From: Paraglaciecola mesophila
GTDB taxonomy: Bacteria; Pseudomonadota; Gammaproteobacteria; Enterobacterales; Alteromonadaceae
NCBI RefSeq assembly: GCF_009906955.1
Contig: NZ_CP047656.1
Span: 1 to 64,000, forward strand
Length of the DNA stretch: 64,000 bases
Direction of reading: 5' to 3'
Shown here: piece after piece, positions 1 to 64,000 of the stretch
Layout of the letters: every line of letters starts with the position of its first letter
How positions within the stretch are numbered: the stretch's first letter is position 1
Position numbers and translations under genes: made by a program
Notes under the pieces: model-generated
The model's input: only the letters and a program-made list of their open reading frames with translations
The model's database searches: none
What the model was told of the DNA's origin: nothing

Positions 1-1197
1 AATGCGGTACTGTACTATTTGCAGAACCATAAAGATTTGGGCGTGCATAGCGAATTGATTACCGATGGGATCATTGACCTGATCGCGAAAGGGGTGATTA
101 ACAACCGCAAAAAAACCTTTCACCTAGGTAAAACCGTGGCCAGTTTTTGTTTAGGTAGCAAAAAGCTGTATGACTTTGTGGATAACAATCCCCATGTCGA
201 ATTTTACCCCAGCGATTATCTTAACTCACCAGCGAATATCGCTAAAAATCATCAGATGGTGGCCATTAACAGTGCGCTAGAAGTCGATTTAACTGGGCAG
301 GTCGTGGCTGATTCTATTGGTTACCAGTTTTATAGCGGTATAGGTGGGCAAGTTGATTTTATTCGTGGTGCCGCTATGTCGTCAGGCGGGAAGCCTATTA
401 TTGCCATGCCTTCTACGGCCAAAGGCGGCAGTATTTCTCGCATCGTACCTATTATCACCGAGGGCAGTGGCGTGGTAACAAGCCGAGGTCACGTACATTA
501 TGTGGTGACTGAGTTTGGCGTTGCTTCGTTAAAAGGTCGCAGTATTCGTGAGCGTGCACTGGAGCTTATTCGAGTGGCGCACCCTAAATTTCGTGAGCAA
601 TTATTAGCAAAGGTTCGTGAGCATTATTGGGTGCCACACTATCAGAAAAACTACCCTCGGGATGTGCCTGAGTTAGGACCTTTGGGATTTAAAACAATCC
701 AAGTAGATAATCAGAACTTCGACCTGAGGCCATTAAACCCAGCTGATGAACGACGATTGCAAGAGTTTTTTTACTCTCATACCAAAGAAACCTTGTTTTA
801 TCGATACAACCATTACCCTACGCAGATGACGCGAGAAAAGTCATGCAACTTGGTCAGTGTTGATCAAAATCATGATTTAGCTCTATGTATTGTGCGCCAG
901 CACGGTTCGGTAGCAGAGATACAAGCGGTAGGACGTTACTATTTGAACGCTAGTAGTAATAGTTGTGAAGCGGCATTCGTAACACGAGAATCATTTCATG
1001 GTAAAGGCATGGCGAAACAGTTGCTGGCAGAAATGATCATGATCGCTAAAAAGCGAGGTTTATCAAAAATGTTCGCTATCGTCAGGGCGGATAATCGCAA
1101 TATGTTACGGGTGTTTGAAAGTGCTCAATTCGAGCGTCAACCAATAGAGGAGCCCGGTGAAGTGAGTTTAGTATTGCGACTGGAAGATAGAGCGTGA
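1..1197 (+). CDS. Acetyl-CoA hydrolase/transferase C-terminal domain fused to GNAT acetyltransferase (5' end outside window)
   Basis: Partial gene: the reading frame is open from base 1 (N-A-V-L-Y-Y before the first possible internal start), so the N-terminal part lies upstream. The first ~215 visible residues are the C-terminal half of an acetyl-CoA hydrolase/CoA-transferase, with the glycine-rich stretch GGQVDFIRGA, then AMPSTAKGG, ITEGSGVVTSRG and the typical VTEFGVASLKGRS. From about residue 235 a GNAT domain follows (RPLNPADERRLQEFFYS; then FVTRESFHGKGMAKQLL, the acetyl-CoA binding loop, and a final VFESAQFE). Known family chemistry is transfer or hydrolysis of CoA thioesters and acyl transfer to an amine; the substrate is not evident. 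The stop overlaps the GTG start of the next gene by two bases, so the two are probably co-translated. Confidence 0.85.
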   Translation, partial: NAVLYYLQNHKDLGVHSELITDGIIDLIAKGVINNRKKTFHLGKTVASFCLGSKKLYDFVDNNPHVEFYPSDYLNSPANIAKNHQMVAINSALEVDLTGQVVADSIGYQFYSGIGGQVDFIRGAAMSSGGKPIIAMPSTAKGGSISRIVPIITEGSGVVTSRGHVHYVVTEFGVASLKGRSIRERALELIRVAHPKFREQLLAKVREHYWVPHYQKNYPRDVPELGPLGFKTIQVDNQNFDLRPLNPADERRLQEFFYSHTKETLFYRYNHYPTQMTREKSCNLVSVDQNHDLALCIVRQHGSVAEIQAVGRYYLNASSNSCEAAFVTRESFHGKGMAKQLLAEMIMIAKKRGLSKMFAIVRADNRNMLRVFESAQFERQPIEEPGEVSLVLRLEDRA

Positions 1198-2111
1198 GTT
1201 TCGTCATGATAAGTCATCCCAGCTGTGCTTTTCACGATGCAGGAGACGATCACCCCGAAAATTCGGGCCGATTGCATGCTATTAACGATCAACTCATAGC
1301 TTCACGTCTAGACGCTATTATTGACAAGCATCAGGCCACCCAAGCTACAAAGGAGCAGCTATACCTTGCTCATGATAAAGCCTATGTGGATAGCGTATTT
1401 TCTACTGTACCTGAACAAGGCACTGTAGAATTAGCCCCTGACACACAATTGGGCCCTCACAGCTTAGAGGCTGCTTTATATGCCGCTGGCGCAAATGTAT
1501 TGGCGGTTGACTTAATTATGCAAGCTAACGCACAACAAGCTTTTTGCGCGGTGCGCCCACCTGGACATCATGCAGAATATGCAAAGGCTATGGGATTTTG
1601 CTTTTTTAATAACATAGCCGTGGCAGCACGTTATGCAATGGCACAATATGGATTAGAGCGTGTCGCGATCATCGATTTTGACGTACATCATGGTAATGGT
1701 ACAGAGAACATTTTTTTCGATGATGAACGGGTGTTATTTTGCTCATCGTTTGAGTCTCCGTTTTTTCCGTACAATACGGGGCCAGGGAATGAACATATTT
1801 TAAATTTACCTATGCCTGCTGGTACCTACGGCGACGAATTTATGCAGGCTATTGCTGAAAAATGGTTACCTAAGATAGATGCCTTTGAACCACAACTTAT
1901 TTTTATTTCTGCTGGTTTTGATAGTCATTACGAAGATGACATGGGGCACTTTAATTTAGTTGAAACCGATTTTTATTGGTTAAGTACTGAACTTAAAAAA
2001 CTGGCGGTGAAACATTGTGACGGTAAGATCGTTTCAACCCTAGAGGGAGGATATGCGTTAAACGCATTAGGGCGCAGCGTAGTCGCCCACATCAAAGGAA
2101 TAATGGAATAA
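1194..2111 (+). CDS. Histone deacetylase family protein (zinc amidohydrolase)
   Basis: 305 residues, the usual length for bacterial class II HDAC-like deacetylases (acetoin-utilisation/acetylpolyamine amidohydrolase group). The His-His catalytic pair is in RPPGHH (H125, H126). Zinc ligands D163 and H165 are in DFDVHHGNGT, and D243 is in SAGFDSH. The active site therefore looks intact, and the protein should remove acyl groups from amines in the cytoplasm. The GTG start overlaps the stop of the upstream CoA-transferase/GNAT gene; an ATG five codons in is an alternative. Pairing an acetyltransferase with a deacetylase suggests a reversible acetylation unit, but that is inference and no substrate can be read from the sequence. 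Confidence 0.92.
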   Translation: MSFVMISHPSCAFHDAGDDHPENSGRLHAINDQLIASRLDAIIDKHQATQATKEQLYLAHDKAYVDSVFSTVPEQGTVELAPDTQLGPHSLEAALYAAGANVLAVDLIMQANAQQAFCAVRPPGHHAEYAKAMGFCFFNNIAVAARYAMAQYGLERVAIIDFDVHHGNGTENIFFDDERVLFCSSFESPFFPYNTGPGNEHILNLPMPAGTYGDEFMQAIAEKWLPKIDAFEPQLIFISAGFDSHYEDDMGHFNLVETDFYWLSTELKKLAVKHCDGKIVSTLEGGYALNALGRSVVAHIKGIME

Positions 2112-2150
2112 TTAAGTGCAATCAATTAATGATCAGCTCAGCATTGCATG

Positions 2151-2435
2151 TTATGGCTGGTCTTTTCTCTCGCCTATGGCTTTGTCGGTTCCTTTACAGA
2201 TGGTGTCGTAACCGTCTCGGTAATAGCGTAAATCTACGCAGGCTTCTTCAAAGCGCTTTTTGGCCGTCAACGCATGCTGAGGATGTTGTTTGTTCTGCAT
2301 GGTTTTTCGCCATTCATTGCATTGCTGCTCTTGGCGTTTAACTTCAAGGATATCTTCACAGGGTTTTTGCTTATTGGCACAACCCGAAAGGCAAAGTACT
2401 AAGCTTGTGCTGGCAAGCAACAATGGTGTATTCAT
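2151..2435 (-). CDS. Small lipoprotein of unknown function
   Basis: 94 residues with a short signal peptide and a lipobox (LCLSGC, lipidated Cys19), so it is predicted to be a membrane-anchored lipoprotein. The mature part is charged and carries three further cysteines (in KPCED, QQCNE and EACVD) plus one near the end (TICKG), possibly two disulfides. I do not recognise a family. Its start codon overlaps the stop of the upstream response regulator by four bases, so it is translationally coupled to that gene. The opposite-strand open frame here is a shadow. Confidence 0.75.
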   Translation of the reverse strand: MNTPLLLASTSLVLCLSGCANKQKPCEDILEVKRQEQQCNEWRKTMQNKQHPQHALTAKKRFEEACVDLRYYRDGYDTICKGTDKAIGERKDQP

Positions 2436-4075
2436 GCTACCTCGACGTATTTTCCGAGATCACTTTTAAGTGATTCAAATTTTTGTTGGTGTGACTCAAG
2501 CATAACCATATTTTTCAAATGTCGATACATCTGTTTTAACGCGTTTATCGCGCGCGTTTCCGGTTTCTTCATTTGGGCGATTAATTTCAAGTTGCATTGC
2601 AGAATATTCAGGGCGATTCCTGTATTAACGGGGGCGACTTTTTGCGCTTCAAGAAATGCGTTGTACGCTTCTTGGTAGCGACCACTGTTGTAGTGTTCGA
2701 TGCCTTGCTTATTGAAATTTTGATAACTGTGTCTACGTTGTGCTGCTTTATCTACACTGCTTTTTAACGAAAAAAGCGTGCTTTCATCGAGCTGCTTGCC
2801 ACTTTTAGTAAGGGTTTTACTTAGGCGTTCAGCATCATCGTACTCACCTAGATCAAGCATTACTTTGATTGAGTCAGGGGCAAAAGCGGTAGGATAATCC
2901 GTGAAGCGTATTGCTATTTGTTGCTGGCATTCATTAAGGGTACGTTTGGCTTCTAAGAGCCGCCCGTCAAGGTAATTGATTCGCGCAGTCAAAATATTTT
3001 CATAAATGCCATAGTCGAAGTCTTCGTCAATTCTAGCTAAGGCTTCATCGTTACGATAACGGGCAATTGCAGTCATCATTTCGTGCTGGTAGCGGCTACG
3101 CATATTTTTGTCTTCGCAATGTTCAGCGGCATCCAAAATACTGCGAAAATAACTACAAAGATGGGCAATATCACGGTGAATGGACTTTTTAGATAATTCC
3201 CATACATCCAAGCTACGCAATTTCACCATTTCATAATTGTGGTTTTCGCGGGCAATTTTGCAGGCGATTAATTGTCGTTCTACTGAGTACGGGGCAATCT
3301 CGATTGCACGATCAATTGCGGTTAACGCATTAGGGTAATCACCTTGTAGCAAGTAACACTGGGCCAAAATGTCTTGTGCTTCGTACAGCAGTGGGTTGCG
3401 ATGACACATATCAATCGCCAGCTCGATAGCGGCGTCATAGTTTGTCATCAGCATTTCAGTTTTTGCCAGCGCAATCGTCACCCAAGGTTGTGGCTTTTGT
3501 GCTAAAAGCGGAGTCAACATGTGTTTGGCTTGAGTGAATTCACCGGCTTTCCAGTATAGCTCTGCGAGCAAACGACAGCAGGTTTTTGCATAGCGCGTAC
3601 CTGACATGATTAACCGCCGGCAAGCTGCGATAGCTTCTGGGATATCGTTTTTCTGCATTGCTTCGTACACCGGACGTAGGGCTAAACGCTTCTGATAGGC
3701 TTTTGATAATCTGAGGTTTAGTTGAGCTTGGGAAAACGGTTTTATAAGGTAATCATCAGGGTGTTGTTCAACACTGCCAAATACCACGGGGCGCTCAGAG
3801 TCGGCGCTGACGACAGCAAATACGGTTTCCGGTTTGACTAAGTTTTTTTGTCTTGCTTCTTCTAAAAATTGATAGCCGTTTTTTTTGCCTGAACCTAAAT
3901 GTAAGTCACAAATGATAAAATCAAATTTCTCTTTCTTGCAGGCAGCAAGAGCTGAGTCAGCATTTTGCACAGCGACGACCGATTGCGCACCCATATTGTT
4001 TACCACACCACGGAGCAGTGTGAGAAAGGGGCGTTGGTCATCCACAATCAATACGCGTTTATCAGAGTAATTCAT
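2432..4075 (-). CDS. Response regulator with C-terminal TPR repeats
   Basis: 547 residues. Residues 5-125 are a CheY-like receiver: acidic pair D12/D13, phospho-acceptor D57 (IICDLHLGSG), switch region VVSAD and K112 in YLIKPF. From about 130 to 500 the protein is a run of helical tetratricopeptide-type repeats (for example GDYPNALTAIDRAIEIAP and GRYQEAYNAFLEAQKVAP). There is no DNA-binding or enzymatic output domain, so phosphorylation probably controls a protein-protein interaction. No cognate histidine kinase is adjacent, so it is an orphan. A small lipoprotein gene follows with a 4-base overlap. The start is an ATG at 4075. The long intergenic region upstream also serves divergent ubiF. 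Confidence 0.9.
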   Translation of the reverse strand: MNYSDKRVLIVDDQRPFLTLLRGVVNNMGAQSVVAVQNADSALAACKKEKFDFIICDLHLGSGKKNGYQFLEEARQKNLVKPETVFAVVSADSERPVVFGSVEQHPDDYLIKPFSQAQLNLRLSKAYQKRLALRPVYEAMQKNDIPEAIAACRRLIMSGTRYAKTCCRLLAELYWKAGEFTQAKHMLTPLLAQKPQPWVTIALAKTEMLMTNYDAAIELAIDMCHRNPLLYEAQDILAQCYLLQGDYPNALTAIDRAIEIAPYSVERQLIACKIARENHNYEMVKLRSLDVWELSKKSIHRDIAHLCSYFRSILDAAEHCEDKNMRSRYQHEMMTAIARYRNDEALARIDEDFDYGIYENILTARINYLDGRLLEAKRTLNECQQQIAIRFTDYPTAFAPDSIKVMLDLGEYDDAERLSKTLTKSGKQLDESTLFSLKSSVDKAAQRRHSYQNFNKQGIEHYNSGRYQEAYNAFLEAQKVAPVNTGIALNILQCNLKLIAQMKKPETRAINALKQMYRHLKNMVMLESHQQKFESLKSDLGKYVEVA

Positions 4076-4392
4076 GATTTATCTACCTTTAGTGTCCGTT
4101 ACATAAGGTGCTTAGTCGTGATGTTGAAATAAGAGTTTTATCACAATTTAACAGTGTAGGGTAAATAATTAACCTCTCTTGAGAGGGGTAAGTTACAGGT
4201 TTTTGAGATAAGTTGGTTATGTATTCTTATCCTTTAGTATAGGTTTTAGCGTGTATTAATATATTTTCCCCACTGGGATATAGCAGTGAAAAGTAGGATT
4301 TGTGTTACGCTAATAGCATTATTTGAGTGCTATTTTTGTATAGTTATTTATGATGAATGCATTGGAAAAAACCAATGATAAGAGAAGCTTAG
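4076..4392. other. Intergenic region between divergent response regulator and ubiF
   Basis: 317 bases without a supported gene. It should carry the promoters for both divergent genes. It is AT-rich and contains a small perfect inverted repeat, CCTCTC-TT-GAGAGG at 4173-4186. No promoter with two good hexamers could be assigned confidently. Confidence 0.5.
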
Positions 4393-5550
4393 GTGTTTGA
4401 TTTTTGCATAGTGGGCGGTGGAATGGTGGGCGCAACAACCGCCTTAGGCCTTGCCCAGAAAGGATTTAGTGTTGCTTTGGTAGAAACCCATCTGCCCGAG
4501 CCGTTTACGACAGATGATGAACCAGACATGCGGGTATCGGCGATCAGTGTGACATCACAGCTGTTGTTAGCATCGCTGGGAGCGTGGCAACACATAGCGC
4601 ATATGCGCACATGCAGTTATCGGCGTTTGTCTGTGTGGGAAAATATCACGGCTCGTACCGATTTTGACTGCGCAGATATTCACGCGGACCGCCTTGGTTA
4701 CATCGTAGAGAACCGCATCTTGCAGCTGGGAATCCATCAGGCGTTAGCGAACTTGCCGAACGTCACTTGGTTTACCAAGAGCGACATTACTATGATTGAT
4801 ACGGGTCATGCGAGCCATCGTTTTCCAGAAATACATTTTGCTGATAAGAGCTTGCTCACTTGTAAATGGATAATCGGCGCTGATGGCTTACATTCTAAGG
4901 TACGCTCGGCGGCGAATATTGGTACGCAAGGCTGGCAGTATCGTCAGCAGGCTCTTGCTATTCAGGTTGTTACCCATGCTGCCCCGCAAGATATTACCTG
5001 GCAACAATTCATACCATCAGGGCCCGTTGCATTTTTACCTATGTATGAACAGTTTGCCTCCTTGGTGTGGTACAACACGAATGACAATATTAGGCGTTTA
5101 AAAGCATTGTCGCCATCAGCTCTTAAACAAGAAATTAAACAGGCTTTCCCTGATGAATTGGTCGATTTTGATGTCTTAAAGACAGCACATTTTCCTTTGA
5201 TGAGAATGCATGCCAATCAGTACGTTAAAAACAATGTTGTACTAGTAGGAGACGCTGCACACGCCATTAACCCTTTGGCAGGACAAGGGGTTAATCTTGG
5301 GTTTAAAGACGTAGCAGCCTTGCTTGATTGCATTGATGGCCGTTCGCCATCAGTTGATTGTATGCATAAGTACGAAGCCAAACGACGACGTGACAACTTA
5401 TTGATGATGAGTGCAATGGACGCGATTTATGGCACTTTTAAACAGAGTAACCCGTTGATAAAGACTTTGCGTAACCTAGGACTAACCTTGGCTAACAATG
5501 GTGGGCCAATAAAACATCAGGTTATGAAATATGCCATGGGGTTGCGTTGA
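4393..5550 (+). CDS. ubiF: UbiF-type 3-demethoxyubiquinol 3-hydroxylase (FAD monooxygenase)
   Basis: 385 residues. It is a flavoprotein hydroxylase of the UbiH/UbiF/UbiI family, acting late in ubiquinone synthesis. Visible motifs are the dinucleotide-binding VGGGMVGATTALGLAQ at the N-terminus, the mid-domain IIGADGLHSKVR and the second FAD motif VLVGDAAHAINPLAGQGVN. UbiF rather than UbiH is chosen because the N-terminus (PDMRVSAIS, YRRLSVWE, GYIVEN) and the mid-region (GWQYR, TWQQF, GPVAFLP, ASLVWY) follow the E. coli UbiF pattern closely. The start is GTG: an in-frame TAG lies immediately before it, and AAGAGAAG upstream serves as a weak ribosome site. It is monocistronic or leads to the DUF885 gene 67 bases later. 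Confidence 0.87.
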   Translation: MFDFCIVGGGMVGATTALGLAQKGFSVALVETHLPEPFTTDDEPDMRVSAISVTSQLLLASLGAWQHIAHMRTCSYRRLSVWENITARTDFDCADIHADRLGYIVENRILQLGIHQALANLPNVTWFTKSDITMIDTGHASHRFPEIHFADKSLLTCKWIIGADGLHSKVRSAANIGTQGWQYRQQALAIQVVTHAAPQDITWQQFIPSGPVAFLPMYEQFASLVWYNTNDNIRRLKALSPSALKQEIKQAFPDELVDFDVLKTAHFPLMRMHANQYVKNNVVLVGDAAHAINPLAGQGVNLGFKDVAALLDCIDGRSPSVDCMHKYEAKRRRDNLLMMSAMDAIYGTFKQSNPLIKTLRNLGLTLANNGGPIKHQVMKYAMGLR

Positions 5551-5617
5551 GCGAATGCAACTTTTTAAACATACAAACTAAATTCATACATGTGGCAAAC
5601 CGATTAGGAGAATAACA

Positions 5618-7507
5618 ATGATAAAACGGCTTTTGATCCCGTTGACGCTGAGCGCACTTGTTGGCGCTTGTTCTTCATCTGACGAGCGAGGTGTGATGAG
5701 TACACAGGCGTCAAGCGTGAACCAAGCAAAAAATGCATTAAGTAGCCAGGCTAAAAAAGCCCAGTTGCAGACGTTGGTTGAGCAATACACTAAACAGTTT
5801 TTACATCATGAGCCACTGCTATCCACTGCAATAGGGGTACCTGAGTCTCTAGCGGGCGAGGGCTATAACACGCGTTTTCCCGACTTTTCGCCAATGGGGA
5901 TGCGTGCGTTACAAGATGATATGAATACCGCAGCGTTGGCTGTGGCTAAGGTCAATAACCAAGGCTTTTCACAAGATGAAAAGCGGCATCAACAAATCGT
6001 AGCGGATATCTTGGGTTATTACGCAGGTTTCTCAGAGTTTCACGGTGGTTACATTGATACGTGGGCAGGGCATCTACCTTATATAATAAATCAGCTATCT
6101 GGACCACTCATCGATGTACCTAAGGTAATGCAGGTGCAGCAACCGGTGTCGAGTGTGGCACAAGCAGAAGAATATATTGCTCGCTTAGCGCACTTCGATT
6201 TCCTTGTCGCCGGTGTTATAGATAAGTACAAAACGGACAAATTAAATGGCGTGCAGTTACCGAAAAAGTTATACCCAAAAACAATAACATACTTCGATAA
6301 CTTCCTCGCCAGCCCAGTTGCTGAACACGCATTAGTAACGTCATTTATGAAAAAACTGGCGCAAACTGATATCAGTCAAAGTGAGCAAAATGCTTTGATA
6401 GAAAAAGCACAAGAAGCGGTGAAAAATGTGGTGTATCCGGCATATCAAACGGTTAGAGACACGCTACAGGCTACGCAGGCGCATGCACCAACGGGCGACG
6501 GAGTTTGGGCGCAGCCTAATGGTGATGCTATGTATCTTCATGAGGTTCGCTATTTAGGTGATTCGAGCATGACACCAGATGACATTCATCAGCTTGGTTT
6601 AGATGAGGTTGCACGTATAAGTGGTGAAATGGACGCAATCTTACGTGCCCAAGGCTATGACGAAGGCACGGTTGGTGAACGCATGGTCATGTTAGCGCAA
6701 CAACCAGAATTTCTTTACCAAGACAGTGATGAAGGCCGCGCGCAATTACTTAAAGCTCTTAATGATCAAATTGCGGGAATAATGGCGAAGACGGATATGT
6801 ACTACGGTACGTTACCCACTCAAAAAGTAGAGGTGAAACGAATTCCCAAAGTGACCGAAGCTGGCGAAGCGGGTGGTTATTATTCCCAACCTTCATTGGA
6901 CGGAGAACGGCCAGGTATTTTCTGGATTAACTTACGGGATATGTCTGCTGTGCCGAGCTTTTCGTTAAAAACACTGACATACCACGAAGCCGTGCCTGGG
7001 CATCATTTTCAAATTGCACTGAATATGGCACAGCAGGATATAGGTTTGCTCAGACAAAATGCCCCGTTTAATGCTTATGTTGAAGGGTGGGCATTATATT
7101 CTGAGCTAGTGGCCAAAGAAATGGGCATGTACCAAGATGATCCCTTTGGTGATTTAGGGCGCTTACAAGCAGAACTGTATCGTGCAGTGCGCTTGGTGGT
7201 CGATACAGGATTACACCGTAAAAAGTGGACCCGAGAGCAGGCAATTGAATATTTTCACGACACCACTGGCACCGGTATGACTGACGTCATCGCTGAAGTA
7301 GAACGTTATATGGCACTGCCCGGTCAAGCATTAGGGTATAAACTCGGCATGTTGCAATTTGTTGAACTTCGCCGCATGGCTGAACAGGAATTGGGTAGTG
7401 AGTTTGATTTAAAACGTTTTCACGATCTATTGCTTTTACCTGGTGCACGCCCCATGTCGGTAGTTAGACGTGACGTAAAACGCTGGATTGCCAATAACGG
7501 TGCGTGA
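5618..7507 (+). CDS. DUF885 family lipoprotein, predicted zinc metallohydrolase
   Basis: 629 residues. The N-terminus is a lipoprotein signal ending LVGAC (Cys18), so the enzyme should be anchored in the cell envelope. The DUF885 hallmark HEAVPGHH is at 456-463, with a downstream glutamate in NAYVEGWALYSE, which fits a gluzincin-like metallopeptidase site. The C-terminus PGARPMSVVRRDVKRW and the length are typical of the family. Substrate is unknown; a peptidase or amidohydrolase role follows from the metal motif only. The ribosome site is AGGAG ahead of ATG 5618. A small membrane-protein ORF follows about 45 bases downstream. Confidence 0.9.
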   Translation: MIKRLLIPLTLSALVGACSSSDERGVMSTQASSVNQAKNALSSQAKKAQLQTLVEQYTKQFLHHEPLLSTAIGVPESLAGEGYNTRFPDFSPMGMRALQDDMNTAALAVAKVNNQGFSQDEKRHQQIVADILGYYAGFSEFHGGYIDTWAGHLPYIINQLSGPLIDVPKVMQVQQPVSSVAQAEEYIARLAHFDFLVAGVIDKYKTDKLNGVQLPKKLYPKTITYFDNFLASPVAEHALVTSFMKKLAQTDISQSEQNALIEKAQEAVKNVVYPAYQTVRDTLQATQAHAPTGDGVWAQPNGDAMYLHEVRYLGDSSMTPDDIHQLGLDEVARISGEMDAILRAQGYDEGTVGERMVMLAQQPEFLYQDSDEGRAQLLKALNDQIAGIMAKTDMYYGTLPTQKVEVKRIPKVTEAGEAGGYYSQPSLDGERPGIFWINLRDMSAVPSFSLKTLTYHEAVPGHHFQIALNMAQQDIGLLRQNAPFNAYVEGWALYSELVAKEMGMYQDDPFGDLGRLQAELYRAVRLVVDTGLHRKKWTREQAIEYFHDTTGTGMTDVIAEVERYMALPGQALGYKLGMLQFVELRRMAEQELGSEFDLKRFHDLLLLPGARPMSVVRRDVKRWIANNGA

Positions 7508-7553
7508 TAGAGAGCATATTTTTGTGTTTTAACAGCGGGATAAGGAGAGCGAA

Positions 7554-7733
7554 TTGACAGTGTTAATTATATTGGGCGTGTTATTTATCGCCCTTTTAGT
7601 TGTGGTGCCCTTACTAGAGCGTTCGAGCTTTAGGATGTCCAATGAGCAAATCTCAAAAATGAGCAGATGGATATTGCCCCTGTTAGTGGTAATGGTCATC
7701 GTGCAGCTCATTATGCACTTTACATCGAATTAA
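7554..7733 (+). CDS. Small two-helix membrane protein (59 aa)
   Basis: Short reading frame starting TTG at 7554 with an AAGGAG ribosome site at 7542-7547, giving 6-base spacing; GTG at 7560 is an alternative start. The product has two hydrophobic stretches (LIILGVLFIALLVVVPLL, then WILPLLVVMVIVQLIMHF) separated by a short polar hairpin (ERSSFRMSNEQISKMSR). It looks like a genuine small inner-membrane protein between the DUF885 gene and the flavin reductase. I do not recognise a family. The open frame on the other strand at this place is a shadow. Confidence 0.6.
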   Translation: MTVLIILGVLFIALLVVVPLLERSSFRMSNEQISKMSRWILPLLVVMVIVQLIMHFTSN

Positions 7734-7759
7734 CTTTCTATCATTAAGTGGAAGAAACT

Positions 7760-8329
7760 ATGTCGTCAAAAATATTATTTTTAGCAGGAAGCGCGAGAAA
7801 AGACTCGCTGAATAAAAAGTTAGCCAAAGCCGCTTACGAACTGGCATTGGAGCAGGGTGCAGAGGCGACGTTTATTGATTTAAAGGACTATCCTCTGCCG
7901 ATTTATGACGGTGATGATGAGGTGGAAAATGGCCTACCAGAGAATGCCATTAAGCTTAAGACGTTGTTTATTGAGCATTCAGGGTTGTTTATTGCTTCAC
8001 CAGAATACAATAGTTCGTTTTCAGCTCTGCTTAAAAACACCCTTGATTGGATTTCACGCCCACATACAGAAAAAGAGCGGCCTCTGTCGGCTTTTACTGA
8101 CAAAGTAGCGGGGTTAGCGTCTACATCACCTGGCGCGCTCGGTGGCCTGCGTGGTTTGGTCCCACTTCGCATGTTACTTGGCAATATTCAGGTGATGGTG
8201 ATCCCTGAGCAACTGGCTATTGGTGGTGGGCTGAGCGCATTTGATGAACAAGGGAATCTGACTAACGAAAAGCAGCAGCGAACATTAGGTTTAATTGTTG
8301 CACGGTTAATATCTGAAACGTCGAACTAG
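7760..8329 (+). CDS. NADPH-dependent FMN reductase family oxidoreductase
   Basis: 189 residues from ATG 7760, which follows a GGAAGA ribosome site; a GTG four codons upstream is less likely. It has the flavodoxin-like fold of the NADPH-dependent FMN/azo/quinone reductase family. The phosphate-binding loop is GSARKDSLN near residue 10, followed by the conserved SPEYNSSFSALLKNTLDW that contacts the flavin, and a glycine-rich turn (STSPGALGGLRG). Likely role: two-electron reduction of quinones or flavins in the cytoplasm. A bidirectional terminator hairpin follows. Confidence 0.9.
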   Translation: MSSKILFLAGSARKDSLNKKLAKAAYELALEQGAEATFIDLKDYPLPIYDGDDEVENGLPENAIKLKTLFIEHSGLFIASPEYNSSFSALLKNTLDWISRPHTEKERPLSAFTDKVAGLASTSPGALGGLRGLVPLRMLLGNIQVMVIPEQLAIGGGLSAFDEQGNLTNEKQQRTLGLIVARLISETSN

Positions 8330-8365
8330 CTTTTATCCCAATGACTGAGAATACCGGCGTCCTAG

Positions 8366-8402
8366 GGTGAAAATGTAAAAAGGGTAATCAAGGCGCTTGA
8401 GT
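8366..8402. repeat. Decayed fragment of the 265-bp palindromic element
   Basis: The stretch GAAAATGTAAAAAGGG followed by TAATCAAGGCGCTTGAG aligns with the inner part of the full elements at 25155-25419 and 26483-26747 (GAAAATTTAAAAGGACTTAATC...GGCGCTTAAAC in copy 2), with a small deletion. No terminal repeat remains here. Confidence 0.5.
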
Positions 8403-8414
8403 GTAAGTTCATAG

Positions 8415-8441
8415 AAAAGCCGCTTATTGTAAGCGGCTTTT
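8415..8441. terminator. Bidirectional rho-independent terminator
   Basis: A perfect 12-base stem, AAAAGCCGCTTA / TAAGCGGCTTTT, with a TTG loop. It lies between the convergent flavin reductase (+) and AGCS symporter (-) genes, and the A/T runs on both sides allow it to end transcripts from either direction. Confidence 0.85.
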
Positions 8442-8487
8442 GTGTAAAGGTGTCAAAGTGAAACGAACATCAATTAATAGAATGGTA

Positions 8488-9903
8488 TTACTCACTTTTG
8501 TCCCAAATTCCTTTCTCACTTTCCCCTTGAATTTCACAATCGCCAGTGTGGTATTCCATGCTTTTACCCTGTTTGTATTTATCAAAGTAATCTTTACTTA
8601 TGGCGACTATGGTGGGAGTGAGCATGATGATCGCGATAATATTAATGACTGTCATCAAGCCAAGTGCCATATCAGCAGCTGCCCACACTTCTGGCAATGC
8701 AGCCATTGAGCCCCATAGAATCATGGCTAAATAACCTGTGGTGTAGCAGGCTCTGCCTAGTTTATTGTCGAGTTTAAACATGTGTAGGTTACTTTCACCG
8801 TATGCGTAGTTCGCCACGACAGAAGTAAAAGCAAATAAACTAATTGCAGCCGCAACAAACTCGGTACCACCGCCACCTAAATGGCTGCTCATGGCATTTT
8901 GGGTCAATCGGATCCCTTCCATTTGGTCGCTTGATGAACCGCCAGCAAGCAAGATAACGAACGCTGTGCAGGTACATAAGATCATTGTATCGATAAACAC
9001 CCCAAGCATTTGTACATAACCTTGGGATACAGGGTGATTCGGGTTTGGTGTCGCACTGGCTGCTGCGTGTGGCACACTACCAGAACCGGCTTCGTTTGAA
9101 TAAAGTCCCCGCTGTACTCCATTTTTAAACGCTGCACCTAATGCGCCTGCGCCGGCTTCTTGTAAGCCAAAGGCTGACTTTATAATGTCCATGAGCATGG
9201 CCGGTAGCAGATCTATGTTCATAATAGTAACGAATAAGGTCACTGCAATGTAGCCAACCGCCATAAAAGGGACAACCCACTCGGCAAAGCGAGCGATAGC
9301 ACGCAAGCCGCCAACCACGATGAGAGCTGCCAAACCAATGATCACTAAGCCTGAGTGTAGGGTAGGGATGTCATAAGCGAAATTCAGCGCGTCAGTAATG
9401 GTGTTAGCCTGCACGGCACTGAATATAAAACCGTAGCCAAGGAATAAAAACAATGCGAAGGTAATTGCCAACCAACGCTTATTTAACCCTTGTTGAATAT
9501 AGTAAGCGGGTCCGCCTCGATATTCACCGTTGTCATCGCGTACTTTATATAATTGGCCTAGTACACTTTCAGCAAACCCCGTTGCCATACCAAGTAGCGC
9601 AATGACCCACATCCAAAAGACAGCACCAGCTCCCCCTAAAGAGATAGCCACGGCCACACCGGCTAAATTACCCGTGCCGACCCGCGCTGATAAGCTAGTA
9701 CAAAGAGCCTGAAAGGAGCTGATCCCAGATTTATCACTTTTACTGCTGCCTTTCATGACACTAAACATGTGACGGAAGTGACGAATTTGAATAAAGTTTA
9801 GTTTGAAGGAGAACCAAACACCGGCAATGATAAGCAGATAAATCAATACCTGGCCTTCACCCCACAATATGTTATTTATAAAACTGACGAGTTCAGAAAT
9901 CAA
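8488..9903 (-). CDS. Sodium:alanine symporter family (AGCS) amino-acid transporter
   Basis: 471 residues, multi-pass inner-membrane protein of the alanine/glycine:cation symporter family. Visible signatures are the N-terminal GEGQVLIYLLIIAGVWFS, the conserved SARVGTGNLAGVAVAI, GGPAYYIQQGL and the core NGVQRGLYSNEAGSGSVPHAAA, which is the most [14 protein letters not shown] AGCS stretch. About ten hydrophobic segments are apparent. It imports alanine, glycine or a related amino acid with Na+. The hydrophilic tail after the last helix is ordinary. It is transcribed alone, downstream of the tRNA operon but separated from it by a strong terminator. Confidence 0.92.
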   Translation of the reverse strand: MISELVSFINNILWGEGQVLIYLLIIAGVWFSFKLNFIQIRHFRHMFSVMKGSSKSDKSGISSFQALCTSLSARVGTGNLAGVAVAISLGGAGAVFWMWVIALLGMATGFAESVLGQLYKVRDDNGEYRGGPAYYIQQGLNKRWLAITFALFLFLGYGFIFSAVQANTITDALNFAYDIPTLHSGLVIIGLAALIVVGGLRAIARFAEWVVPFMAVGYIAVTLFVTIMNIDLLPAMLMDIIKSAFGLQEAGAGALGAAFKNGVQRGLYSNEAGSGSVPHAAASATPNPNHPVSQGYVQMLGVFIDTMILCTCTAFVILLAGGSSSDQMEGIRLTQNAMSSHLGGGGTEFVAAAISLFAFTSVVANYAYGESNLHMFKLDNKLGRACYTTGYLAMILWGSMAALPEVWAAADMALGLMTVINIIAIIMLTPTIVAISKDYFDKYKQGKSMEYHTGDCEIQGESEKGIWDKSE

Positions 9904-10016
9904 AAGGCGTTCCGTAAATTATAATTATATGATTATTAGAATAAAGTGTGCCGTTTAATGCTAGATGTGTCTAGGTTCAAAGAAAGGAAAAGATCGGAAA
10001 AAGTAAATTACAGAAG

Positions 10017-10034
10017 ATTTAATGGAATTGGTAT
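10017..10034 (+). repeat. Solo terminal inverted repeat of the 265-bp element
   Basis: ATTTAATGGAATTGGTAT is identical to the terminal 18 bases of the full element at 25155-25419. No partner end or internal part is seen nearby. Confidence 0.7.
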
Positions 10035-10045
10035 AAGGCAAAACG

Positions 10046-10074
10046 AAAAAAGCCAGACATATGTCTGGCTTTTT
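10046..10074 (-). terminator. Terminator of the tRNA operon
   Basis: A near-perfect palindrome: AAAAAGCCAGACAT then ATGTCTGGCTTTTT. On the minus strand it gives a GC-containing hairpin ending in a U run directly after the second tRNA-Gln, before the symporter gene. Confidence 0.85.
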
Positions 10075-10105
10075 CGCATATACAGATGAGATAACTCACT
10101 TAATA

Positions 10106-10180
10106 TGGCTGGGATAGCTGGATTCGAACCAACGAATGACGGGATCAAAACCCGTTGCCTTACCACTTGGCGATATCCCA
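10106..10180 (-). tRNA. tRNA-Gln (UUG), second copy in operon
   Basis: 75-nt cloverleaf with encoded CCA. The anticodon loop TTTTGAT (anticodon TTG) is closed by ACGGG/CCCGT; the T-arm is GTTCGAATC and the acceptor begins TGGGATA. It is identical to the copies at 10217 and 17943. Order of transcription is Met-Leu-Gln-Gln, as in the E. coli metT-leuW-glnU-glnW operon. Confidence 0.97.
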
Positions 10181-10216
10181 ATAAAACAGATATCAACAAT
10201 CTATTTATTGAAAAAA

Positions 10217-10291
10217 TGGCTGGGATAGCTGGATTCGAACCAACGAATGACGGGATCAAAACCCGTTGCCTTACCACTTGGCGATATCCCA
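10217..10291 (-). tRNA. tRNA-Gln (UUG), first copy in operon
   Basis: Identical 75-nt sequence to the tRNA-Gln at 10106-10180, with anticodon TTG and encoded CCA. It is separated from the next copy by 36 bases. Confidence 0.97.
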
Positions 10292-10295
10292 AACA

Positions 10296-10380
10296 TGGTG
10301 CGGAAGGAGAGACTCGAACTCTCACGCCGTGAAGCACTGGAACCTAAATCCAGCGTGTCTACCAATTCCACCACTCCCGC
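10296..10380 (-). tRNA. tRNA-Leu (UAG)
   Basis: 85-nt tRNA with a long variable arm (TGCTTCACGGCGT region), anticodon stem CTGGA/TCCAG around loop TTTAGGT (anticodon TAG), and encoded CCA. Four bases separate it from the following tRNA-Gln. Confidence 0.97.
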
Positions 10381-10425
10381 ACATTTTTTCCCTGTTCGGC
10401 TAAATATAATTAGCTTAACAGGAAA

Positions 10426-10502
10426 TGGTGGCTACAGCGGGATTCGAACCTGCGACCCCATCATTATGAGTGATGTGCTCTAACCAACTGAGCTATGTAG
10501 CC
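10426..10502 (-). tRNA. tRNA-Met (CAU), elongator type
   Basis: 77-nt tRNA. The anticodon arm CATCA-CTCATAA-TGATG carries anticodon CAT, the acceptor GGCTACA pairs to TGTAGCC, and CCA is encoded. It closely resembles E. coli elongator metT. It is the first gene of the Met-Leu-Gln-Gln operon. Confidence 0.96.
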
Positions 10503-10526
10503 ATTCCTTCACTCCCTCTTGGAAGT

Positions 10527-10562
10527 GGCGCGTATTATGCTGATTAGGCTTTTAGTCGTCAA
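10527..10562 (-). promoter_or_regulatory. Sigma-70 promoter of the tRNA operon with GC-rich discriminator
   Basis: On the minus strand there is a -35 TTGACG (10562-10557), an exact 17-base spacer and a -10 CATAAT (10539-10534), then a GC-rich ACGCGCC discriminator. The start of transcription should lie near 10527, about 25 bases before tRNA-Met. A GC-rich discriminator is typical of stringently controlled stable-RNA promoters; that part is inference. Confidence 0.8.
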
Positions 10563-10962
10563 CCGTTTTTTTACGATAAGATGACTGTTTGCTCGCATAA
10601 TAAACAGCTGTTGTGAATTTAAACTAATTGTGGCTAAAAATTAACTCTTGTTGTTTGTTTTTCGCTCTTTTGATGAGTTGTACCTTGATCTCATCTGGGA
10701 TGAATCGCTCAAAGATTATAATATTTTTAAACGTATTCACGCCTTGTGTTCGAAAAAGTAACAGCAAGCCTTGTTTTTGATACAAACATGACGCTTTAAG
10801 TATATAAACATAGGTTTATTTTAAATGCCTGTTTAATGAAGCTTACTTGTTTCGGTTAAAAAGCGTTTCAAGCGAATAGTAAGTTGCAAGCAGCTCAAGG
10901 GCGGCTGCTTTAATAATAACTATAGAATGCATCAACTTGGTAAGCGTTCTCTTGTGACAATA
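10563..10962. other. Intergenic region upstream of tRNA operon promoter
   Basis: About 400 AT-rich bases with no supported gene. Apart from possible upstream elements for the tRNA promoter I see no hairpin with a U run, no RNA gene and no repeat here. Confidence 0.5.
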
Positions 10963-11406
10963 TTAACGGATCGCCTTGATACCTATGGTGAAAAAGTAAA
11001 AGCCGTTCTCATCGAAGTTATCGTTTGATTCACGCCACAGCCACAGGCCAAGTGTGGGAATTTCGTAAGTGTAACCATTGTCTGGTGTATGCGGTGTAAG
11101 GCCGGTAAGGCTTTCAAGCTTGGCTAAAGCACTGTTTACTGGGAGATTGAGGATAGATTCACCCAATAAGGTAACATCGAATAAATCACTGTAGGCAAAT
11201 TCAATTGACTCAACGCTAGCTGGTTGCCCTTGATAAGAGACATGTAAATCATTGCGATAAAATGCGTCACTTGGTTGCGCACGTTCAGGGTATTTATTTA
11301 TCGATTTAAACGGTTGGTTTAAGGAACTTAGTATTTGCTCACGCGGTGCATTCAAGGGAATGTGTGAGGTGCCGAGCAAAGGTTGTATGTCAAATATGGG
11401 ATTCAT
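10963..11406 (-). CDS. Hypothetical protein (147 aa)
   Basis: 147 residues, soluble, with no signal peptide or membrane segment, acidic in its second half. The sequence begins MNPIFDIQPLLGTSHIPLNAP and has aromatic-rich strands (FYRNDLHVSYQGQP, GLWLWRES, ENGFYFFTIGIKAI) that suggest a small alpha/beta domain. I do not recognise the family. It has ordinary composition and stands alone between the tRNA operon and the binding-protein gene. Confidence 0.7.
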   Translation of the reverse strand: MNPIFDIQPLLGTSHIPLNAPREQILSSLNQPFKSINKYPERAQPSDAFYRNDLHVSYQGQPASVESIEFAYSDLFDVTLLGESILNLPVNSALAKLESLTGLTPHTPDNGYTYEIPTLGLWLWRESNDNFDENGFYFFTIGIKAIR

Positions 11407-11740
11407 GTGTGTTCTTTTATCAAGTTAAAAGTGAGTGATGATTAATTGAGATCGATTTTACCATTTAAGGGAGCGTATTTAGCCTTTTGAATTAATTATA
11501 CCATTCCTCGTCAATAATAAGGCTAAAGACCACTCGCAACATCAATGAAACTACCTGTGACATTTACCCTGAATGTATCCTTGCTACGCGCAGGGGGTAA
11601 CTCGGTCACTTTTCCTTGTTGATATGCATAAAGACTCATTGGTAAGCGAAAGAATGACTAGAATAGAGGAGCAGCGTGATGAGGTACGCACTTTTTAAAC
11701 ATGTCAAAGTGGTTACAGATGATTTACGCTATGACCCTCT
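11407..11740. other. Intergenic region with no assigned function
   Basis: 334 bases between two minus-strand genes. A 21-codon plus-strand reading frame (11679-11744) with an AGAGGAG ribosome-site-like sequence is present, but it overlaps the 3' end of the binding-protein gene and is not called. No terminator or repeat is evident. Confidence 0.4.
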
Positions 11741-13009
11741 TTAAGGTGCTTGCGAAAATGCACGTAAACGGGCTTTTTCTAACTCGCTGGTAGCACGGCT
11801 GACGTCGGCCGTGGTCAAAAATTCTGCCATTATTTCGATCCCTTTTAATGACATTGCCTTATGAGTATCGCGGTCAAAATACTGTGCGATGACGCCATGA
11901 CGCTGTCCTACTGGGGCGGAAGAATCAACAGGATAAAGGCGATGTGCAGTAGCGTACAGATAGGGGGAGTCATAGCCCAGCGCTAAGTTGAGCTTAGTCT
12001 GCACCTTATGTTGCCCAACAAATGTCAAAAATAACCGCGCAGATTCTTTGTGTTGCGCATTCTTGGGGATCATAAATACTTCAATGGGGGTTTCTTCATA
12101 AAGTGGCATATGTGACTTCAGTTGGGGAAAGCGAAAAAAGCCTATGTCATCACTGCGCAAATTGGAAATATGGTGTTTGGCAAATGTGCCTAACAATGTC
12201 ATACCGGCAATATCATGGTAAATATATGGTAAGGCTTCTTGCCAGTTTTTATTGTCGACGGTGAATACGACATACTTTAAATCAATCAATTTCTTCCACG
12301 TGTTAAATACCTGTACGACTCGTTTATCTGTGTAAGGAATCGCACCGTTCATAAGTTGTTGATGGAAGTCCAGGCCATTAATACGTAAATTCAAGTAATC
12401 AAACCATGCAGCCACAGACCAACTATCTTTACCCCCTATGACAATGGGGTTGATACCTTTTTGCTTGAGCGCTGCACATACCTCAAGAAATGCATCCCAG
12501 GTTTCAGGTACGCTAAGGTTAAGGCTGCTGAACAACGATTTCTTATAATAAATACCCCACTGATAAAAAGCGTAGGGCAGGGCATAGATACGCTGGTTGT
12601 AGCGTAAGGTGTGTTGAATATCCAAGGGGAAGTCCTCTCCCCAACGTTGTTCAAGCCAAAGTGTATCTAGCGGTTCGATTAAATTTGATGCAGCCATTTT
12701 TTTAAGACGATTACCGGCTTGCCAATACAGGACATCGGGGCCAGTTTCCTGCTGTAACCAAGTGTCGATAGCGTGTTTATAGTGCTTGTCATCTTGCACT
12801 ATGTAGTTGATCGTGATGTTTGGGTATGCTTTCTCAAACTGAACGGCGAGTTGGTGATAAGCTGAGCGCTGGCTTTTGTTAGCGATCAACAAACCAATAT
12901 CCAATGTTTCTTGTGCCACGCCAGTTTTTGGTAACAACATATTCGCCAGTAATATAACTAGAGTGAGTATATGAGATAAAACGGACGCTCTTTTGTCCAA
13001 CAATGGCAT
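11741..13009 (-). CDS. Extracellular solute-binding protein, family 1 (sugar-type ABC binding protein)
   Basis: 422 residues with an N-terminal signal peptide (hydrophobic ILTLVILLANMLL, probable cleavage after GVAQ). The rest follows the carbohydrate-binding family 1 pattern: AVQFEKAYPNITINYIVQDD, GPDVLYWQAGNRLKKMAASNLIEPLD, YALPYAFYQWGIYYKKSLF and VPETWDAFLEVCAALKQKGI. It should bind a sugar or similar ligand in the periplasm. No permease or ATPase gene is adjacent, so it either serves a transporter encoded elsewhere or acts as a sensory binding protein. Ligand cannot be inferred. Confidence 0.85.
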   Translation of the reverse strand: MPLLDKRASVLSHILTLVILLANMLLPKTGVAQETLDIGLLIANKSQRSAYHQLAVQFEKAYPNITINYIVQDDKHYKHAIDTWLQQETGPDVLYWQAGNRLKKMAASNLIEPLDTLWLEQRWGEDFPLDIQHTLRYNQRIYALPYAFYQWGIYYKKSLFSSLNLSVPETWDAFLEVCAALKQKGINPIVIGGKDSWSVAAWFDYLNLRINGLDFHQQLMNGAIPYTDKRVVQVFNTWKKLIDLKYVVFTVDNKNWQEALPYIYHDIAGMTLLGTFAKHHISNLRSDDIGFFRFPQLKSHMPLYEETPIEVFMIPKNAQHKESARLFLTFVGQHKVQTKLNLALGYDSPYLYATAHRLYPVDSSAPVGQRHGVIAQYFDRDTHKAMSLKGIEIMAEFLTTADVSRATSELEKARLRAFSQAP

Positions 13010-13145
13010 GTAATTCGACTCTTTGCGTTTAAAAAAACAAACTGGGTGATTATTACTGTTAGCTTAATCTAAGCATGGAATTTGTCTTTAAGGCTTTAGT
13101 CGATAAATACCGGTTTAGCTTGGCGCTAAATTTCTGTAGACATAA

Positions 13146-13173
13146 AAAAACAGAGCTAATTAGCTCTGTTTTT
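13146..13173 (-). terminator. Terminator of the rplY-pth-ychF unit
   Basis: Palindrome AAAAACAGAGCTAA / TTAGCTCTGTTTTT, about 40 bases past the ychF stop. It forms a hairpin with a U run on the minus strand. Confidence 0.8.
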
Positions 13174-13211
13174 AAAAAGGGGGGATCGCCTTTAGCGCAA
13201 CGCTATGACTG

Positions 13212-14303
13212 CTAAACGTTAAAACGGAAGTGAATAACATCACCATCTTTAACGATATAGTCTTTGCCTTCTAAGCGCCACTTACCCGCGTCTTTGGCAC
13301 CTTGCTCACCATTGAATTCAACATAGTTATCGTAACCAATGACTTCGGCGCGAATAAAGCCTTTCTCAAAATCGGTATGAATGATACCAGCCGTTTGTGG
13401 TGCGGTAGACCCAATCGGGAAAGTCCAAGCACGCACTTCTTGTACACCCGCAGTAAAGTAGGTGTTTAAGTTAAGAAGGCTGTAACCACTGCGAATAACT
13501 CGGTTTAGACCTGGTTCTTCAAGACCCATTTCAGCCATGAACTCAGCACGCTCGTCGTCTTCTAACTCGCCGATTTCTGCTTCCATTTCGGCGCACACAG
13601 CAACAACAACGGCATTTTCGCCTTCGGCGATGCTGCGTACTTTGTCCAAATAGGGGTTGTTCTCAAAGCCGTCTTCATTCACGTTGGCAATGTACATGGT
13701 TGGCTTAAGCGTTAAAAAGTTCATGTAGCCAATGGCTTTTAGTTCTTCTTTTTCTAGCTCAACTGAGCGCAACAACTCGCCTTCATCTAAATGTGGTTTA
13801 ATTTTCTCAAGTACTTTTAGCTCGAATTTTGCATCAGCGTCGCCGCCTTTCGCACGCTTTGCAACACGTAAAAGGGCCTTTTCTGTGGTTTCTAAATCCG
13901 CAAGTGCCAATTCAGTGTTGATAATGTCAATATCGTCTTGTGGATTAATTTTACCCGCAACGTGAACAATATTATCGTTATCAAAACAACGAACAACATG
14001 CCCTATTGCATCCGTTTCACGGATATTGGCTAAGAATTTGTTGCCTAGGCCTTCACCTTTAGAGGCGCCTTCAACCAAGCCGGCAATATCCACGAATTCC
14101 ATAGTAGTAGGCATTATACGTTTTGGGTTAACAATAGCGGCTAGTTTGTCTAAACGAGGATCGGGAACAGGAACAACACCTGTGTTCGGCTCAATCGTAC
14201 AAAACGGAAAGTTGGCGGCTTCGATACCGGCTTTGGTCAAAGCATTAAAAAGTGTTGATTTACCAACGTTTGGTAATCCCACTATGCCGCATTTAAAACC
14301 CAT
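13212..14303 (-). CDS. ychF: YchF, redox-regulated P-loop ATPase (Obg family)
   Basis: 363 residues, the standard length. The N-terminal P-loop GLPNVGKST is at about 9-17 and [22 protein letters not shown] carries the DxAG/switch motifs. The nucleotide-specificity motif is NVNE instead of NKxD, explaining ATP rather than GTP preference in this family. A coiled-coil insertion and a C-terminal TGS domain ([21 protein letters not shown]) follow. Known role: ribosome-associated ATPase that affects the oxidative stress response. It lies directly after pth, as in most gammaproteobacteria. Confidence 0.97.
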
Positions 14304-14351
14304 TGTTAATTCCTCTTAGTAATCTGTATATTCAGCCATTGCTGACGATGC

Positions 14352-14936
14352 TTATTCTGCTTTGAATGAGTGCAGCCGATTCATGGCTTTCTTCAAATCA
14401 TCTTTAATGAGTATTTCAACACAACGGACGCCTTCATCTATTGCGGCATCCATTTGTTCTTGTTCTTTTGCAGGGGCTTTGCCTAGTACATAGCCAGACA
14501 CCTTACCTTTGTGCCCTGGGTGACCGATGCCCACACGTAAACGGTAAAAATCTTTGTTATTTCCCAAGCTTGATACAATATCGCGAATACCATTTTGGCT
14601 TGAACTGCCGCCTAATTTAAATTTGGCGATGCCAGGGGGCAAATCGAGTTCATCATAAGCAACTAAAATAGATTCGGGGGGAATGCGATAAAATCCGGCA
14701 AGTGCCGCTACCGCTTGGCCACTTTTATTCATATAAGTGGTGGGAATGAGTAAACGTATATCTTGGTTACCTATGGTAACTCGACCGGTATATCCAAAAA
14801 ATTTGCTTTGTAAACTCAGTGTACAATTGTGCATCCGGGCAAGGTTTTCGACTAACCAAGTACCGGCATTATGGCGAGTGTATTTGTATTCGAGGCCTGG
14901 ATTACCCAGGCCTACTATCAGTTGTATGTTAGACAA
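14352..14936 (-). CDS. pth: Peptidyl-tRNA hydrolase
   Basis: 194 residues. It releases peptides from peptidyl-tRNA dropped by ribosomes. Catalytic His22 is in TRHNAGTW, with Asn12 in GLGNPG. The aspartate in [10 protein letters not shown] and the substrate-binding loop [12 protein letters not shown] are present. It sits 5 bases after rplY and ahead of ychF in one transcription unit, the classical rplY-pth-ychF order. Confidence 0.97.
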
Positions 14937-14941
14937 ACAAC

Positions 14942-15583
14942 TTATTCCGCAGCAGCTTCTTCACCTTCGGCATCATCTTCATCAGATTCTACGCTTGGGC
15001 CTTTGGCTGTTTTAACGGTTACTACAGCTAGATCGTGATCTTCGCCTTTTGCAAGTTCAACTGAAGTTACGCCTTCAGGAAGAACGATGTCTGACAAGTG
15101 AAGAGTCTGACCAAGTTCAACGTTCGTCACGTCAACTTCAATGAACTCAGGCAAGTCAGCTGGCAAACAGCTAATTTCTACGTCAACCATGTGGTGCTCA
15201 GCGTGGCCACCGTGAGTTTTAATAGATTCTGCTTTGTCTTCGTTTACGAAGTGTAAAGGTACGTTTGTTTGAAGAGCTTGCTTCGCATCAACACGTAAGA
15301 AGTCCAAGTGAGTTACACGAGGCTTGAACGGGTGACGTTGCATATCTTTAACAACGGCTTCAACTTTTTTACCATCAACATTCAATGTAAGAACGTGAGA
15401 GTAAAAAGCTTCGAATTCTTGCGCTTGGAAAACTTTGTTATGTGACAAAGTTAAAGAAACGGCTTCTTTACCTAGGCCATATAATACGGCTGGTACTTTG
15501 TCGTCGTGACGTAGGCGGCGGCTCGCACCTTTCCCTAAATCAGTACGGACTTCTGCGTCTAGAGTGAAAATTCCTTCAGACAT
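14942..15583 (-). CDS. rplY: 50S ribosomal protein L25 (long, TL5/CTC type)
   Basis: 213 residues: an N-terminal 5S-rRNA-binding L25 domain ([20 protein letters not shown]) followed by the C-terminal CTC-type beta domain ([34 protein letters not shown]) and an acidic tail rich in Asp, Glu and Ala. E. coli L25 has only the first domain, so this is the longer two-domain form. It is the first gene of the rplY-pth-ychF operon. Confidence 0.96.
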
Positions 15584-15743
15584 GAGGTAACTCCAATAAG
15601 TAAGTAATTAAGTGTAGATTTCTGCGACCAAAATCTACTATGTTTGCTAAATTAACATGCCATTGTGACAAGAAAACTTGCAGCCCCATAAAAAGGGCGG
15701 CGAATGTTACCATTGGCGATGCCGGTTAACAAGCAAGATCTCT

Positions 15744-16820
15744 TTACTTGTTCGACTCTTGAGGGCTTCCTCGCTCTTGTTCCGTGTTTATCGCCCTGAT
15801 CGGATAAGGAATAACAATACCCTCTTGGCGAAAACGTTGATGCAAGGCTTTTATAAAGGCCGATTTGATGAAAAATCGATTAAAGTATTCTTCGGCTCTA
15901 AGCATAACGGTAAAGTTGATGCTTGAATTATCAAAGGTGTGAAACACCACAAAGGTATCGTAATCATCTATGCCCCATTTGTGGCTATGCAATATTTCTC
16001 TGGCCACTTCCAAAGTCACGCGTTCAACGTGCTCTAGGTCAGAATCGTAATGCACTCCCACGTCAACGGGTACTGAAAGCTCCTTTTCAGGGTAATAGTA
16101 ATTAATAATTTTTGATTGAGATAGCATACTGTTTGGCATGACCACAATATTATTGGGTAGCATTTTTATCCAGGTCGATCGCCAGCCTATTTTCTCGACA
16201 AAACCTTGCTCCCCAGAATCTAGCTCTACAAAGTCTCCCACACGTATTGGTTTATCAATTACCAACTGTACGCCTGAAAAGAAGTTCTCTAACGTGGGTT
16301 GTAAAGCAAGGGCGACGGCTAGAGAAGTAATACCTAGAGAGGCCACGATAGGGGTGATCGATATGCCCAATGTCCCTAATATGACCAAACCTCCAATGCC
16401 AATGATGAGGATTTTTGTTGAGCCTCGAATGATACTTTGGCTATTGCGGACTGCTTCAGAGGTATTCGCGTAACTGAGTAATAGCTGATTTGTGAATCGC
16501 TCAGCAAAAACAAGTAACGCGATAATCACCCCTAACTGAGCTGTTACATCCACTTGTCGATAAAATTGATCGGAAATGAGTTCGTATTTCAACAGCAGAT
16601 ATTGCAGTAGGTAAAGGCTAACGACCAGAATGAATATATTCAGCGGTTTGCCAAGAGAATTAAGCAAAATACTGGTGACGTGCCGCCCTTCAGTGCGCTT
16701 TATTTTTTGTAATTGCACCAACACAATGCGTTTGATCAGATACATGGTTAACATACTTGTACTGACTAATCCGCATACAACCAGCCAGGGGTAAGGGATT
16801 GACTGCCAAATTTCTTGCAT
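15744..16820 (-). CDS. Mechanosensitive ion channel family protein (MscS type)
   Basis: 358 residues: an N-terminal hydrophobic region with about four to five membrane segments, then the pore helix and beta domain signature of MscS channels (ITSLAVALALQPTLENFFSGVQLVIDKPIRVGDFV) and the cytoplasmic cage region (GFVEKIGWRSTWIKMLPNNIVVMPN). The C-terminus FRQEGIVIPYPIR is typical. Predicted role: release of solutes on hypo-osmotic shock. It is inserted between the prs and rplY units, each with its own signals. Confidence 0.92.
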   Translation of the reverse strand: MQEIWQSIPYPWLVVCGLVSTSMLTMYLIKRIVLVQLQKIKRTEGRHVTSILLNSLGKPLNIFILVVSLYLLQYLLLKYELISDQFYRQVDVTAQLGVIIALLVFAERFTNQLLLSYANTSEAVRNSQSIIRGSTKILIIGIGGLVILGTLGISITPIVASLGITSLAVALALQPTLENFFSGVQLVIDKPIRVGDFVELDSGEQGFVEKIGWRSTWIKMLPNNIVVMPNSMLSQSKIINYYYPEKELSVPVDVGVHYDSDLEHVERVTLEVAREILHSHKWGIDDYDTFVVFHTFDNSSINFTVMLRAEEYFNRFFIKSAFIKALHQRFRQEGIVIPYPIRAINTEQERGSPQESNK

Positions 16821-16907
16821 AGCGATACCCAGAAAAACGGAAGGTAATATAGTCGCGCAAATTATGTACCAAATTCAGCGGCTTATGGCGCAATGGGTAT
16901 CAAACAC

Positions 16908-16932
16908 AAAAAAGCCGCTGTGTAAGCGGCTT
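16908..16932 (-). terminator. Terminator downstream of prs
   Basis: Stem AAGCCGCT / AGCGGCTT with a five-base loop. On the minus strand it is followed by a T run (TTTTTTGTG), 32 bases after the prs stop. Confidence 0.8.
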
Positions 16933-16964
16933 AAAGAGTAATCACTTTGTGTGTAAAAGAGCGA

Positions 16965-17912
16965 TTAATATTCAAACATTGCTGAGATGGACTCTTCATT
17001 GCTCACTCGGCGAATCGCTTCTGCTAGCATGTTTGATAAGGTCAATTGCTTCACTTTATCTAACGCTTTGATTTCAGGGCTAAGGGGAATGCTGTCTGTG
17101 ATGATGATTTCATCAATCACTGAATCACGTAGATTCTGTGCCGCATTACCCGAGAAAATTGCATGGGTCGCATAAGCATAAACATTCTTAGCACCGTGGG
17201 CCTTTAGCGCTTCAGCGGCTTTTGCTAGCGTACCGCCGGTATCAATCATGTCATCTACTATAATGCAGTCACGGTCTTGCACGTCACCAATGATATGCAT
17301 GACTTGGGCAACGTTGGCTTTAGGACGGCGTTTATCGATGATAGCAAGGTCGGTATCATTTAGTAGTTTAGCCACCGCACGAGCACGAACAACACCGCCA
17401 ATATCTGGAGATACAACCACTGGGTTTTCGATGTTACGACGACGCATATCATCTAATAATATTGGTGTACCAAAAGCGTTATCAACAGGTACATCGAAGA
17501 AGCCCTGAATTTGCTCTGCGTGTAAGTCGATGGTCAATACACGGTCAACACCAACGTTAGATAAGAAATCTGCCACTACTTTGGCGGTAATGGGAACACG
17601 AGCAGAACGTACGCGACGATCTTGACGGGCATAACCGAAATAAGGAATAACCGCGGTTATACGCCCTGCAGATGCACGACGAAAGGCATCGATCATGACA
17701 ATCAATTCCATTAAGTTGTCATTCGTAGGTGCACACGTTGATTGAATAATAAAGACGTCTGAGCCGCGCACATTTTCATGTACTTCTACGCTGATCTCCC
17801 CATCGCTAAAGCGCCCAACACTGGCGTGGCCAAGTTTGGTGTAGAGCCTGTCGGCTACTTTCTGTGCAAGTTCAGGTACTGCGTTTCCAGCGAAAAGCTT
17901 CATGTCTGGCAC
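16965..17912 (-). CDS. prs: Ribose-phosphate pyrophosphokinase (PRPP synthase)
   Basis: Makes PRPP from ribose-5-phosphate and ATP for purine, pyrimidine, His, Trp and NAD synthesis. I place the start at the GTG at 17912, preceded by GAGGA. It gives [12 protein letters not shown], the same beginning as E. coli Prs, and exactly 315 residues. The longer open frame would run into the tRNA-Gln gene and is rejected. Motifs: [18 protein letters not shown] (ATP loop), [12 protein letters not shown], and the PRPP-binding [12 protein letters not shown]. It is co-oriented with ispE, lolB and the tRNA-Gln just upstream. Confidence 0.97.
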
Positions 17913-17942
17913 GTTAAATTCCTCAGTGCGTAAAAGTGAAAA

Positions 17943-18017
17943 TGGCTGGGATAGCTGGATTCGAACCAACGAATGACGGGATCAAAACCCGTTGCCTTAC
18001 CACTTGGCGATATCCCA
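17943..18017 (-). tRNA. tRNA-Gln (UUG) between ispE and prs
   Basis: A third identical copy of the 75-nt tRNA-Gln with anticodon TTG and encoded CCA. Its 3' end is only 30 bases before the prs start, so the tRNA is probably processed from a transcript that continues into prs. Confidence 0.97.
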
Positions 18018-18073
18018 AAAAATACTCTGTATTAATATAACCTTTCGCCGCGTAAATACGCGTTTTACTTGCG

Positions 18074-18934
18074 CTAGCTAATGTTACCTAGGTGCGCTAA
18101 TTTGTCATGCACAGGAGACACATCGACTCCTTTAGCGACAAAACCTGAGCAACCTGATGGTAAGTTAGCAAGTACATTTTCTGCTGCTTGGTTACTGGTA
18201 AAGACCGCAAATAAACAAGCACCTGTGCCTGTCATTCGAGACGGCGCGTATTCTAACAACCAGCGTAATGTATTTGCAACATTCTCAAAGCGATTACAGA
18301 CTAATTGCTGACAGTCATTATGGGTACGGTCAAAATCATACTCTTGCCATGAAATAACTGGCGTATTTCTAGGCAAGAGTGGATCGCTAAATACCTCAGC
18401 GGTAGACACATGACACGCTGGAAACACCACTAAATAGTGCGTTTGAGCAAGGCTGACAGGGGTAAGCTGTTCGCCAACCCCTTGGGCAAATGCCGTGTTG
18501 CCCATAACAAAGACAGGCACATCAGCCCCTAGTACTAAGCCTAATTTAGCGAGTTCTGTCAGGCTTAAGTTACATTTCCATAAATAGTTAAGGGCAATTA
18601 ATGTGGTGGCTGCATTGGAAGACCCCCCACCAATGCCACCGCCCATGGGCAATACTTTGCGTAAATGAATCTGACAACCTTGCTGGCAATTTGTATGTGC
18701 TTGCAGTAAACGCGCAGCTTTAACAATCAAGTTGTCTTCATTGACTACCCCTTCGATGGGCGTGAGTAGTTCGATTTCACTGTGCGGCGTGATTGAAAAC
18801 GCTAACTCATCGCCTTTATCCAATAGCTGAAATAGGCTTTGTAATTTATGGTAGCCGTTAGGGTAGCGCCCGTTGATGTGTAAGAAGAGATTCAGTTTAG
18901 CGGGGCTAGGCCACCAATCTATTGTTTGATCCAT
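18074..18934 (-). CDS. ispE: 4-diphosphocytidyl-2-C-methyl-D-erythritol kinase
   Basis: 286 residues, a GHMP kinase of the MEP isoprenoid pathway. The substrate-contact motif WPSPAKLNLFLHINGRYPNGYH is at the N-terminus and the ATP-binding loop PMGGGIGGGSSNAATTL is near residue 96. The C-terminal GHMP motif MTGTGACLFAVF is present. The start codon overlaps the end of lolB by 16 bases, and the lolB-ispE-(tRNA-Gln)-prs order is conserved in gammaproteobacteria. Confidence 0.96.
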   Translation of the reverse strand: MDQTIDWWPSPAKLNLFLHINGRYPNGYHKLQSLFQLLDKGDELAFSITPHSEIELLTPIEGVVNEDNLIVKAARLLQAHTNCQQGCQIHLRKVLPMGGGIGGGSSNAATTLIALNYLWKCNLSLTELAKLGLVLGADVPVFVMGNTAFAQGVGEQLTPVSLAQTHYLVVFPACHVSTAEVFSDPLLPRNTPVISWQEYDFDRTHNDCQQLVCNRFENVANTLRWLLEYAPSRMTGTGACLFAVFTSNQAAENVLANLPSGCSGFVAKGVDVSPVHDKLAHLGNIS

Positions 18935-19539
18935 TGATTTACTCTGATAAGAATTTGGTTCCCCAACATGGGGTTATTCAGTTTTATATTATGTGGCAGC
19001 CAAATGTCGTCCACTTTTTGATAATCTTTGTAGCTTATTAGCCAACCGTTACAGTTTTCACAACGGGGAATTAATTGGTCGATGACGCCGCTTTTGGCAT
19101 AAATTGCCTCATCTTTAGAGGCAGCTTGGCCTTTTATCCAAAACGGAAATTGTGAGACTGGAATTTGCCAGCCGGTAATACGCCAAATAAGGTGGCTGGC
19201 ATCGGTATCTTGATAGTGTTCGCCGTCAGCATCTAATTCAACGGAATCATCATCCCCATGCATAGACAAGATATTAATACCCAGCATGGTATTCAGTGAA
19301 AGATGATAACTGTCTTGTATTTGTTGCCAGTTTACGTTGGCGCTGAACTTATCGTCGGGGCTTTTAAATGCCATTCGGCCTTTTAATGTCCACTGCTGCG
19401 TATTTTGTAAGCTTGCTTGATGTGCTTGGCTGTTCACCTGAATTGGGGTAGGCGGATGAGTGGCACAGGCGTTAAGTATAACCGCAGTTAGAATAAGTAA
19501 TACGAAATGTATTGTTGAACGCACGCTCACAGCCACCAT
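18919..19539 (-). CDS. lolB: Outer-membrane lipoprotein LolB
   Basis: Receives lipoproteins from LolA and inserts them in the outer membrane. I start at the second ATG (19539) because it gives a normal lipoprotein signal (basic start, hydrophobic FVLLILTAVIL, lipobox LNAC with Cys25); the frame is open to an ATG at 19575. Conserved LolB stretches are WTLKGRMAFKSPDDKFSANVNWQQ, ISYKDYQ and LPHNIKL. It lies between ispE (16-base overlap) and divergent hemA, its usual place. Confidence 0.92.
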   Translation of the reverse strand: MVAVSVRSTIHFVLLILTAVILNACATHPPTPIQVNSQAHQASLQNTQQWTLKGRMAFKSPDDKFSANVNWQQIQDSYHLSLNTMLGINILSMHGDDDSVELDADGEHYQDTDASHLIWRITGWQIPVSQFPFWIKGQAASKDEAIYAKSGVIDQLIPRCENCNGWLISYKDYQKVDDIWLPHNIKLNNPMLGNQILIRVNQWIKQ

Positions 19540-19664
19540 ACTAGTAATATCAAAGGCGGCTATAGGAACATACATAGCAGGGTGCTTTCAATAGTTTTAC
19601 CTTTTGCGTACAATGCCGCCCTGATCTGGCCTTAACACCGTTTAATGAAAAAGCTGTAATCTGC

Positions 19665-20936
19665 ATGACCTTAATTGCCTTTGGGATTAACCATAAAACC
19701 GCACCAGTAGAATTGCGCGAAAAAGTCGCCTTTTCACCGGATGCTATGGTTGAAGCCCTCAAATCGTTAGCTCTTAATACAGGGGCCGATGAATCTGTGA
19801 TTGTCTCTACCTGCAATCGAACAGAGATATACGCACAAGCAGAAAATTTGACCGGTGCTGCGTTAACCCAATGGTTAGCTGAATTTCATCAAGCTAAAGC
19901 AGATGAATTAGGTATTAATAGTTATATTTATCAGCAAGACGAGGCGATTAAACACATTATGCGTGTGGCCTGCGGATTAGATTCATTGATTTTGGGTGAA
20001 CCCCAAATTCTTGGTCAAGTGAAGCAAGCCTTCGTTAGTGCAAAAGATTCAGGTGTGATCAAAAGTGATTTTGAACGCTTGTTTCAGCAGACTTTTTCCG
20101 TGGCAAAACGGGTGCGTAGCGAAACTGAAATCGGCTCTAACGCAGTATCTGTTGCTTATGCGTCCGTGCAATTAGCCAAGCATATATTTTCCTCACTGAA
20201 AAAAAGTAACGTGTTACTTATCGGTGCCGGTGAAACCATTGAGTTAGTGGCTAAGCACATGCATGAACAGGGCGTAGAGTCTTTAAGTGTCGCCAATAGA
20301 ACCTTGGCTAGAGCTGAAGCGATCGCTAAACCCTTAGGGGCAAATACGCTAACGCTTACGCAAATACCACATCATTTAAAAGACGCCGATATCGTTATTA
20401 GCTCTACCGCAAGTCAATTACCCATACTTGGTAAAGGGTTGGTTGAGCGTGCGTTAAAAGACAGACGACATAAACCTATGTTCTTAGTTGATTTGGCGGT
20501 GCCTCGGGATATCGAAGCAGAAGTCGGCGAGTTAGATGACGCGTATCTTTATACGGTGGATGACTTACAGCAAATCGTCGAAAAAAACCTTGAATCACGT
20601 CAACACGCCGCACTGCAAGCAGAGCAAATGATTGACCAACAAGCTCAACAATATTTGCAGTGGCGCCAAGGTCAAACGTCTATTGATGTATTACGCGATT
20701 TTCGTCAACAAAGTGAAAATCAACGGGATACACTTGTCGCTAAGGCGCTCAATCAGTTAGCGGATGGCAAAGAAGCAGAACAAGTGATTAAAGAGTTGGC
20801 AAATAAACTGACGAATTCGTTAATACATGCGCCAACCAAAGCACTGAAAAAAGCTGCGATGCAGCAAGATAATAAAAATATGGGTCTATTGCAGGACGCG
20901 CTAGGATTAGCTCGCGCAAACGACTCATCTAAGTAA
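19665..20936 (+). CDS. hemA: Glutamyl-tRNA reductase
   Basis: 423 residues; the first committed step of C5-pathway haem synthesis, reducing Glu-tRNA to glutamate-1-semialdehyde. Nucleophile Cys50 is in STCNRTE. The N-terminal GINHKTAPVELREK, catalytic-domain EPQILGQVKQAF, NADPH-binding LIGAGETIELVAKH and the C-terminal dimerisation helices are all present. It is divergent from lolB and starts the hemA-prfA-prmC cluster. Confidence 0.97.
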   Translation: MTLIAFGINHKTAPVELREKVAFSPDAMVEALKSLALNTGADESVIVSTCNRTEIYAQAENLTGAALTQWLAEFHQAKADELGINSYIYQQDEAIKHIMRVACGLDSLILGEPQILGQVKQAFVSAKDSGVIKSDFERLFQQTFSVAKRVRSETEIGSNAVSVAYASVQLAKHIFSSLKKSNVLLIGAGETIELVAKHMHEQGVESLSVANRTLARAEAIAKPLGANTLTLTQIPHHLKDADIVISSTASQLPILGKGLVERALKDRRHKPMFLVDLAVPRDIEAEVGELDDAYLYTVDDLQQIVEKNLESRQHAALQAEQMIDQQAQQYLQWRQGQTSIDVLRDFRQQSENQRDTLVAKALNQLADGKEAEQVIKELANKLTNSLIHAPTKALKKAAMQQDNKNMGLLQDALGLARANDSSK

Positions 20937-21021
20937 CTTCATTTACCCCTTTCATGCTCGCGTCGATGCTCAAATGTGAGCCGGCAGCTACAATGTTAAA
21001 TAAGGGGCTTACAGGAATAAC

Positions 21022-22110
21022 ATGAAAGAATCAGTTCAACGTAAATTAGAGTCGTTAACCGAGCGCTTTGAAGAAGTGCAGGCACTTGTGAGCCAGCCTG
21101 AGATTATCGCCGATCAAGACAAATACCGAGCATTAACAAAAGAGTATTCGCAACTTGAAAGTGTGGTGAAATGTTTCGCCGACTATCAAAGTGCCCAGCA
21201 AGATTTTGAGTCTGCGCAGGAAATGATGCAAGAAAGCGATCCTGAGATGCGTGAAATGGCGCAAGAGGAATACAAATCATCTAAGCTTGCTATCGAGCAG
21301 TACGAAGACGAATTGCAAATATTGTTGCTGCCCAAAGATCCCAACGACGAAAGTAACTGCTTTGTTGAAATTCGTGCTGGGGCGGGCGGTGACGAGGCGG
21401 CGATATTCGCTGGCGATTTATTCCGCATGTATAGCCGCTATGCTGAAGCACGCCGCTGGAAAGTGGAAGTCGTGACGATGAACGAAGGTGATCATGGGGG
21501 TTATAAAGAAGTGATTGCCAATATCATCGGTGATGGTGCATACGGTATCCTTAAATTTGAATCAGGTGGGCACCGCGTACAACGTGTACCAGAAACTGAA
21601 TCTCAGGGCCGTATTCATACCTCAGCATGTACTGTAGTGGTAATGCCCGAGGTGGCTGAATCTGAAGCGATTGAAGTGAACAAAGCGGATCTTAAAATCG
21701 ATACCTTTCGTGCATCAGGCGCTGGTGGACAGCACGTCAACAAAACAGACTCTGCCATACGTATCACTCATGTCCCATCAGGCATAGTGGTAGAGTGTCA
21801 AGATGAGCGTTCACAGCATAAAAACCGTGCGAAAGCCATGGCCGTATTACAGTCGCGCTTGAATCAACTTGAGGAAGAAAAGCGTCAAGCAGAGGAAACG
21901 TCAACCAGACGAAACTTAGTGGCCAGTGGCGATCGTTCTGAGCGTATTCGGACTTATAACTTCCCTCAAGGTCGGGTGACCGATCATCGTATCAACCTTA
22001 CGTTATATCGTTTAGATGATGTCGTAGCGGGGGATTTAGACGCAGTTCTTGAACCTATTCGTCAAGAGCATCAAGCTGACTTATTGGCGTCATTGTCTGA
22101 CGAAGGGTAA
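21022..22110 (+). CDS. prfA: Peptide chain release factor 1
   Basis: 362 residues. It terminates translation at UAA/UAG. The GGQ peptidyl-hydrolysis motif is at 235-237 ([14 protein letters not shown]), the site methylated by the next gene product, PrmC. Other RF1 features are [16 protein letters not shown] and the C-terminal [15 protein letters not shown]. The start is ATG after an AGG-containing site, 85 bases after hemA, and prmC follows 5 bases later. Confidence 0.97.
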
Positions 22111-22115
22111 AGGCA

Positions 22116-22979
22116 ATGAGTACGATGTCCGCTGCTCAAGGGAAATATACTATCGCTGAGCAGTTAGCATTTGCTAAAGAGCTACTTAAAGGTAGCGACA
22201 GCGCGGCAATGGATAGCCGGCTGCTGATGTGTCATGTGCTTCAGTGCAATACTGTATATTTAATGACCTGGCCTGAGAAAATATTGGATGCAACGCAGTT
22301 ACACGCCTTTCATCAATTGCTAGCGAAACGTGAACAAGGTCATCCTGTCGCTTATCTTATCGGCTACCGCGATTTTTGGAGTTTGCGTTTACGGGTATCA
22401 CCTGCCACTTTAATTCCCCGCCCCGAAACTGAATTGCTTGTAGAAACGGCACTCGAGTTGTCAGTGAATGAGCCTGCCAATGTACTCGATTTAGGAACAG
22501 GCACCGGGGCTATTGCGCTTGCATTCGCCACTGAGAAACCTCATTGGCAAATCACAGGTATAGATAAAAACGCTGACGCGGTTGCGCTTGCCAAACAAAA
22601 CGGTCAGGAAAATAAGTTGCCTCATGTGTGTTTCACGCAGAGTGACTGGTTTTCAAATTTGCCTATCGCTTCATTCGATCTTATCGTGAGTAATCCCCCC
22701 TATGTTGAACAAAGCAGCGTATATCTACACCAGGGTGATGTGCGTTTTGAGCCTGCAAGTGCATTAACATCAGGCGAAGATGGTTTAAATGATATTCGCT
22801 TTATTATTCCCAACGCTATTGAATACTTAGCGCCTAATGGGTGGCTGGTTTTTGAACATGGTCATCTTCAAGCACCAGGCGTGCAAGCACTGCTAAGGGA
22901 AAATGACTTCGAGCAAGTGCGTTCTGTCAGCGACTTAAATGGCCATCCCCGGGTAACATTAGGGTGCTACAAGGCTTAA
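22116..22979 (+). CDS. prmC: Release factor glutamine methyltransferase PrmC
   Basis: 287 residues. It methylates the GGQ glutamine of RF1/RF2. There is an N-terminal helical domain, the SAM-binding VLDLGTGTGAIALAFA near 125-140 and the catalytic NPPY at 193-196 (VSNPPYVEQ). Also visible are LIPRPETELLVE and the C-terminal EHGHLQAPGVQALL. It is coupled to prfA. Confidence 0.96.
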   Translation: MSTMSAAQGKYTIAEQLAFAKELLKGSDSAAMDSRLLMCHVLQCNTVYLMTWPEKILDATQLHAFHQLLAKREQGHPVAYLIGYRDFWSLRLRVSPATLIPRPETELLVETALELSVNEPANVLDLGTGTGAIALAFATEKPHWQITGIDKNADAVALAKQNGQENKLPHVCFTQSDWFSNLPIASFDLIVSNPPYVEQSSVYLHQGDVRFEPASALTSGEDGLNDIRFIIPNAIEYLAPNGWLVFEHGHLQAPGVQALLRENDFEQVRSVSDLNGHPRVTLGCYKA

Positions 22980-23090
22980 TTAAATCGTCGCAAGATTGCA
23001 ACTGTTTGAAAAGCGTACTATTTTAGACATGCATTTAGAAGTACAACGAAATCAATGAGTGTTTCGCAGGCAAGCGAAGGGAAGGAATAA

Positions 23091-24644
23091 ATGAACGACG
23101 AGTTGTTATTTGCAGATGATCACGAAGACGATAGTTCTGAATATCAGGGGACATGGAAGATCCTTATTGTCGATGACGAACCAGAGATCCACGCCGTCAC
23201 CAAATTGGCGTTGAGTGATTTTGAATTTCAAAATAGAAACCTAGAATTCATCAGTGCATTTAACGGTGAACAAGCAAGAGAAGTCTTGCTTAATGAGCAA
23301 GATATCGCTGTCGTTCTGTTAGATGTTGTGATGGAAACAGACGATGCAGGATTAAAAATTGCCGATTTTATCCGCAATGAAGCAAACAATCATTTCATTC
23401 GTATTATTTTACGTACAGGCCAACCTGGCCAAGCCCCCGAGCGCGATGTCATCGTTAATTATGATATCAATGACTATAAATCGAAAACCGAATTAACGGC
23501 ACAGAAGTTATTTACCGTTGTTATTGCGGCGCTGCGTTCTTATCGCGACATCGTTGCGATAGACGAGAATCGCATTGGTCTTGAAAAAATTATTTCTGCG
23601 TCAGCAAATTTGTTTCAAACCCATTCATTGGAAAACTTTATTCAAGGGATCGTTCAGCAACTCTCTTCCTTGCTTGGAGGCAGCAGAAATGCCGCTTATC
23701 TTACTTGTGCAGTGGCGGGCCCACATTCCATTGCCAATAATCAAAAACACTCTTTAGACAATTTATTTGTTTTTACAGGACAAGGAGAGTACCAGCAAGC
23801 AGCAGGTAAGGCATTACCTACCGTTTTATCTGGTGAGCACTTAGAAGCCTGCCGAGTTGCACTCATTGATAAAACCTTGGTTTATGCAGATGAGTATCTA
23901 GTGGCGTATTGCGACAGTAACACTAGCTGTGGCTCTTTATTGTATTTGTCTGGCTTACCGAAACGCTTAACAGATGGTCAAAAAATGTTAGTCGAAATGT
24001 TCTCGAAAAATGTGCAAATCGCGTTTGACAATATCATGCTGACAAAAGACATAGAAGATACCCAGCGAGAAGTGATAGAGCGATTGAGCCAATCGACTGA
24101 AGACAGTGATATGGGCGAACATTATATTTTTCGTACGGTAAAAGTGTGTCGCATTCTAGGCAAAGCGCTTGGACTTGATGATATCCAGTTAAACTTACTG
24201 ATCTCTGCCGCACCATTGCATAATGTCGGAAATTTATGCTCACCTACACGCGCTTTGTATAAGCAGGACACCCTGTCCCGTGAAGATGTACAGTTAATTG
24301 AACGCCATACTGCATTTGGCTATCAACTACTCAAAGACTCAAACCGCCCCTTGATCAAAGTCGCTGCGATTATTGCCAAAGAGCATCACGAATACTGGAA
24401 TGGACAAGGTTATCCAGATGGTCTGCAAGGAGAGAATATTCATTTATACTCGCGAATTGTTGCCGTTGCCGTTGCGTATACGGTGCTTCGCAGTGATACA
24501 GCGCAAAATCAAGCTTGGTCAGTGCAAAAAACACTCGAATACATGCAGGCGCGCAGCGCAAGTCAATTCGATCCCAGCATTATTGCTATGCTGACAGACA
24601 ATATCGGAAAAATTGAGGATGATACCCTAGATTGGGTGCGTTAA
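23091..24644 (+). CDS. Response regulator with DUF3369 and a degenerate HD-GYP domain
   Basis: 517 residues: receiver ~20-150 (LIVDDEPEIH; phospho-acceptor D78 in VLLDVVMETD), DUF3369 ~160-320, and HD-GYP-like domain ~330-510. The HD-GYP domain keeps HH432/433 and GYPDGL (EHHEYWNGQGYPDGLQG). The metal-binding HD pair reads H377-N378 (PLHNVGN in place of HDIGK), and the usual DxxDAL region reads VAVAYTVLRSD. Canonical HD-GYP proteins hydrolyse c-di-GMP; with these ligands lost the enzyme is probably inactive and may act as a binding or scaffold protein (inference). It lies between prmC and sirB2 with its own AAGGAA ribosome site. Confidence 0.93.
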   Translation: MNDELLFADDHEDDSSEYQGTWKILIVDDEPEIHAVTKLALSDFEFQNRNLEFISAFNGEQAREVLLNEQDIAVVLLDVVMETDDAGLKIADFIRNEANNHFIRIILRTGQPGQAPERDVIVNYDINDYKSKTELTAQKLFTVVIAALRSYRDIVAIDENRIGLEKIISASANLFQTHSLENFIQGIVQQLSSLLGGSRNAAYLTCAVAGPHSIANNQKHSLDNLFVFTGQGEYQQAAGKALPTVLSGEHLEACRVALIDKTLVYADEYLVAYCDSNTSCGSLLYLSGLPKRLTDGQKMLVEMFSKNVQIAFDNIMLTKDIEDTQREVIERLSQSTEDSDMGEHYIFRTVKVCRILGKALGLDDIQLNLLISAAPLHNVGNLCSPTRALYKQDTLSREDVQLIERHTAFGYQLLKDSNRPLIKVAAIIAKEHHEYWNGQGYPDGLQGENIHLYSRIVAVAVAYTVLRSDTAQNQAWSVQKTLEYMQARSASQFDPSIIAMLTDNIGKIEDDTLDWVR

Positions 24645-24727
24645 TATGCGTGTCCAATTAGGCATAATGTGTATTAACTGCTTAGTAATACGTAATTAGC
24701 CATTCTTTCACTTTCAAAGGACCCCGA

Positions 24728-25105
24728 ATGTACACAGCCGTAAAACATATTCATTTGACCTGTATTGCCCTAAGTGTGTTGTTATTTGTCTTACGCTTTA
24801 TCTGGACCATGACTCAATCGAGTATGCTTGAGAAAAAGTGGGTGAAAATAACACCGCACATTGTTGATACCTTGCTGATTTTAAGTGCGGTTACCTTATG
24901 TGTGCTCATCAGCCAATACCCATTTGTTACCCCGTGGGTCACGGAAAAGTTGGTCGGTTTGTTTATGTACGTGTTTATGGTGGCGCTTGCCCTTAAAATG
25001 GCACGTACTAACTTTATGCGCGTAATTGGTTTTATCGGCGCATTAAGCTGGATCGCTTTCACTGCTTTGGTCGCTATTAGTAAGCAACCTATCTTATTTG
25101 TATAA
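24728..25105 (+). CDS. sirB2: SirB2 family membrane protein
   Basis: 125 residues, four hydrophobic helices, with the SirB2 start YTAVKHIHLTCIALSVLLFVLRF and the conserved PHIVDTLLILSA. Function is unknown. It usually sits between prmC and sirB1; here the order is kept, but a regulator gene precedes it and a repeat element separates it from sirB1. Confidence 0.92.
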   Translation: MYTAVKHIHLTCIALSVLLFVLRFIWTMTQSSMLEKKWVKITPHIVDTLLILSAVTLCVLISQYPFVTPWVTEKLVGLFMYVFMVALALKMARTNFMRVIGFIGALSWIAFTALVAISKQPILFV

Positions 25106-25154
25106 ACTTACTTATGTAAGCATGAGCTAGGTTTTAATAAGGACATGTTAGCTA

Positions 25155-25419
25155 ATACCAATTCCATTAAATAATTGGCCTCTCAGAATTAATCCAGCGG
25201 GTTTTGAACAAGGCGTCGGTGTATAGTAATGGTTGTTCCCTTTCAAATACCGAGAACGCAGTGCAAAACCCGCTGGGGAATTCCCTACGGGCGAATTTTA
25301 AAAGGACTTACTCTGTGTTGCTCAAACTCGAAAGAGCACCACTATTACTTCATTTAAGCGCCTTGATTAAGTCCTTTTAAATTTTCGCTGAGTGGTTAAT
25401 TATTTAATGGAATTGGTAT
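25155..25419 (+). repeat. 265-bp palindromic element, copy 1
   Basis: The ends form a perfect 22-bp terminal inverted repeat (ATACCAATTCCATTAAATAA plus TT, inverted at 25398-25419). Inside are two long stems: CCAGCGGGTTTTG (25194-25206) pairs with CAAAACCCGCTGG (25264-25276), and TTTAAAAGGACTTA (25297-25310) pairs with TAAGTCCTTTTAAA (25368-25381). The whole can fold into a three-arm structure. No coding frame of note and no clear target duplication. The copy at 26483 is the same length, inverted, about 97% identical. Confidence 0.9.
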
Positions 25420-25541
25420 AAAACGTACTTAGTTAACATGGTCCGCAAATTCAAACACCGAAAAATATACTCACATTTGATATCAAGAAAGTGCCGAGCT
25501 TTCCGATAAAATAAGTAGGTTTAGGAAAAGGTTATCTCTCG

Positions 25542-26450
25542 GTGCGCTCACTAGAACAAGCAATTCAAAGCAACCAACTCGTATGTGCCGGTTTATTAGC
25601 CAGTCGACACAGTATTGGAGTTGATACGGATATCTCAGACTGCTTACAGCAACTTGATCGTTGGGCGAAACAAGCGCAAATACAAGCACACATATCACAG
25701 CCAGATCATAGTGCGTTTTTACGTTTACTGACGTTCTTTTATCAAGAGTTAGCGTTTACTGGTGCCCACGACAGCGCAGATACCTGTCAACCGAACTTAT
25801 TACATGAAGTGTTCGCATACAGAAATGGCACTCCGGTTACCCTAGCGGTGATTTTGAGTCATGTTGCTCAACGACTCGGTTTCAATGCCCGTTGTGTTAA
25901 TTTTCCTGGGCACTTTTTAGTGCGTTGTGACCTTGTCTGTACAGCAGACAAAAAAGTGCCAGAGGCCTTCGTATTGTCGACTGAGCTTAATCTGGCGCAA
26001 TACCACAAAGCGAGTGATACAAAGGACAAGGACACACACAGTGTGATGGTTGACCCCATTAACGGCCACCTTCTGAGTATTGACGCATTACACCAAATGT
26101 ACTTTAGCGTGATTGAAGACATCGATAATGAACGCATGCCTAAAGAAGCGCTAGACCCCGCGAGTAACGACGAAGTCGTGGTGCATATGCTGCATCAAGT
26201 AAAATCAGCTCTGATTAATGCCAAGCGCTATGAGCACGCACTACGCAGTATCGATTTGTTGATCCACCTCTGTCCAAATAATCCCTATGAACGGCGAGAC
26301 AGGGGGGTATTGCTACACGAATTAGAATGCCCGCAACTGGCGATAGTTGACTATCAATATTTTATCCGTCAATGCCCACAAGACCCGGCTGCTACCTTAT
26401 TAGCTCAGCAGGTGAAACATATGGATATCACGCCGCCTGTCATGCATTAG
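25542..26450 (+). CDS. sirB1: SirB1 family protein (transglutaminase-like plus TPR)
   Basis: 302 residues from a GTG start. The SirB1 core is visible: HEVFAYRNGTPVTLAVILSHVAQRLGFNARCVNFPGHFLVRCD, where the cysteine, histidine and Arg-Asn-Gly turn belong to a transglutaminase-like fold. The C-terminus has TPR-like helices (NAKRYEHALRSIDLLIHLCPNNPYERRDRGVLLHEL). The biochemical function of the family is not established. The gene is enclosed by two inverted 265-bp repeats. kdsA, which often follows sirB1, is absent and bioA comes next. Confidence 0.92.
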   Translation: MRSLEQAIQSNQLVCAGLLASRHSIGVDTDISDCLQQLDRWAKQAQIQAHISQPDHSAFLRLLTFFYQELAFTGAHDSADTCQPNLLHEVFAYRNGTPVTLAVILSHVAQRLGFNARCVNFPGHFLVRCDLVCTADKKVPEAFVLSTELNLAQYHKASDTKDKDTHSVMVDPINGHLLSIDALHQMYFSVIEDIDNERMPKEALDPASNDEVVVHMLHQVKSALINAKRYEHALRSIDLLIHLCPNNPYERRDRGVLLHELECPQLAIVDYQYFIRQCPQDPAATLLAQQVKHMDITPPVMH

Positions 26451-26482
26451 TGCATCGAACTGATGCACTGATTCAATATCTC

Positions 26483-26747
26483 ATACCAACTCCATTAAAT
26501 AATTAACCACTCAGCGAAAATTTAAAAGGACTTAATCAAGGCGCTTAAACGAAGTAATAGTGGTGCTCTTTCGAGTTTGAGCAACACAGAGTAAGTCCTT
26601 TTAAAATTCGCCCGAAGGGAATTCCCCAGCGGGTTTTGCACTGCGTTCTCGGTATTTGAAAGGGAACAACCATTACTGCACACCGACGTCTTGTTCAAAA
26701 CCCGCTGGATGAATTCTGAGAGGCCAATTATTTAATGGAATTGGTAT
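26483..26747 (-). repeat. 265-bp palindromic element, copy 2 (inverted relative to copy 1)
   Basis: Same length as copy 1 and reverse-complementary to it, with seven mismatches by eye. The terminal repeats are ATACCAACTCCATTAAATAA at the left and its near-complement at the right. It ends two bases after the stop codon of bioA, so it forms the 3' flank of both sirB1 and bioA and could act as a terminator-like structure. Confidence 0.9.
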
Positions 26748-26749
26748 CA

Positions 26750-28030
26750 TTACGCCAACACGTCATAAATAGCCTGGGTTAATTGGCTCAATTCCTCAGT
26801 TCGGATGACATAGGGTGGCATTATATAAACAAGCTTGCCAAACGGGCGGATCCACACGCCTGCTGCCACAAATTTACGTTGTAACGCTGCAACATCAACC
26901 GCTGATTTGCATTCCACCACACCGATGGCCCCAAGCACCCGAACATCTGCAACCGCTTCCAGCTCGTGGCATCGACTTAACTCTGTCGTTAACTGTTGTT
27001 CGATATTAAACACTTGTTGCTGCCACTCACCGGTGGCAATAATATCTAAACTGGCATTGGCAATCGCACAGGCTAATGGATTCCCCATGTAAGTAGGGCC
27101 GTGCATAAACACGCCAGGGTCGCCTTGACAGATCCCCTGTGCCACATCCTCGGTGCAGATTGTCGCAGCAAGCGTGACATAACCACCTGTAAGGGCTTTA
27201 CCCACACACATAATGTCTGGGCTAATATCTGCATGTTCACAAGCAAACAATTTACCTGTACGGCCAAAGCCGGTGGCAATTTCATCGCAAATAAGCAACA
27301 AACCATAGTCGTCACATAATTGACGTGCGCGCTTTAGATATTCAGGGTGATAGATACGCATGCCCCCAGCATTTTGCACGACAGGTTCTAGGACCAGTGC
27401 AGCTAACTCGTTGTGATGGCGCTGAATCAATTCTTCTAATGGCGCAATGTCATCTTCGTTCCAAGTTTGCGCAAAGCGTGTTTGTGGTGCAGGGGCAAAA
27501 ATTTGCTGGGCGAGGGCGTCAGTAAACAAGGAATGCATACCATTTACGGGATCGCATACCGACATTGCTGCAAAAGTATCTCCATGGTAGCCATTGCGCG
27601 GAGTAATAAATTTGTGCTTGTTGGGGCTACCTTGACAGGCCCAATACTGCAGGGCCATCTTCATGGCGACTTCCACCGATACCGAGCCAGAATCGGCTAA
27701 GAAAACACGTTCTAAGCCACAAGGCGTCATCTCAATTAGTTTCCGGCAAACATCAATGGCGGGCTGATGGGTAAGGCCGCCAAACATAACGTGTGAGAAG
27801 TTATCGATTTGCACTTTCGCAGCTTGATTTAATTCAGGACGGTTGTAGCCGTGGATGGCAGTCCACCATGATGAGCATCCGTCAATGAGTGATTCACCTG
27901 TGGCTAAATGAATATATACACCTTGGGCGCCTGACACTTGGTAGCAAGGCAGTGGATCAAGTGCTGACGTATAGGGGTGCCAAATATGTTGTTGGTCGAA
28001 GGCGAGATTTGCCTGAATTGAATTGCTCAA
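26750..28030 (-). CDS. bioA: Adenosylmethionine-8-amino-7-oxononanoate aminotransferase
   Basis: 426 residues; a PLP enzyme that converts KAPA to DAPA using SAM as amino donor. Motifs are FDQQHIWHPYTSAL at the start, GCSSWWTAIHGYN, FLADSGSVSVEVAMKMA, ICDEIATGFGRTGKLFACEHA and the PLP lysine in CVGKALTGGYVTLAA. The start is TTG at 28030 with GAG six bases before; no ATG or GTG in frame gives a BioA-like N-terminus. It is transcribed away from bioBFCD through a shared operator. Confidence 0.95.
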   Translation of the reverse strand: MSNSIQANLAFDQQHIWHPYTSALDPLPCYQVSGAQGVYIHLATGESLIDGCSSWWTAIHGYNRPELNQAAKVQIDNFSHVMFGGLTHQPAIDVCRKLIEMTPCGLERVFLADSGSVSVEVAMKMALQYWACQGSPNKHKFITPRNGYHGDTFAAMSVCDPVNGMHSLFTDALAQQIFAPAPQTRFAQTWNEDDIAPLEELIQRHHNELAALVLEPVVQNAGGMRIYHPEYLKRARQLCDDYGLLLICDEIATGFGRTGKLFACEHADISPDIMCVGKALTGGYVTLAATICTEDVAQGICQGDPGVFMHGPTYMGNPLACAIANASLDIIATGEWQQQVFNIEQQLTTELSRCHELEAVADVRVLGAIGVVECKSAVDVAALQRKFVAAGVWIRPFGKLVYIMPPYVIRTEELSQLTQAIYDVLA

Positions 28031-28041
28031 AAAATACTCAC

Positions 28042-28074
28042 TTGTAAAGTTTTTGTTTTAAATTAAGTTGACAA
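28042..28074. promoter_or_regulatory. Putative BirA operator between bioA and bioB
   Basis: Inverted half-sites TTGTAAAGT (28042-28050) and AGTTGACAA (28066-28074) separated by exactly 15 bases, matching the TTGTAAACC-N14..16-GGTTTACAA layout of known proteobacterial BirA sites with some mismatches. It lies between the divergent bioA and bioB starts and overlaps the bioB -35 element, so repression by BirA with biotinyl-AMP is expected. Confidence 0.75.
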
Positions 28075-28095
28075 TGCGTCAAGCGGACTTAGACT
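28068..28095 (+). promoter_or_regulatory. bioB promoter
   Basis: TTGACA (28068-28073), 16-base spacer, TAGACT (28090-28095), about 34 bases before the bioB ATG. The -35 lies inside the right half of the BirA-like site. Confidence 0.6.
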
Positions 28096-28128
28096 AAGCG
28101 CGAATTATTATGATGTAAAGGACCAAGT

Positions 28129-29238
28129 ATGTCAGTCAGTGTCAATCAGCCTCTGAGCACCAGCGCCATCGAAATACGCCATAATTGGGCATTAGATGAA
28201 GTAAATGCATTGTTCGCCATGCCATTTAACGATTTATTATTTAAAGCGCAGTGCGTGCACAGAGCGCATTTCGACCCGAACTACGTACAAGTGAGCACCT
28301 TACTGTCGATTAAGACCGGTGCATGCCCAGAAGATTGTAAATACTGCCCACAAAGCGCCCGCTATGATACCGGCCTTGAAAAAGAGCGCTTAATGGAAAT
28401 TGAAAAGGTCATTCAGCGCGCGCGTGAAGCAAAAGCGGCCGGCTCTACGCGTTTTTGCATGGGTGCCGCTTGGCGTAACCCGAAAGAACGCGACATGCCT
28501 TACGTTACCGACATGGTGCGTGAAGTGAAAAAACTGGGTTTAGAAACCTGTATGACGTTAGGCATGCTGACGCGCGACCAAGCAATCGCATTAAAACAGG
28601 CTGGTCTTGATTATTACAATCATAACTTGGATACCTCGCCTGAGTTTTATGGTGACATTATCACCACGCGCACGTATCAAGACCGATTGAATACCTTGGA
28701 TGCCGTGCGCGAAGCAGGAATGAATGTCTGCTCTGGGGGCATAGTCGGTATGGGGGAAACAGGTTCAGATCGTAGCGGTTTATTGATGCAGCTCGCTAAT
28801 TTAGCGCATCATCCAGAAAGCGTACCCATTAATATGTTAGTGAAGGTTAAGGGTACACCTATGGAAAATGTTGAAGATTTAGATTATTTTGAGTTTATTC
28901 GTACCATTGCGGTGGCGCGTATTATGATGCCAAAGTCTTTTGTACGTTTATCTGCGGGGCGGGAAGCCATGAACGAACAGATGCAAGCCATGTGCTTTAT
29001 GGCCGGTGCAAACTCAATTTTTTACGGTTGTAAGCTACTGACTACATCAAACCCTGATACGCATGAAGATGTAATGTTATTCAAGAAACTAGGCATAAAC
29101 GCGAAGCAAACCCGTGAATACTCAGATGAAGCCCATCAAGCAGCTTTACTAGAAGAGATTCAAAGCGCTGAGGCTCCTCATAGCGCTGAGTTGTTTTACG
29201 ATGCGACTCAGAAAAAGCCTGAGACAGTAGCCGGTTAA
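28129..29238 (+). CDS. bioB: Biotin synthase
   Basis: 369 residues, radical-SAM enzyme inserting sulfur into dethiobiotin. The CxxxCxxC cluster ligands are C66, C70 and C73 (CPEDCKYC). Other conserved stretches are [37 protein letters not shown] and the C-terminal [19 protein letters not shown]. It has an AAGGA ribosome site. The stop overlaps the bioF start by one base, indicating coupled translation of the bioBFC run. Confidence 0.98.
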
Positions 29239-30464
29239 TGGCGTTTGACTATATTCAGGCCGCGCTTGCTGCGCGGCGCAAAAACACATTGTTTAGGCAG
29301 GTCACAACGTTGGACTCTGCTGTCGGCGCGTTAATTGAAATAGACGGCCAGCACTATTTAAACTTTTCAAGTAACGATTACCTTGGTATGCGCCAATCAA
29401 GCGCGGTGATGCAAGGCTGGATAGACGGCATAGGTCAGTTTGGCGGCGGCAGTGGTGCCTCACCTTTGGTCACTGGGCATACTCAAGCGCACCAAGCACT
29501 GCAAGATAGCCTAGCACAAGGGCTAGAGCGCGAAGCTGTGTTGTTATTTAATTCTGGTTTTGCAGCAAATCAAGCTGTGTGTCAGGCCTTGTTTCAACCT
29601 CAACCTTCAATGCTAACCGGCATTAGAGACAGCTATATATTGGCCGATAAACTTATGCATGCCTCGTTGCTTGACGGAGCAATGAGCTGCGATGCGACCT
29701 TACGTCGTTTCGCTCATAATGATTGCACACATTTACACACCCAGTTGAGTAAAATCCGTGGCGCTGAATCACATTCTCAGGTACCAGGCGGCGATGTATT
29801 GGTGGTCACTGAAGGCGTGTTTAGTATGGACGGTGACCAAGCGCCACTTACTGATTTATCCGCGTTAAGCAAGCAGCATGATGCTTGGTTGATGGTGGAC
29901 GATGCACATGGCTTTGGCGTTTTAGGCGACACCGGAATGGGGTCTCTGGAAAAGGCGGGCTTGAATGAGAAAGAGGCTCCCATATTAATGGCCACGTTTG
30001 GCAAAGCAGTAGGCACTGCGGGAGCATTCGTTGCTGGCAGCCAAGACTTAATTGACTACTTAACTAATTTTGCCAAGCATTATATATATAGTACGGCTAT
30101 GCCACCTGCTCAGGCTGTTGCTACGTTGGCCAGTCTGCAAGCGATTCAGCAGAGTGATCAACGTGCGTTGTTGCAAGAGAATATTGAGCTCTTTCGCCAA
30201 CTAGCCAAATCGGCAGGCTTACCGTTAAGCCCTTCAATAACCGCCATTCAACCGATAATAGTTGGTTGTCCAAAAGAGGTTATTGCCCTAAGTCATCGCC
30301 TACGCAAAATGGGCTTGTGGGTGAGTGCGATACGGTCGCCGACAGTACCCAAAGGCACAGACCGATTGCGAATTACCCTAAGCGCATCTCATCACAAACA
30401 AGATATTCAGGCCTTAGTTGATGGGCTGACGCTCGCATTGAGGGAGTTAGTCAGTGACAATTGA
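29238..30464 (+). CDS. bioF: 8-amino-7-oxononanoate synthase
   Basis: 408 residues, PLP-dependent alpha-oxoamine synthase joining pimeloyl-ACP/CoA and alanine. PLP lysine K256 is in TFGKAVGTAGAF. Others: NFSSNDYLGMR, GSGASPLVTGHTQAH, EGVFSMDGDQAPL and VDDAHGFGVLG. It is directly coupled to bioB and overlaps bioC by 11 bases. A ~17-residue insertion near the middle (GAESHSQVPGGDV) is within family variation. Confidence 0.97.
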   Translation: MAFDYIQAALAARRKNTLFRQVTTLDSAVGALIEIDGQHYLNFSSNDYLGMRQSSAVMQGWIDGIGQFGGGSGASPLVTGHTQAHQALQDSLAQGLEREAVLLFNSGFAANQAVCQALFQPQPSMLTGIRDSYILADKLMHASLLDGAMSCDATLRRFAHNDCTHLHTQLSKIRGAESHSQVPGGDVLVVTEGVFSMDGDQAPLTDLSALSKQHDAWLMVDDAHGFGVLGDTGMGSLEKAGLNEKEAPILMATFGKAVGTAGAFVAGSQDLIDYLTNFAKHYIYSTAMPPAQAVATLASLQAIQQSDQRALLQENIELFRQLAKSAGLPLSPSITAIQPIIVGCPKEVIALSHRLRKMGLWVSAIRSPTVPKGTDRLRITLSASHHKQDIQALVDGLTLALRELVSDN

Positions 30465-31374
30465 CGTGGAGCGTTATGAAGAAACCGCATCAAACGTACC
30501 CATTATAAAACGTCTTGAACGCAGGAGTGCTTCGGTGACGGTTAGCAGCGAGCAACAGCTGAAATCCAGAATTGCAAAGCAGTTTAGCCGCGCGGCAACG
30601 CGTTACGATTCGGCTGCACAAGTCCAGATTGATATTGCCAATGATGCACTGGCGATGTTGGTTAATAAGGATTATCACAGTGTGGCTAAACGACCTGAGC
30701 AAATACTCGATATCGGGTGCGGGACAGGGCGTGTGACTCGCCAATTAGCAAATATGAACACCCTACAAACGCCCCATATTTTGGCTATGGATATCGCCTT
30801 TGGTATGCTGGAACATGCTAAAAAACAAGTAGTGAACACAACTAAGTTTAATAATATCAGTTGGTTACAAGGGGACGCCGAGCATTTACCCCTAAGCAAC
30901 AATAAAGCAGGTGCGGTGTTTTCTTCAATGGCGCTGCAGTGGTGTAAAAATAGTCGTCAAGTGTGCAGTGAGATTTATCGTGTGTTAGCCCCAGGGGCAG
31001 GTGGTGTGCTGGCGATCATGTGTAAAGGGTCAATGTACGAACTAGATACTTGCTGGCAGCAGGTAGATAGCACACGTAAAATTAATCAATTTACTTCTGC
31101 TGAAACCTGGGCGAGTGATGCTAAAGCGGCTGGATTGCAGGTCAAGGTACAGCAAAGAAATTACGTGACTCTGCATGCAGATGTTCGAGCGTTACTCGGT
31201 TCTTTAAAACAAATTGGTGCTAATGTTATCACCAGCAATAAACAGCAAAAGGCTATCAGTCGTCATATCCTTCATGCTCTCGGTGAGTGTTATCAACAAG
31301 CATTTGGCAGTGCTGAAGGTTTACCCTTGACCTATAGCGTTTGTTTTTTAACGCTTAGCAAGCCTATCAACTAG
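30454..31374 (+). CDS. bioC: Malonyl-[ACP] O-methyltransferase BioC
   Basis: 306 residues; it methylates malonyl-ACP to disguise it for fatty-acid-type elongation to pimeloyl. The BioC start motif (IAKQFSRAATRYDSAAQVQ) lies at about residues 40-58, after an extra N-terminal stretch of ~38 residues not usual in the family. The GTG at 30454 is therefore doubtful, and a later start near the IAKQFS motif is possible. The SAM motif is ILDIGCGTGRVTRQLA, with later FSSMALQWCKN. bioH is not visible in the window, so another pimeloyl-ester hydrolase must act. Confidence 0.94.
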   Translation: MTIDVERYEETASNVPIIKRLERRSASVTVSSEQQLKSRIAKQFSRAATRYDSAAQVQIDIANDALAMLVNKDYHSVAKRPEQILDIGCGTGRVTRQLANMNTLQTPHILAMDIAFGMLEHAKKQVVNTTKFNNISWLQGDAEHLPLSNNKAGAVFSSMALQWCKNSRQVCSEIYRVLAPGAGGVLAIMCKGSMYELDTCWQQVDSTRKINQFTSAETWASDAKAAGLQVKVQQRNYVTLHADVRALLGSLKQIGANVITSNKQQKAISRHILHALGECYQQAFGSAEGLPLTYSVCFLTLSKPIN

Positions 31375-31461
31375 GGCTTTTTGACCTTTAGCCCATACTT
31401 AAATCAATTCAATATTCGAATTACCATTCTATGAATCAAAGTAAAATTGTAAGGAAAGCGC

Positions 31462-32205
31462 ATGTCGTTACTTGATACTCATCAATCACAGGTTAAGCAG
31501 GCTTTTTTCGTCACAGGAACAGACACTGAAGTGGGCAAAACCTTTGTTAGTTGTGCACTGTTAGCGGCATGTGCCGATGCGGGCCTCTCCACAGCTGCAT
31601 ACAAACCGGTCTCGGCGGGTTGCGATCTAACCCCTAATGGACTTAGAAATGAAGATGCATTGTTATTACAACAGGCAAGCAATATAGCGCTTGCTTATAA
31701 TGAAGTGAATCCTATTGCTTTTGAAGAGCCAATCGCACCGCACCTTGCGTGTGCGAAGCTTGTTGCCATGGACAAAGGAAAACCGATAGAACTTAGCGCT
31801 ATCCATAAGGGATTTAACGCTTTAGTCGCCAAGCAAGCCGATGTGCTTTTGGTTGAAGGGGCTGGTGGCTGGCGCTTACCTTTGGGGCAAAATAACAATG
31901 GCCAAGAACAGTTTTTGTCAGACTTTGCTATCGCAGAAAACCTGCCGGTGATTTTGGTGGTAGGCATGCGTTTAGGCTGTGTTAACCATGCACTATTAAC
32001 CGCTCAAGCAATAGCTCGAGACGGATTGAAAATCGCAGGATGGGTGGCGAATATGCTCGAACCTGATATGCCGTTTTTAGAAGAAAACATCCAAAGTCTT
32101 CAACAATTACTCACTGCGCCATTGCTTGCTCGCCTACCCAAAGCACATTCCCCAGAGAGTGTAAAAGCCAGTTTTAAGCTGCATCAGCTTGGACTTACGA
32201 TGTGA
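31462..32205 (+). CDS. bioD: Dethiobiotin synthetase
   Basis: 247 residues; an ATP-dependent closure of the ureido ring of dethiobiotin. The P-loop is GTDTEVGKTFVSCALL near residue 19. Others: YKPVSAGCD, LLVEGAGGWRLPL and VGMRLGCVNHALLT. It has an AAGGAAAG ribosome site. It is the last gene of bioBFCD. No clear rho-independent terminator follows; there is only a short CGCTAA/TTAGCG stem at 32258-32275. Confidence 0.97.
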   Translation: MSLLDTHQSQVKQAFFVTGTDTEVGKTFVSCALLAACADAGLSTAAYKPVSAGCDLTPNGLRNEDALLLQQASNIALAYNEVNPIAFEEPIAPHLACAKLVAMDKGKPIELSAIHKGFNALVAKQADVLLVEGAGGWRLPLGQNNNGQEQFLSDFAIAENLPVILVVGMRLGCVNHALLTAQAIARDGLKIAGWVANMLEPDMPFLEENIQSLQQLLTAPLLARLPKAHSPESVKASFKLHQLGLTM

Positions 32206-32549
32206 TTTTATCTTAAGGCGGATGTAATTCTATTTTAAGACAGGTATAAATATGGGCCGCTAAACATGCTTAGCGTGTTAATGGCGACCTTGTTTTTTCA
32301 TTGCACAAGAGTAATTGGTAATACACTTTGCTAATGTACTTTGATGTCATGCTCATCAGTGGTTTTAGATAACATTCACCGCTTTGACCCTGCGCAAACC
32401 AAACAGTATTTCTATTAATCGACTAATAATTGCATCCGAATAGGAACCATAGGCGTTAACTAGGTTAAGGCATGCATGTTTTCTCATGCATGATATGAGT
32501 TTTTGAACCTTGTGTTCTGAAATATAAAAACACACACGCAAAAAATGGA
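32206..32549. other. Intergenic region between bioD and the TonB receptor
   Basis: 344 bases without a supported gene. It holds a weak stem (CGCTAA, 32258-32275) and a small palindrome around 32472-32492 (ATGCATG-TTTTCT-CATGCAT). I looked for a cobalamin or other riboswitch and a Fur-like site for the receptor and found nothing convincing. Confidence 0.45.
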
Positions 32550-34619
32550 ATGAATATGGATATATTTTTTAAGTCGGCAATCGCGACCACGTTAACTGCT
32601 TGTTTACTAACAAATATAGATATTGCTCGTGCTAATGACGAGCTTGAACAAATCACGGTTAAGGGGCGCTCAACGAATCTAATAGGATCGGCTATTTCCG
32701 CCTCAGAGGGGGTTGTCGGACAAGAGGAAATTAACCTAAGGCCACTGCTACGCACTGGTGAACTAATGGAGTTAGTGCCGGGCATGGTTGCCACTCAGCA
32801 CAGTGGTAGCGGCAAAGCGAATCAGTATTTCCTGCGTGGTTTTAATCTTGATCACGGCACTGACTTTGCGACTTTTGTGGATGGCATGCCAGTGAATATG
32901 CGTACCCATGGTCACGGCCAGGGATACACAGATTTGAACTTCATTATTCCTGAGCTCGTAGAAACGTTGGCTTATAAAAAAGGCCCTTATTTCACCGAAG
33001 TAGGAGACTTTTCAGGCGCAGGCAGCGCATTTTTCAGCACGCCAAATATCTTAGAAACTGGTATGGCTAGTTTAACCTTAGGGGAAAATGAATATACGCG
33101 CCTTTTAGTGGCTGATAGTGTTCAAAAGGTTGCAAACGGCAGTTTGTTGTACGCAGTAGAAAAGCAAGTGTATCAAGGTCCATGGCAGGATATTGATGAA
33201 GACGTAAGTAAAATAAACGGTTTAATTAAGCACTCACAAAAGCTCAATGAGGGCATACTGTCGGTTACGTTTATGGCTTATGACAACAGCTGGAATAGCG
33301 CTGACCAAATACCGCAGCGTGCGGTTAATAGCGGGATTATTGATGAACTTGGCTCGATTGATACATCTCTTGGCGGGGATTCGAGTCGCTATAGTGCAAG
33401 TACCGCCTGGGATTCAGCGCACGCGTCGCTTACGGCGTATTTTATTGAATATGATCTCAACCTGTTTTCTAACTTTACCTACTTTCTGGATGATCCTATC
33501 AATGGTGATCAGTTTGAACAGGTAGATGAACGTAAAGTGTATGGCGCCCAGGGGCACTATCATTTCGACCATAAGCAGTCTCGCACTACGGTAGGTTTTG
33601 AAACCCGAATAGATGATATTCAAGAAGTGGGGTTGTATAAAACCACCGAGCGGGTCAGGCGAGGAGCGGTTAGAAGTGATGAGGTAACACAAAGCAGTGC
33701 CGCATTATATGTGCGTAACACCTTCGATATTACCCCTAAGCTGCGCACGAATATCGGTATTCGCTACGACTATTTTCATTTTGACGTAAACAGTTTAATT
33801 AACCGCAATATCAATGCTATTGATTTGAGCGATAACACGGGTACTCATCATGATGGGTTGGTTTCTGTTAAAGGCAGTATTACTTATCAAATTAATGATC
33901 TGTTTGAAGTGTACATGGCCGCAGGGCAGGGGTTTCATTCCAATGACGCCAGAGGAACCACAACAACAGTTGACCCAAACAGTGGTGAAAGTGTCACCCC
34001 AGTAGATGCATTAGTACGCTCAAACGGTGCAGAGCTTGGTTTACGCGTCGATTTAGACGACAGGTTAAATGCATCGTTTTCAGTATGGCAATTATCACTG
34101 GACAGCGAATTGCTCTTTGTTGGCGATGCAGGTAATACCGAGGCGAGCCGGCCTAGTAAACGCCAAGGTCTGGAGTTGACGGCATATTATCGAATGACAG
34201 ATAACCTCTCCTTTGACCTAGAGTATTCTATGACCGACTCTGAATTCTCAGATCCCCGACCCGAGGGAGCGCATATACCTGGGGCGATCGACCAAGTACT
34301 ACAAATGGGTGTCAGTGCGTCTTTTAGTGACACTGGCTACGGCAGCATCCGTGCTCGGCATTTTGGCGAGCGTCCTTTGATTGAAGATAATAGTGTGCAA
34401 TCTGACGCCTCTACCGTAATTAATGCTTTGCTTGGTAAACGTTGGGGGGCGTACGAATTAAAACTGGAAGTGCTTAATGTGTTTGATAGTGATGCCCACG
34501 ACATAGATTACTTCTATGCATCGCGATTGCCTGGTGAAGCAAGCCAAGGAGTAGAAGACATTCATTATCACATCATAGAGCCACGCACGTATAGAGTGAC
34601 GGTCGGCTTTCGTTTTTAA
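32550..34619 (+). CDS. TonB-dependent outer-membrane receptor
   Basis: 689 residues. A signal peptide (SAIATTLTACLLTNIDIARA) is followed by a TonB-box-like segment (EQITVKG). The plug domain follows (GELMELVPGMVATQHSGSGKANQYFLRGFNLDHGTDFATFVDGMPVN), then a beta-barrel that ends in the usual aromatic residue (VTVGFRF). Its plug is of the type with a histidine/glycine-rich loop (MRTHGHGQGYTDLNF). It imports an unidentified ligand, and no biotin link can be shown despite the location after the bio operon. The start is ATG 32550, with an alternative ATG two codons later; the ribosome site is weak. Confidence 0.92.
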   Translation: MNMDIFFKSAIATTLTACLLTNIDIARANDELEQITVKGRSTNLIGSAISASEGVVGQEEINLRPLLRTGELMELVPGMVATQHSGSGKANQYFLRGFNLDHGTDFATFVDGMPVNMRTHGHGQGYTDLNFIIPELVETLAYKKGPYFTEVGDFSGAGSAFFSTPNILETGMASLTLGENEYTRLLVADSVQKVANGSLLYAVEKQVYQGPWQDIDEDVSKINGLIKHSQKLNEGILSVTFMAYDNSWNSADQIPQRAVNSGIIDELGSIDTSLGGDSSRYSASTAWDSAHASLTAYFIEYDLNLFSNFTYFLDDPINGDQFEQVDERKVYGAQGHYHFDHKQSRTTVGFETRIDDIQEVGLYKTTERVRRGAVRSDEVTQSSAALYVRNTFDITPKLRTNIGIRYDYFHFDVNSLINRNINAIDLSDNTGTHHDGLVSVKGSITYQINDLFEVYMAAGQGFHSNDARGTTTTVDPNSGESVTPVDALVRSNGAELGLRVDLDDRLNASFSVWQLSLDSELLFVGDAGNTEASRPSKRQGLELTAYYRMTDNLSFDLEYSMTDSEFSDPRPEGAHIPGAIDQVLQMGVSASFSDTGYGSIRARHFGERPLIEDNSVQSDASTVINALLGKRWGAYELKLEVLNVFDSDAHDIDYFYASRLPGEASQGVEDIHYHIIEPRTYRVTVGFRF

Positions 34620-34703
34620 CACGGTATCGTTTTAATACTATATCGTTTTAACATTGATGTTGATTGTAGTGGTGGTTGAAACGGCTGTTAAATTGAAGGG
34701 GAG

Positions 34704-34716
34704 ATGGAATTGGTAT
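34704..34716 (+). repeat. Short solo end of the 265-bp element
   Basis: ATGGAATTGGTAT matches the outermost 13 bases of the element end. No other part of the element is recognisable around it. Confidence 0.5.
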
Positions 34717-34821
34717 AAGAGTGAGCTGTCTCGCGGCTTTATTTACTATTTGATATAAGGTTTGGTTTAGGCCTGATTAAGCGGCTTCTTTTAAAGTGAG
34801 CCCTAGAAACTAAAAATATAA

Positions 34822-34850
34822 TAGCCGCAGGGATAACATATCTGCGGCTA
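34822..34850 (-). terminator. Probable terminator of the small lysine-rich gene
   Basis: Nine-base stem TAGCCGCAG / CTGCGGCTA with an 11-base loop. On the minus strand it is followed by a T-rich run (TTATATTTTTAG). It lies 13 bases beyond the stop of the 38-codon gene. Confidence 0.65.
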
Positions 34851-34863
34851 AACACAGCGCCGG

Positions 34864-34980
34864 TTACTTGGCTTTTTTAAGCTGTTTTTTTAACTTTTTC
34901 ACTTTACCTTCTTGCTTAGCAATTTTAGCTTTGCGGTTCTTAATTTCTTTTTTTAATGCTTTAGCATTTGATTTTGCCAT
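34864..34980 (-). CDS. Very small lysine-rich protein (38 aa)
   Basis: A 38-codon frame on the minus strand with a good ribosome site (AAAGGAA, 8 bases before ATG 34980) and a terminator-like hairpin directly after the stop, so it looks like a real gene. Sixteen of 38 residues are lysine, with alanine, leucine and isoleucine at regular spacing (for example KALKKEIKNRKAKIAKQ, KVKKLKKQLKKAK), which suggests a single amphipathic basic helix or coiled coil. It could bind nucleic acid or ribosomes. I do not recognise the family. It lies next to a small predicted ribbon-helix-helix gene. Confidence 0.65.
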   Translation of the reverse strand: MAKSNAKALKKEIKNRKAKIAKQEGKVKKLKKQLKKAK

Positions 34981-35027
34981 GTAAATATTCCTTTCAAATT
35001 AGTAACAAAATGTCATGTGAGCGGCCG

Positions 35028-35216
35028 CTATTCTTCTGTTGAAGGGCGGTTATGCTCATTCACGAACTGACGGATAAACCGGCGTACTTCTCGGGCTGCA
35101 CTGGTATCAAGTTCTTCGCATAAGTCTACAAACTCAGCACGTTCTTGATCATTAATGCGGACAATTAACTGACTATTTTTCTTCTTTGCTTTTTTAGCAC
35201 TCAAAGGATTGCCCAA
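35028..35216 (-). CDS. Small ribbon-helix-helix-like protein (62 aa)
   Basis: 62 residues from a TTG start, the only one available in the frame. A basic N-terminus (SAKKAKKKNSQ) is followed by a strand (LIVRINDQERA) and two helices (EFVDLCEELDTSAAREVRRFIRQFVNEH), the arrangement of Arc/CopG-type ribbon-helix-helix DNA-binding proteins. It could be an autoregulator or antitoxin-like factor; no toxin-type partner is obvious apart from the 38-codon gene 47 bases downstream. Family assignment is by pattern only. Confidence 0.65.
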   Translation of the reverse strand: MGNPLSAKKAKKKNSQLIVRINDQERAEFVDLCEELDTSAAREVRRFIRQFVNEHNRPSTEE

Positions 35217-35435
35217 CCGAATCTTGATTTATCAGGACTTACTGTATATCAAATGCCTATCTAATGTATATACATTATTAGGTTTTTATATTGTTAAATT
35301 TATACATGTAAGCAAATAGCGATTATTTTCAATAAAATTTTGAAAATGTTTCGCTTAAACAACACTTTTTCTATTCGTTATCTGATTTACAATGTCGCCG
35401 TTAATTTCAAACGAACTTGTTAATTGGAGAGTGTG

Positions 35436-36437
35436 ATGAAAGCCATTGGTTATACACAGCCGAGTGAAACAGTTGCTTCTGATTCTTTACGAGAATATGA
35501 GGTCGATATACCTGTCGTGACCGCCAGAGATTTATTGGTTGAAGTCAAAGCCGTATCGGTAAACCCAGTGGATACAAAGCTGCGCGGCAGAATAAACCCC
35601 GCGCCGAATATGAAAATACTTGGCTATGATGCGGTTGGGGTTGTAAAAGCGGTAGGGGAAGAGGTGAGCCTGTTTAAGGTTGGTGATCGCGTATTTTATG
35701 CGGGAGATATGACACGCCAAGGGAGTAATGCGGAATATCAATTGGTTGATGAGCGTATTGCTGGCTTTGCTCCCCAATCTATATCGGACGCGCAAGCAGC
35801 TGCTTTGCCCTTAACGGCGGTAACGGCCTGGGAGTTGCTGTTTGATCGTTTGCAACTTAAAAATGACAGCACACAGAGCTTATTAGTTATTGGTGCGGCG
35901 GGGGGCGTAGGTTCCATTTTATTGCAACTCGCTAAGCAACTGACCAATGTCACTATTATCGCGACAGCCTCACGGGATAAAAGTGCCGATTGGGTACGTA
36001 AACTAGGAGCTGATCATGTGATAAATCATCATAAACCCATGGCACAGCAATTGAGTGCGCTTGGTTTTGCTAGTGTTGATAATATTGTCAGTTTAACCAA
36101 TACCGATCAGCACTTTGAGCAAATCGTTGACTGCATTACCCCTCAAGGGAAGTTTGCGTTAATTGACGACCCAGCTTCACTAAATGTGGTGGCATTAAAA
36201 CGTAAAAGCGTGTCGTTGCATTGGGAGTTTATGTTTACCCGCTCACTGTTTACGACAACGGATATGCAAACACAGCATGACATATTGAATCAGGTATCTG
36301 CGCTAATAGATAATGGTACTTTGGTTACGACCGTCGGAGAAGAGTTAGGAAAAATTAGCGTAGCCAATTTACTTAAAGCCCATGAAATGCTGGAGGCTCA
36401 AACGGCAGTGGGGAAACTGGTTTTAAGCGGCTTCTAA
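35436..36437 (+). CDS. Zinc-binding alcohol dehydrogenase/quinone oxidoreductase family protein (MDR)
   Basis: 333 residues from ATG 35436, behind a GGAGAG site; the frame is open four codons further. It is a medium-chain dehydrogenase/reductase: N-terminal GroES-like domain (VEVKAVSVNPVDTKLRG, GYDAVGVVKAVGEEV, FKVGDRVFYAGD) and the NADPH-binding Rossmann fold (VIGAAGGVGSILLQLAKQL), then GADHVINHHKPM. No structural or catalytic zinc cysteines are evident, so it belongs with NADPH:quinone reductases. Its stop overlaps an ATG of the next open frame (TAATG), but that gene likely begins later. Confidence 0.92.
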   Translation: MKAIGYTQPSETVASDSLREYEVDIPVVTARDLLVEVKAVSVNPVDTKLRGRINPAPNMKILGYDAVGVVKAVGEEVSLFKVGDRVFYAGDMTRQGSNAEYQLVDERIAGFAPQSISDAQAAALPLTAVTAWELLFDRLQLKNDSTQSLLVIGAAGGVGSILLQLAKQLTNVTIIATASRDKSADWVRKLGADHVINHHKPMAQQLSALGFASVDNIVSLTNTDQHFEQIVDCITPQGKFALIDDPASLNVVALKRKSVSLHWEFMFTRSLFTTTDMQTQHDILNQVSALIDNGTLVTTVGEELGKISVANLLKAHEMLEAQTAVGKLVLSGF

Positions 36438-36568
36438 TGTATATGGCGGTTTCTGCTTGGGCTTGGGTCAAAGTGAAATGGGTTTACTGTTTTACCGGTC
36501 AGTACCGCCAACAGAGTAAAATTCATGCTCTGCAATATTCACTCTTAAAAAAAGAACAGAGAAATTAT

Positions 36569-37729
36569 ATGATGTTAATGGTTAATTCATTCATTGAATT
36601 ACGCTTTAAAAAACCAGCACTTACTATACTAGGCGCTGCGTTTTTATCTTCAGGTATTGCCTTGGCGCATGCGCAACCAGTAACGAAAACTCATGCTCAG
36701 CAAGAGATAAGTCACGAGCTTGAAACATACGCAACCTTCGACGAGACGACGCCGCCTGGGAATATTGCGATTGGCTCCGATGGACGTAAGTTTCTTAGTG
36801 TGCACGGTTTTTACGGTCAATCGACAAAAGTAGTAGAGTTGTTTAATGACGGAACAGTGAAACCCTACCCAAATGAAGAGTGGGCGACCAAACCGGATGA
36901 AAATAAGCTAGGGCTATATGATGTGCTGGGGTTGAATGTAGATCAAAACGGCGTCTTGTGGATGCTTGATACCTCAGCAGAAGACCACGCCGGGCGCATT
37001 GTAGGTTGGAATACTCGTTCAGAATCGTTAGAAAAAATCATTTATATTGCCAAGCCTATGATCACCCCTGGGTCGTTTCTGAATGATTTAGCGGTTGATG
37101 CAAAGCATGGAAAAATCTATATCGCAGACACAGCGTCAAACGAGCAGGCTGCAATCATCATCGCTGATATTAAAACAGGCCAAGTGCGGCGTGTGCTAGA
37201 GGGCAGTGAATACACGCAAGCCGAAGATATCGATATGACGATCGAAGGCAGGGTCATTACGCTTGGTGGACAACCAGCTCGTTTGGGGATAAACCCGATT
37301 ACGATCGACCCAGAGTCGAACTGGTTATACTTCGGTTCGATGTCAGGCACATCCATTTATCGGATAAAAACCGCTGACTTAATTGATACCAGGTTAGATA
37401 CATCAGCGCTTGAAAGCAAAATAGAGCGGTACGGCGATAAATCGATTTCTGATGGAATTACCATAGATGGTGGCGGAAACGTATACGTGACATCAGTGAC
37501 GAAAGGGGCGATTGAAGTGACCAACCCTTCAGGGAAAAGCCGCACCTTGTATAAAGATCAACGTATCATATGGCCTGATGGATTTGCTTATGGCCCCGAC
37601 GATTATATTTATTTTACCGTAAACGAACTGTATCGCTCTCCCGTGTTAAATGGCGGTGATAATGCCAGTCAGGGAGAATTTAAAGTGATGCGCTTCCCAG
37701 CATTGAGCAAAGGAAAACCAGGGCGATAG
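36569..37729 (+). CDS. Secreted SMP-30/major royal jelly (yellow)-like beta-propeller protein
   Basis: 386 residues from the ATG at 36569, which opens a signal peptide (KKPALTILGAAFLSSGIALAHA). The longer frame from 36437 has no sensible N-terminus. The mature part reads as a six-bladed propeller of the SMP-30/gluconolactonase or MRJP/L-dopachrome-tautomerase-related group: PPGNIAIGSDGRKFLSVHGFYG, LGLYDVLGLNVDQNGVLWMLDTS, FLNDLAVDAKHGKIYIADT, SISDGITIDGGGNVYVTSV and WPDGFAYGPDDYIYFTVNEL. Substrate is unknown; periplasmic location is inferred from the signal. Confidence 0.85.
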   Translation: MMLMVNSFIELRFKKPALTILGAAFLSSGIALAHAQPVTKTHAQQEISHELETYATFDETTPPGNIAIGSDGRKFLSVHGFYGQSTKVVELFNDGTVKPYPNEEWATKPDENKLGLYDVLGLNVDQNGVLWMLDTSAEDHAGRIVGWNTRSESLEKIIYIAKPMITPGSFLNDLAVDAKHGKIYIADTASNEQAAIIIADIKTGQVRRVLEGSEYTQAEDIDMTIEGRVITLGGQPARLGINPITIDPESNWLYFGSMSGTSIYRIKTADLIDTRLDTSALESKIERYGDKSISDGITIDGGGNVYVTSVTKGAIEVTNPSGKSRTLYKDQRIIWPDGFAYGPDDYIYFTVNELYRSPVLNGGDNASQGEFKVMRFPALSKGKPGR

Positions 37730-37859
37730 TCGTCAGCTTTCTTAATCGTTTTGAACGAATTGTAAGGTATTCGCTCTGAGTACAGTACGTCGACGCGTTT
37801 TGAATTGGCGCGTTGTATTTTTCGCGTCCAACAAAAGGCGCAACAAAAAAGGAGAGACA

Positions 37860-38516
37860 ATGCCCACTCTTAAAGAGCAAACTGAGGCACAAATAGCGAA
37901 ATCACGTCAAGCCAAACCTGAGTTTATGCAATCAATGGATGAACTTATGGCAAAAGCCCATGAGTTTGAACAAGGTCGCGATGCGGTGAAAGTCGGCCAG
38001 CAAGCACCTGCGTTCACCTTGCCAAGTGCGCAAGGTCAGCAGGTATCGTTAACCGAATTATGTGCTAAAGGGCCAGTGGTCGTTACTTTTTATCGTGGCG
38101 ATTGGTGCCCCTACTGTAATCTGCAATTACGTGCTTTGCAGTCAGTGTTAGATGACATTCACGGTGTGGGAGCGGAGCTAGTGGCGATAAGTCCACAAGT
38201 GCCTGATGATAGCTTGAGTGAAAGCGAAATAAGCCAATTAGCGTTTACCGTGTTATCAGATCAGGATGCGCGAGTGGCGGCATCTTACGGCGTAGCGTGG
38301 GAAGTGCCAGAGCTTATTTTGCAACATATGCGCAAAGATCGCGGTTTAGATTTGGCCAACATTAATAATGGCAATGGAAGTGTGTTGCCTATCCCTGCAA
38401 CCTTTGTGTTGAACGCAAAGGGCGAGGTTATTTGGCGATTCGTTGATGTGGACTACCGTACCCGTGCTGAACCAGCGGACATCATTACTGCCTTAAAAGC
38501 CGAACAAGACAAATAA
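37860..38516 (+). CDS. Peroxiredoxin-like (AhpC/TSA) family protein
   Basis: 218 residues from ATG 37860, preceded by AAGGAGAG with good spacing; the longer open frame is not needed. Thioredoxin fold of the AhpC/TSA type: VGQQAPAFTLPSAQGQQVSLTEL, then FYRGDWCPYCNLQLRAL with C83 and C86 in a CPYC pair, and ATFVLNAKGEVIWRFVDVDYRTRAEP. The CxxC is thioredoxin-like rather than the usual single peroxidatic Cys. Cytoplasmic; likely reduces peroxides or thiols. Confidence 0.9.
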   Translation: MPTLKEQTEAQIAKSRQAKPEFMQSMDELMAKAHEFEQGRDAVKVGQQAPAFTLPSAQGQQVSLTELCAKGPVVVTFYRGDWCPYCNLQLRALQSVLDDIHGVGAELVAISPQVPDDSLSESEISQLAFTVLSDQDARVAASYGVAWEVPELILQHMRKDRGLDLANINNGNGSVLPIPATFVLNAKGEVIWRFVDVDYRTRAEPADIITALKAEQDK

Positions 38517-38554
38517 TGGCACTTATTTCGCCCTTATTTCGCTTTGTTTAACGG

Positions 38555-38583
38555 GCTATCGTTTTCAGCGGGTAAACGATAGC
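38555..38583. terminator. Inverted repeat after the peroxiredoxin gene
   Basis: Ten-base perfect stem GCTATCGTTT / AAACGATAGC with a nine-base loop, about 40 bases past the stop. It lacks a T run, so termination is only possible, not certain. Confidence 0.4.
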
Positions 38584-38805
38584 GAAGGGTCTGCCAATAA
38601 CGCCTTTGCAAAAAAGGGATAGGGCGTCATCAGCGTGCTTCCCTTAAATTAAAGTCCGTGAAAGACAGCATTATTGAAATATTCAACCCATTGACCTTGT
38701 TCAGTTTTTCAATCACGCGGGCAAGGTTATATCACCAATCAACAGTGGTTTTATAAACAGTATTTTTGCTACACTTGGGCATCAATTTCCTAAGTGAAGT
38801 TAGCT

Positions 38806-41800
38806 ATGTTGCATCTGGTGCAGTCAAATAAAATGGAAAGCCTTGCTGCCTATCTGATCGGTTGGTTAGGTGAGAGTAAAAGTTCACTGGAAAGCATCTT
38901 CTCCCCAGATGTGGTGTTAGTGCAAAGCCCAGGTATGGCCCAGTGGCTAAAAATAGAGATTGCTCAAGCGCTGGGTATTTCGGCTAATATCGAGTTTCCG
39001 CTCCCTTCTAGTTACATCTGGCAGTTGTATAAAAGCCACGTTAATGATTTACCCGAACAGTCAGCATTTACCAAAGATAATATGACATGGAAACTCATGA
39101 GCATTCTGCCTAGCATGAGTGACAAAGCAGAGTTTGCCAGCATTGCCCAATATCTTGATGAGCACCAACCATTAAAGCTTTATCAATTATGTCAAAAAAT
39201 CGCCGATATTTACGATCAGTATTTGGTTTATCGTCCAGATTGGATCCTTGCATGGGAGAGAGGAGAAAACGCCTTAGATGACACTGATGTAGACGCTCAA
39301 CCTTGGCAGCCTATCTTATGGCGGGCGTTGGTTGCATATGCAAAAGACTTAGCAGAGTCTCCTTACCATAGGGCGAACTTACATACGCGTTTATTGCAGG
39401 CACTTGAGCAGTCGCCCAGTGCCAATGAACCTAGTAAACCCTTATTTGTGTTTGGTTTGTCAGCGATGCCAGTGCAGCAATTGGAAATATTTTCAGCACT
39501 GGCAAAACACCGCGACGTGATCATATTCTGGTTTAACCCGAGCGCCCATTATTGGGGAGATATCGTTGATAACAAACACGTGCTGCAAGCCAAGTTACAA
39601 CGTTTACTCGCCGAAGCAAACGAGGCTGAGCAAGGAGGGCTGCACGGCATGGATGATTACCTGCTGGTGGGCAACCCTCTGTTAGCGTCTTGGGGGAAGC
39701 AAGGGCGAGATTACCAAGACATGATCCTCGCACTAGAGGTAGAGCTACACGATGCCTTTATTGAGCAAGAGCCTGATAGCTTGCTCGAGCATCTACAGCA
39801 TGAAGTATTAGCGTTAACCCATCGCGGGGCGATGGAGCCGTTGTCTGCACAAGAGCTGTTATCGAATGGCGAGCAATATCCGAAAATTCCAATCGATAAT
39901 GATGATATGACACTACAAGTGCACGCCTGTCACTCGGCAGTGCGTGAACTTGAGGTATTACATGACCAGTTATTACACCTTTTCGCCCAACACCCTGAAC
40001 TGCATCCTGGCGATGTGATTGTGATGATGCCCGATGTGGCAAGCTATGCGCCCATTATTGACGGCATTTTTGGTGGGACTGATAAAGGGCTTTCGATCCC
40101 GTACGCGATTTCAGATCGCAACGCACAACAGGAATCACCGTTACTGAATAGCTTTATTCAGCTAATGTCATTGCATCAAAGTCGTATCGGGTTGTCAGAC
40201 GTGTTGGCTTTGTGTGAAGTGCCTGCGGTGCAACGTAAATTTGATATTTCACCAGAAGAGTTTGATTTACTCAGCATTTGGCTGGCAGAAGCCGGCGTGC
40301 GCTGGGGCTGGGATGGGCAAGATAAAACCCGATGGTCACTGCCAAATGAGCCGCAAAATACCTGGTTATTCGGTTTACAGCGTTTACTCGCCGGATACGC
40401 TATGGGGGGCCAAGGTATGTTTGAGAATGCCGATACGCAAATTGCCCCTTACGAGCAAATTGAAGGGCAACACGTGGTCGCATTAGGGAAGTTTTATATG
40501 TTTAGCCAAGCGCTAGGCAATGCATTGGCATTTTGTCAACGTCCAGACACTCTCAAAGCAAAAATTGATGATGCTTTGCAACTCATAGATGCACTGTATC
40601 TTCCCGACGATAATGACCAAACTTATATTTTGCAATTGCGCCAATCGTTGCAGCAAATGACCCTCCATGAGCATCAGTTTCAGGGTGATATTGTGCATGA
40701 TGTCTTTTTGGCTGAGCTTGAGCAAAGTTTATCCAGTAAAGGAGTAGGGCAACGGTTTTTAGCTGGCTATGTTAATTTCTGTACCCTAATGCCGATGCGC
40801 AGTGTGCCCTTTAAAGTGGTGTGCTTGCTGGGGCTAAATGACGGGGATTACCCAAGGCAAGTTGTACCCGTAGGCTTTGACTTAATGCGCTTAGGCAAAG
40901 CGCGACGAGGAGATCGTTCACGAAGATTAGACGACAGATATTTATTTCTTGAGGCAATATTATCAGCACGTAAACGTTTGTATTTAAGTTTTCAGGGCTA
41001 TAGTGCCAAAGATAACTCAGAGCGTAGCCCATCTATTTTGCTCAGCGAGTTACTTGAATACACAGAGCAAACCTTTTGCTTAGCGGGTGATGACGTACTG
41101 CCTGTTAAGGATTGCGCAGAAAATTTACTGCAACATTTGTATCACGAGCACGCCTTACAACCGTTTAACCCAGTGTATTTCACCCCAGACACAACGGGCA
41201 TTGCCAATAGCTTTCAAACGCATTGGTTAGCCCTGGCTCAGCAGTTGAGTGAAGGGGCGTTTCAGGCTGACAAAGAGGTCGATTTTTGTTCCGAACCGCT
41301 TAGGATCTTACCTGAACACAGCCAAACATCGGCTGTGGAATTAGACGAGCTGTTGGCGTTTTTTAGTCATCCGGCCAAAGCGTTTTTCACCCAACGTTGG
41401 CAAACTCGATTAACCCGTATCTACGACGCGCAAAGTGATGACGAGCCATTTGAGTTAGATGCGCTCGCGCGCTATATACTCAATGAACGATTTGTGCTGG
41501 CCCAACAAGAGGATTGGACAACACGTCTACGGGCCGAAGGAAAGTTGCCCACGGGTAATATTGCCGATATTAGCTTGCAGCCAGTTTATAAGCAGTCACA
41601 AGCGTTACTCGATGCTATTGTCGAGCTCATCGGTGGCCCGCTAGACAAGGTGCCCGCGCAGCGCGTAGAGATAAACTTTACCTTGAATAATCTTCTGGCT
41701 ATGTCAACCGATGGACCGAAAGTCAAAACCGAGGATGAGGTGCATGCCAGTGTGCAAAACCCAGGCTTATCAACAACGCAAAGCATGCAGATCACGGGCT

Positions 41801-42282
41801 GGGTAAACACACTCTACGGCGGCAATTTAGTACTTTGGCGAGCGGGGAAAGTTAAAGGAAACAACGTATTACACTTGTGGCTAACCTGGCTGGCCCTATG
41901 TGCCAACGGCAGTGTGGCCAAGCCCCAGCGCGCCTATTTTATCGGTGTCGATGACAAAGCGCCTTTTAGTATTGACGCTATTAGCATGGCAGAGGCGAAA
42001 ACCCAATTAGCCGTGTTTATTCATTATTGGCGTTTGGGGCAACAACAGGTGCTTCATTTCTATCCTAAAACGGCCTTTGAATGGCTCAGTGTACAAGACG
42101 AAGCAAAAGCTTGGGTAAAAGCGCAGAATGCGTTTTATGGTAGTTATTTCGCCAAAGGTGAGGGCGATGAGCCGCATATTCGCCGAGTTTGCCCTGATTT
42201 ACAACAGCATTTTAACGCGTTCAGCGAGGTGAGCCATGCTTTGTTCGGTCCCTTGCTTGACAGGTTAGGAGAGGCGTCATGA
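38806..42282 (+). CDS. recC: Exodeoxyribonuclease V subunit gamma (RecC)
   Basis: 1158 residues from ATG 38806, which gives MLHLVQSNKMES, matching the E. coli RecC beginning; the frame opens four codons earlier at a GTG. RecC recognises Chi and holds the RecBCD complex. Conserved stretches are VLVQSPGMAQWLKIEIAQALGISANIEFPLPSSYIW, MTWKLMSILP, VFGLSAMPVQQLEIF and VCLLGLNDGDYPRQ. The stop overlaps recB by four bases (ATGA). ptrA, which separates recC and recB in E. coli, is absent. Confidence 0.96.
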   Translation: MLHLVQSNKMESLAAYLIGWLGESKSSLESIFSPDVVLVQSPGMAQWLKIEIAQALGISANIEFPLPSSYIWQLYKSHVNDLPEQSAFTKDNMTWKLMSILPSMSDKAEFASIAQYLDEHQPLKLYQLCQKIADIYDQYLVYRPDWILAWERGENALDDTDVDAQPWQPILWRALVAYAKDLAESPYHRANLHTRLLQALEQSPSANEPSKPLFVFGLSAMPVQQLEIFSALAKHRDVIIFWFNPSAHYWGDIVDNKHVLQAKLQRLLAEANEAEQGGLHGMDDYLLVGNPLLASWGKQGRDYQDMILALEVELHDAFIEQEPDSLLEHLQHEVLALTHRGAMEPLSAQELLSNGEQYPKIPIDNDDMTLQVHACHSAVRELEVLHDQLLHLFAQHPELHPGDVIVMMPDVASYAPIIDGIFGGTDKGLSIPYAISDRNAQQESPLLNSFIQLMSLHQSRIGLSDVLALCEVPAVQRKFDISPEEFDLLSIWLAEAGVRWGWDGQDKTRWSLPNEPQNTWLFGLQRLLAGYAMGGQGMFENADTQIAPYEQIEGQHVVALGKFYMFSQALGNALAFCQRPDTLKAKIDDALQLIDALYLPDDNDQTYILQLRQSLQQMTLHEHQFQGDIVHDVFLAELEQSLSSKGVGQRFLAGYVNFCTLMPMRSVPFKVVCLLGLNDGDYPRQVVPVGFDLMRLGKARRGDRSRRLDDRYLFLEAILSARKRLYLSFQGYSAKDNSERSPSILLSELLEYTEQTFCLAGDDVLPVKDCAENLLQHLYHEHALQPFNPVYFTPDTTGIANSFQTHWLALAQQLSEGAFQADKEVDFCSEPLRILPEHSQTSAVELDELLAFFSHPAKAFFTQRWQTRLTRIYDAQSDDEPFELDALARYILNERFVLAQQEDWTTRLRAEGKLPTGNIADISLQPVYKQSQALLDAIVELIGGPLDKVPAQRVEINFTLNNLLAMSTDGPKVKTEDEVHASVQNPGLSTTQSMQITGWVNTLYGGNLVLWRAGKVKGNNVLHLWLTWLALCANGSVAKPQRAYFIGVDDKAPFSIDAISMAEAKTQLAVFIHYWRLGQQQVLHFYPKTAFEWLSVQDEAKAWVKAQNAFYGSYFAKGEGDEPHIRRVCPDLQQHFNAFSEVSHALFGPLLDRLGEAS

Positions 42283-45200
42283 TCCCGTTAAACACCAAGA
42301 CCTTTCCACTGACCGGTGCCTCTCTTATCGAAGCCAGTGCAGGAACCGGAAAAACCTACACCATAGTCAACTTGTATTTACGTTTGCTGTTAGGGGATGA
42401 ATGCACGCCTTTAAGTGTTGACAAAATCTTAGTGGTGACTTTCACCAACGCCGCCACAGCTGAGCTTAAACAGCGAATTCGTCAACGACTGCAACGGGCG
42501 TATTTTGATTTTTATGCGCACAAGAGTGAAGACGAATTTACCCAATATTTAATCGAACGTAGTGAAAATATTGAGCTTGATTGCCACCGCTTGCTATTGG
42601 CGATTAAACAAATGGACGACGCCTCAGTATTTACTATACATGGCTTTTGTCAACGAATGCTCAGCTTACATGCCTTTGAAAGCGGGGCAATGTATGAACA
42701 ACGTTTGGTGCTTGATGAGTCTCAATGGTTGAAACTGGCGGTTGAGGATTACTGGCGCAGCCATATTGTTCAGTTACCGCGGCAAATATTGAACGAGCTA
42801 CTGTGTATTTGGCAAAGCCCTCAGGCGTTACAATCTGCCTTACGTTCTTTGCTGTACCGTCACGTTACTCCTTTGCAAAAGGCAGATATACGCGCCAGCC
42901 ATCAATGTGTTGATGACTATATTAGTGCCTTACAAGAAACCAAGCGCTGGTGGCTTGATAATAACGTGGCCGAGCAGATAATTGATGCCGATTTAAAAGC
43001 CAACACCAAGCTTGGAAAAGCAGATTATATTGGCAAAATGCAGGCGTTTTGTCTCAGCGACGATAGCCGTGCTGATTTTGATAAAGACCTATGGCAAGTG
43101 TTTAGCCCTGCGAAAGTGACCGGCGCCATGAAGAAAACTTCTAAGAGCTTAGCGCATCTAGATTTTAGCCGCTTTGAAACCTTGGGCTACTTACAACAGC
43201 AATGTCATGAACAACTTTTACTGGCCTACAGTTTGGATGCACTAGAGCATATCAGCCGAAACCTTGCTAATAATAAACAACGTTTGCAGTTGTTATCACC
43301 AGATGATTTGCTTAGCTGTTTGCATCGCGCATTGACGGCTCAAGCTCAATCAAGTGGTCAAGCAAGCCCGGAACCTCAAGCTGCAGCGCAGGAGTCTTTA
43401 GCAAGAGCAATACAAGAGAGTTATCCCGCGGCGCTGATTGACGAATTTCAAGATACAGACCCAATACAGTTTGATATTTTTCGTATTATTTATACGCAGC
43501 AATTTAGTGATATCACGCCATGTTGGGTCGCTATTGGCGATCCTAAACAAGCCATTTATGCGTTTCGCGGCGCAGATATTCATACCTATATTGCCGCTAA
43601 AGACTTGGTGGATGTTGAGCGCCAATTTACCCTAGGGACCAACTGGCGTTCACAGCCAAGTTTAGTGGAGGGGGTGAATACCTTATTTGCGCAAAGTGAG
43701 GCGGGGTTTTTGTTTAAAGACAGTATTCCGTTTCAAGCAGTGGCAAGTGTTGCGCAAGAAGCGGGTTTGCAGATCCTTGGGCAAAATCATAACAGCTTAG
43801 ATGTGCACCACTTAACAAGTGAAAACACCCAGCCAATTGGCTGGGGAGAGGCCCAAGCTGCCATGGCACAACAATGTGCCTGGCGTATTGCGCAATTTAT
43901 TCATCAAGGCGAAACGGGTGAAGCTAAGATAATGCAACGCGGCATTATGCCAGGGGACTGCTGCGTCTTGGTACGAGACAGAAATGAAGCTGACACCATT
44001 AAACAAGCCTTAGCTGAGCTTGGGGTAGACAGCATGTTTTTGGCGCGTAAAAGTGTATTTGCCAGTCAAACGGCAGTCGATTTGTATGCCATAGTGCAAG
44101 CGTTAGCCAATCCCAGTAATGACCGATATTTACGGGCGGCGATCGCCAGCGAATTATTTTGTTATGACGCCGCCGCCCTAGACGCCTTATTCAGCGAAGA
44201 ATGGCAATGGCAAAAATTAGTTGAGCAATTCGCCTACTGGCATCAGTTATGGCAACGCCATGGGTTGATGATGGCGCTAAATATTTTAATGCGTCACTTC
44301 AGTATTGCCCAAAGACTGGTAGAGCGATATCAAGATGGCCAAAGGCGTTTAACGGATCTGCGCCATTTGGTAGAACTGTTGCAAGTACAAAGTCAGTTGA
44401 TGTCTGGTGAAAGCCAGCTTTTACATTGGTTTCAAGCGCACTTAGCCGAGCCTGACAACGACAATGAAGGCCAACAAATTCGCTTGGAAACAGAACAAAA
44501 TTTAGTGCAAATCATTACGCAGCACACCAGTAAAGGGTTGGAATATCCCTTGGTGTTTATCCCGTTTGCCAGCCGCTGCCGAGAAATGAAAGAAGCCATT
44601 TATCACAGTGATACAGATGGTTTGGTTATCGACTTTTTAGGTGCAGAAGAAAACCTTGCACTTGCTGATCATGAGCGCCTCGCAGAAGATATTCGCTTAC
44701 TTTACGTAGCGCTAACGCGAGCAGTACATTATTGTTTTATAGGCTTGTGGAATAACAGCCACCCGCAACGTAAAAAAGAGTCTCAGTTAATGCAAACCGC
44801 CCTTGGGCGAATATTGTTTGACCAAGGTACATCCATAAATGATCAGGTGATTGCCCAGCGCTTAAACGATTTATCTCAGTCGATTGATTTGGGATATCAG
44901 GGGTTTAGGGCTGAAGAAGCCCAGCGCAATGTAACCGAGCTTAAGCAACTCTTGCTTACTAAAAGCACAAATGGCCTTGGAGTTAATGCACAGCAATCAG
45001 GCGTCGCTGGTAAAAATCCCACGGATGGCATAAAAGCGTCAGGTGATGAAAGTGAGAAAATACAACAAGGCAGTCACGTGGCGTTGCAAGCTGCTCAGTT
45101 GCCTAAGCCCGTTACGCGTCGTTGGCGTTTAACCAGTTATTCAGCCATTAGTAGTCAGCAGCATCACGAGTTTGTGGCACCAGGCCAAGACGAAGGCGTA

Positions 45201-46217
45201 GATAAGCTTGATTTGATTGCCAGTTTAGTGAGCCCAAAAAGTGACGTAAATGAGAATATTTCGCCTGTTGTAAGTCAAACCCAGAATGTGCCTACAGATG
45301 ATCTAATAGAAAACAACAATAACAGCCTTTCGCTGATGTCAGATACAGACATGTCATTGCTTGGTGCTGATGACGAAGTGCTTATCGAACAAGAGGTACT
45401 AGATCAATTCACCTTTGTGAAAGGGGCGCAGGCCGGTTCATTTTTGCATGGGGTGCTGGAGTCAATTGATTTCACCAACCCGGTTAATTTACAGGATGTC
45501 ATTGTCGAAAAGGGCACTTGGTATGGTATCGAAGAGAAATGGTTTGAAGCGGTTGAACTGTGGATCCTTGATGTGTTGCAAACTAAGTTGAGCAGCCAAA
45601 TCGGAGATGATGATAGTCACCTTGATGCGCTGTGCTTAGGCATTTTGTCAAAGGACCAGGTATTGGTTGAGATGGAATTTTATTTGCCGTTAGTTGATGT
45701 AAAAGCACAGACATTTAATCACATTCTCAACCAGCATATTCCTCAGCGCCAGCATCATTATCAGTTTGAACAACTAAACGGCATGTTAAAAGGCTTTATT
45801 GATTTGACTCTGCAATACCAAGGCAAGTTTTATGTACTGGATTATAAATCGAATTATTTAGGGGCTGATTTTGCGGATTATCATGGCGAAGCGATGGCGA
45901 GTGCCATGCAAGAGCATGACTACTATTTGCAAGCCATTTTATATACGGTGGCGTTGCACCGTTGGTTGCAAAATAACAAATCAGATTATGCCTATGCCGA
46001 GCATATTGGCGGGGCTTTTTACACCTTCTTGCGAGGAATGCACAGTGAGAAACCTGGTAATGGCGTGTTTTATTTACTGCCCAAACAAGCTTTGATTGAC
46101 GACTTAGATGCCTTGTTTGACGGGCGATATCAGCCTACATCACAAAGTACATCTTCAGGCACTAAACGTAGCGGCGATGACGCTCCTTCAGGGCAAGGAC
46201 AACTGGACTTATGGTAA
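42279..46217 (+). CDS. recB: Exodeoxyribonuclease V subunit beta (RecB helicase-nuclease)
   Basis: 1312 residues, about 130 longer than E. coli RecB. SF1 helicase motifs: Walker A ASAGTGKT at 19-26, VTFTNAATAELKQRIRQRL, LIDEFQDTDPIQ, the HTSKGLEYPLVFIPF motif and LLYVALTRAVHYC. The C-terminal nuclease has LDYKSNYLG with catalytic D1188 and K1190. The extra length is mostly a low-complexity, Gln/Ser/Asn/Asp-rich linker (~residues 895-1050) between helicase and nuclease. It is coupled with recC before and recD after. Confidence 0.96.
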   Translation: MIPLNTKTFPLTGASLIEASAGTGKTYTIVNLYLRLLLGDECTPLSVDKILVVTFTNAATAELKQRIRQRLQRAYFDFYAHKSEDEFTQYLIERSENIELDCHRLLLAIKQMDDASVFTIHGFCQRMLSLHAFESGAMYEQRLVLDESQWLKLAVEDYWRSHIVQLPRQILNELLCIWQSPQALQSALRSLLYRHVTPLQKADIRASHQCVDDYISALQETKRWWLDNNVAEQIIDADLKANTKLGKADYIGKMQAFCLSDDSRADFDKDLWQVFSPAKVTGAMKKTSKSLAHLDFSRFETLGYLQQQCHEQLLLAYSLDALEHISRNLANNKQRLQLLSPDDLLSCLHRALTAQAQSSGQASPEPQAAAQESLARAIQESYPAALIDEFQDTDPIQFDIFRIIYTQQFSDITPCWVAIGDPKQAIYAFRGADIHTYIAAKDLVDVERQFTLGTNWRSQPSLVEGVNTLFAQSEAGFLFKDSIPFQAVASVAQEAGLQILGQNHNSLDVHHLTSENTQPIGWGEAQAAMAQQCAWRIAQFIHQGETGEAKIMQRGIMPGDCCVLVRDRNEADTIKQALAELGVDSMFLARKSVFASQTAVDLYAIVQALANPSNDRYLRAAIASELFCYDAAALDALFSEEWQWQKLVEQFAYWHQLWQRHGLMMALNILMRHFSIAQRLVERYQDGQRRLTDLRHLVELLQVQSQLMSGESQLLHWFQAHLAEPDNDNEGQQIRLETEQNLVQIITQHTSKGLEYPLVFIPFASRCREMKEAIYHSDTDGLVIDFLGAEENLALADHERLAEDIRLLYVALTRAVHYCFIGLWNNSHPQRKKESQLMQTALGRILFDQGTSINDQVIAQRLNDLSQSIDLGYQGFRAEEAQRNVTELKQLLLTKSTNGLGVNAQQSGVAGKNPTDGIKASGDESEKIQQGSHVALQAAQLPKPVTRRWRLTSYSAISSQQHHEFVAPGQDEGVDKLDLIASLVSPKSDVNENISPVVSQTQNVPTDDLIENNNNSLSLMSDTDMSLLGADDEVLIEQEVLDQFTFVKGAQAGSFLHGVLESIDFTNPVNLQDVIVEKGTWYGIEEKWFEAVELWILDVLQTKLSSQIGDDDSHLDALCLGILSKDQVLVEMEFYLPLVDVKAQTFNHILNQHIPQRQHHYQFEQLNGMLKGFIDLTLQYQGKFYVLDYKSNYLGADFADYHGEAMASAMQEHDYYLQAILYTVALHRWLQNNKSDYAYAEHIGGAFYTFLRGMHSEKPGNGVFYLLPKQALIDDLDALFDGRYQPTSQSTSSGTKRSGDDAPSGQGQLDLW

Positions 46218-48373
46218 CCGATTCAATGGTAAAGCAAACGGCCAACAATGATGATGCATCGAATACAAAACCTCTAGATGCTCAGTCATCTGACGTTACA
46301 CAGGTGCCGACCACGACTAGTATTTTACAGAACTTATTGAAGATAGGCCGTATTCGTCCATTGGACCTAGCATTTGCTGAATTTGTAATGCTTCACGAAC
46401 AAGGAAAACACGCTGTCGATGTGAACGGTATTCATGTGGTGGGGTTATTGGCAGCCTATTTGAGTAGCCGCCTTGGGGAGCAAGATAGCTGCCTTAATTT
46501 GAATAATACTTATCAGCCCTTTTTACCTTTTTACCGATTCGAGCCTATTGACCGGCTACTGACTATGTTAAGCGCATCGACCTGTGTTGCTGTGGTTGAT
46601 GAGCGATACACAGGGGAGGCGGAGAATGCCAGTACTGTTAATAAGAGCACTGAAAAAAACGCTGTAAAAAATACGCTATCGACAAGCTGCGAGCCCGCGT
46701 TTTCGTCCCAAAGCAAGCCTCTTATTTTACAAGGCAATGCGTTTTATATGCAGCGCTACTGGCAATATGAAGTACAGCTGGCGAGTAAAATAAATAGCAT
46801 GACGGGGCGGGCAACAACATTAGATGTTGCCCAAGGGCAAGCGTTATTAGCTCAGCTGTTTAATACGCATGAATCAAAAAACAGCTTGGCGAAAAACAGC
46901 TTGGCGAAAAACAGCGCACAAGATCAGCAAGCAGCGCCTATTGACTGGCAGCAAGTGGCAGTGTGCCTGGCGGCAAGTCAAAATGTTAGCGTTATAACGG
47001 GAGGCCCTGGTACAGGAAAAACCACAACAGTTATACGGCTAATGGCTTTATTACAGGGACTGGCAAGGCATGCACAGAAGAAACTGAAAATTAAACTTGC
47101 CGCACCGACCGGAAAAGCTGCAGCGCGTTTGAGTCAGTCTATTAGTGCGGCTATGGGTAAGCTGCCCACGGCATTACAAGCAGATTTACCCAGCCAGTGC
47201 AGCACAATACATAGGTTATTAGGCAGCATTGCGAACAGTCCTTATTTTCGTTTTAACGCTCATCATCCCCTACATTTAGATGTGTTGATCGTGGATGAAG
47301 GCTCCATGGTTGATTTACCCCTGATGAGCAAATTATTTGCGGCGTTGCCCGCCCATGCCAAAATCATTCTGCTGGGTGATAAAGATCAACTTGCCTCGGT
47401 AGAGGCGGGCAGTGTGCTGTCAGATATATGCGCTGCAGCGCTTAATTTCTCGCCTACTGTGTACGATCAGCCTCCCCCCTACAGTGATGAGGCATTGAGG
47501 GTAATTAAAGACTTGTGTCAAATTGATCTGCAGGTAAGTACACCAAATAAAGCACTGATTAGTAATAGTTTGGCCTTACTACACAAGAGTTACCGTTTCA
47601 GTGAAAAAAGCGGTATTGGTCGCTTAGCCCGCGCGATTAACAGCGGCAAATTAGCCCCATCAAAGACGTTATTCGCTGATGAACGCTACCCTGATGTCGT
47701 TTGGCAAACCAGCGATGAACCAAAAGCCTTAGTGGCTAAACTACTGCCAGATTATCAAACCTATTTTGAGCATGTAAAACACGTTTGTGCCCAAGGTACA
47801 CTGCATAGCAAGGGGCTTGAGGTTTTCTCTTTGTTACAACAACAACAAGTCTTGTGCGCTCAAAAAGAGGCGAATTGGGGCGTACTGCAAGTCAACGCGC
47901 TGATTGAATCAGAACTCAGTAAAAAGGGCGCTATTGAACTAGGGCGTGATTTTTATCCTGGTCGCCCTGTGATGCTTAAGCAAAACGATCATAGTTTAGG
48001 GCTCTTTAATGGGGATATTGGCATCGTAATGCCCGATGCAGAAAACGACGAATTGATGAAAGTGTGGTTTGTCACAGAGCAAAATACCTTGCGAGGGGTG
48101 CTTCCGAGTCGCTTACCCCCTCATGACACAGTGTACGCGATGACAATTCATAAAAGCCAAGGCTCAGAGTTCGATCATGTTTATTTGTGTTTGCCCCGGG
48201 TCGAGACAGGGTCTCAAGCTCGATTACTCAGCCGTGAATTACTCTATACCGGCCTAACGCGGGCGAAAAAGTCCTTCACTCTGTACAGTGATGAGCAGGC
48301 GCTCTCTCTTAGTGTTGCAAGGCGCTGCCAGCGGGGCAGCGGTTTAGCCAGACGTTTATACCAGTTCCATTAA
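46211..48373 (+). CDS. recD: Exodeoxyribonuclease V subunit alpha (RecD helicase)
   Basis: 720 residues, fast 5'-3' helicase of RecBCD. Walker A GGPGTGKT is at 264-271, with LIVDEGSMVDLPLMSKL, ILLGDKDQLASVEAGSVLSD, TIHKSQGSEFDHVYLCLP and the final LLYTGLTRAKKSFTLYS. The first 35 residues and a stretch near 130-160 are low complexity. A 15-bp in-frame tandem repeat gives KNSLAKNSLAKNS near residue 225. The last four codons (Y-Q-F-H-stop) come from a decayed 265-bp element end. It overlaps recB by seven bases. Confidence 0.95.
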   Translation: MVTDSMVKQTANNDDASNTKPLDAQSSDVTQVPTTTSILQNLLKIGRIRPLDLAFAEFVMLHEQGKHAVDVNGIHVVGLLAAYLSSRLGEQDSCLNLNNTYQPFLPFYRFEPIDRLLTMLSASTCVAVVDERYTGEAENASTVNKSTEKNAVKNTLSTSCEPAFSSQSKPLILQGNAFYMQRYWQYEVQLASKINSMTGRATTLDVAQGQALLAQLFNTHESKNSLAKNSLAKNSAQDQQAAPIDWQQVAVCLAASQNVSVITGGPGTGKTTTVIRLMALLQGLARHAQKKLKIKLAAPTGKAAARLSQSISAAMGKLPTALQADLPSQCSTIHRLLGSIANSPYFRFNAHHPLHLDVLIVDEGSMVDLPLMSKLFAALPAHAKIILLGDKDQLASVEAGSVLSDICAAALNFSPTVYDQPPPYSDEALRVIKDLCQIDLQVSTPNKALISNSLALLHKSYRFSEKSGIGRLARAINSGKLAPSKTLFADERYPDVVWQTSDEPKALVAKLLPDYQTYFEHVKHVCAQGTLHSKGLEVFSLLQQQQVLCAQKEANWGVLQVNALIESELSKKGAIELGRDFYPGRPVMLKQNDHSLGLFNGDIGIVMPDAENDELMKVWFVTEQNTLRGVLPSRLPPHDTVYAMTIHKSQGSEFDHVYLCLPRVETGSQARLLSRELLYTGLTRAKKSFTLYSDEQALSLSVARRCQRGSGLARRLYQFH
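46877..46916 (+). repeat. 15-bp tandem repeat inside recD
   Basis: The unit AAAAACAGCTTGGCG occurs twice and then again partially (AAAAACAGCG). It is in frame, encodes Lys-Asn-Ser-Leu-Ala repeats and lies in a non-conserved linker before the helicase domain. Confidence 0.8.
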
Positions 48374-48405
48374 ATATTCACTGAGTGATTAATGATTTAT
48401 TGGCA
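48358..48405. repeat. Internally deleted remnant of the 265-bp element
   Basis: A left end (ATACCAGTTCCATTAAATA) is joined almost directly to a degenerate right end (CTGAGTGATTAATGATTTAT, then TGG), as if the interior had been lost. It contains the recD stop and abuts the stop of the convergent membrane-protein gene. Confidence 0.7.
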
Positions 48406-51400
48406 TTACTCTTTTAAATGCCCCCGTAACATATTGGCACTGCTGGTTAAACTGGCGATAGTGCCAATGACACCGGCTAACGATGCGGCGATGATATACA
48501 AAGATTGCCCAGAGGTCATCGCTACGCCAACGATAATCAGCAGTAGCAGTAAGCCCAGAGGGAGCCGGTAATTCTTCCAAGTGCCCGCTTCGCCGTCAGA
48601 AATTAATCTGCTCATCGCTTGGGGGCTTTCTGCGTGTTGAACAAAATGAGCGAAACTGTGATTAATAATCGTAATGTGTCGTCGTTCGACCTTAATTAAA
48701 CCTGCTAACGCTAAATGCTCTATCATTTCACTGTTTTTCGGGTTGATATATTGCCCCTTTGCCAAATTATACAGTGCGAGCTTTTCAGCATTTGAGCATA
48801 ATTCCCATTTGTAACGATATAAAGGCCCAGCAACCAAAATGATATAGTTAATGGTCGCCCAATAACGCGTGCTAAACGTTTGACTGGATTGGCGTTTTAT
48901 CTGTTGGTAAAAACGTGGAATGTGTGACGGATTCCGCCATAAACTCGTAGGCGTGTGAATAAATGGCAATTCAAGTTTACCTGCATCTTTAACCTCGGTA
49001 TCCACGGCGGGAAACAAGCATGCAAGGTCAGCAAAAAGCGTTAGCTCACTGTTTAAGACTTCAGGCGAGATTTGCTGGGTAATTTTGGGCGGTAAATGCA
49101 CTGTAAAGTCCAACAGGCAGTCTGCCCAAGACAAATAATCCGCATGGGCGAGGGTGGCCGTGTCGTCAAAGGATGCCAGCGGATCTTTCATTTTAACGCG
49201 CTGCAGACTGTAAAAGCCGCAGTAAAGGGTCAGCTGGTTTATTTTGCCAAGTAACGTCAGTGACTTGAGCTCCATCAACAAGGCCAACAGTTTTCTCCGC
49301 AGTTTGGGCACTTCAAGGCAGACTTCAATATCCCAAAGTTCAAGTTGATACCCATGTTCGGGGTTTGAAGTCAGCGGTGATAAAGCCACTTTAATATTTG
49401 GTAAAGCCGTGTTGTTGGCTTGAAGGGTTTGTAAGTAGGGACTGTCATTGAGCAACTGGGCGAAATACGTTTGCGTAGCGCTTGCGTCAGTTTCGCTAGG
49501 GGCTGCGGGCGTTGCTGGTACAGGTGACAAGGTAAGCAGGGTCACCAAATCGATACCATTGGGTTTAGGGGAGTCAACTTGCAACCTTAGAGCGGGTGAG
49601 GTTGCACTGCAATTGTCTTGGCGCATGGGTAAGTTCAAACAGCGAATATGACGTAAGAAAAAGGGAGAGTAATACAAGCGTTGCCACAGAGTAACCCGAT
49701 TGAAGTGGAGCCACGCCAGTAACACTATAATAATTGCAAGTATGCCAGCAGCACTGGCGCTGCGAGGCATGGTCAATTCTTGGGTGGCGTGAGTTGGGTG
49801 CGCTTCAGTCGTGCGGGAAAAGGACATATACGAACTCAGCCACGGCCAGTTTTGTGTCGCACTGAGCAAATCTACTGCGCCTGGGAAATCATCAGGCATT
49901 ACTGCCTTTGAGTAATCTGCGCATTTGCTTTGTAATGGCGCAATCCAATTAACCCGGTTATCGGTATGTTTAGCGCCAAACAGTAAGTGTGATGCATCCA
50001 TGCGGTGCTTAGTAATTGAATTAGGAAATCGGGTTAAGCCCAAGGCAGCGACCTCAGCCTGTTCTCTATTAAGTTTATTGCATTGCTGATAATGGTAATA
50101 ATGCGTCAGGTTATTCAGCGGCGTTGTCATGACATTATCCAAATACAAGGCTTGAATAGCGGCTAATGAGCCTAAGCCAAAGGCTAGGAAAAGCGCCCCT
50201 TTCTTTCCTTTTCTACGAATAGAGAAGCTTTCACCAGCTGATTCGAAAAGTAGTTTGTAACCGCGATATCCGAAATAGAATATAAGCAGTACCGTGCTGA
50301 TGGCAATTAACCAAACCATATAACCAGCTTCTTCTTTAGGGTAGATAGCAAGATGAGTGAAAGTGAAAAGGCAATACATGATCCCAATTAAGGTGGAACT
50401 TAGATGAAGCATTTCTTTGGTATCAAATGTGGCGGGTAAATTCACATATTGCTTGAGTTTATCAGTGTCAAATAGACGCCCAAGTATCCAGCTTAAGCTT
50501 GCCAAAATCACGATGAAAACGGCAAAACTAATACACAAAAACATAAATTGGCTCGTCATCAGGGCATCTAAGCTATCGTCAGGATAGAACACCAGTACTG
50601 CCCATTTATCGATGAGAGTGGGCTGAACAAAAAAGCGCCCCGCTTGGCCGTGGTAAAAGCCCTTTACCGCTTGTGTTGATAAGGACAAACTGTGGTGCTG
50701 GCTTTTTTTATCTAACGCCGCGCGAATACGCTGGTCCAATATCGGACTTTGATTACCTGAATAAAAAATATTCTCTACCATTGCGCGACTAGCATCACTG
50801 TGAAAAAGCACTTGACCGTCATCTCTGTCAATAACCATAAACGTCAAATCCATGGGCGCTGGCCGAGCAAGAACAATATTCGGCAAAATCACATCCGCTG
50901 CGATGATGCTGGCATAGCGATCATCTTTTTTATTTTTCTGTGCAATGTCGTCAGCAAAATATAACGGCATTGAAATGGTTGTGCCTCGGGTTGCGTTATT
51001 GACGTTTAACAAGCGCTGAATATATGCCTGCTGATAAGCGGGGTTGGGCGATAGATCGGCGTCGCTTTGGTTTGTCTGTTTGTTTGTTTTTTTAGCCGGC
51101 AGCGCCCACCCCTGATGATCGCGTATTTTTTTAAAGTAATCACGGTTCGATAATTCAAATCCCTCAGGTAGTACATTGTTTTCCACAAAATAAAAGGACG
51201 GAGTCAAAATAGCGCCATCTTTATTGAGTAAAAATACATTGAGTAAACTAAGGGGGGGCACATGTTGATCAATCTTGCTGACATGGGTTTCTAGGCTATT
51301 TCCAGCCGATAGCGTTAATTCTATATTTCGAGTGAAAAAATCAAGTATCTTGGCAGCTTCAGGAGGGGTGCCATCTTGATTTAAAAACGGTTTTAAGTTG

Positions 51401-52710
51401 GTTTTGTGTAAGTCAGAGGTAACGGTAATCCCCTTGTCTTCAGTGCATACATAGCTGATTGAAAATACATCGGTGGAGGAAACCGCTGATGAAGGGATAG
51501 CTACGTGGCCTTGGTTTGCTTTGGAGCAGGCACGCTCACGGGAGCCTATTTTTTCTAAAGCTTGGTTAACGTGCGTACTGATAGCCTGTTCATCGTTTGT
51601 TGCTGATACTTGTTGCGTAACATCAAGCAGTGCTTGATAAAACCCACGAAATTGATTCAGTTCATCGAAAACGTGATAAACATCTTGCTCAATATCTTGA
51701 GATATTTTTTGCGCATACTCTATGGCCTGATGATCCTTGTTATATCGCACCACATATTTTTGAAAATAGGCTAATAGTAAAGACAACACCACGATAAAAA
51801 AGCCGTAGCTAATCAGGTGGGTCACGGTACGATTAATAACCGTAATTGAGTGCGTAATAGGCAGTAAATAGAGACGTAATAAACAGAGTACAAATAGTAG
51901 ACTAACGCTGCTAACAACCAGCAAAGAAGCATTCCAGCTCGTGGTGCTTTGTTGTATCAGTTTGTTGCGCGGCATTAAACCTAGCAAATATAAGTGGTTT
52001 AGGGTGTGCGTTTTACCATTAGCAGAATAAGAAATTGGAATATCTAAGGCGAAAGGAAAGGCAAATACCCGATATTTCCCATAAGAAAGCGTAATGTCTA
52101 TGTGGCTACTGTAACTGGGTAGAGGGGCGTTGCCTTGTGGTTTAACTGCATCAGCCATAGACAACAGTGAGCGGCTTTCTTGGCGTAAAAAAGCGTGGTT
52201 AATACTGGTGAGATCGACGATAGATATGGTTTTCTCTTGCCCCGCGGATGCCAAAACGGCGCCATCTTTGCTGGCAAACAAATATTGACTGAATCCCGCT
52301 TTGGGCGTGGGCAAAATGTCTTGCACCTCTAGTTTGGCAATCGATTCTTTTGCTTTATCTTGAATTAGGATTTGCTGGGCAGCTAATGTGTAGGTTAGGG
52401 GTTTGGGTACTTTGCGCAGAGGCACAGTTGACGTGCGCTGATAACTTGGAAGTAAAGAGCGAATCGATGTTTCACTCTCGTTATAATCGTGGCCTCGTTT
52501 TAACTTGTCGATGTTTTCGTTTAAGGTATTGGTCGCTTCGTACAAAATGCGGTAAAGATTATTGTTGCTCGAGCCTTCTTCGATATTGCTGTAGTACAAG
52601 TAGGCATATAGCCCTACTGCACTAAGCAGAATAATAATGATTAATAACGCCCGTCTTTTTGGCGTTTTAGAGGAGGATAGTGTATTCTGCGCCACCGATT
52701 TTGCTGACAT
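48406..52710 (-). CDS. Large multi-pass membrane protein with Cache-like sensor regions and cytosolic C-terminal domain
   Basis: 1434 residues; no named family recognised with certainty. Hydrophobic segments by eye: ~19-38, ~262-285, ~297-316, ~722-748, then three around 770-850, one near 1005-1025, and a pair near the C-terminus (~1381-1425). The segments ~40-255 and ~317-720 should face the periplasm. The second has double-Cache-like features (LPEGFELSNRDYFKKIRDHQGW; FMVIDRDDGQVLFHSD near 620-635; GRFFVQPTLIDKWAVLVFYPDD). The cytosolic part (~1035-1375) ends in a winged-helix-like block (CSNAEKLALYNLAKGQYINPKNSEMIEHLALAGLIKVER). No kinase, GGDEF, EAL or methyl-accepting domain is seen. It is single-gene, convergent with recD. 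Confidence 0.85.
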   Translation of the reverse strand: MSAKSVAQNTLSSSKTPKRRALLIIIILLSAVGLYAYLYYSNIEEGSSNNNLYRILYEATNTLNENIDKLKRGHDYNESETSIRSLLPSYQRTSTVPLRKVPKPLTYTLAAQQILIQDKAKESIAKLEVQDILPTPKAGFSQYLFASKDGAVLASAGQEKTISIVDLTSINHAFLRQESRSLLSMADAVKPQGNAPLPSYSSHIDITLSYGKYRVFAFPFALDIPISYSANGKTHTLNHLYLLGLMPRNKLIQQSTTSWNASLLVVSSVSLLFVLCLLRLYLLPITHSITVINRTVTHLISYGFFIVVLSLLLAYFQKYVVRYNKDHQAIEYAQKISQDIEQDVYHVFDELNQFRGFYQALLDVTQQVSATNDEQAISTHVNQALEKIGSRERACSKANQGHVAIPSSAVSSTDVFSISYVCTEDKGITVTSDLHKTNLKPFLNQDGTPPEAAKILDFFTRNIELTLSAGNSLETHVSKIDQHVPPLSLLNVFLLNKDGAILTPSFYFVENNVLPEGFELSNRDYFKKIRDHQGWALPAKKTNKQTNQSDADLSPNPAYQQAYIQRLLNVNNATRGTTISMPLYFADDIAQKNKKDDRYASIIAADVILPNIVLARPAPMDLTFMVIDRDDGQVLFHSDASRAMVENIFYSGNQSPILDQRIRAALDKKSQHHSLSLSTQAVKGFYHGQAGRFFVQPTLIDKWAVLVFYPDDSLDALMTSQFMFLCISFAVFIVILASLSWILGRLFDTDKLKQYVNLPATFDTKEMLHLSSTLIGIMYCLFTFTHLAIYPKEEAGYMVWLIAISTVLLIFYFGYRGYKLLFESAGESFSIRRKGKKGALFLAFGLGSLAAIQALYLDNVMTTPLNNLTHYYHYQQCNKLNREQAEVAALGLTRFPNSITKHRMDASHLLFGAKHTDNRVNWIAPLQSKCADYSKAVMPDDFPGAVDLLSATQNWPWLSSYMSFSRTTEAHPTHATQELTMPRSASAAGILAIIIVLLAWLHFNRVTLWQRLYYSPFFLRHIRCLNLPMRQDNCSATSPALRLQVDSPKPNGIDLVTLLTLSPVPATPAAPSETDASATQTYFAQLLNDSPYLQTLQANNTALPNIKVALSPLTSNPEHGYQLELWDIEVCLEVPKLRRKLLALLMELKSLTLLGKINQLTLYCGFYSLQRVKMKDPLASFDDTATLAHADYLSWADCLLDFTVHLPPKITQQISPEVLNSELTLFADLACLFPAVDTEVKDAGKLELPFIHTPTSLWRNPSHIPRFYQQIKRQSSQTFSTRYWATINYIILVAGPLYRYKWELCSNAEKLALYNLAKGQYINPKNSEMIEHLALAGLIKVERRHITIINHSFAHFVQHAESPQAMSRLISDGEAGTWKNYRLPLGLLLLLIIVGVAMTSGQSLYIIAASLAGVIGTIASLTSSANMLRGHLKE

Positions 52711-52874
52711 TGATTTTCACCTTTTCCTTGGTTTGTTAAGTAACAGTCCAAGAAAAGCTAAAAATCAAGTTTTTGGTGAAAAATTGCATAATTTTGAGGT
52801 GTAAGCCACACTGGTATGGCTTGTTTGTACGCTCTCGCTATTCACAACAAACCCACACTATTCAGGACGTTAAT

Positions 52875-53267
52875 ATGACCGAAATTTCAGCTGAAGATTT
52901 TATTGCCCTCAGTAAACTGTTGCCCGAAGAGCGCTTTGATTATGCGATTGCCAGCATGATTGAACGTCAGCATTTGTGGGGACTTTACGGTGATAATGGC
53001 TGGTTAATGCTTAAAGCTGAAGACGATGCGTGCATCCCTGTTTGGCCATATGCTGAGTTTGCCCAAGCTTGGGTTAAAAACGACTTTCCCGATTGCGTGC
53101 CTAAACAAATTGATTTTGCCCAGTGGCATCAAGTATGGTTACCGGGTATGCAAAACAACGGCACCTTAGTGTTAGTCTTTCCTTTGAGTGAAGATGAAGA
53201 GGGGATTATGCTTGAGGCAGAAGAAATGCTTGCCTGCATTGATGAGGAACTACAACCACAAGGTTAG
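52875..53267 (+). CDS. DUF2750 family protein
   Basis: 130 residues from ATG 52875, behind AGGA; the longer frame upstream lacks a plausible ribosome site and family similarity. The DUF2750 pattern is visible: EERFDYAIASMIERQHLWGLYGDNGWLM, IPVWPYAEFAQAWV and an acidic C-terminus (PLSEDEEGIMLEAEEMLACIDEEL). Function is unknown; small, cytoplasmic. The next gene begins two bases after its stop, so the two form an operon. Confidence 0.85.
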   Translation: MTEISAEDFIALSKLLPEERFDYAIASMIERQHLWGLYGDNGWLMLKAEDDACIPVWPYAEFAQAWVKNDFPDCVPKQIDFAQWHQVWLPGMQNNGTLVLVFPLSEDEEGIMLEAEEMLACIDEELQPQG

Positions 53268-53269
53268 TT

Positions 53270-53887
53270 TTGAAAAATTCTGTCATTCAGCATGCGGGCT
53301 TAGGCGCTAGCCAAGCTCGGGTTAATGTATATATTGGCAATCGCCCGACCTATCAAAATTTCCCTGTTATTGACCATCGACAGGCACTCCATGATGGGGA
53401 CATCGAAGCGATCAATAGAGAATGTGGCAATGGCTGGCGTAAAGTGTTCAACGTGTATGCCAAGTTAATCTTTGCCTGGCGCAGTGCTGATGCCAGGTTA
53501 AATGCTCAACTTGCCGGTGCTGAATGTCAAAGCTGGCAGGCCTACAGGGATCGCTTTTTACTTCAGGAGTCAAGTCAAACCGCTTTGATATTTCCCTCTC
53601 TAGAGATAAATAATCAGTCGGTTCCTGTACATATTGACCCTAGGCACAATGGGAATGAAGACGTCGCTGTTTTTCACATCATCATGGGACGCACCTATGC
53701 AAAATCAATGTTGGCCGATATGGCGAATACACAAGCGTTGAATTTGCACTGGCTAGATCAAGAATTTGCCATTGATAGCAAGGCTCGTGCAGTGGTCTGC
53801 CCATACTTTGATTATCGACAATTATCCAATATTAAAATTATCCGTTTAGTCGAGTTATTGATGAGCTTAGATAAAGCGCAGGCCTAG
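53270..53887 (+). CDS. Conserved-looking hypothetical protein (205 aa)
   Basis: 205 residues from a TTG start two bases after the DUF2750 stop; AAGG upstream can serve as ribosome site. It is soluble, with no signal peptide. Distinctive parts are VNVYIGNRPTYQNFPVID, GWRKVFNVYAKLIFAW, FPSLEINNQSVPVHIDPRHNGNEDVAVFHIIMGRTYA and VVCPYFDYRQLSN. The HIDPRHNGNED and Cys-Pro-Tyr-Phe-Asp segments could be metal or substrate sites, but that is guesswork. I cannot name the family. Confidence 0.75.
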   Translation: MKNSVIQHAGLGASQARVNVYIGNRPTYQNFPVIDHRQALHDGDIEAINRECGNGWRKVFNVYAKLIFAWRSADARLNAQLAGAECQSWQAYRDRFLLQESSQTALIFPSLEINNQSVPVHIDPRHNGNEDVAVFHIIMGRTYAKSMLADMANTQALNLHWLDQEFAIDSKARAVVCPYFDYRQLSNIKIIRLVELLMSLDKAQA

Positions 53888-54003
53888 TGCGTGCAGCGCT
53901 AACTCAGGACGGTCATAAAGCGATAAATGTGATGATTAGACTTGATTAAGCCACATATATTAACAACAATTCGCCCCCATTATTAATTCCCATCGAGTGT
54001 GCT

Positions 54004-55701
54004 ATGTCTGAGTCGTTTTTACGTCAACAATTTCCCATCTTTCAGCAACTGAATGACGATAAATCATGGGTGTATTTCGACAATGGTGCTACTACTCAGA
54101 AACCCCAGATCGTCATTGATACAGTCAACCGTTTTTACTCACAGCAAAATGCGAATGTACATCGTGCGAGTCACCGCGCATCGGCAGCAGCCACAGAGGC
54201 TTTCGAGCAAACGCGTAAAGACGTCGCGGCGTTTATTAATGCGCGTAGTGAAAAGGAAATTATTTGGACAAAAGGTACCACTGAAAGCGTTAACTTAATT
54301 GCGAGTGTGCTCGCCAAAGGTCACTTGTCGTCAGGGGACGAGATCGTTTTGTCCGCGTTAGAGCATCACGCGAATATTGTACCATGGCAGCAAATTGCCA
54401 ATGAGCATGGGCTGCGTCTTAAAATCATTCCGGTGGACGAAAACGGCGTATTGAAAGTCGATAATATTAAAAATGTGATCACTAATAAAACGGCTCTTGT
54501 TGCGATTAGTCACGTATCTAATGCGCTGGGCAATATTAACCCAGTGGCGTTGATTATTGCTCAGGCAAAAAAGCATGGGGTGCTAACCTTCGTTGATGGT
54601 GCCCAAGCAGTTGCGCACATGTCTGTTGATGTACAGGCGCTTGACTGTGATTTTTATGCATTTAGTGGACACAAGGTATTCGGCCCAACGGGAATAGGCG
54701 TATTGTACGGTCGTCAAGTATTATTGGACGGTTTGCCTCCTTATCAAATGGGCGGGGAAATGATTGAAAAAGTCAGCTTTTCAGGTACTACATTTCAAGG
54801 ATTACCGTTCAAATTTGAAGCCGGCACTCCTAATATTGCAGGTGTGTTGGGACTTGGCGCTGCGCTGGCATTCGTGCGCCAGCATAGGGCAGCGATCCAT
54901 ACCCAAGAACAAGCCTTGTATACGGCGCTTATAGAGGGTTTACAATCAATAGATGGCATCCGTTTTTGGGGGGAAACTAGCAATAGTATTTGTACCCAGT
55001 CGTTTACGATTGAAGGGGTAAATAATCAGGATCTTGGCGTCTTGCTTAATGAGCATAATATTGCGCTAAGGGTGGGGCATCACTGTGCGATGCCTTTAAT
55101 GGAGGCACTGGGAATTGAGGGTACGGTGCGTATTTCATTAAGCTGTTACAACACCCTTGAAGACGTTAGTCGGTTTGTGGATGTGCTAAAGCGTGTATTG
55201 TGCACCCTTCGCCCTACATCATCCTCTGTGGAAGTCTTGGCTAGGCAGGACAAACTCGAACAAAAGCGGAAGCTTGATAATACGCACAATGACGCCAGCT
55301 CGGTCAATACTGACCTTTTACCGATTGCGAACAAAATCCGTGAGGCGCGCAGTTGGGATGAAATTTATCGGCAGATTATGTTGGCAGGTAAGCAACTAAA
55401 TAAATTACCCCAAGAAGACCAAATAGGCCAATACGAAGTGATGGGATGTGAAAGTCAAGTTTGGCTGAAATGCGAAAAACAAGGGGAGCATCTTATTTTG
55501 TCGGCTAACTCCTCCAGTAAAATTGTGCGTGGCTTGCTGGCGATTATCTTTGAGCCTTTGGCGCACTTAACGCTTAGCGAGATAAAGTTATTTAGTTTGC
55601 CGTCGTATATTCAGTCATTGGGACTGGGTAAGCATGTGAGCCAATCTCGAGGCAACGGTTTACAAGCCGTAATTGAAGAAATTCAACGGCAGGTGCGTTA
55701 G
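54004..55701 (+). CDS. Cysteine desulfurase (SufS/CsdA type) fused to a SufE/CsdE-like domain
   Basis: 565 residues, about 160 more than a single desulfurase. Residues 1-405 are a group II cysteine desulfurase: FDNGATTQKP, VHRASHRAS, HHANIVPWQ, PLP lysine K224 in AFSGHKVFGP, catalytic C361 in RVGHHCAMPL. After a short polar linker (~405-430) comes a complete SufE/CsdE-like domain (~435-565) with the acceptor cysteine C482 in VMGCESQVWL and KIVRGLLAIIF. SufE-type proteins accept the persulfide from the desulfurase, so the fusion puts donor and acceptor in one chain. It resembles CsdA-CsdE in order. No other suf or csd genes are near. Confidence 0.93.
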   Translation: MSESFLRQQFPIFQQLNDDKSWVYFDNGATTQKPQIVIDTVNRFYSQQNANVHRASHRASAAATEAFEQTRKDVAAFINARSEKEIIWTKGTTESVNLIASVLAKGHLSSGDEIVLSALEHHANIVPWQQIANEHGLRLKIIPVDENGVLKVDNIKNVITNKTALVAISHVSNALGNINPVALIIAQAKKHGVLTFVDGAQAVAHMSVDVQALDCDFYAFSGHKVFGPTGIGVLYGRQVLLDGLPPYQMGGEMIEKVSFSGTTFQGLPFKFEAGTPNIAGVLGLGAALAFVRQHRAAIHTQEQALYTALIEGLQSIDGIRFWGETSNSICTQSFTIEGVNNQDLGVLLNEHNIALRVGHHCAMPLMEALGIEGTVRISLSCYNTLEDVSRFVDVLKRVLCTLRPTSSSVEVLARQDKLEQKRKLDNTHNDASSVNTDLLPIANKIREARSWDEIYRQIMLAGKQLNKLPQEDQIGQYEVMGCESQVWLKCEKQGEHLILSANSSSKIVRGLLAIIFEPLAHLTLSEIKLFSLPSYIQSLGLGKHVSQSRGNGLQAVIEEIQRQVR

Positions 55702-55734
55702 GTTAATTGTGCCTGCTACATAAAGACAAACGGA

Positions 55735-56274
55735 CTACTTTATCAAAGGTAATAGTGCTTTGAATATTGGCAGGCGGCAATCTTTTACCAATTCAAATAA
55801 AGCCATTTCTACCCCCGTGATATTCGCCCCAAGCGCTGTTAACTTTTCCAGCGCTAAAGATTTGTTAGCGTGCGTTCTTGAGGAGATAGCATCACTGACA
55901 AGCTCTACTTGATAGCCTAAGCTCAATAACCCCCTCACACTTTGATAGACACAGACGTGCGCTTCTATACCGCATACCAGCCAATTTTTTCTATCGCATT
56001 CATGTAAGGCTCTTATAAATGATGCTTCTTCGCAGGCGTCAAATGTATGCTTACTGATCAGTGGGTAGTGGGTAAGTTCGTCGGCGAGGGATTTCACGGT
56101 CTTACCCAACTTCAGCGGAGCTTGTTCGACGTGGATGATAGGGAGCGCCAATAATTTTGCCCCTTTAATCAATGTTAACGTATTGCTCAACAGTACTTCG
56201 CTTTGAAACACCTGTTGGGCTAAGTTGCCTTGAATATCAATGACCACTAGTCCGGTATTTTTTGACGTTAACAT
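55735..56274 (-). CDS. Isochorismatase-family cysteine hydrolase
   Basis: 179 residues with the cysteine-hydrolase triad pattern: D13 in LVVIDIQGN and C108 in VCGIEAHVCVYQSV; the lysine is probably in the APLKLGKTVKSL region. The cis-peptide motif GIEAHVC is typical. Members hydrolyse isochorismate, nicotinamide or related amides; the substrate is not determinable here. It is monocistronic and convergent with the desulfurase gene. Confidence 0.92.
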   Translation of the reverse strand: MLTSKNTGLVVIDIQGNLAQQVFQSEVLLSNTLTLIKGAKLLALPIIHVEQAPLKLGKTVKSLADELTHYPLISKHTFDACEEASFIRALHECDRKNWLVCGIEAHVCVYQSVRGLLSLGYQVELVSDAISSRTHANKSLALEKLTALGANITGVEMALFELVKDCRLPIFKALLPLIK

Positions 56275-56542
56275 GCTTAGGCTCGCTGGCGGTGACCAAG
56301 TAATACGTTAACCAAAGTTGGTAGCAAGCACAATATGCTGGTTTTGCTTCAGATTGCGCTACTGCATGGTTATGATCCTCCTATCGCTTCATTTTGGTGC
56401 AATGAGGGATGATGCTTTCTACTTAACGCTATTTAACACGTTGATTTTTCGTTGTTTAATTTTGTGTAATGGCAGGTGCGGTTATTGCTATGCTGCAGCC
56501 AGTATTTCGTTTTATATATGATTTAGTTATTTGGAGTGTGAG

Positions 56543-57535
56543 TTGAAGTTTTTAATCTGTGTATTGTGTTGTGTCATGAGTGTGTCAGCCTTTGGGGCAC
56601 AGAATAAACCCATAGAGGTTAAAGTGTTCATCGCTGGTATGTTTGAAATTGGTGCCAATCAAGGTGATAAGCCTGGCGAATTCCAACATTGGTTTGAACG
56701 TTATTTTATAGATGCCCAATCGATGGATGTTGCTGGTGCCCTAACGCCAGTATTTTGTAATAAGAATGGAGTGTGTGGTTCGGTGTTAGGCATGGGGAAA
56801 GTGGCGTCGTCATCTTCCATGCAGGCAATTATTTTGAATAGTCAATTTGATTTCAGTCAGAGTTATTTCATGATCAGTGGAGTAGGTGGCATTCCACCTT
56901 CACAAGGCACTATTGCAGATGTGAATTGGGGAAGTTGGTTAATCGATTATGACTTGGGTCACCGCTGGATGCCGGATGAAGGTGAACCAGGGGCAGCTGT
57001 ATTTATGCCAAGGCAAGGCTATGAAGACATTCGCGTTTACCAAATTAATCCCGCGTTAGTCAATTTGGCGGTTTCATTAACCAAAGATGCTTCCTTGAAA
57101 GATTCTGCGTCAGCGCAAGCTTATCGTATGCGTTACCCAGAGCCACAGGCGCGGCGTAAACCTAGGGTAACTGTTGGTACGCACATTGCGGGAGACACCT
57201 TTTTTCATGGTCCTGGTTTGTCTGCGGAAGCTCAGTACATCAGCGAACTATATGGAGCTGATGATTACATGATTGCTGAAATGGAGGGGGTAGCGATTGC
57301 CCAAGTGCTATCACGAACATTAGGGACTGATCGGGTGCTGAGTTTACGCGGGGCGGTAAATTTTGATCAGGGTAACCCTCATGAAACAACCCTTGCGCAT
57401 CTTGATCCTGCGCCGGGCGAAACAGCTGGTGGGTTTGCTGAAACCGTTGATAACATCGTGATCGTGGGGGGTAGAGTAGTCGATCATATTGTGACGCACT
57501 GGGCTGACTTTAGAGACGGCTACGCACTGAAGTAA
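56543..57535 (+). CDS. Purine nucleoside permease (NUP) family protein, secreted
   Basis: 330 residues from TTG 56543, placed by the GGAG site at 56533-56536 and the signal peptide it opens (KFLICVLCCVMSVSAFGA). The mature part matches the NUP family: VFIAGMFEIGANQGDKPGEFQHWFERYF, YFMISGVGGIPPSQGTIADVNWGSWLIDYDLGHRW, GTHIAGDTFFHGPGLSAEAQYI and AEMEGVAIAQVL. Despite the family name there are no membrane helices, and the fold resembles nucleoside phosphorylases, so a periplasmic nucleoside-cleaving enzyme or binding protein is likelier than a permease. Confidence 0.88.
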   Translation: MKFLICVLCCVMSVSAFGAQNKPIEVKVFIAGMFEIGANQGDKPGEFQHWFERYFIDAQSMDVAGALTPVFCNKNGVCGSVLGMGKVASSSSMQAIILNSQFDFSQSYFMISGVGGIPPSQGTIADVNWGSWLIDYDLGHRWMPDEGEPGAAVFMPRQGYEDIRVYQINPALVNLAVSLTKDASLKDSASAQAYRMRYPEPQARRKPRVTVGTHIAGDTFFHGPGLSAEAQYISELYGADDYMIAEMEGVAIAQVLSRTLGTDRVLSLRGAVNFDQGNPHETTLAHLDPAPGETAGGFAETVDNIVIVGGRVVDHIVTHWADFRDGYALK

Positions 57536-57577
57536 ATAGCGCTATTGTTGGTTGCCTAAACCTTAAATGCTCGTGGG

Positions 57578-57790
57578 TTAGAGAAAGTCTCGAACGACCC
57601 CTTGGTCGCACTTTTTACATTCAAGTTCAACATTTTTATGACGTTCACGGCCTTCTTGGGTTGTCACCCAGGGGCGGTTGGTCCAGGGTGGGTCGTGACG
57701 TACATGCTGGTGGTGGCCGCAAGCAAGTTTAGCTACCCAATGAGATTCTTCGTCTTTAGTGTAACCGATAATAGGCTGTTTCATATGCAA
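57578..57790 (-). CDS. DUF3565 family protein
   Basis: 70 residues with the family pattern: GYTKDEESHWVAKLACGHHQHVRHDPPW, then NRPWVTTQEGRERH and ECKKCDQG. The cysteine/histidine-rich ends (CGHHQH; CxxC) suggest one zinc site. Function is unknown. An ATG two codons in is an alternative start. It is convergent with the NUP gene. Confidence 0.85.
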   Translation of the reverse strand: MHMKQPIIGYTKDEESHWVAKLACGHHQHVRHDPPWTNRPWVTTQEGRERHKNVELECKKCDQGVVRDFL

Positions 57791-57814
57791 GGTATTCCTG
57801 TTTCTATTCGTCTT

Positions 57815-57832
57815 ATTTAATGGAATTGGTAT
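57815..57832 (+). repeat. Solo terminal inverted repeat of the 265-bp element
   Basis: ATTTAATGGAATTGGTAT, identical to the end of the full elements. It lies just upstream of the DUF3565 gene, with no partner. Confidence 0.7.
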
Positions 57833-57860
57833 AATGCTGCTTCAGAGGTATATCAAGGTG

Positions 57861-57890
57861 TTTTCAATACTCTTCAATACTCTTCAATAC
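57861..57890 (+). repeat. Three 10-bp direct repeats
   Basis: TTTTCAATAC followed by two copies of TCTTCAATAC. A short tandem array in a 304-base gap (57791-58094); no spacers, so not CRISPR. Confidence 0.7.
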
Positions 57891-57970
57891 GAGCAATTTG
57901 TTAGTCGCTTCGGCCTAACCCTACTACCCTCACGTTTACTTAACAGCCTTTTAAGGTTGTATTTATATTA

Positions 57971-58019
57971 AACAATCAATTTTGGTTGTTAAGTCAATTA
58001 ACAACCAAAATTGATTGTT
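57971..58019. promoter_or_regulatory. Perfect 22-bp inverted repeat; probable operator of the SatD-DUF3307 pair
   Basis: Two arms (57971-57992 and 57998-58019) are perfect reverse complements, with a five-base GTCAA centre. Each arm is itself a near-palindrome built from AACAAYCAA half-sites, so the block contains four half-sites: AACAATCAA, its partner TTGGTTGTT, AACAACCAA and TTGATTGTT. It lies 76 bases before the SatD ATG. An operator for a dimeric regulator is the simplest reading; an RNA hairpin is also possible. Confidence 0.65.
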
Positions 58020-58094
58020 CTCTTGCGTGTTCACTCTGGTTCGTCGTAAACTCGATACCCTAATTGAACGAAATATACGCATTAAGGCTCGAAT

Positions 58095-58727
58095 ATGATC
58101 GCTGTATTGACCGGAGATTTGGTAGATTCAACGGCTATGTCCCTAGAAGATTATCAGCTTGCAGTGGATATAATGGAGAAATACTTAGCAAAATGCCAAG
58201 CGCGTTTTAATACCCAAGGTGAGATTTATCGCGGTGATAGTTTACAACTCATATTTAAACATCCACAACACGCAATGCGTGCAGCGATTGAACTGAGAAG
58301 CCTACTTTTTAGTGCTGAAAATACTCAACAACCTTTAGGGATCACCTTATCAATTGGTTTAGGGGAGCAACTTATTGACGGCGATAAGCCTAGCGTATCA
58401 CAAGGCAGTGCTTTCACTTTGTCAGGCAGGGGATTAGACAATACGCCTAGGGGGCATATTAGCTTACATCACGAAAGTACCGCCTTTTACGATGCATTAG
58501 TATTAGCGACGAAATTTTTAGATAGTGTGTTGTATTCACATACACAGAAGCAAGCACAAGTGCTTTATCATTATTTAAGTATGGACTTTCCTACTCACAC
58601 CCAATTAGCTAAGGCAATAAGCACCAGCCAACAAAATGTGACAAAGCATTTAGCACGTATCGGAGCCGATTTAATCAAAGCCTATGTGGTGTTTTTTGAG
58701 GAAAAATTAACTAAGGAAGGTGAATAA
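58095..58727 (+). CDS. SatD family protein with C-terminal helix-turn-helix
   Basis: 210 residues. The N-terminal part has GDLVDSTAMSLEDYQLAVDIMEKYL and IYRGDSLQLIFKHPQHAMRAAIELRSLL, typical of the SatD family and reminiscent of a nucleotide-cyclase-like fold (GD near the start, a second GDS). The C-terminal ~50 residues (THTQLAKAISTSQQNVTKHLARIGADLIKAYV) form a likely DNA-binding HTH. It could repress its own operon through the inverted repeat just upstream. The stop overlaps the next gene by one base. Confidence 0.85.
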   Translation: MIAVLTGDLVDSTAMSLEDYQLAVDIMEKYLAKCQARFNTQGEIYRGDSLQLIFKHPQHAMRAAIELRSLLFSAENTQQPLGITLSIGLGEQLIDGDKPSVSQGSAFTLSGRGLDNTPRGHISLHHESTAFYDALVLATKFLDSVLYSHTQKQAQVLYHYLSMDFPTHTQLAKAISTSQQNVTKHLARIGADLIKAYVVFFEEKLTKEGE

Positions 58728-59446
58728 TGACGCTATTTTTATTGATGATTGTGGCTCATGTATTAGGGGATTTTTATCTACAAAAAGGCCAATGGGTGGC
58801 GTGTAGGAATACCCATCATTATGCTTCATGGGGCTTGTGTAAACATATTCTGTCACATATTGGTTTGCTGGTTATTGCCTTATGGTTGGCAGGAGAGTTA
58901 AGCGTAAAAGGCTGGATAGCGATTGTCTTAATAGGGTTTTCTCATCTGCTTATTGATATATGGAAGTCCTATCAAGCAGATAAGTTGGTTTATTTTTTAC
59001 TAGATCAATTTTTTCATGTATTGATTGTTGCACTGGCAGCATGGGGGCTGAACGGCGCTGATATCGAACTGATACAAAGTCAACTGCTTTCATTGTTGAC
59101 GGTAAAATATTTGGCTGTAGGCTGTGCCTATGTGATTGCGTGTCGCCCCGCCTCTATCGCTATCTCAATAGCCCTTAATCATTACACCGCGCAGCTGAAA
59201 GATAAGCAAACAGGCCTTGCCTCTGCAGGATGTTGGATCGGTTACTTAGAGCGCTGCCTGATTATATCGTTTATATTAATAGGGCAATTTGCCGGCGTCG
59301 GCTTTTTGTTGGCCGCGAAAACGATTTTTCGATTTGGCGACTTAACAAAAGAAAGAGACATGAAGTTGACTGAATATATGATGTTGGGCACATTACTGAG
59401 TTTTTCATGTGCATTGATGTTGGGTTGGTGGGTCAATCGACTTTAA
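58727..59446 (+). CDS. DUF3307 family membrane protein
   Basis: 239 residues with about six hydrophobic helices; the DUF3307 start is LMIVAHVLGDFYLQKGQWVACRN, followed by KHILSHIGLLVIALW and FSHLLIDIWKSYQADKLVYFLLDQFFHV. The His-Asp residues in the first helices (AHVLGDF; SHLLIDIWK; DQFFH) are conserved and could bind a metal within the membrane. It overlaps the SatD stop by one base, the usual SatD-DUF3307 pairing. Function unknown. Confidence 0.88.
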   Translation: MTLFLLMIVAHVLGDFYLQKGQWVACRNTHHYASWGLCKHILSHIGLLVIALWLAGELSVKGWIAIVLIGFSHLLIDIWKSYQADKLVYFLLDQFFHVLIVALAAWGLNGADIELIQSQLLSLLTVKYLAVGCAYVIACRPASIAISIALNHYTAQLKDKQTGLASAGCWIGYLERCLIISFILIGQFAGVGFLLAAKTIFRFGDLTKERDMKLTEYMMLGTLLSFSCALMLGWWVNRL

Positions 59447-59483
59447 AACGGCATTTCTCTGAGTGCGATAGAACCAATGGGCG

Positions 59484-59789
59484 TTACAAAATAAGCGCAA
59501 AACTCAATAGCTTGCGCTCTCCTTCCTCAATCCTAGTGACGCTGTGTTCATATTTGTCAGGTCTGAATAAATACACTCGACCGAACAAATTGACTATGCA
59601 TTTTTGACAATGAAAGACGCCGCCCATTTTTGGCTGACGTAATACAATATTAAATTTGAAATACTTACCTTTTGCAACAGGATCAATATGGTTCATAACC
59701 TTATGTTGCTTTGGATACGTCACTAAATAAGCTGAGAAACGTTTAGAGGTAAATAACACCTTGTTGCGAACACGAGCTAGCACAAACAC
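59484..59789 (-). CDS. Minimal 2OG-Fe(II) oxygenase-like protein (101 aa)
   Basis: 101 residues. The second half follows the prolyl-4-hydroxylase C-terminal pattern: iron ligands H-x-D in MNHIDP, then the final His in EHSVTRIEEGERKLLSFAL, where Arg follows ten residues on as the 2-oxoglutarate ligand. KFNIVLRQPKMGGVFHCQ supplies the middle strand. It is much shorter than usual 2OG oxygenases (~180-200), lacking the N-terminal helices, so it may be a minimal or 5'-truncated gene. It is convergent with DUF3307. Confidence 0.7.
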   Translation of the reverse strand: MFVLARVRNKVLFTSKRFSAYLVTYPKQHKVMNHIDPVAKGKYFKFNIVLRQPKMGGVFHCQKCIVNLFGRVYLFRPDKYEHSVTRIEEGERKLLSFALIL

Positions 59790-59888
59790 CCCGCGAAAAT
59801 TGCTGGAAGAATAAAACTAAAAATAAATTATAACATAGGTGAACAATCGTTTTTTAATATGATTAGTGCTTAGCTAGTTCTATGATGG

Positions 59889-61328
59889 CTAACTTAACTC
59901 GTGTACGCGCACACAATTTTTTCCAGCGTGCTTGGCTTCATATAACGCATCATCTGCCACTTTAATCAATCGCTCCAGTGAACGAGCTTGCGTTGTATAG
60001 GTAACGCCAAAGCTCGCAGAAACGGATAAACTTTCTTCATCGACTAGTTTTAATGGGTGTTGGGCAATTTTTGTACAGGTGCGTTGGGCGATGCTTTTGG
60101 CTTTTTCGAGACTTGTTGCGGGTAACAAGATAACGAATTCTTCACCGCCCCAGCGGGCAATAGCATCATGTTCTCGCAACTCACTTTGCAGTGATTGCGC
60201 AATTTCAATCAATACTTTGTCACCTACATTGTGCCCACGAGTATCATTAATGCGTTTGAAATTATCTACATCAACCATAATTAGGCTAGCGGCTTGATTG
60301 GCCCTAGCGACTTTGTCAAAACGCCATTGCAAATGCGCTCGATTATGCAACTGTGTTAGAGGATCAAGTTGATGTTTTTTGGCTGACTCATGTTCAAAAA
60401 AGCGAATAATAAGATGCGCTGTGACAAACACCACAAAAATAATCAATAAAACGAATGATGTATGACTGGTATAAGCATGGGTACTTGCGTCTTTACGCGA
60501 TGAAAGGGGGGTAATTAGGTACAATTTCCAGTGTAATGCTTTTAAGTCGATTTGAGCAATTAAGCTGGTGAAATCTGCCGTTTTGACAATCGTGTTATTT
60601 AAACTAGGCAAGGTTTTCTGCTGTGGTGATAGAGCCTGAAACCAAGATAATTGCTCGAGTGACAAAATGCGTTTTCCGTCGGCTAAAAGTTCTGGATCTG
60701 ACGCCAATACAACGTCGTCATTATGATCCACGAACACAAAATCATAACCAAATGAATCCTTATAGCTATCAAAGGCTTCTAAAAAAGTTTTCAAACGCTT
60801 ACCCACGCCAATAAATCCTAAAAATGTGCCTTGTTCACTAAACACCTTCACATCAAAATAAATATGAATATCTTGCCTATTACCTAGCGCTGCTGCGACA
60901 TTCATAGATTGTTGCTTAATTCTAAAATACCATTCAACTTTCCCCTCTTTTAACGCTAATGTGCTGCCGTCAGCATTATATTGCTTGCGGCTGTTTTCAC
61001 TGGCCACAAAAAAGTCCATGTTGTAGTCCACGGACATACGCTTAACCAACTCCAGTATGGCGGTATCGTCAATGATTTTGGCAGCCATTAGGCGGCGTAA
61101 GGTTTGTGTATTGGCAAGAATTTGTGCGGTGTGCAGGGGCTTTACTAATTCCTCGGTGACCAAGTCAAAAGCAGGGGTCATAGATTGTTGTTGTAAGCGG
61201 CTTTGTTCTTCCACCGAGTCTGACAGGGTGAAGTATCCGCTGATCGCAACAGCAATCGCCATAATAAACAGCATGATAGGCACTTTAAAGCCAACAGGGG
61301 AAAAATGAGTTCGCTGTGAAGTGCTCAA
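59889..61328 (-). CDS. Membrane diguanylate cyclase with periplasmic Cache-like sensor
   Basis: 479 residues. A first helix (VPIMLFIMAIAVAISGYF) is followed by a periplasmic sensor of ~240 residues with Cache-like features (SVDYNMDFFVASENSRKQYNADGS, FDVKVFSEQGTFLGFIGVG, VFVDHNDDVVLASDPELL), a second helix (FVLLIIFVVFVTAHLIIRFF) and a C-terminal GGDEF domain (~320-479). The active site reads RWGGEEFVILLP, and an inhibitory I-site REHD sits five residues before it. It should make c-di-GMP, with product inhibition, in response to a periplasmic ligand. Confidence 0.93.
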   Translation of the reverse strand: MSTSQRTHFSPVGFKVPIMLFIMAIAVAISGYFTLSDSVEEQSRLQQQSMTPAFDLVTEELVKPLHTAQILANTQTLRRLMAAKIIDDTAILELVKRMSVDYNMDFFVASENSRKQYNADGSTLALKEGKVEWYFRIKQQSMNVAAALGNRQDIHIYFDVKVFSEQGTFLGFIGVGKRLKTFLEAFDSYKDSFGYDFVFVDHNDDVVLASDPELLADGKRILSLEQLSWFQALSPQQKTLPSLNNTIVKTADFTSLIAQIDLKALHWKLYLITPLSSRKDASTHAYTSHTSFVLLIIFVVFVTAHLIIRFFEHESAKKHQLDPLTQLHNRAHLQWRFDKVARANQAASLIMVDVDNFKRINDTRGHNVGDKVLIEIAQSLQSELREHDAIARWGGEEFVILLPATSLEKAKSIAQRTCTKIAQHPLKLVDEESLSVSASFGVTYTTQARSLERLIKVADDALYEAKHAGKNCVRVHELS

Positions 61329-61444
61329 CGCCTATTCCATTGCGTTCAAAAAAGCGCTTATTCTACTGATTTAAGCGAACGAAATACATACTATATTAGT
61401 GGTAAATATCGCTCAAAAACCAACCGTTTCATTTGCCGTCATAT

Positions 61445-62707
61445 TTACTCCGCTAAATCTGTTGAGCCATCTTCACAACGATTCTTGGCTTCGATCCACT
61501 GTGCCATATACTGGGTACTTTTATGGTGATGATGTTGAAGCATGCTGCCGGTAAAATTCTCAAGTCTATGGGCAGACAACCTGCGTTTAGTTTCTGTGAG
61601 GTGCGCCACTAGTGCAGGCCCAAGGGTTGATTTGTTGAAGCGCTGTAATACTTGTTTGGTATTTTGCAAGGCCCGATGCCACCTCTCGTCATCCTGATAC
61701 AATGCGATAGCGTGCTGTGCTATCTCTTGGGCGGAATTCGCCACAGCACCTGGCCATTGGCTGTCGCCGCACATACCTTCAACACCAATCGAGGTCGTCA
61801 CACTAGGTGTTTGACAAAGCATGGCTTCGGCCAATTTGCCTTTTATTCCAGCGCCAAAACGAAGAGGAGCAACGCAAACTCTTGCATCTCTCATCACTGC
61901 TTTTGCATCTTCTGCCCAACCCTTAATATGAAAGCCTTGCTTTGGGTTATGCAACTGGGTTGCTTTTGGCGGTGGATACGCACCATAAACATGCAACTGC
62001 GCTGTGGGGAGGGCTTGACGGATCAAGGGCCAAATCTCTGATTTTAACCACAGCACGGCGTTCCAATTGGGCTCGTGGCGAAAATTCCCGATGCTAATAA
62101 AATGCTGTCGCTGGGAAAATGTTTTGCCTAGTGTTTGCTCGCCGGCACCTTCTAAATCAAGCATAAAAGGGCAGTGATGAAGCAAGTACTCTGGTACTTT
62201 AAAGGTATTTTGCAGCAAAGTGTATTCGTAATCAGAAATGATTAAACTGATGTCACAGCGATAGATTGAGGCAATTTCACGCAAAGCCAAATCGCTTTTG
62301 AGGTCGCACTCATTAACAGGTCTATCTTGCTTAAATGCAAGGTGGCGAGCATTGCGTAAACTGTGGAGATCCTCAGTATCAAGCACGCGAAGCGCATCTG
62401 GACAGTGTTTGGCCACGCGCCAGCCGAACTGTTCTTCTAACATAAAACGATCGAACAACACGAGATCCGGTGCTTGGCGCACAATAAAATCATCAAAGCT
62501 ACTGCAATTAAGGGCAATACTGTGCTCACTAATGCCCATTTCAGTGAGGTCGATTTTATGCTCGCCTTGTACAGCGGGGCTGGCAAAACTGACCGTCCAG
62601 CCTTGCTCAATAAACAGGGTTAGTAGGCTCATCATATGTTGGCCAGCTGCAGAGGAGTTAGGCTCTGGCCAAACATAGCCGATAACTAAAACGTGTTGAA
62701 TTGACAT
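61445..62707 (-). CDS. Glycosyltransferase (GT4-like)
   Basis: 420 residues from the ATG at 62707; the frame opens eight codons earlier. Rossmann-like N-terminus (HVLVIGYVWPEPNSSAAGQHMMSLLTLF) and a GT4-type nucleotide-sugar domain (FHIKGWAEDAKAVMRDARVCVAPLRFGAGIKGKLAEAMLCQTPSVTTSIGVEGM). It probably transfers a sugar to a surface glycan. The start codon lies four bases after the stop of the upstream diguanylate cyclase, so the two are coupled. Confidence 0.88.
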   Translation of the reverse strand: MSIQHVLVIGYVWPEPNSSAAGQHMMSLLTLFIEQGWTVSFASPAVQGEHKIDLTEMGISEHSIALNCSSFDDFIVRQAPDLVLFDRFMLEEQFGWRVAKHCPDALRVLDTEDLHSLRNARHLAFKQDRPVNECDLKSDLALREIASIYRCDISLIISDYEYTLLQNTFKVPEYLLHHCPFMLDLEGAGEQTLGKTFSQRQHFISIGNFRHEPNWNAVLWLKSEIWPLIRQALPTAQLHVYGAYPPPKATQLHNPKQGFHIKGWAEDAKAVMRDARVCVAPLRFGAGIKGKLAEAMLCQTPSVTTSIGVEGMCGDSQWPGAVANSAQEIAQHAIALYQDDERWHRALQNTKQVLQRFNKSTLGPALVAHLTETKRRLSAHRLENFTGSMLQHHHHKSTQYMAQWIEAKNRCEDGSTDLAE

Positions 62708-62711
62708 AATA

Positions 62712-63938
62712 TTACTCGGGTTGCTTCGCAAGCTGCACGCAGTTACGGCCCGCTTTTTTCGCTGTATATAAGGCGATATCGGCCTGCTTCATGATATCAC
62801 TGAACTGATTGAACTCGCTGCTACGCTTTGCGATCCCAAAGCTGGCGGTAATTTTAACTGTTTTACCTTGATTTGGTTTGCCAGTACCACGCTTAGGGGC
62901 CTTCTTAGGACGGGGTTTTTCACGTAAGGCGATGGGATAATCTGCGATAAGTTGCCGAATTTGCTCTACAAAAGGCAAGGCTTGCTGCGGGGTTTTTCGA
63001 GGGAATATCATAATAAATTCCTCACCACCAAAGCGAAACGCTTTGCCACCTCCGCCGATTTTATTTAACCGACTGGCTACCAATTTTAGCACTTCGTCAC
63101 CAACGTCATGACCGTAGGTATCGTTAAACTTCTTAAAATGATCTATATCTGCCATAACCACCACATATTTACGTCCAAGGGTGTTTACGTATTGCATTAA
63201 CGCTCTACGTGAGGGGACACCTGTCAGTTCATCCTTAAACGCCATGTTAAAGCTGTCTTTTAACATGGCGTAGACAAAGCTTGTGGCTAAAACGAGGGTT
63301 AAAACGCTATGCAATTCAAAGCCCGAATAAGCTGGCATAATGGCAACGAGTAGGGCGCCTAAAAGCAATGCTGCATGATTATTATCCGTCACAAAGATAA
63401 AGCGCAACAAACAGGTAACCAATGCCAACCCAACCAACAGCCACTCTAATGGGGTGTATATGGCATTCAATCCAGGGGCAATCTGGTTAGCAAAGGTATA
63501 CATTGGACTCAGATGGTTTTGGACTAGCGCTGGCAAGTACGTTAATGCAGCCCAACTTAGCACAGTGACAACGAACAGTTTTACCAAGGTTACCGCCACA
63601 TTGTGCCCTGAAAAACCGCTGTCTTTAACACAACTTAAATAACTGAGTATCATGAGCACGATTAGCGGTAAACGGCGGCTAAATTCAGACGAGAGGTCTA
63701 TTTTTTCATGGCCTATAAGCAGTAATATAGCCAGCATGACGCAGCACCAAAAAAGTCGGCTTCGGCCAAATTGTAGCGCTATTACTGCACTTACACCTAA
63801 TGCAACGTAGCCAATCCACGGCAATGGTAGAAACCAGTCACGTAACAGCGGCCGCTGGGCCTCTACGAAATAAACAACTAAGATAAACAGCGCCGCATAA
63901 ACGAAGAGGTGGCGAAAAATAGCGTACAAATAAGTCAA
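62712..63938 (-). CDS. Membrane diguanylate cyclase (GGDEF, no I-site)
   Basis: 408 residues from TTG 63938, the only usable start in this frame near the window edge. The first ~225 residues contain about seven hydrophobic helices with short loops, a MASE-like integral sensor. The GGDEF domain follows (~245-408): FGGEEFIMIFPR around 302-310, DIDHFKKFNDTYGHDVGDEVL and SFGIAKRSSEFNQFSDIMKQADIALYTAKKAGRN. The position for an RxxD I-site is not conserved (LNKIGGGGKA). It is upstream of and coupled to the glycosyltransferase gene. A start further upstream outside the window cannot be fully excluded. Confidence 0.9.
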   Translation of the reverse strand: MTYLYAIFRHLFVYAALFILVVYFVEAQRPLLRDWFLPLPWIGYVALGVSAVIALQFGRSRLFWCCVMLAILLLIGHEKIDLSSEFSRRLPLIVLMILSYLSCVKDSGFSGHNVAVTLVKLFVVTVLSWAALTYLPALVQNHLSPMYTFANQIAPGLNAIYTPLEWLLVGLALVTCLLRFIFVTDNNHAALLLGALLVAIMPAYSGFELHSVLTLVLATSFVYAMLKDSFNMAFKDELTGVPSRRALMQYVNTLGRKYVVVMADIDHFKKFNDTYGHDVGDEVLKLVASRLNKIGGGGKAFRFGGEEFIMIFPRKTPQQALPFVEQIRQLIADYPIALREKPRPKKAPKRGTGKPNQGKTVKITASFGIAKRSSEFNQFSDIMKQADIALYTAKKAGRNCVQLAKQPE

Positions 63939-64000
63939 ATTGTCCAGCTCGAGCTTGGCATAAAACCCTATTGTATGAAATTTTTGTATGCTTCATAAGT

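Follow-up and report, generated by a model that had tools for sequence, protein, structure and literature searches.

Organisation of the satD-like locus

The window analysed here is a stretch of 64,000 nucleotides at the start of the Paraglaciecola mesophila contig NZ_CP047656.1. It carries a gene for a SatD-like protein with a C-terminal helix-turn-helix (HTH), followed by a gene for a DUF3307 membrane protein and preceded by an inverted repeat (Table 1). The repeat described by the first-pass annotation was present as a perfect 22-bp repeat: its arms (57971-57992 and 57998-58019) are complementary at 22 of 22 positions, are separated by a 5-nt spacer and lie 75 nt before the start of the satD-like gene. 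A search with the 20-mer AACAATCAATTTTGGTTGTT, allowing up to three mismatches, returned two places in the 64 kb, which were the two arms, as compared to a mean of 0.02 in shuffled sequences. The word AACAAYCAA was found six times in the window, four of them at the repeat (shuffles: mean 2.25, maximum 5). The four half-sites counted earlier were those of operator copies 2 and 3, and the weaker palindrome of copy 1 has to be added to them, which gives six half-sites in all.

Table 1. Features of the satD-like locus, in positions of the window
Feature	Position	Strand	Basis or remark
Operator copy 1, ACAGCCTTTTAAGGTTGT, weaker palindrome	57943..57960	+	Chain search and alignment; 29 bp before copy 2
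Operator copy 2, ACAATCAATTTTGGTTGT, core of the left arm	57972..57989	+	Repeat, 20-mer and chain searches
Operator copy 3, copy-2 site flipped, core of the right arm	58001..58018	-	Same searches and alignment
Reported inverted repeat	57971..58019		Both arms; scores as a hairpin on both strands
Candidate promoter TTGCGT-18-TAAACT	58023..58052	+	Directly 3' of the array; inferred from alignment
SatD-like protein, 210 aa	58095..58727	+	Predicted class III cyclase fold over about residues 1-145, plus C-terminal HTH
DUF3307 membrane protein, 239 aa	58727..59446	+	PF11750, E 4e-24

The membrane partner had been described as coupled, and indeed the start of its ORF overlaps the stop of the satD-like gene by one base; its match to PF11750 scored 85.5 bits against a cut-off of 23.

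Operator copies in close relatives

In the six close relatives that were aligned with the window, we found three 18-bp near-palindromes, variants of ACAAYC-6-GGTTGT, placed 29 bp apart and all in one orientation. In the window, copies 2 and 3 are exact reverse complements of each other, copy 3 being the flipped one, and it is this flip that creates the perfect inverted repeat; both the flipped copy and the perfect repeat occurred in the window genome alone among the seven sequences aligned. Since the operator site is nearly palindromic, the flip should cost little, and it may have originated from a template switch between copies 2 and 3. The inverted repeat reported earlier is thus present in the window but not conserved, and because the six relatives keep the array without the perfect repeat, we consider the fixed-pitch array to be the conserved element. 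The loci of the named relatives encode proteins with 96% (P. chathamensis) and 84% (P. mesophila) identity. Upstream of the array, TTCAATAC occurs three times at 10-bp steps (57863-57890), as compared to just one related stretch in L015, a near relative.

The pattern AACAAYCN4TTGGTTGTT, with at most one mismatch, was found at a single locus of the 5.04-Mb genome, namely the array before the satD-like gene, and with two mismatches the number of genome matches was at the level of the reversed-pattern control. The scan of the 5.04 Mb thus yielded no strong operators elsewhere above the control; the pattern is blind to weak sites, such as operator copy 1, which would escape it. With the same reservation for weak sites, we rejected the idea of a global regulator, as strong sites were confined to the gene's own promoter.

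A fixed-pitch array across the family

To follow the array in other genomes, satD-like matches were taken from 14 of 60 genomes of relatives, 120 of 295 of the family, 13 of 369 of the class and 70 of 394 of the order, the class and order counts including weak partial matches. From 136 loci, of which 7 (L050-L056) had no match, removal of duplicates reduced 129 proteins to 118, and a second batch of 50 loci (L143-L192) contributed 38 new proteins, for a total of 156 distinct satD-like genes. The pattern loci L137-L142 were left out, the order-level set leaves out G723, G1009 and the weak partial matches, and the array count does not cover G141, G109, G206, G273 and G293, fragments of G156, G291, G159 and G284, or the second places in G201 and G089.

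The core feature conserved among these genes is a set of about three 18-bp palindromes with a pitch of 28 or 29 bp; an array of two to five copies usually stands before the gene pair. With spacings of 24-36 bp allowed, 90 of the 118 upstream regions reached p<=0.01 and 106 reached p<=0.05 against 200 dinucleotide shuffles, as compared to 0/118 and 3/118, respectively, in the coding control (100 shuffles). Among the 172 spacings measured in this range, 28 bp was found 114 times and 29 bp 45 times. The preference was also seen when spacing was left free between 18 and 80 bp, in 84 genes non-redundant at 70% identity: the best pair of sites had a spacing of 28/29 bp in 44, and of 56-58 bp in 8, of the 72 upstream regions with any pair, as compared to 4.1% and 3.0% of the best pairs in shuffled sequences. 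Fifty of the 84 upstream regions (52 in a repeat run) reached p<=0.02, versus 2/84 in the coding control, and two flanking 260-bp controls gave 0/83 each at 28/29 bp and 1/83 each at p<=0.02. Arrays with the 28/29-bp pitch occur in several families of the order. The array upstream of satD-like genes is well supported by these comparisons, and a search for the half-site before homologues, as had been proposed, revealed operator arrays before most of them, with letters that differ by clade.

We also examined 14 remote loci from plasmid records and viral contigs, with half-site registers assigned by eye (L196 and L199 entered an earlier test only; L206 and L209 were outside the array test). An array with a 28/29-bp pitch reached p<=0.05 in nine of the 14. 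Vibrio lentus has an array of TTAGCC sites; in haloarchaea, the Haloplanus array is of the TTCGCC type, with the same array in its close sister Halorientalis, and that of Natronosalvus is of the ACAACC type. Enterobacter and Klebsiella plasmids carry TCAACC arrays with 17-bp sites (p 0.045 for Klebsiella), Segatella (Bacteroidota) has an array at the same pitch and p<=0.05, and arrays were found in the viral contigs L207, L208 and L210, with the L207 sites 230-260 nt before the assumed start. For the remaining five, Sphingomonas L194, Salinivibrio L195, Pseudomonas fragi L201, Fusobacterium L204 and Agrobacterium L205, no array was detected by the program; single or degenerate sites could be seen by eye in L201, L204 and L205. 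The stretch annotated as the N-terminus of the P. fragi SatD-like protein contains an operator-like palindrome (L201, 2390-2485), and the annotated start is for that reason probably too early. In Natronosalvus, the next gene encodes an unnamed protein of 149 aa and is not annotated as DUF3307.

Operator letters and the recognition helix

The letters of the half-site change by clade, with the variants ACAAYC, GCAAAY, GCAAYY, GCAAGC, GTAACY, TCACAT, GTTACA and TTAGCC, as well as ATACGY, TTCGCC (in the free-spacing set) and GGCC. We paired them with the recognition helix, which comprises residues 179-189 in the predicted model and carries Gln179-Gln180 in the window protein, for those genes whose array was usable (140 of 156). 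Gln180 was paired with C at base 2 in 42 of 45 cases and Arg179 with G at base 1 in 89 of 103. Eight genes had C2 without Gln180, all of the TCACNN type with Ser180, and the register may be inverted there; by eye, Arg179 stands with T1 and not with G1 in L191, L193 and L202.

Mutual information was highest for residue 180 and base 2, followed by residue 184 and base 5, then by residues 185, 191 and 190 with base 2 and residue 179 with base 1. That we single out residue 179 despite the higher ranks of 185, 190 and 191 is a choice, made on the recurrence of the base-1 pairing. On a quick tree built from the cyclase domain alone, Gln180 changed once within the order, and shared descent thus inflates the raw mutual information. 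For Arg179 and G1 the tree yielded three independent pairs, of which an average of 2.6 agreed with the pairing and 0.0 contradicted it, a number too small for significance. Operator similarity followed helix similarity when the similarity of the cyclase domain was controlled (partial r 0.34, 0/300 permutations), and the corresponding value for the cyclase domain with the helix controlled was 0.06.

At the remote loci, the archaeal helix RQQAVSKS goes with ACAACC sites and the phage helix TQQTISK with ACAGCC/ACAACC sites; these proteins are at most 27% and 33% identical, respectively, to the first set. Both helices have Gln179-Gln180, as in the window protein, and their sites are window-like. 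Taken as a comparison of sequences, the link between helix and operator is well supported. Since the letters of the site co-vary with the helix of the SatD-like protein, this protein very probably controls its own operon, and the autoregulation suggested by the first-pass annotation gains support from arrays that precede most homologues and change with the recognition helix.

Two further layouts were seen. L168 and L174 have longer, iteron-like GTAACA...GTTAC runs before satD-like genes with the helix VNRVSVNRS, and L103 has three palindromes of reverse layout (GTTACA...TGTAAC) upstream of an intact satD-like gene.

The SatD-like protein

The window protein did not match PF16264, the Pfam SatD model, at E<=1, nor did anything in its own genome or in the control genomes, and we therefore call it SatD-like. 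The model was matched by 23 of 79 aligned members of the family at E<=0.01 (best 3.2e-8). The earlier description of a SatD protein ending in an HTH holds for the C-terminal HTH; the family name is not borne out by the window protein by itself.

A profile of 79 relatives matched Ma1120 over the N-terminus (E 3.3e-4); over the C-terminus it gave weak matches to several HTH proteins. In the predicted model (pLDDT 95) the N-terminus has a class III cyclase fold: it matched class III cyclases, with Foldseek E from 4.9e-6 to 8e-5 for the best 50 matches listed, and Rv1625c superposed with Z 11.3 and an rmsd of 3.0 over 142 residues, so that the suggested fold comparison came out in favour of a cyclase-like domain. 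GGDEF and CRISPR Cmr2 palm domains were tied with class III cyclases within 1 Z unit; for this reason, the assignment to the palm superfamily is firm, and that to class III is based on Foldseek rank and the sequence match.

Asp8 is conserved in 155 of 156 proteins and Asp48 in 153 of 156; both align to Asp residues of Ma1120 and are, we assume, the metal-binding Asp of class III cyclases. The motif G-x-x-V-N-x-A-A-R-L of class III cyclases carries the transition-state Asn and Arg. At slot 108, presumed by eye to be the Asn slot, Asn was found in 2 and V, I or T in 141 of 156 proteins, and Arg112 is kept in 102 of 156. We do not file the protein as a cyclase, because the Asn slot is lost and the Arg is variable; with the metal Asp residues kept, the N-terminus probably binds a metal and a nucleotide and is not a normal cyclase. 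The term nucleotide-cyclase-like is thus appropriate for the fold and both Asp, but without the presumed catalytic Asn, "sensor" fits better.

The DUF3307 partner

Of the 156 satD-like genes, 150 have a DUF3307 gene downstream in the same orientation, no more than 300 nt away, and all 69 partners aligned matched PF11750 at E<=1. In this alignment His11, Asp15, Gln19, His40, His44, His73, Asp77, Lys80, Asp93 and His97 are at least 90% conserved; such a set would be in keeping with a metal site inside the membrane. The predicted model of the window DUF3307 gave no clear hit among solved structures (best Foldseek E 1.9; best Z 6.9 over 97 residues, which is a common level), and a missed or lower-ranked fold is possible in such a search.

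The two genes are also found apart. Eight genomes of one genus of the same family (g6) have a DUF3307 match and no satD-like match, and no satD-like gene was found nearby in the six of these genomes that were fetched or at the second DUF3307 places of two more. DUF3307 is therefore not always harmful without satD. In these loci (L221-L226, L228 and L230) an RNase J-like gene, recognised by eye, is close to DUF3307 in L221, L222, L223 and L226. Conversely, L113, L122, L123 and L136 have a satD-like gene without DUF3307. In the last three the satD-like gene is followed by what is, by eye, a nadC-like gene, and in L122 and L123 GTAATT/GTAACT sites 28 bp apart are still there. DUF3307 is fragmentary beside satD in G301, G027 and G173, with stops in the fragments of G301, the genome of L103.

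Distribution and neighbourhood

The pair is patchily distributed: besides the window's own genome, 8 of 21 genomes of the genus have a satD-like match. In the viral contigs L206 and L208 it stands beside terminase-like and lysozyme-like genes (translations by eye); satD is cut by the contig end in L206, and L209 has DUF3307 without a satD match. The window DUF3307 had no match among INPHARED phage records, and in IMG/VR a DUF3307 was encoded in 5 of 47 candidate stretches. On a 4.4-kb ColRNAI-type Klebsiella plasmid (L203, 1-3335), the SatD-like/DUF3307 pair makes up two of five annotated features. The pair is also found on other plasmids, and six plasmid records of 3770 bp, five from Klebsiella and one from E. 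coli, had partial DUF3307 matches.

In Sphingomonas L194 the pair adjoins genes annotated as TIR, Pycsar effector and cyclase. Recurrent chromosomal neighbours are, by eye, housekeeping-like and not defence genes, with a helicase-like gene in 11 loci. An "empty site" comparison of the 3.2-kb flanks with six genomes of the genus without satD recovered DUF3565 without the window's other neighbours. PADLOC gave no convincing match: the best for the SatD-like protein was HEC-02B at E 0.022 over residues 136-175, and DUF3307 had none at E<=1. A role of the pair in defence or exclusion is possible. Close downstream of the pair in the window, the minus strand carries two GGDEF-like genes (GGEEF, by eye) at 59889-61328 and 62712-63938.

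Promoter-like sites around the array

The TTGC and TAmACT elements of the candidate promoter are invariant in all seven sequences aligned, i.e. the window and its six close relatives. A consensus scan did not call this candidate and called TTAACA-18-TATATT at 57940-57969, over copy 1, instead; in the region as a whole it found five promoter-like sites, with 5.8 expected. Across the family, the top promoter-like site overlapped the array in 105 of 143 upstream regions as compared to 75.5 expected with uniform placement, a count to be read with the caveat that the operator words themselves resemble -35 boxes. In L094, L105 and L111 the final operator site ends at the start codon, with the starts as we assigned them.

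Proposed mechanism and alternatives

Considering the observed array, its pitch, the coupling of the two genes and that of helix and operator, together with the predicted fold, we find it rather probable that the SatD-like protein is a nucleotide-sensing, cooperative autoregulator of its own operon, including the DUF3307 partner. In such a mechanism, a dimer bound through its HTH would occupy each 18-bp palindrome of the two-to-five-site array, and contact between neighbouring dimers would fix the centre-to-centre distance at 28 or 29 bp. This distance corresponds to 2.7 helical turns, and neighbouring dimers would be off the same face, with contacts that wind around the DNA; that three 28-bp steps make eight turns is arithmetic, not evidence. 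The array would be filled cooperatively and the operon would switch sharply. The cyclase-like N-terminus would bind a nucleotide with a metal and act mainly as a sensor or a dimer lock, not as a cyclase; the nucleotide would strengthen or break the dimer contacts and in this way set the levels of satD and DUF3307 together, with the co-translated DUF3307 membrane protein as the output.

Regarding the sign of regulation, repression is more likely than activation, because in L094, L105 and L111 the array reaches the assigned start codon with its last site. The same autoregulator and array could instead work as an activator, with a nucleotide signal (stress or phage) leading to recruitment of RNA polymerase and DUF3307 being turned on. 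Positions just upstream of a promoter are also used by activators, and because the window-clade array precedes a conserved promoter-like motif, with copy 3 ending a few bases 5' of TTGC/TAmACT, activation keeps some weight, though we judge it unlikely. Besides the sites at the assigned start codons, the excess of top promoter-like sites over the array argues against it, with the caveat on -35-like operator words given above, as does the promoter-like site over copy 1, listed in a scan that found such sites at chance frequency. In Streptococcus pyogenes, satD is reported to be the only accessory gene to rank in the top quarter for essentiality, and it is present in 178 of 249 genomes (PMC11323703). 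A gene that is essential and yet accessory suits a repressor of something harmful, which again speaks against the activator; the Streptococcus satD may differ from the family studied here. The same feature would suit a toxin-antitoxin or anti-phage module of two genes, with SatD keeping a membrane effector silent, a proposal compatible with our preferred autoregulator that we regard as possible rather than probable. The presence of the pair on viral contigs and plasmids, and its patchy occurrence in the genus, point in this direction. The finding of satD-like and DUF3307 genes each alone argues against a simple toxin-antitoxin system, and the strict form of this proposal loses weight because genomes of one genus have DUF3307 but no satD; nor do the housekeeping-like neighbours and the lack of a matching PADLOC model favour a module of this kind.

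A more distant option is a catalytically active N-terminus, either a cyclase or a nucleotide synthetase, that makes a product acting on DUF3307, as in Pycsar, with the HTH setting the level only. The cyclase fold with both metal Asp nearly invariant, the Pycsar-like order of an enzyme gene and a membrane protein gene, and the annotated neighbours in L194 are consistent with it, but the replacement of Asn at slot 108, the variable Arg112 and the absence of a convincing PADLOC match make it improbable. The inverted repeat might also be a terminator or an RNA hairpin of the upstream transcript, the array being incidental: it scores as a stem of 20 pairs, followed on either strand by a T-rich tail, and three terminator-like sites were found versus 1.4 expected. 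This explanation, which we reject, is highly improbable, as the perfect repeat is present in one of seven aligned sequences and the six close relatives keep the array without it; moreover, the array stands before satD, is absent from the flanking controls, has letters that follow the HTH, and recurs in archaea and prophages. The cooperative autoregulator therefore remains our preferred explanation.

Relation to known systems and implications

The SatD-like protein resembles the SatD family (PF16264) in length (the model has 211 positions) and layout, haloarchaeal proteins annotated as SatD have an array of the same kind, and DUF3307 lies directly downstream in the window as in annotated pairs of that family; it differs in that the window protein itself has no match to the model. 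With the class III cyclases Ma1120, Rv1625c and Cya2 it shares the predicted fold over about residues 1-145 and both metal Asp, but it lacks the presumed transition-state Asn, has a variable Arg, and combines the fold with a DNA-binding HTH and an operator array of its own. The partner clearly belongs with DUF3307 (PF11750), and no solved structure resembles its model. Pycsar consists of the PycC cyclase and a membrane effector; the order of a cyclase-fold gene and a membrane-protein gene is alike, whereas the SatD-like protein has an HTH, lacks the presumed catalytic Asn and has no PADLOC match. Autoregulators with operator arrays are known, e.g. iteron-binding or plasmid partition regulators, and the co-evolution of regulator and operator has reportedly been studied for IclR. 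Like these, the SatD-like genes have several palindromes before the gene itself, and helix and site change together; unlike them, they keep one 28/29-bp pitch with the letters replaced, in bacteria, archaea and phages.

In the literature covered, which did not extend to most subscription papers, we found no description of the array or of the operators of any SatD. One article calls SatD an acid-resistance protein (PMC10326533), and in another source DUF3307 appears as a phage ORF.

More tentatively, the family may represent a pan-prokaryotic class in which a nucleotide sensor with a cyclase fold polymerises on a 28/29-bp array at its own promoter, the filament being opened or closed by the nucleotide and a membrane effector, found on prophages and plasmids as well, being released. 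Neighbouring dimers that touch, perhaps by way of the dimer interface of the cyclase domain, would set the pitch, which stays the same across the domains of life, and the sequence would be rewritten by a readable code from residues 179, 180 and 184 to bases 1, 2 and 5. We hold this extension to be possible, with less confidence than the autoregulator itself.

Through the analysis, a widespread, uncharacterised gene pair becomes a switch open to testing, for which there is a predicted DNA target, a putative specificity code and a likely class of ligand. It also offers a natural series of regulators and operators, with spacing fixed and letters varied, that would be useful for studying the evolution of HTH specificity. 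If SatD is a repressor, this could explain why satD of Streptococcus pyogenes is essential though accessory, and DUF3307 would then be the interesting effector.
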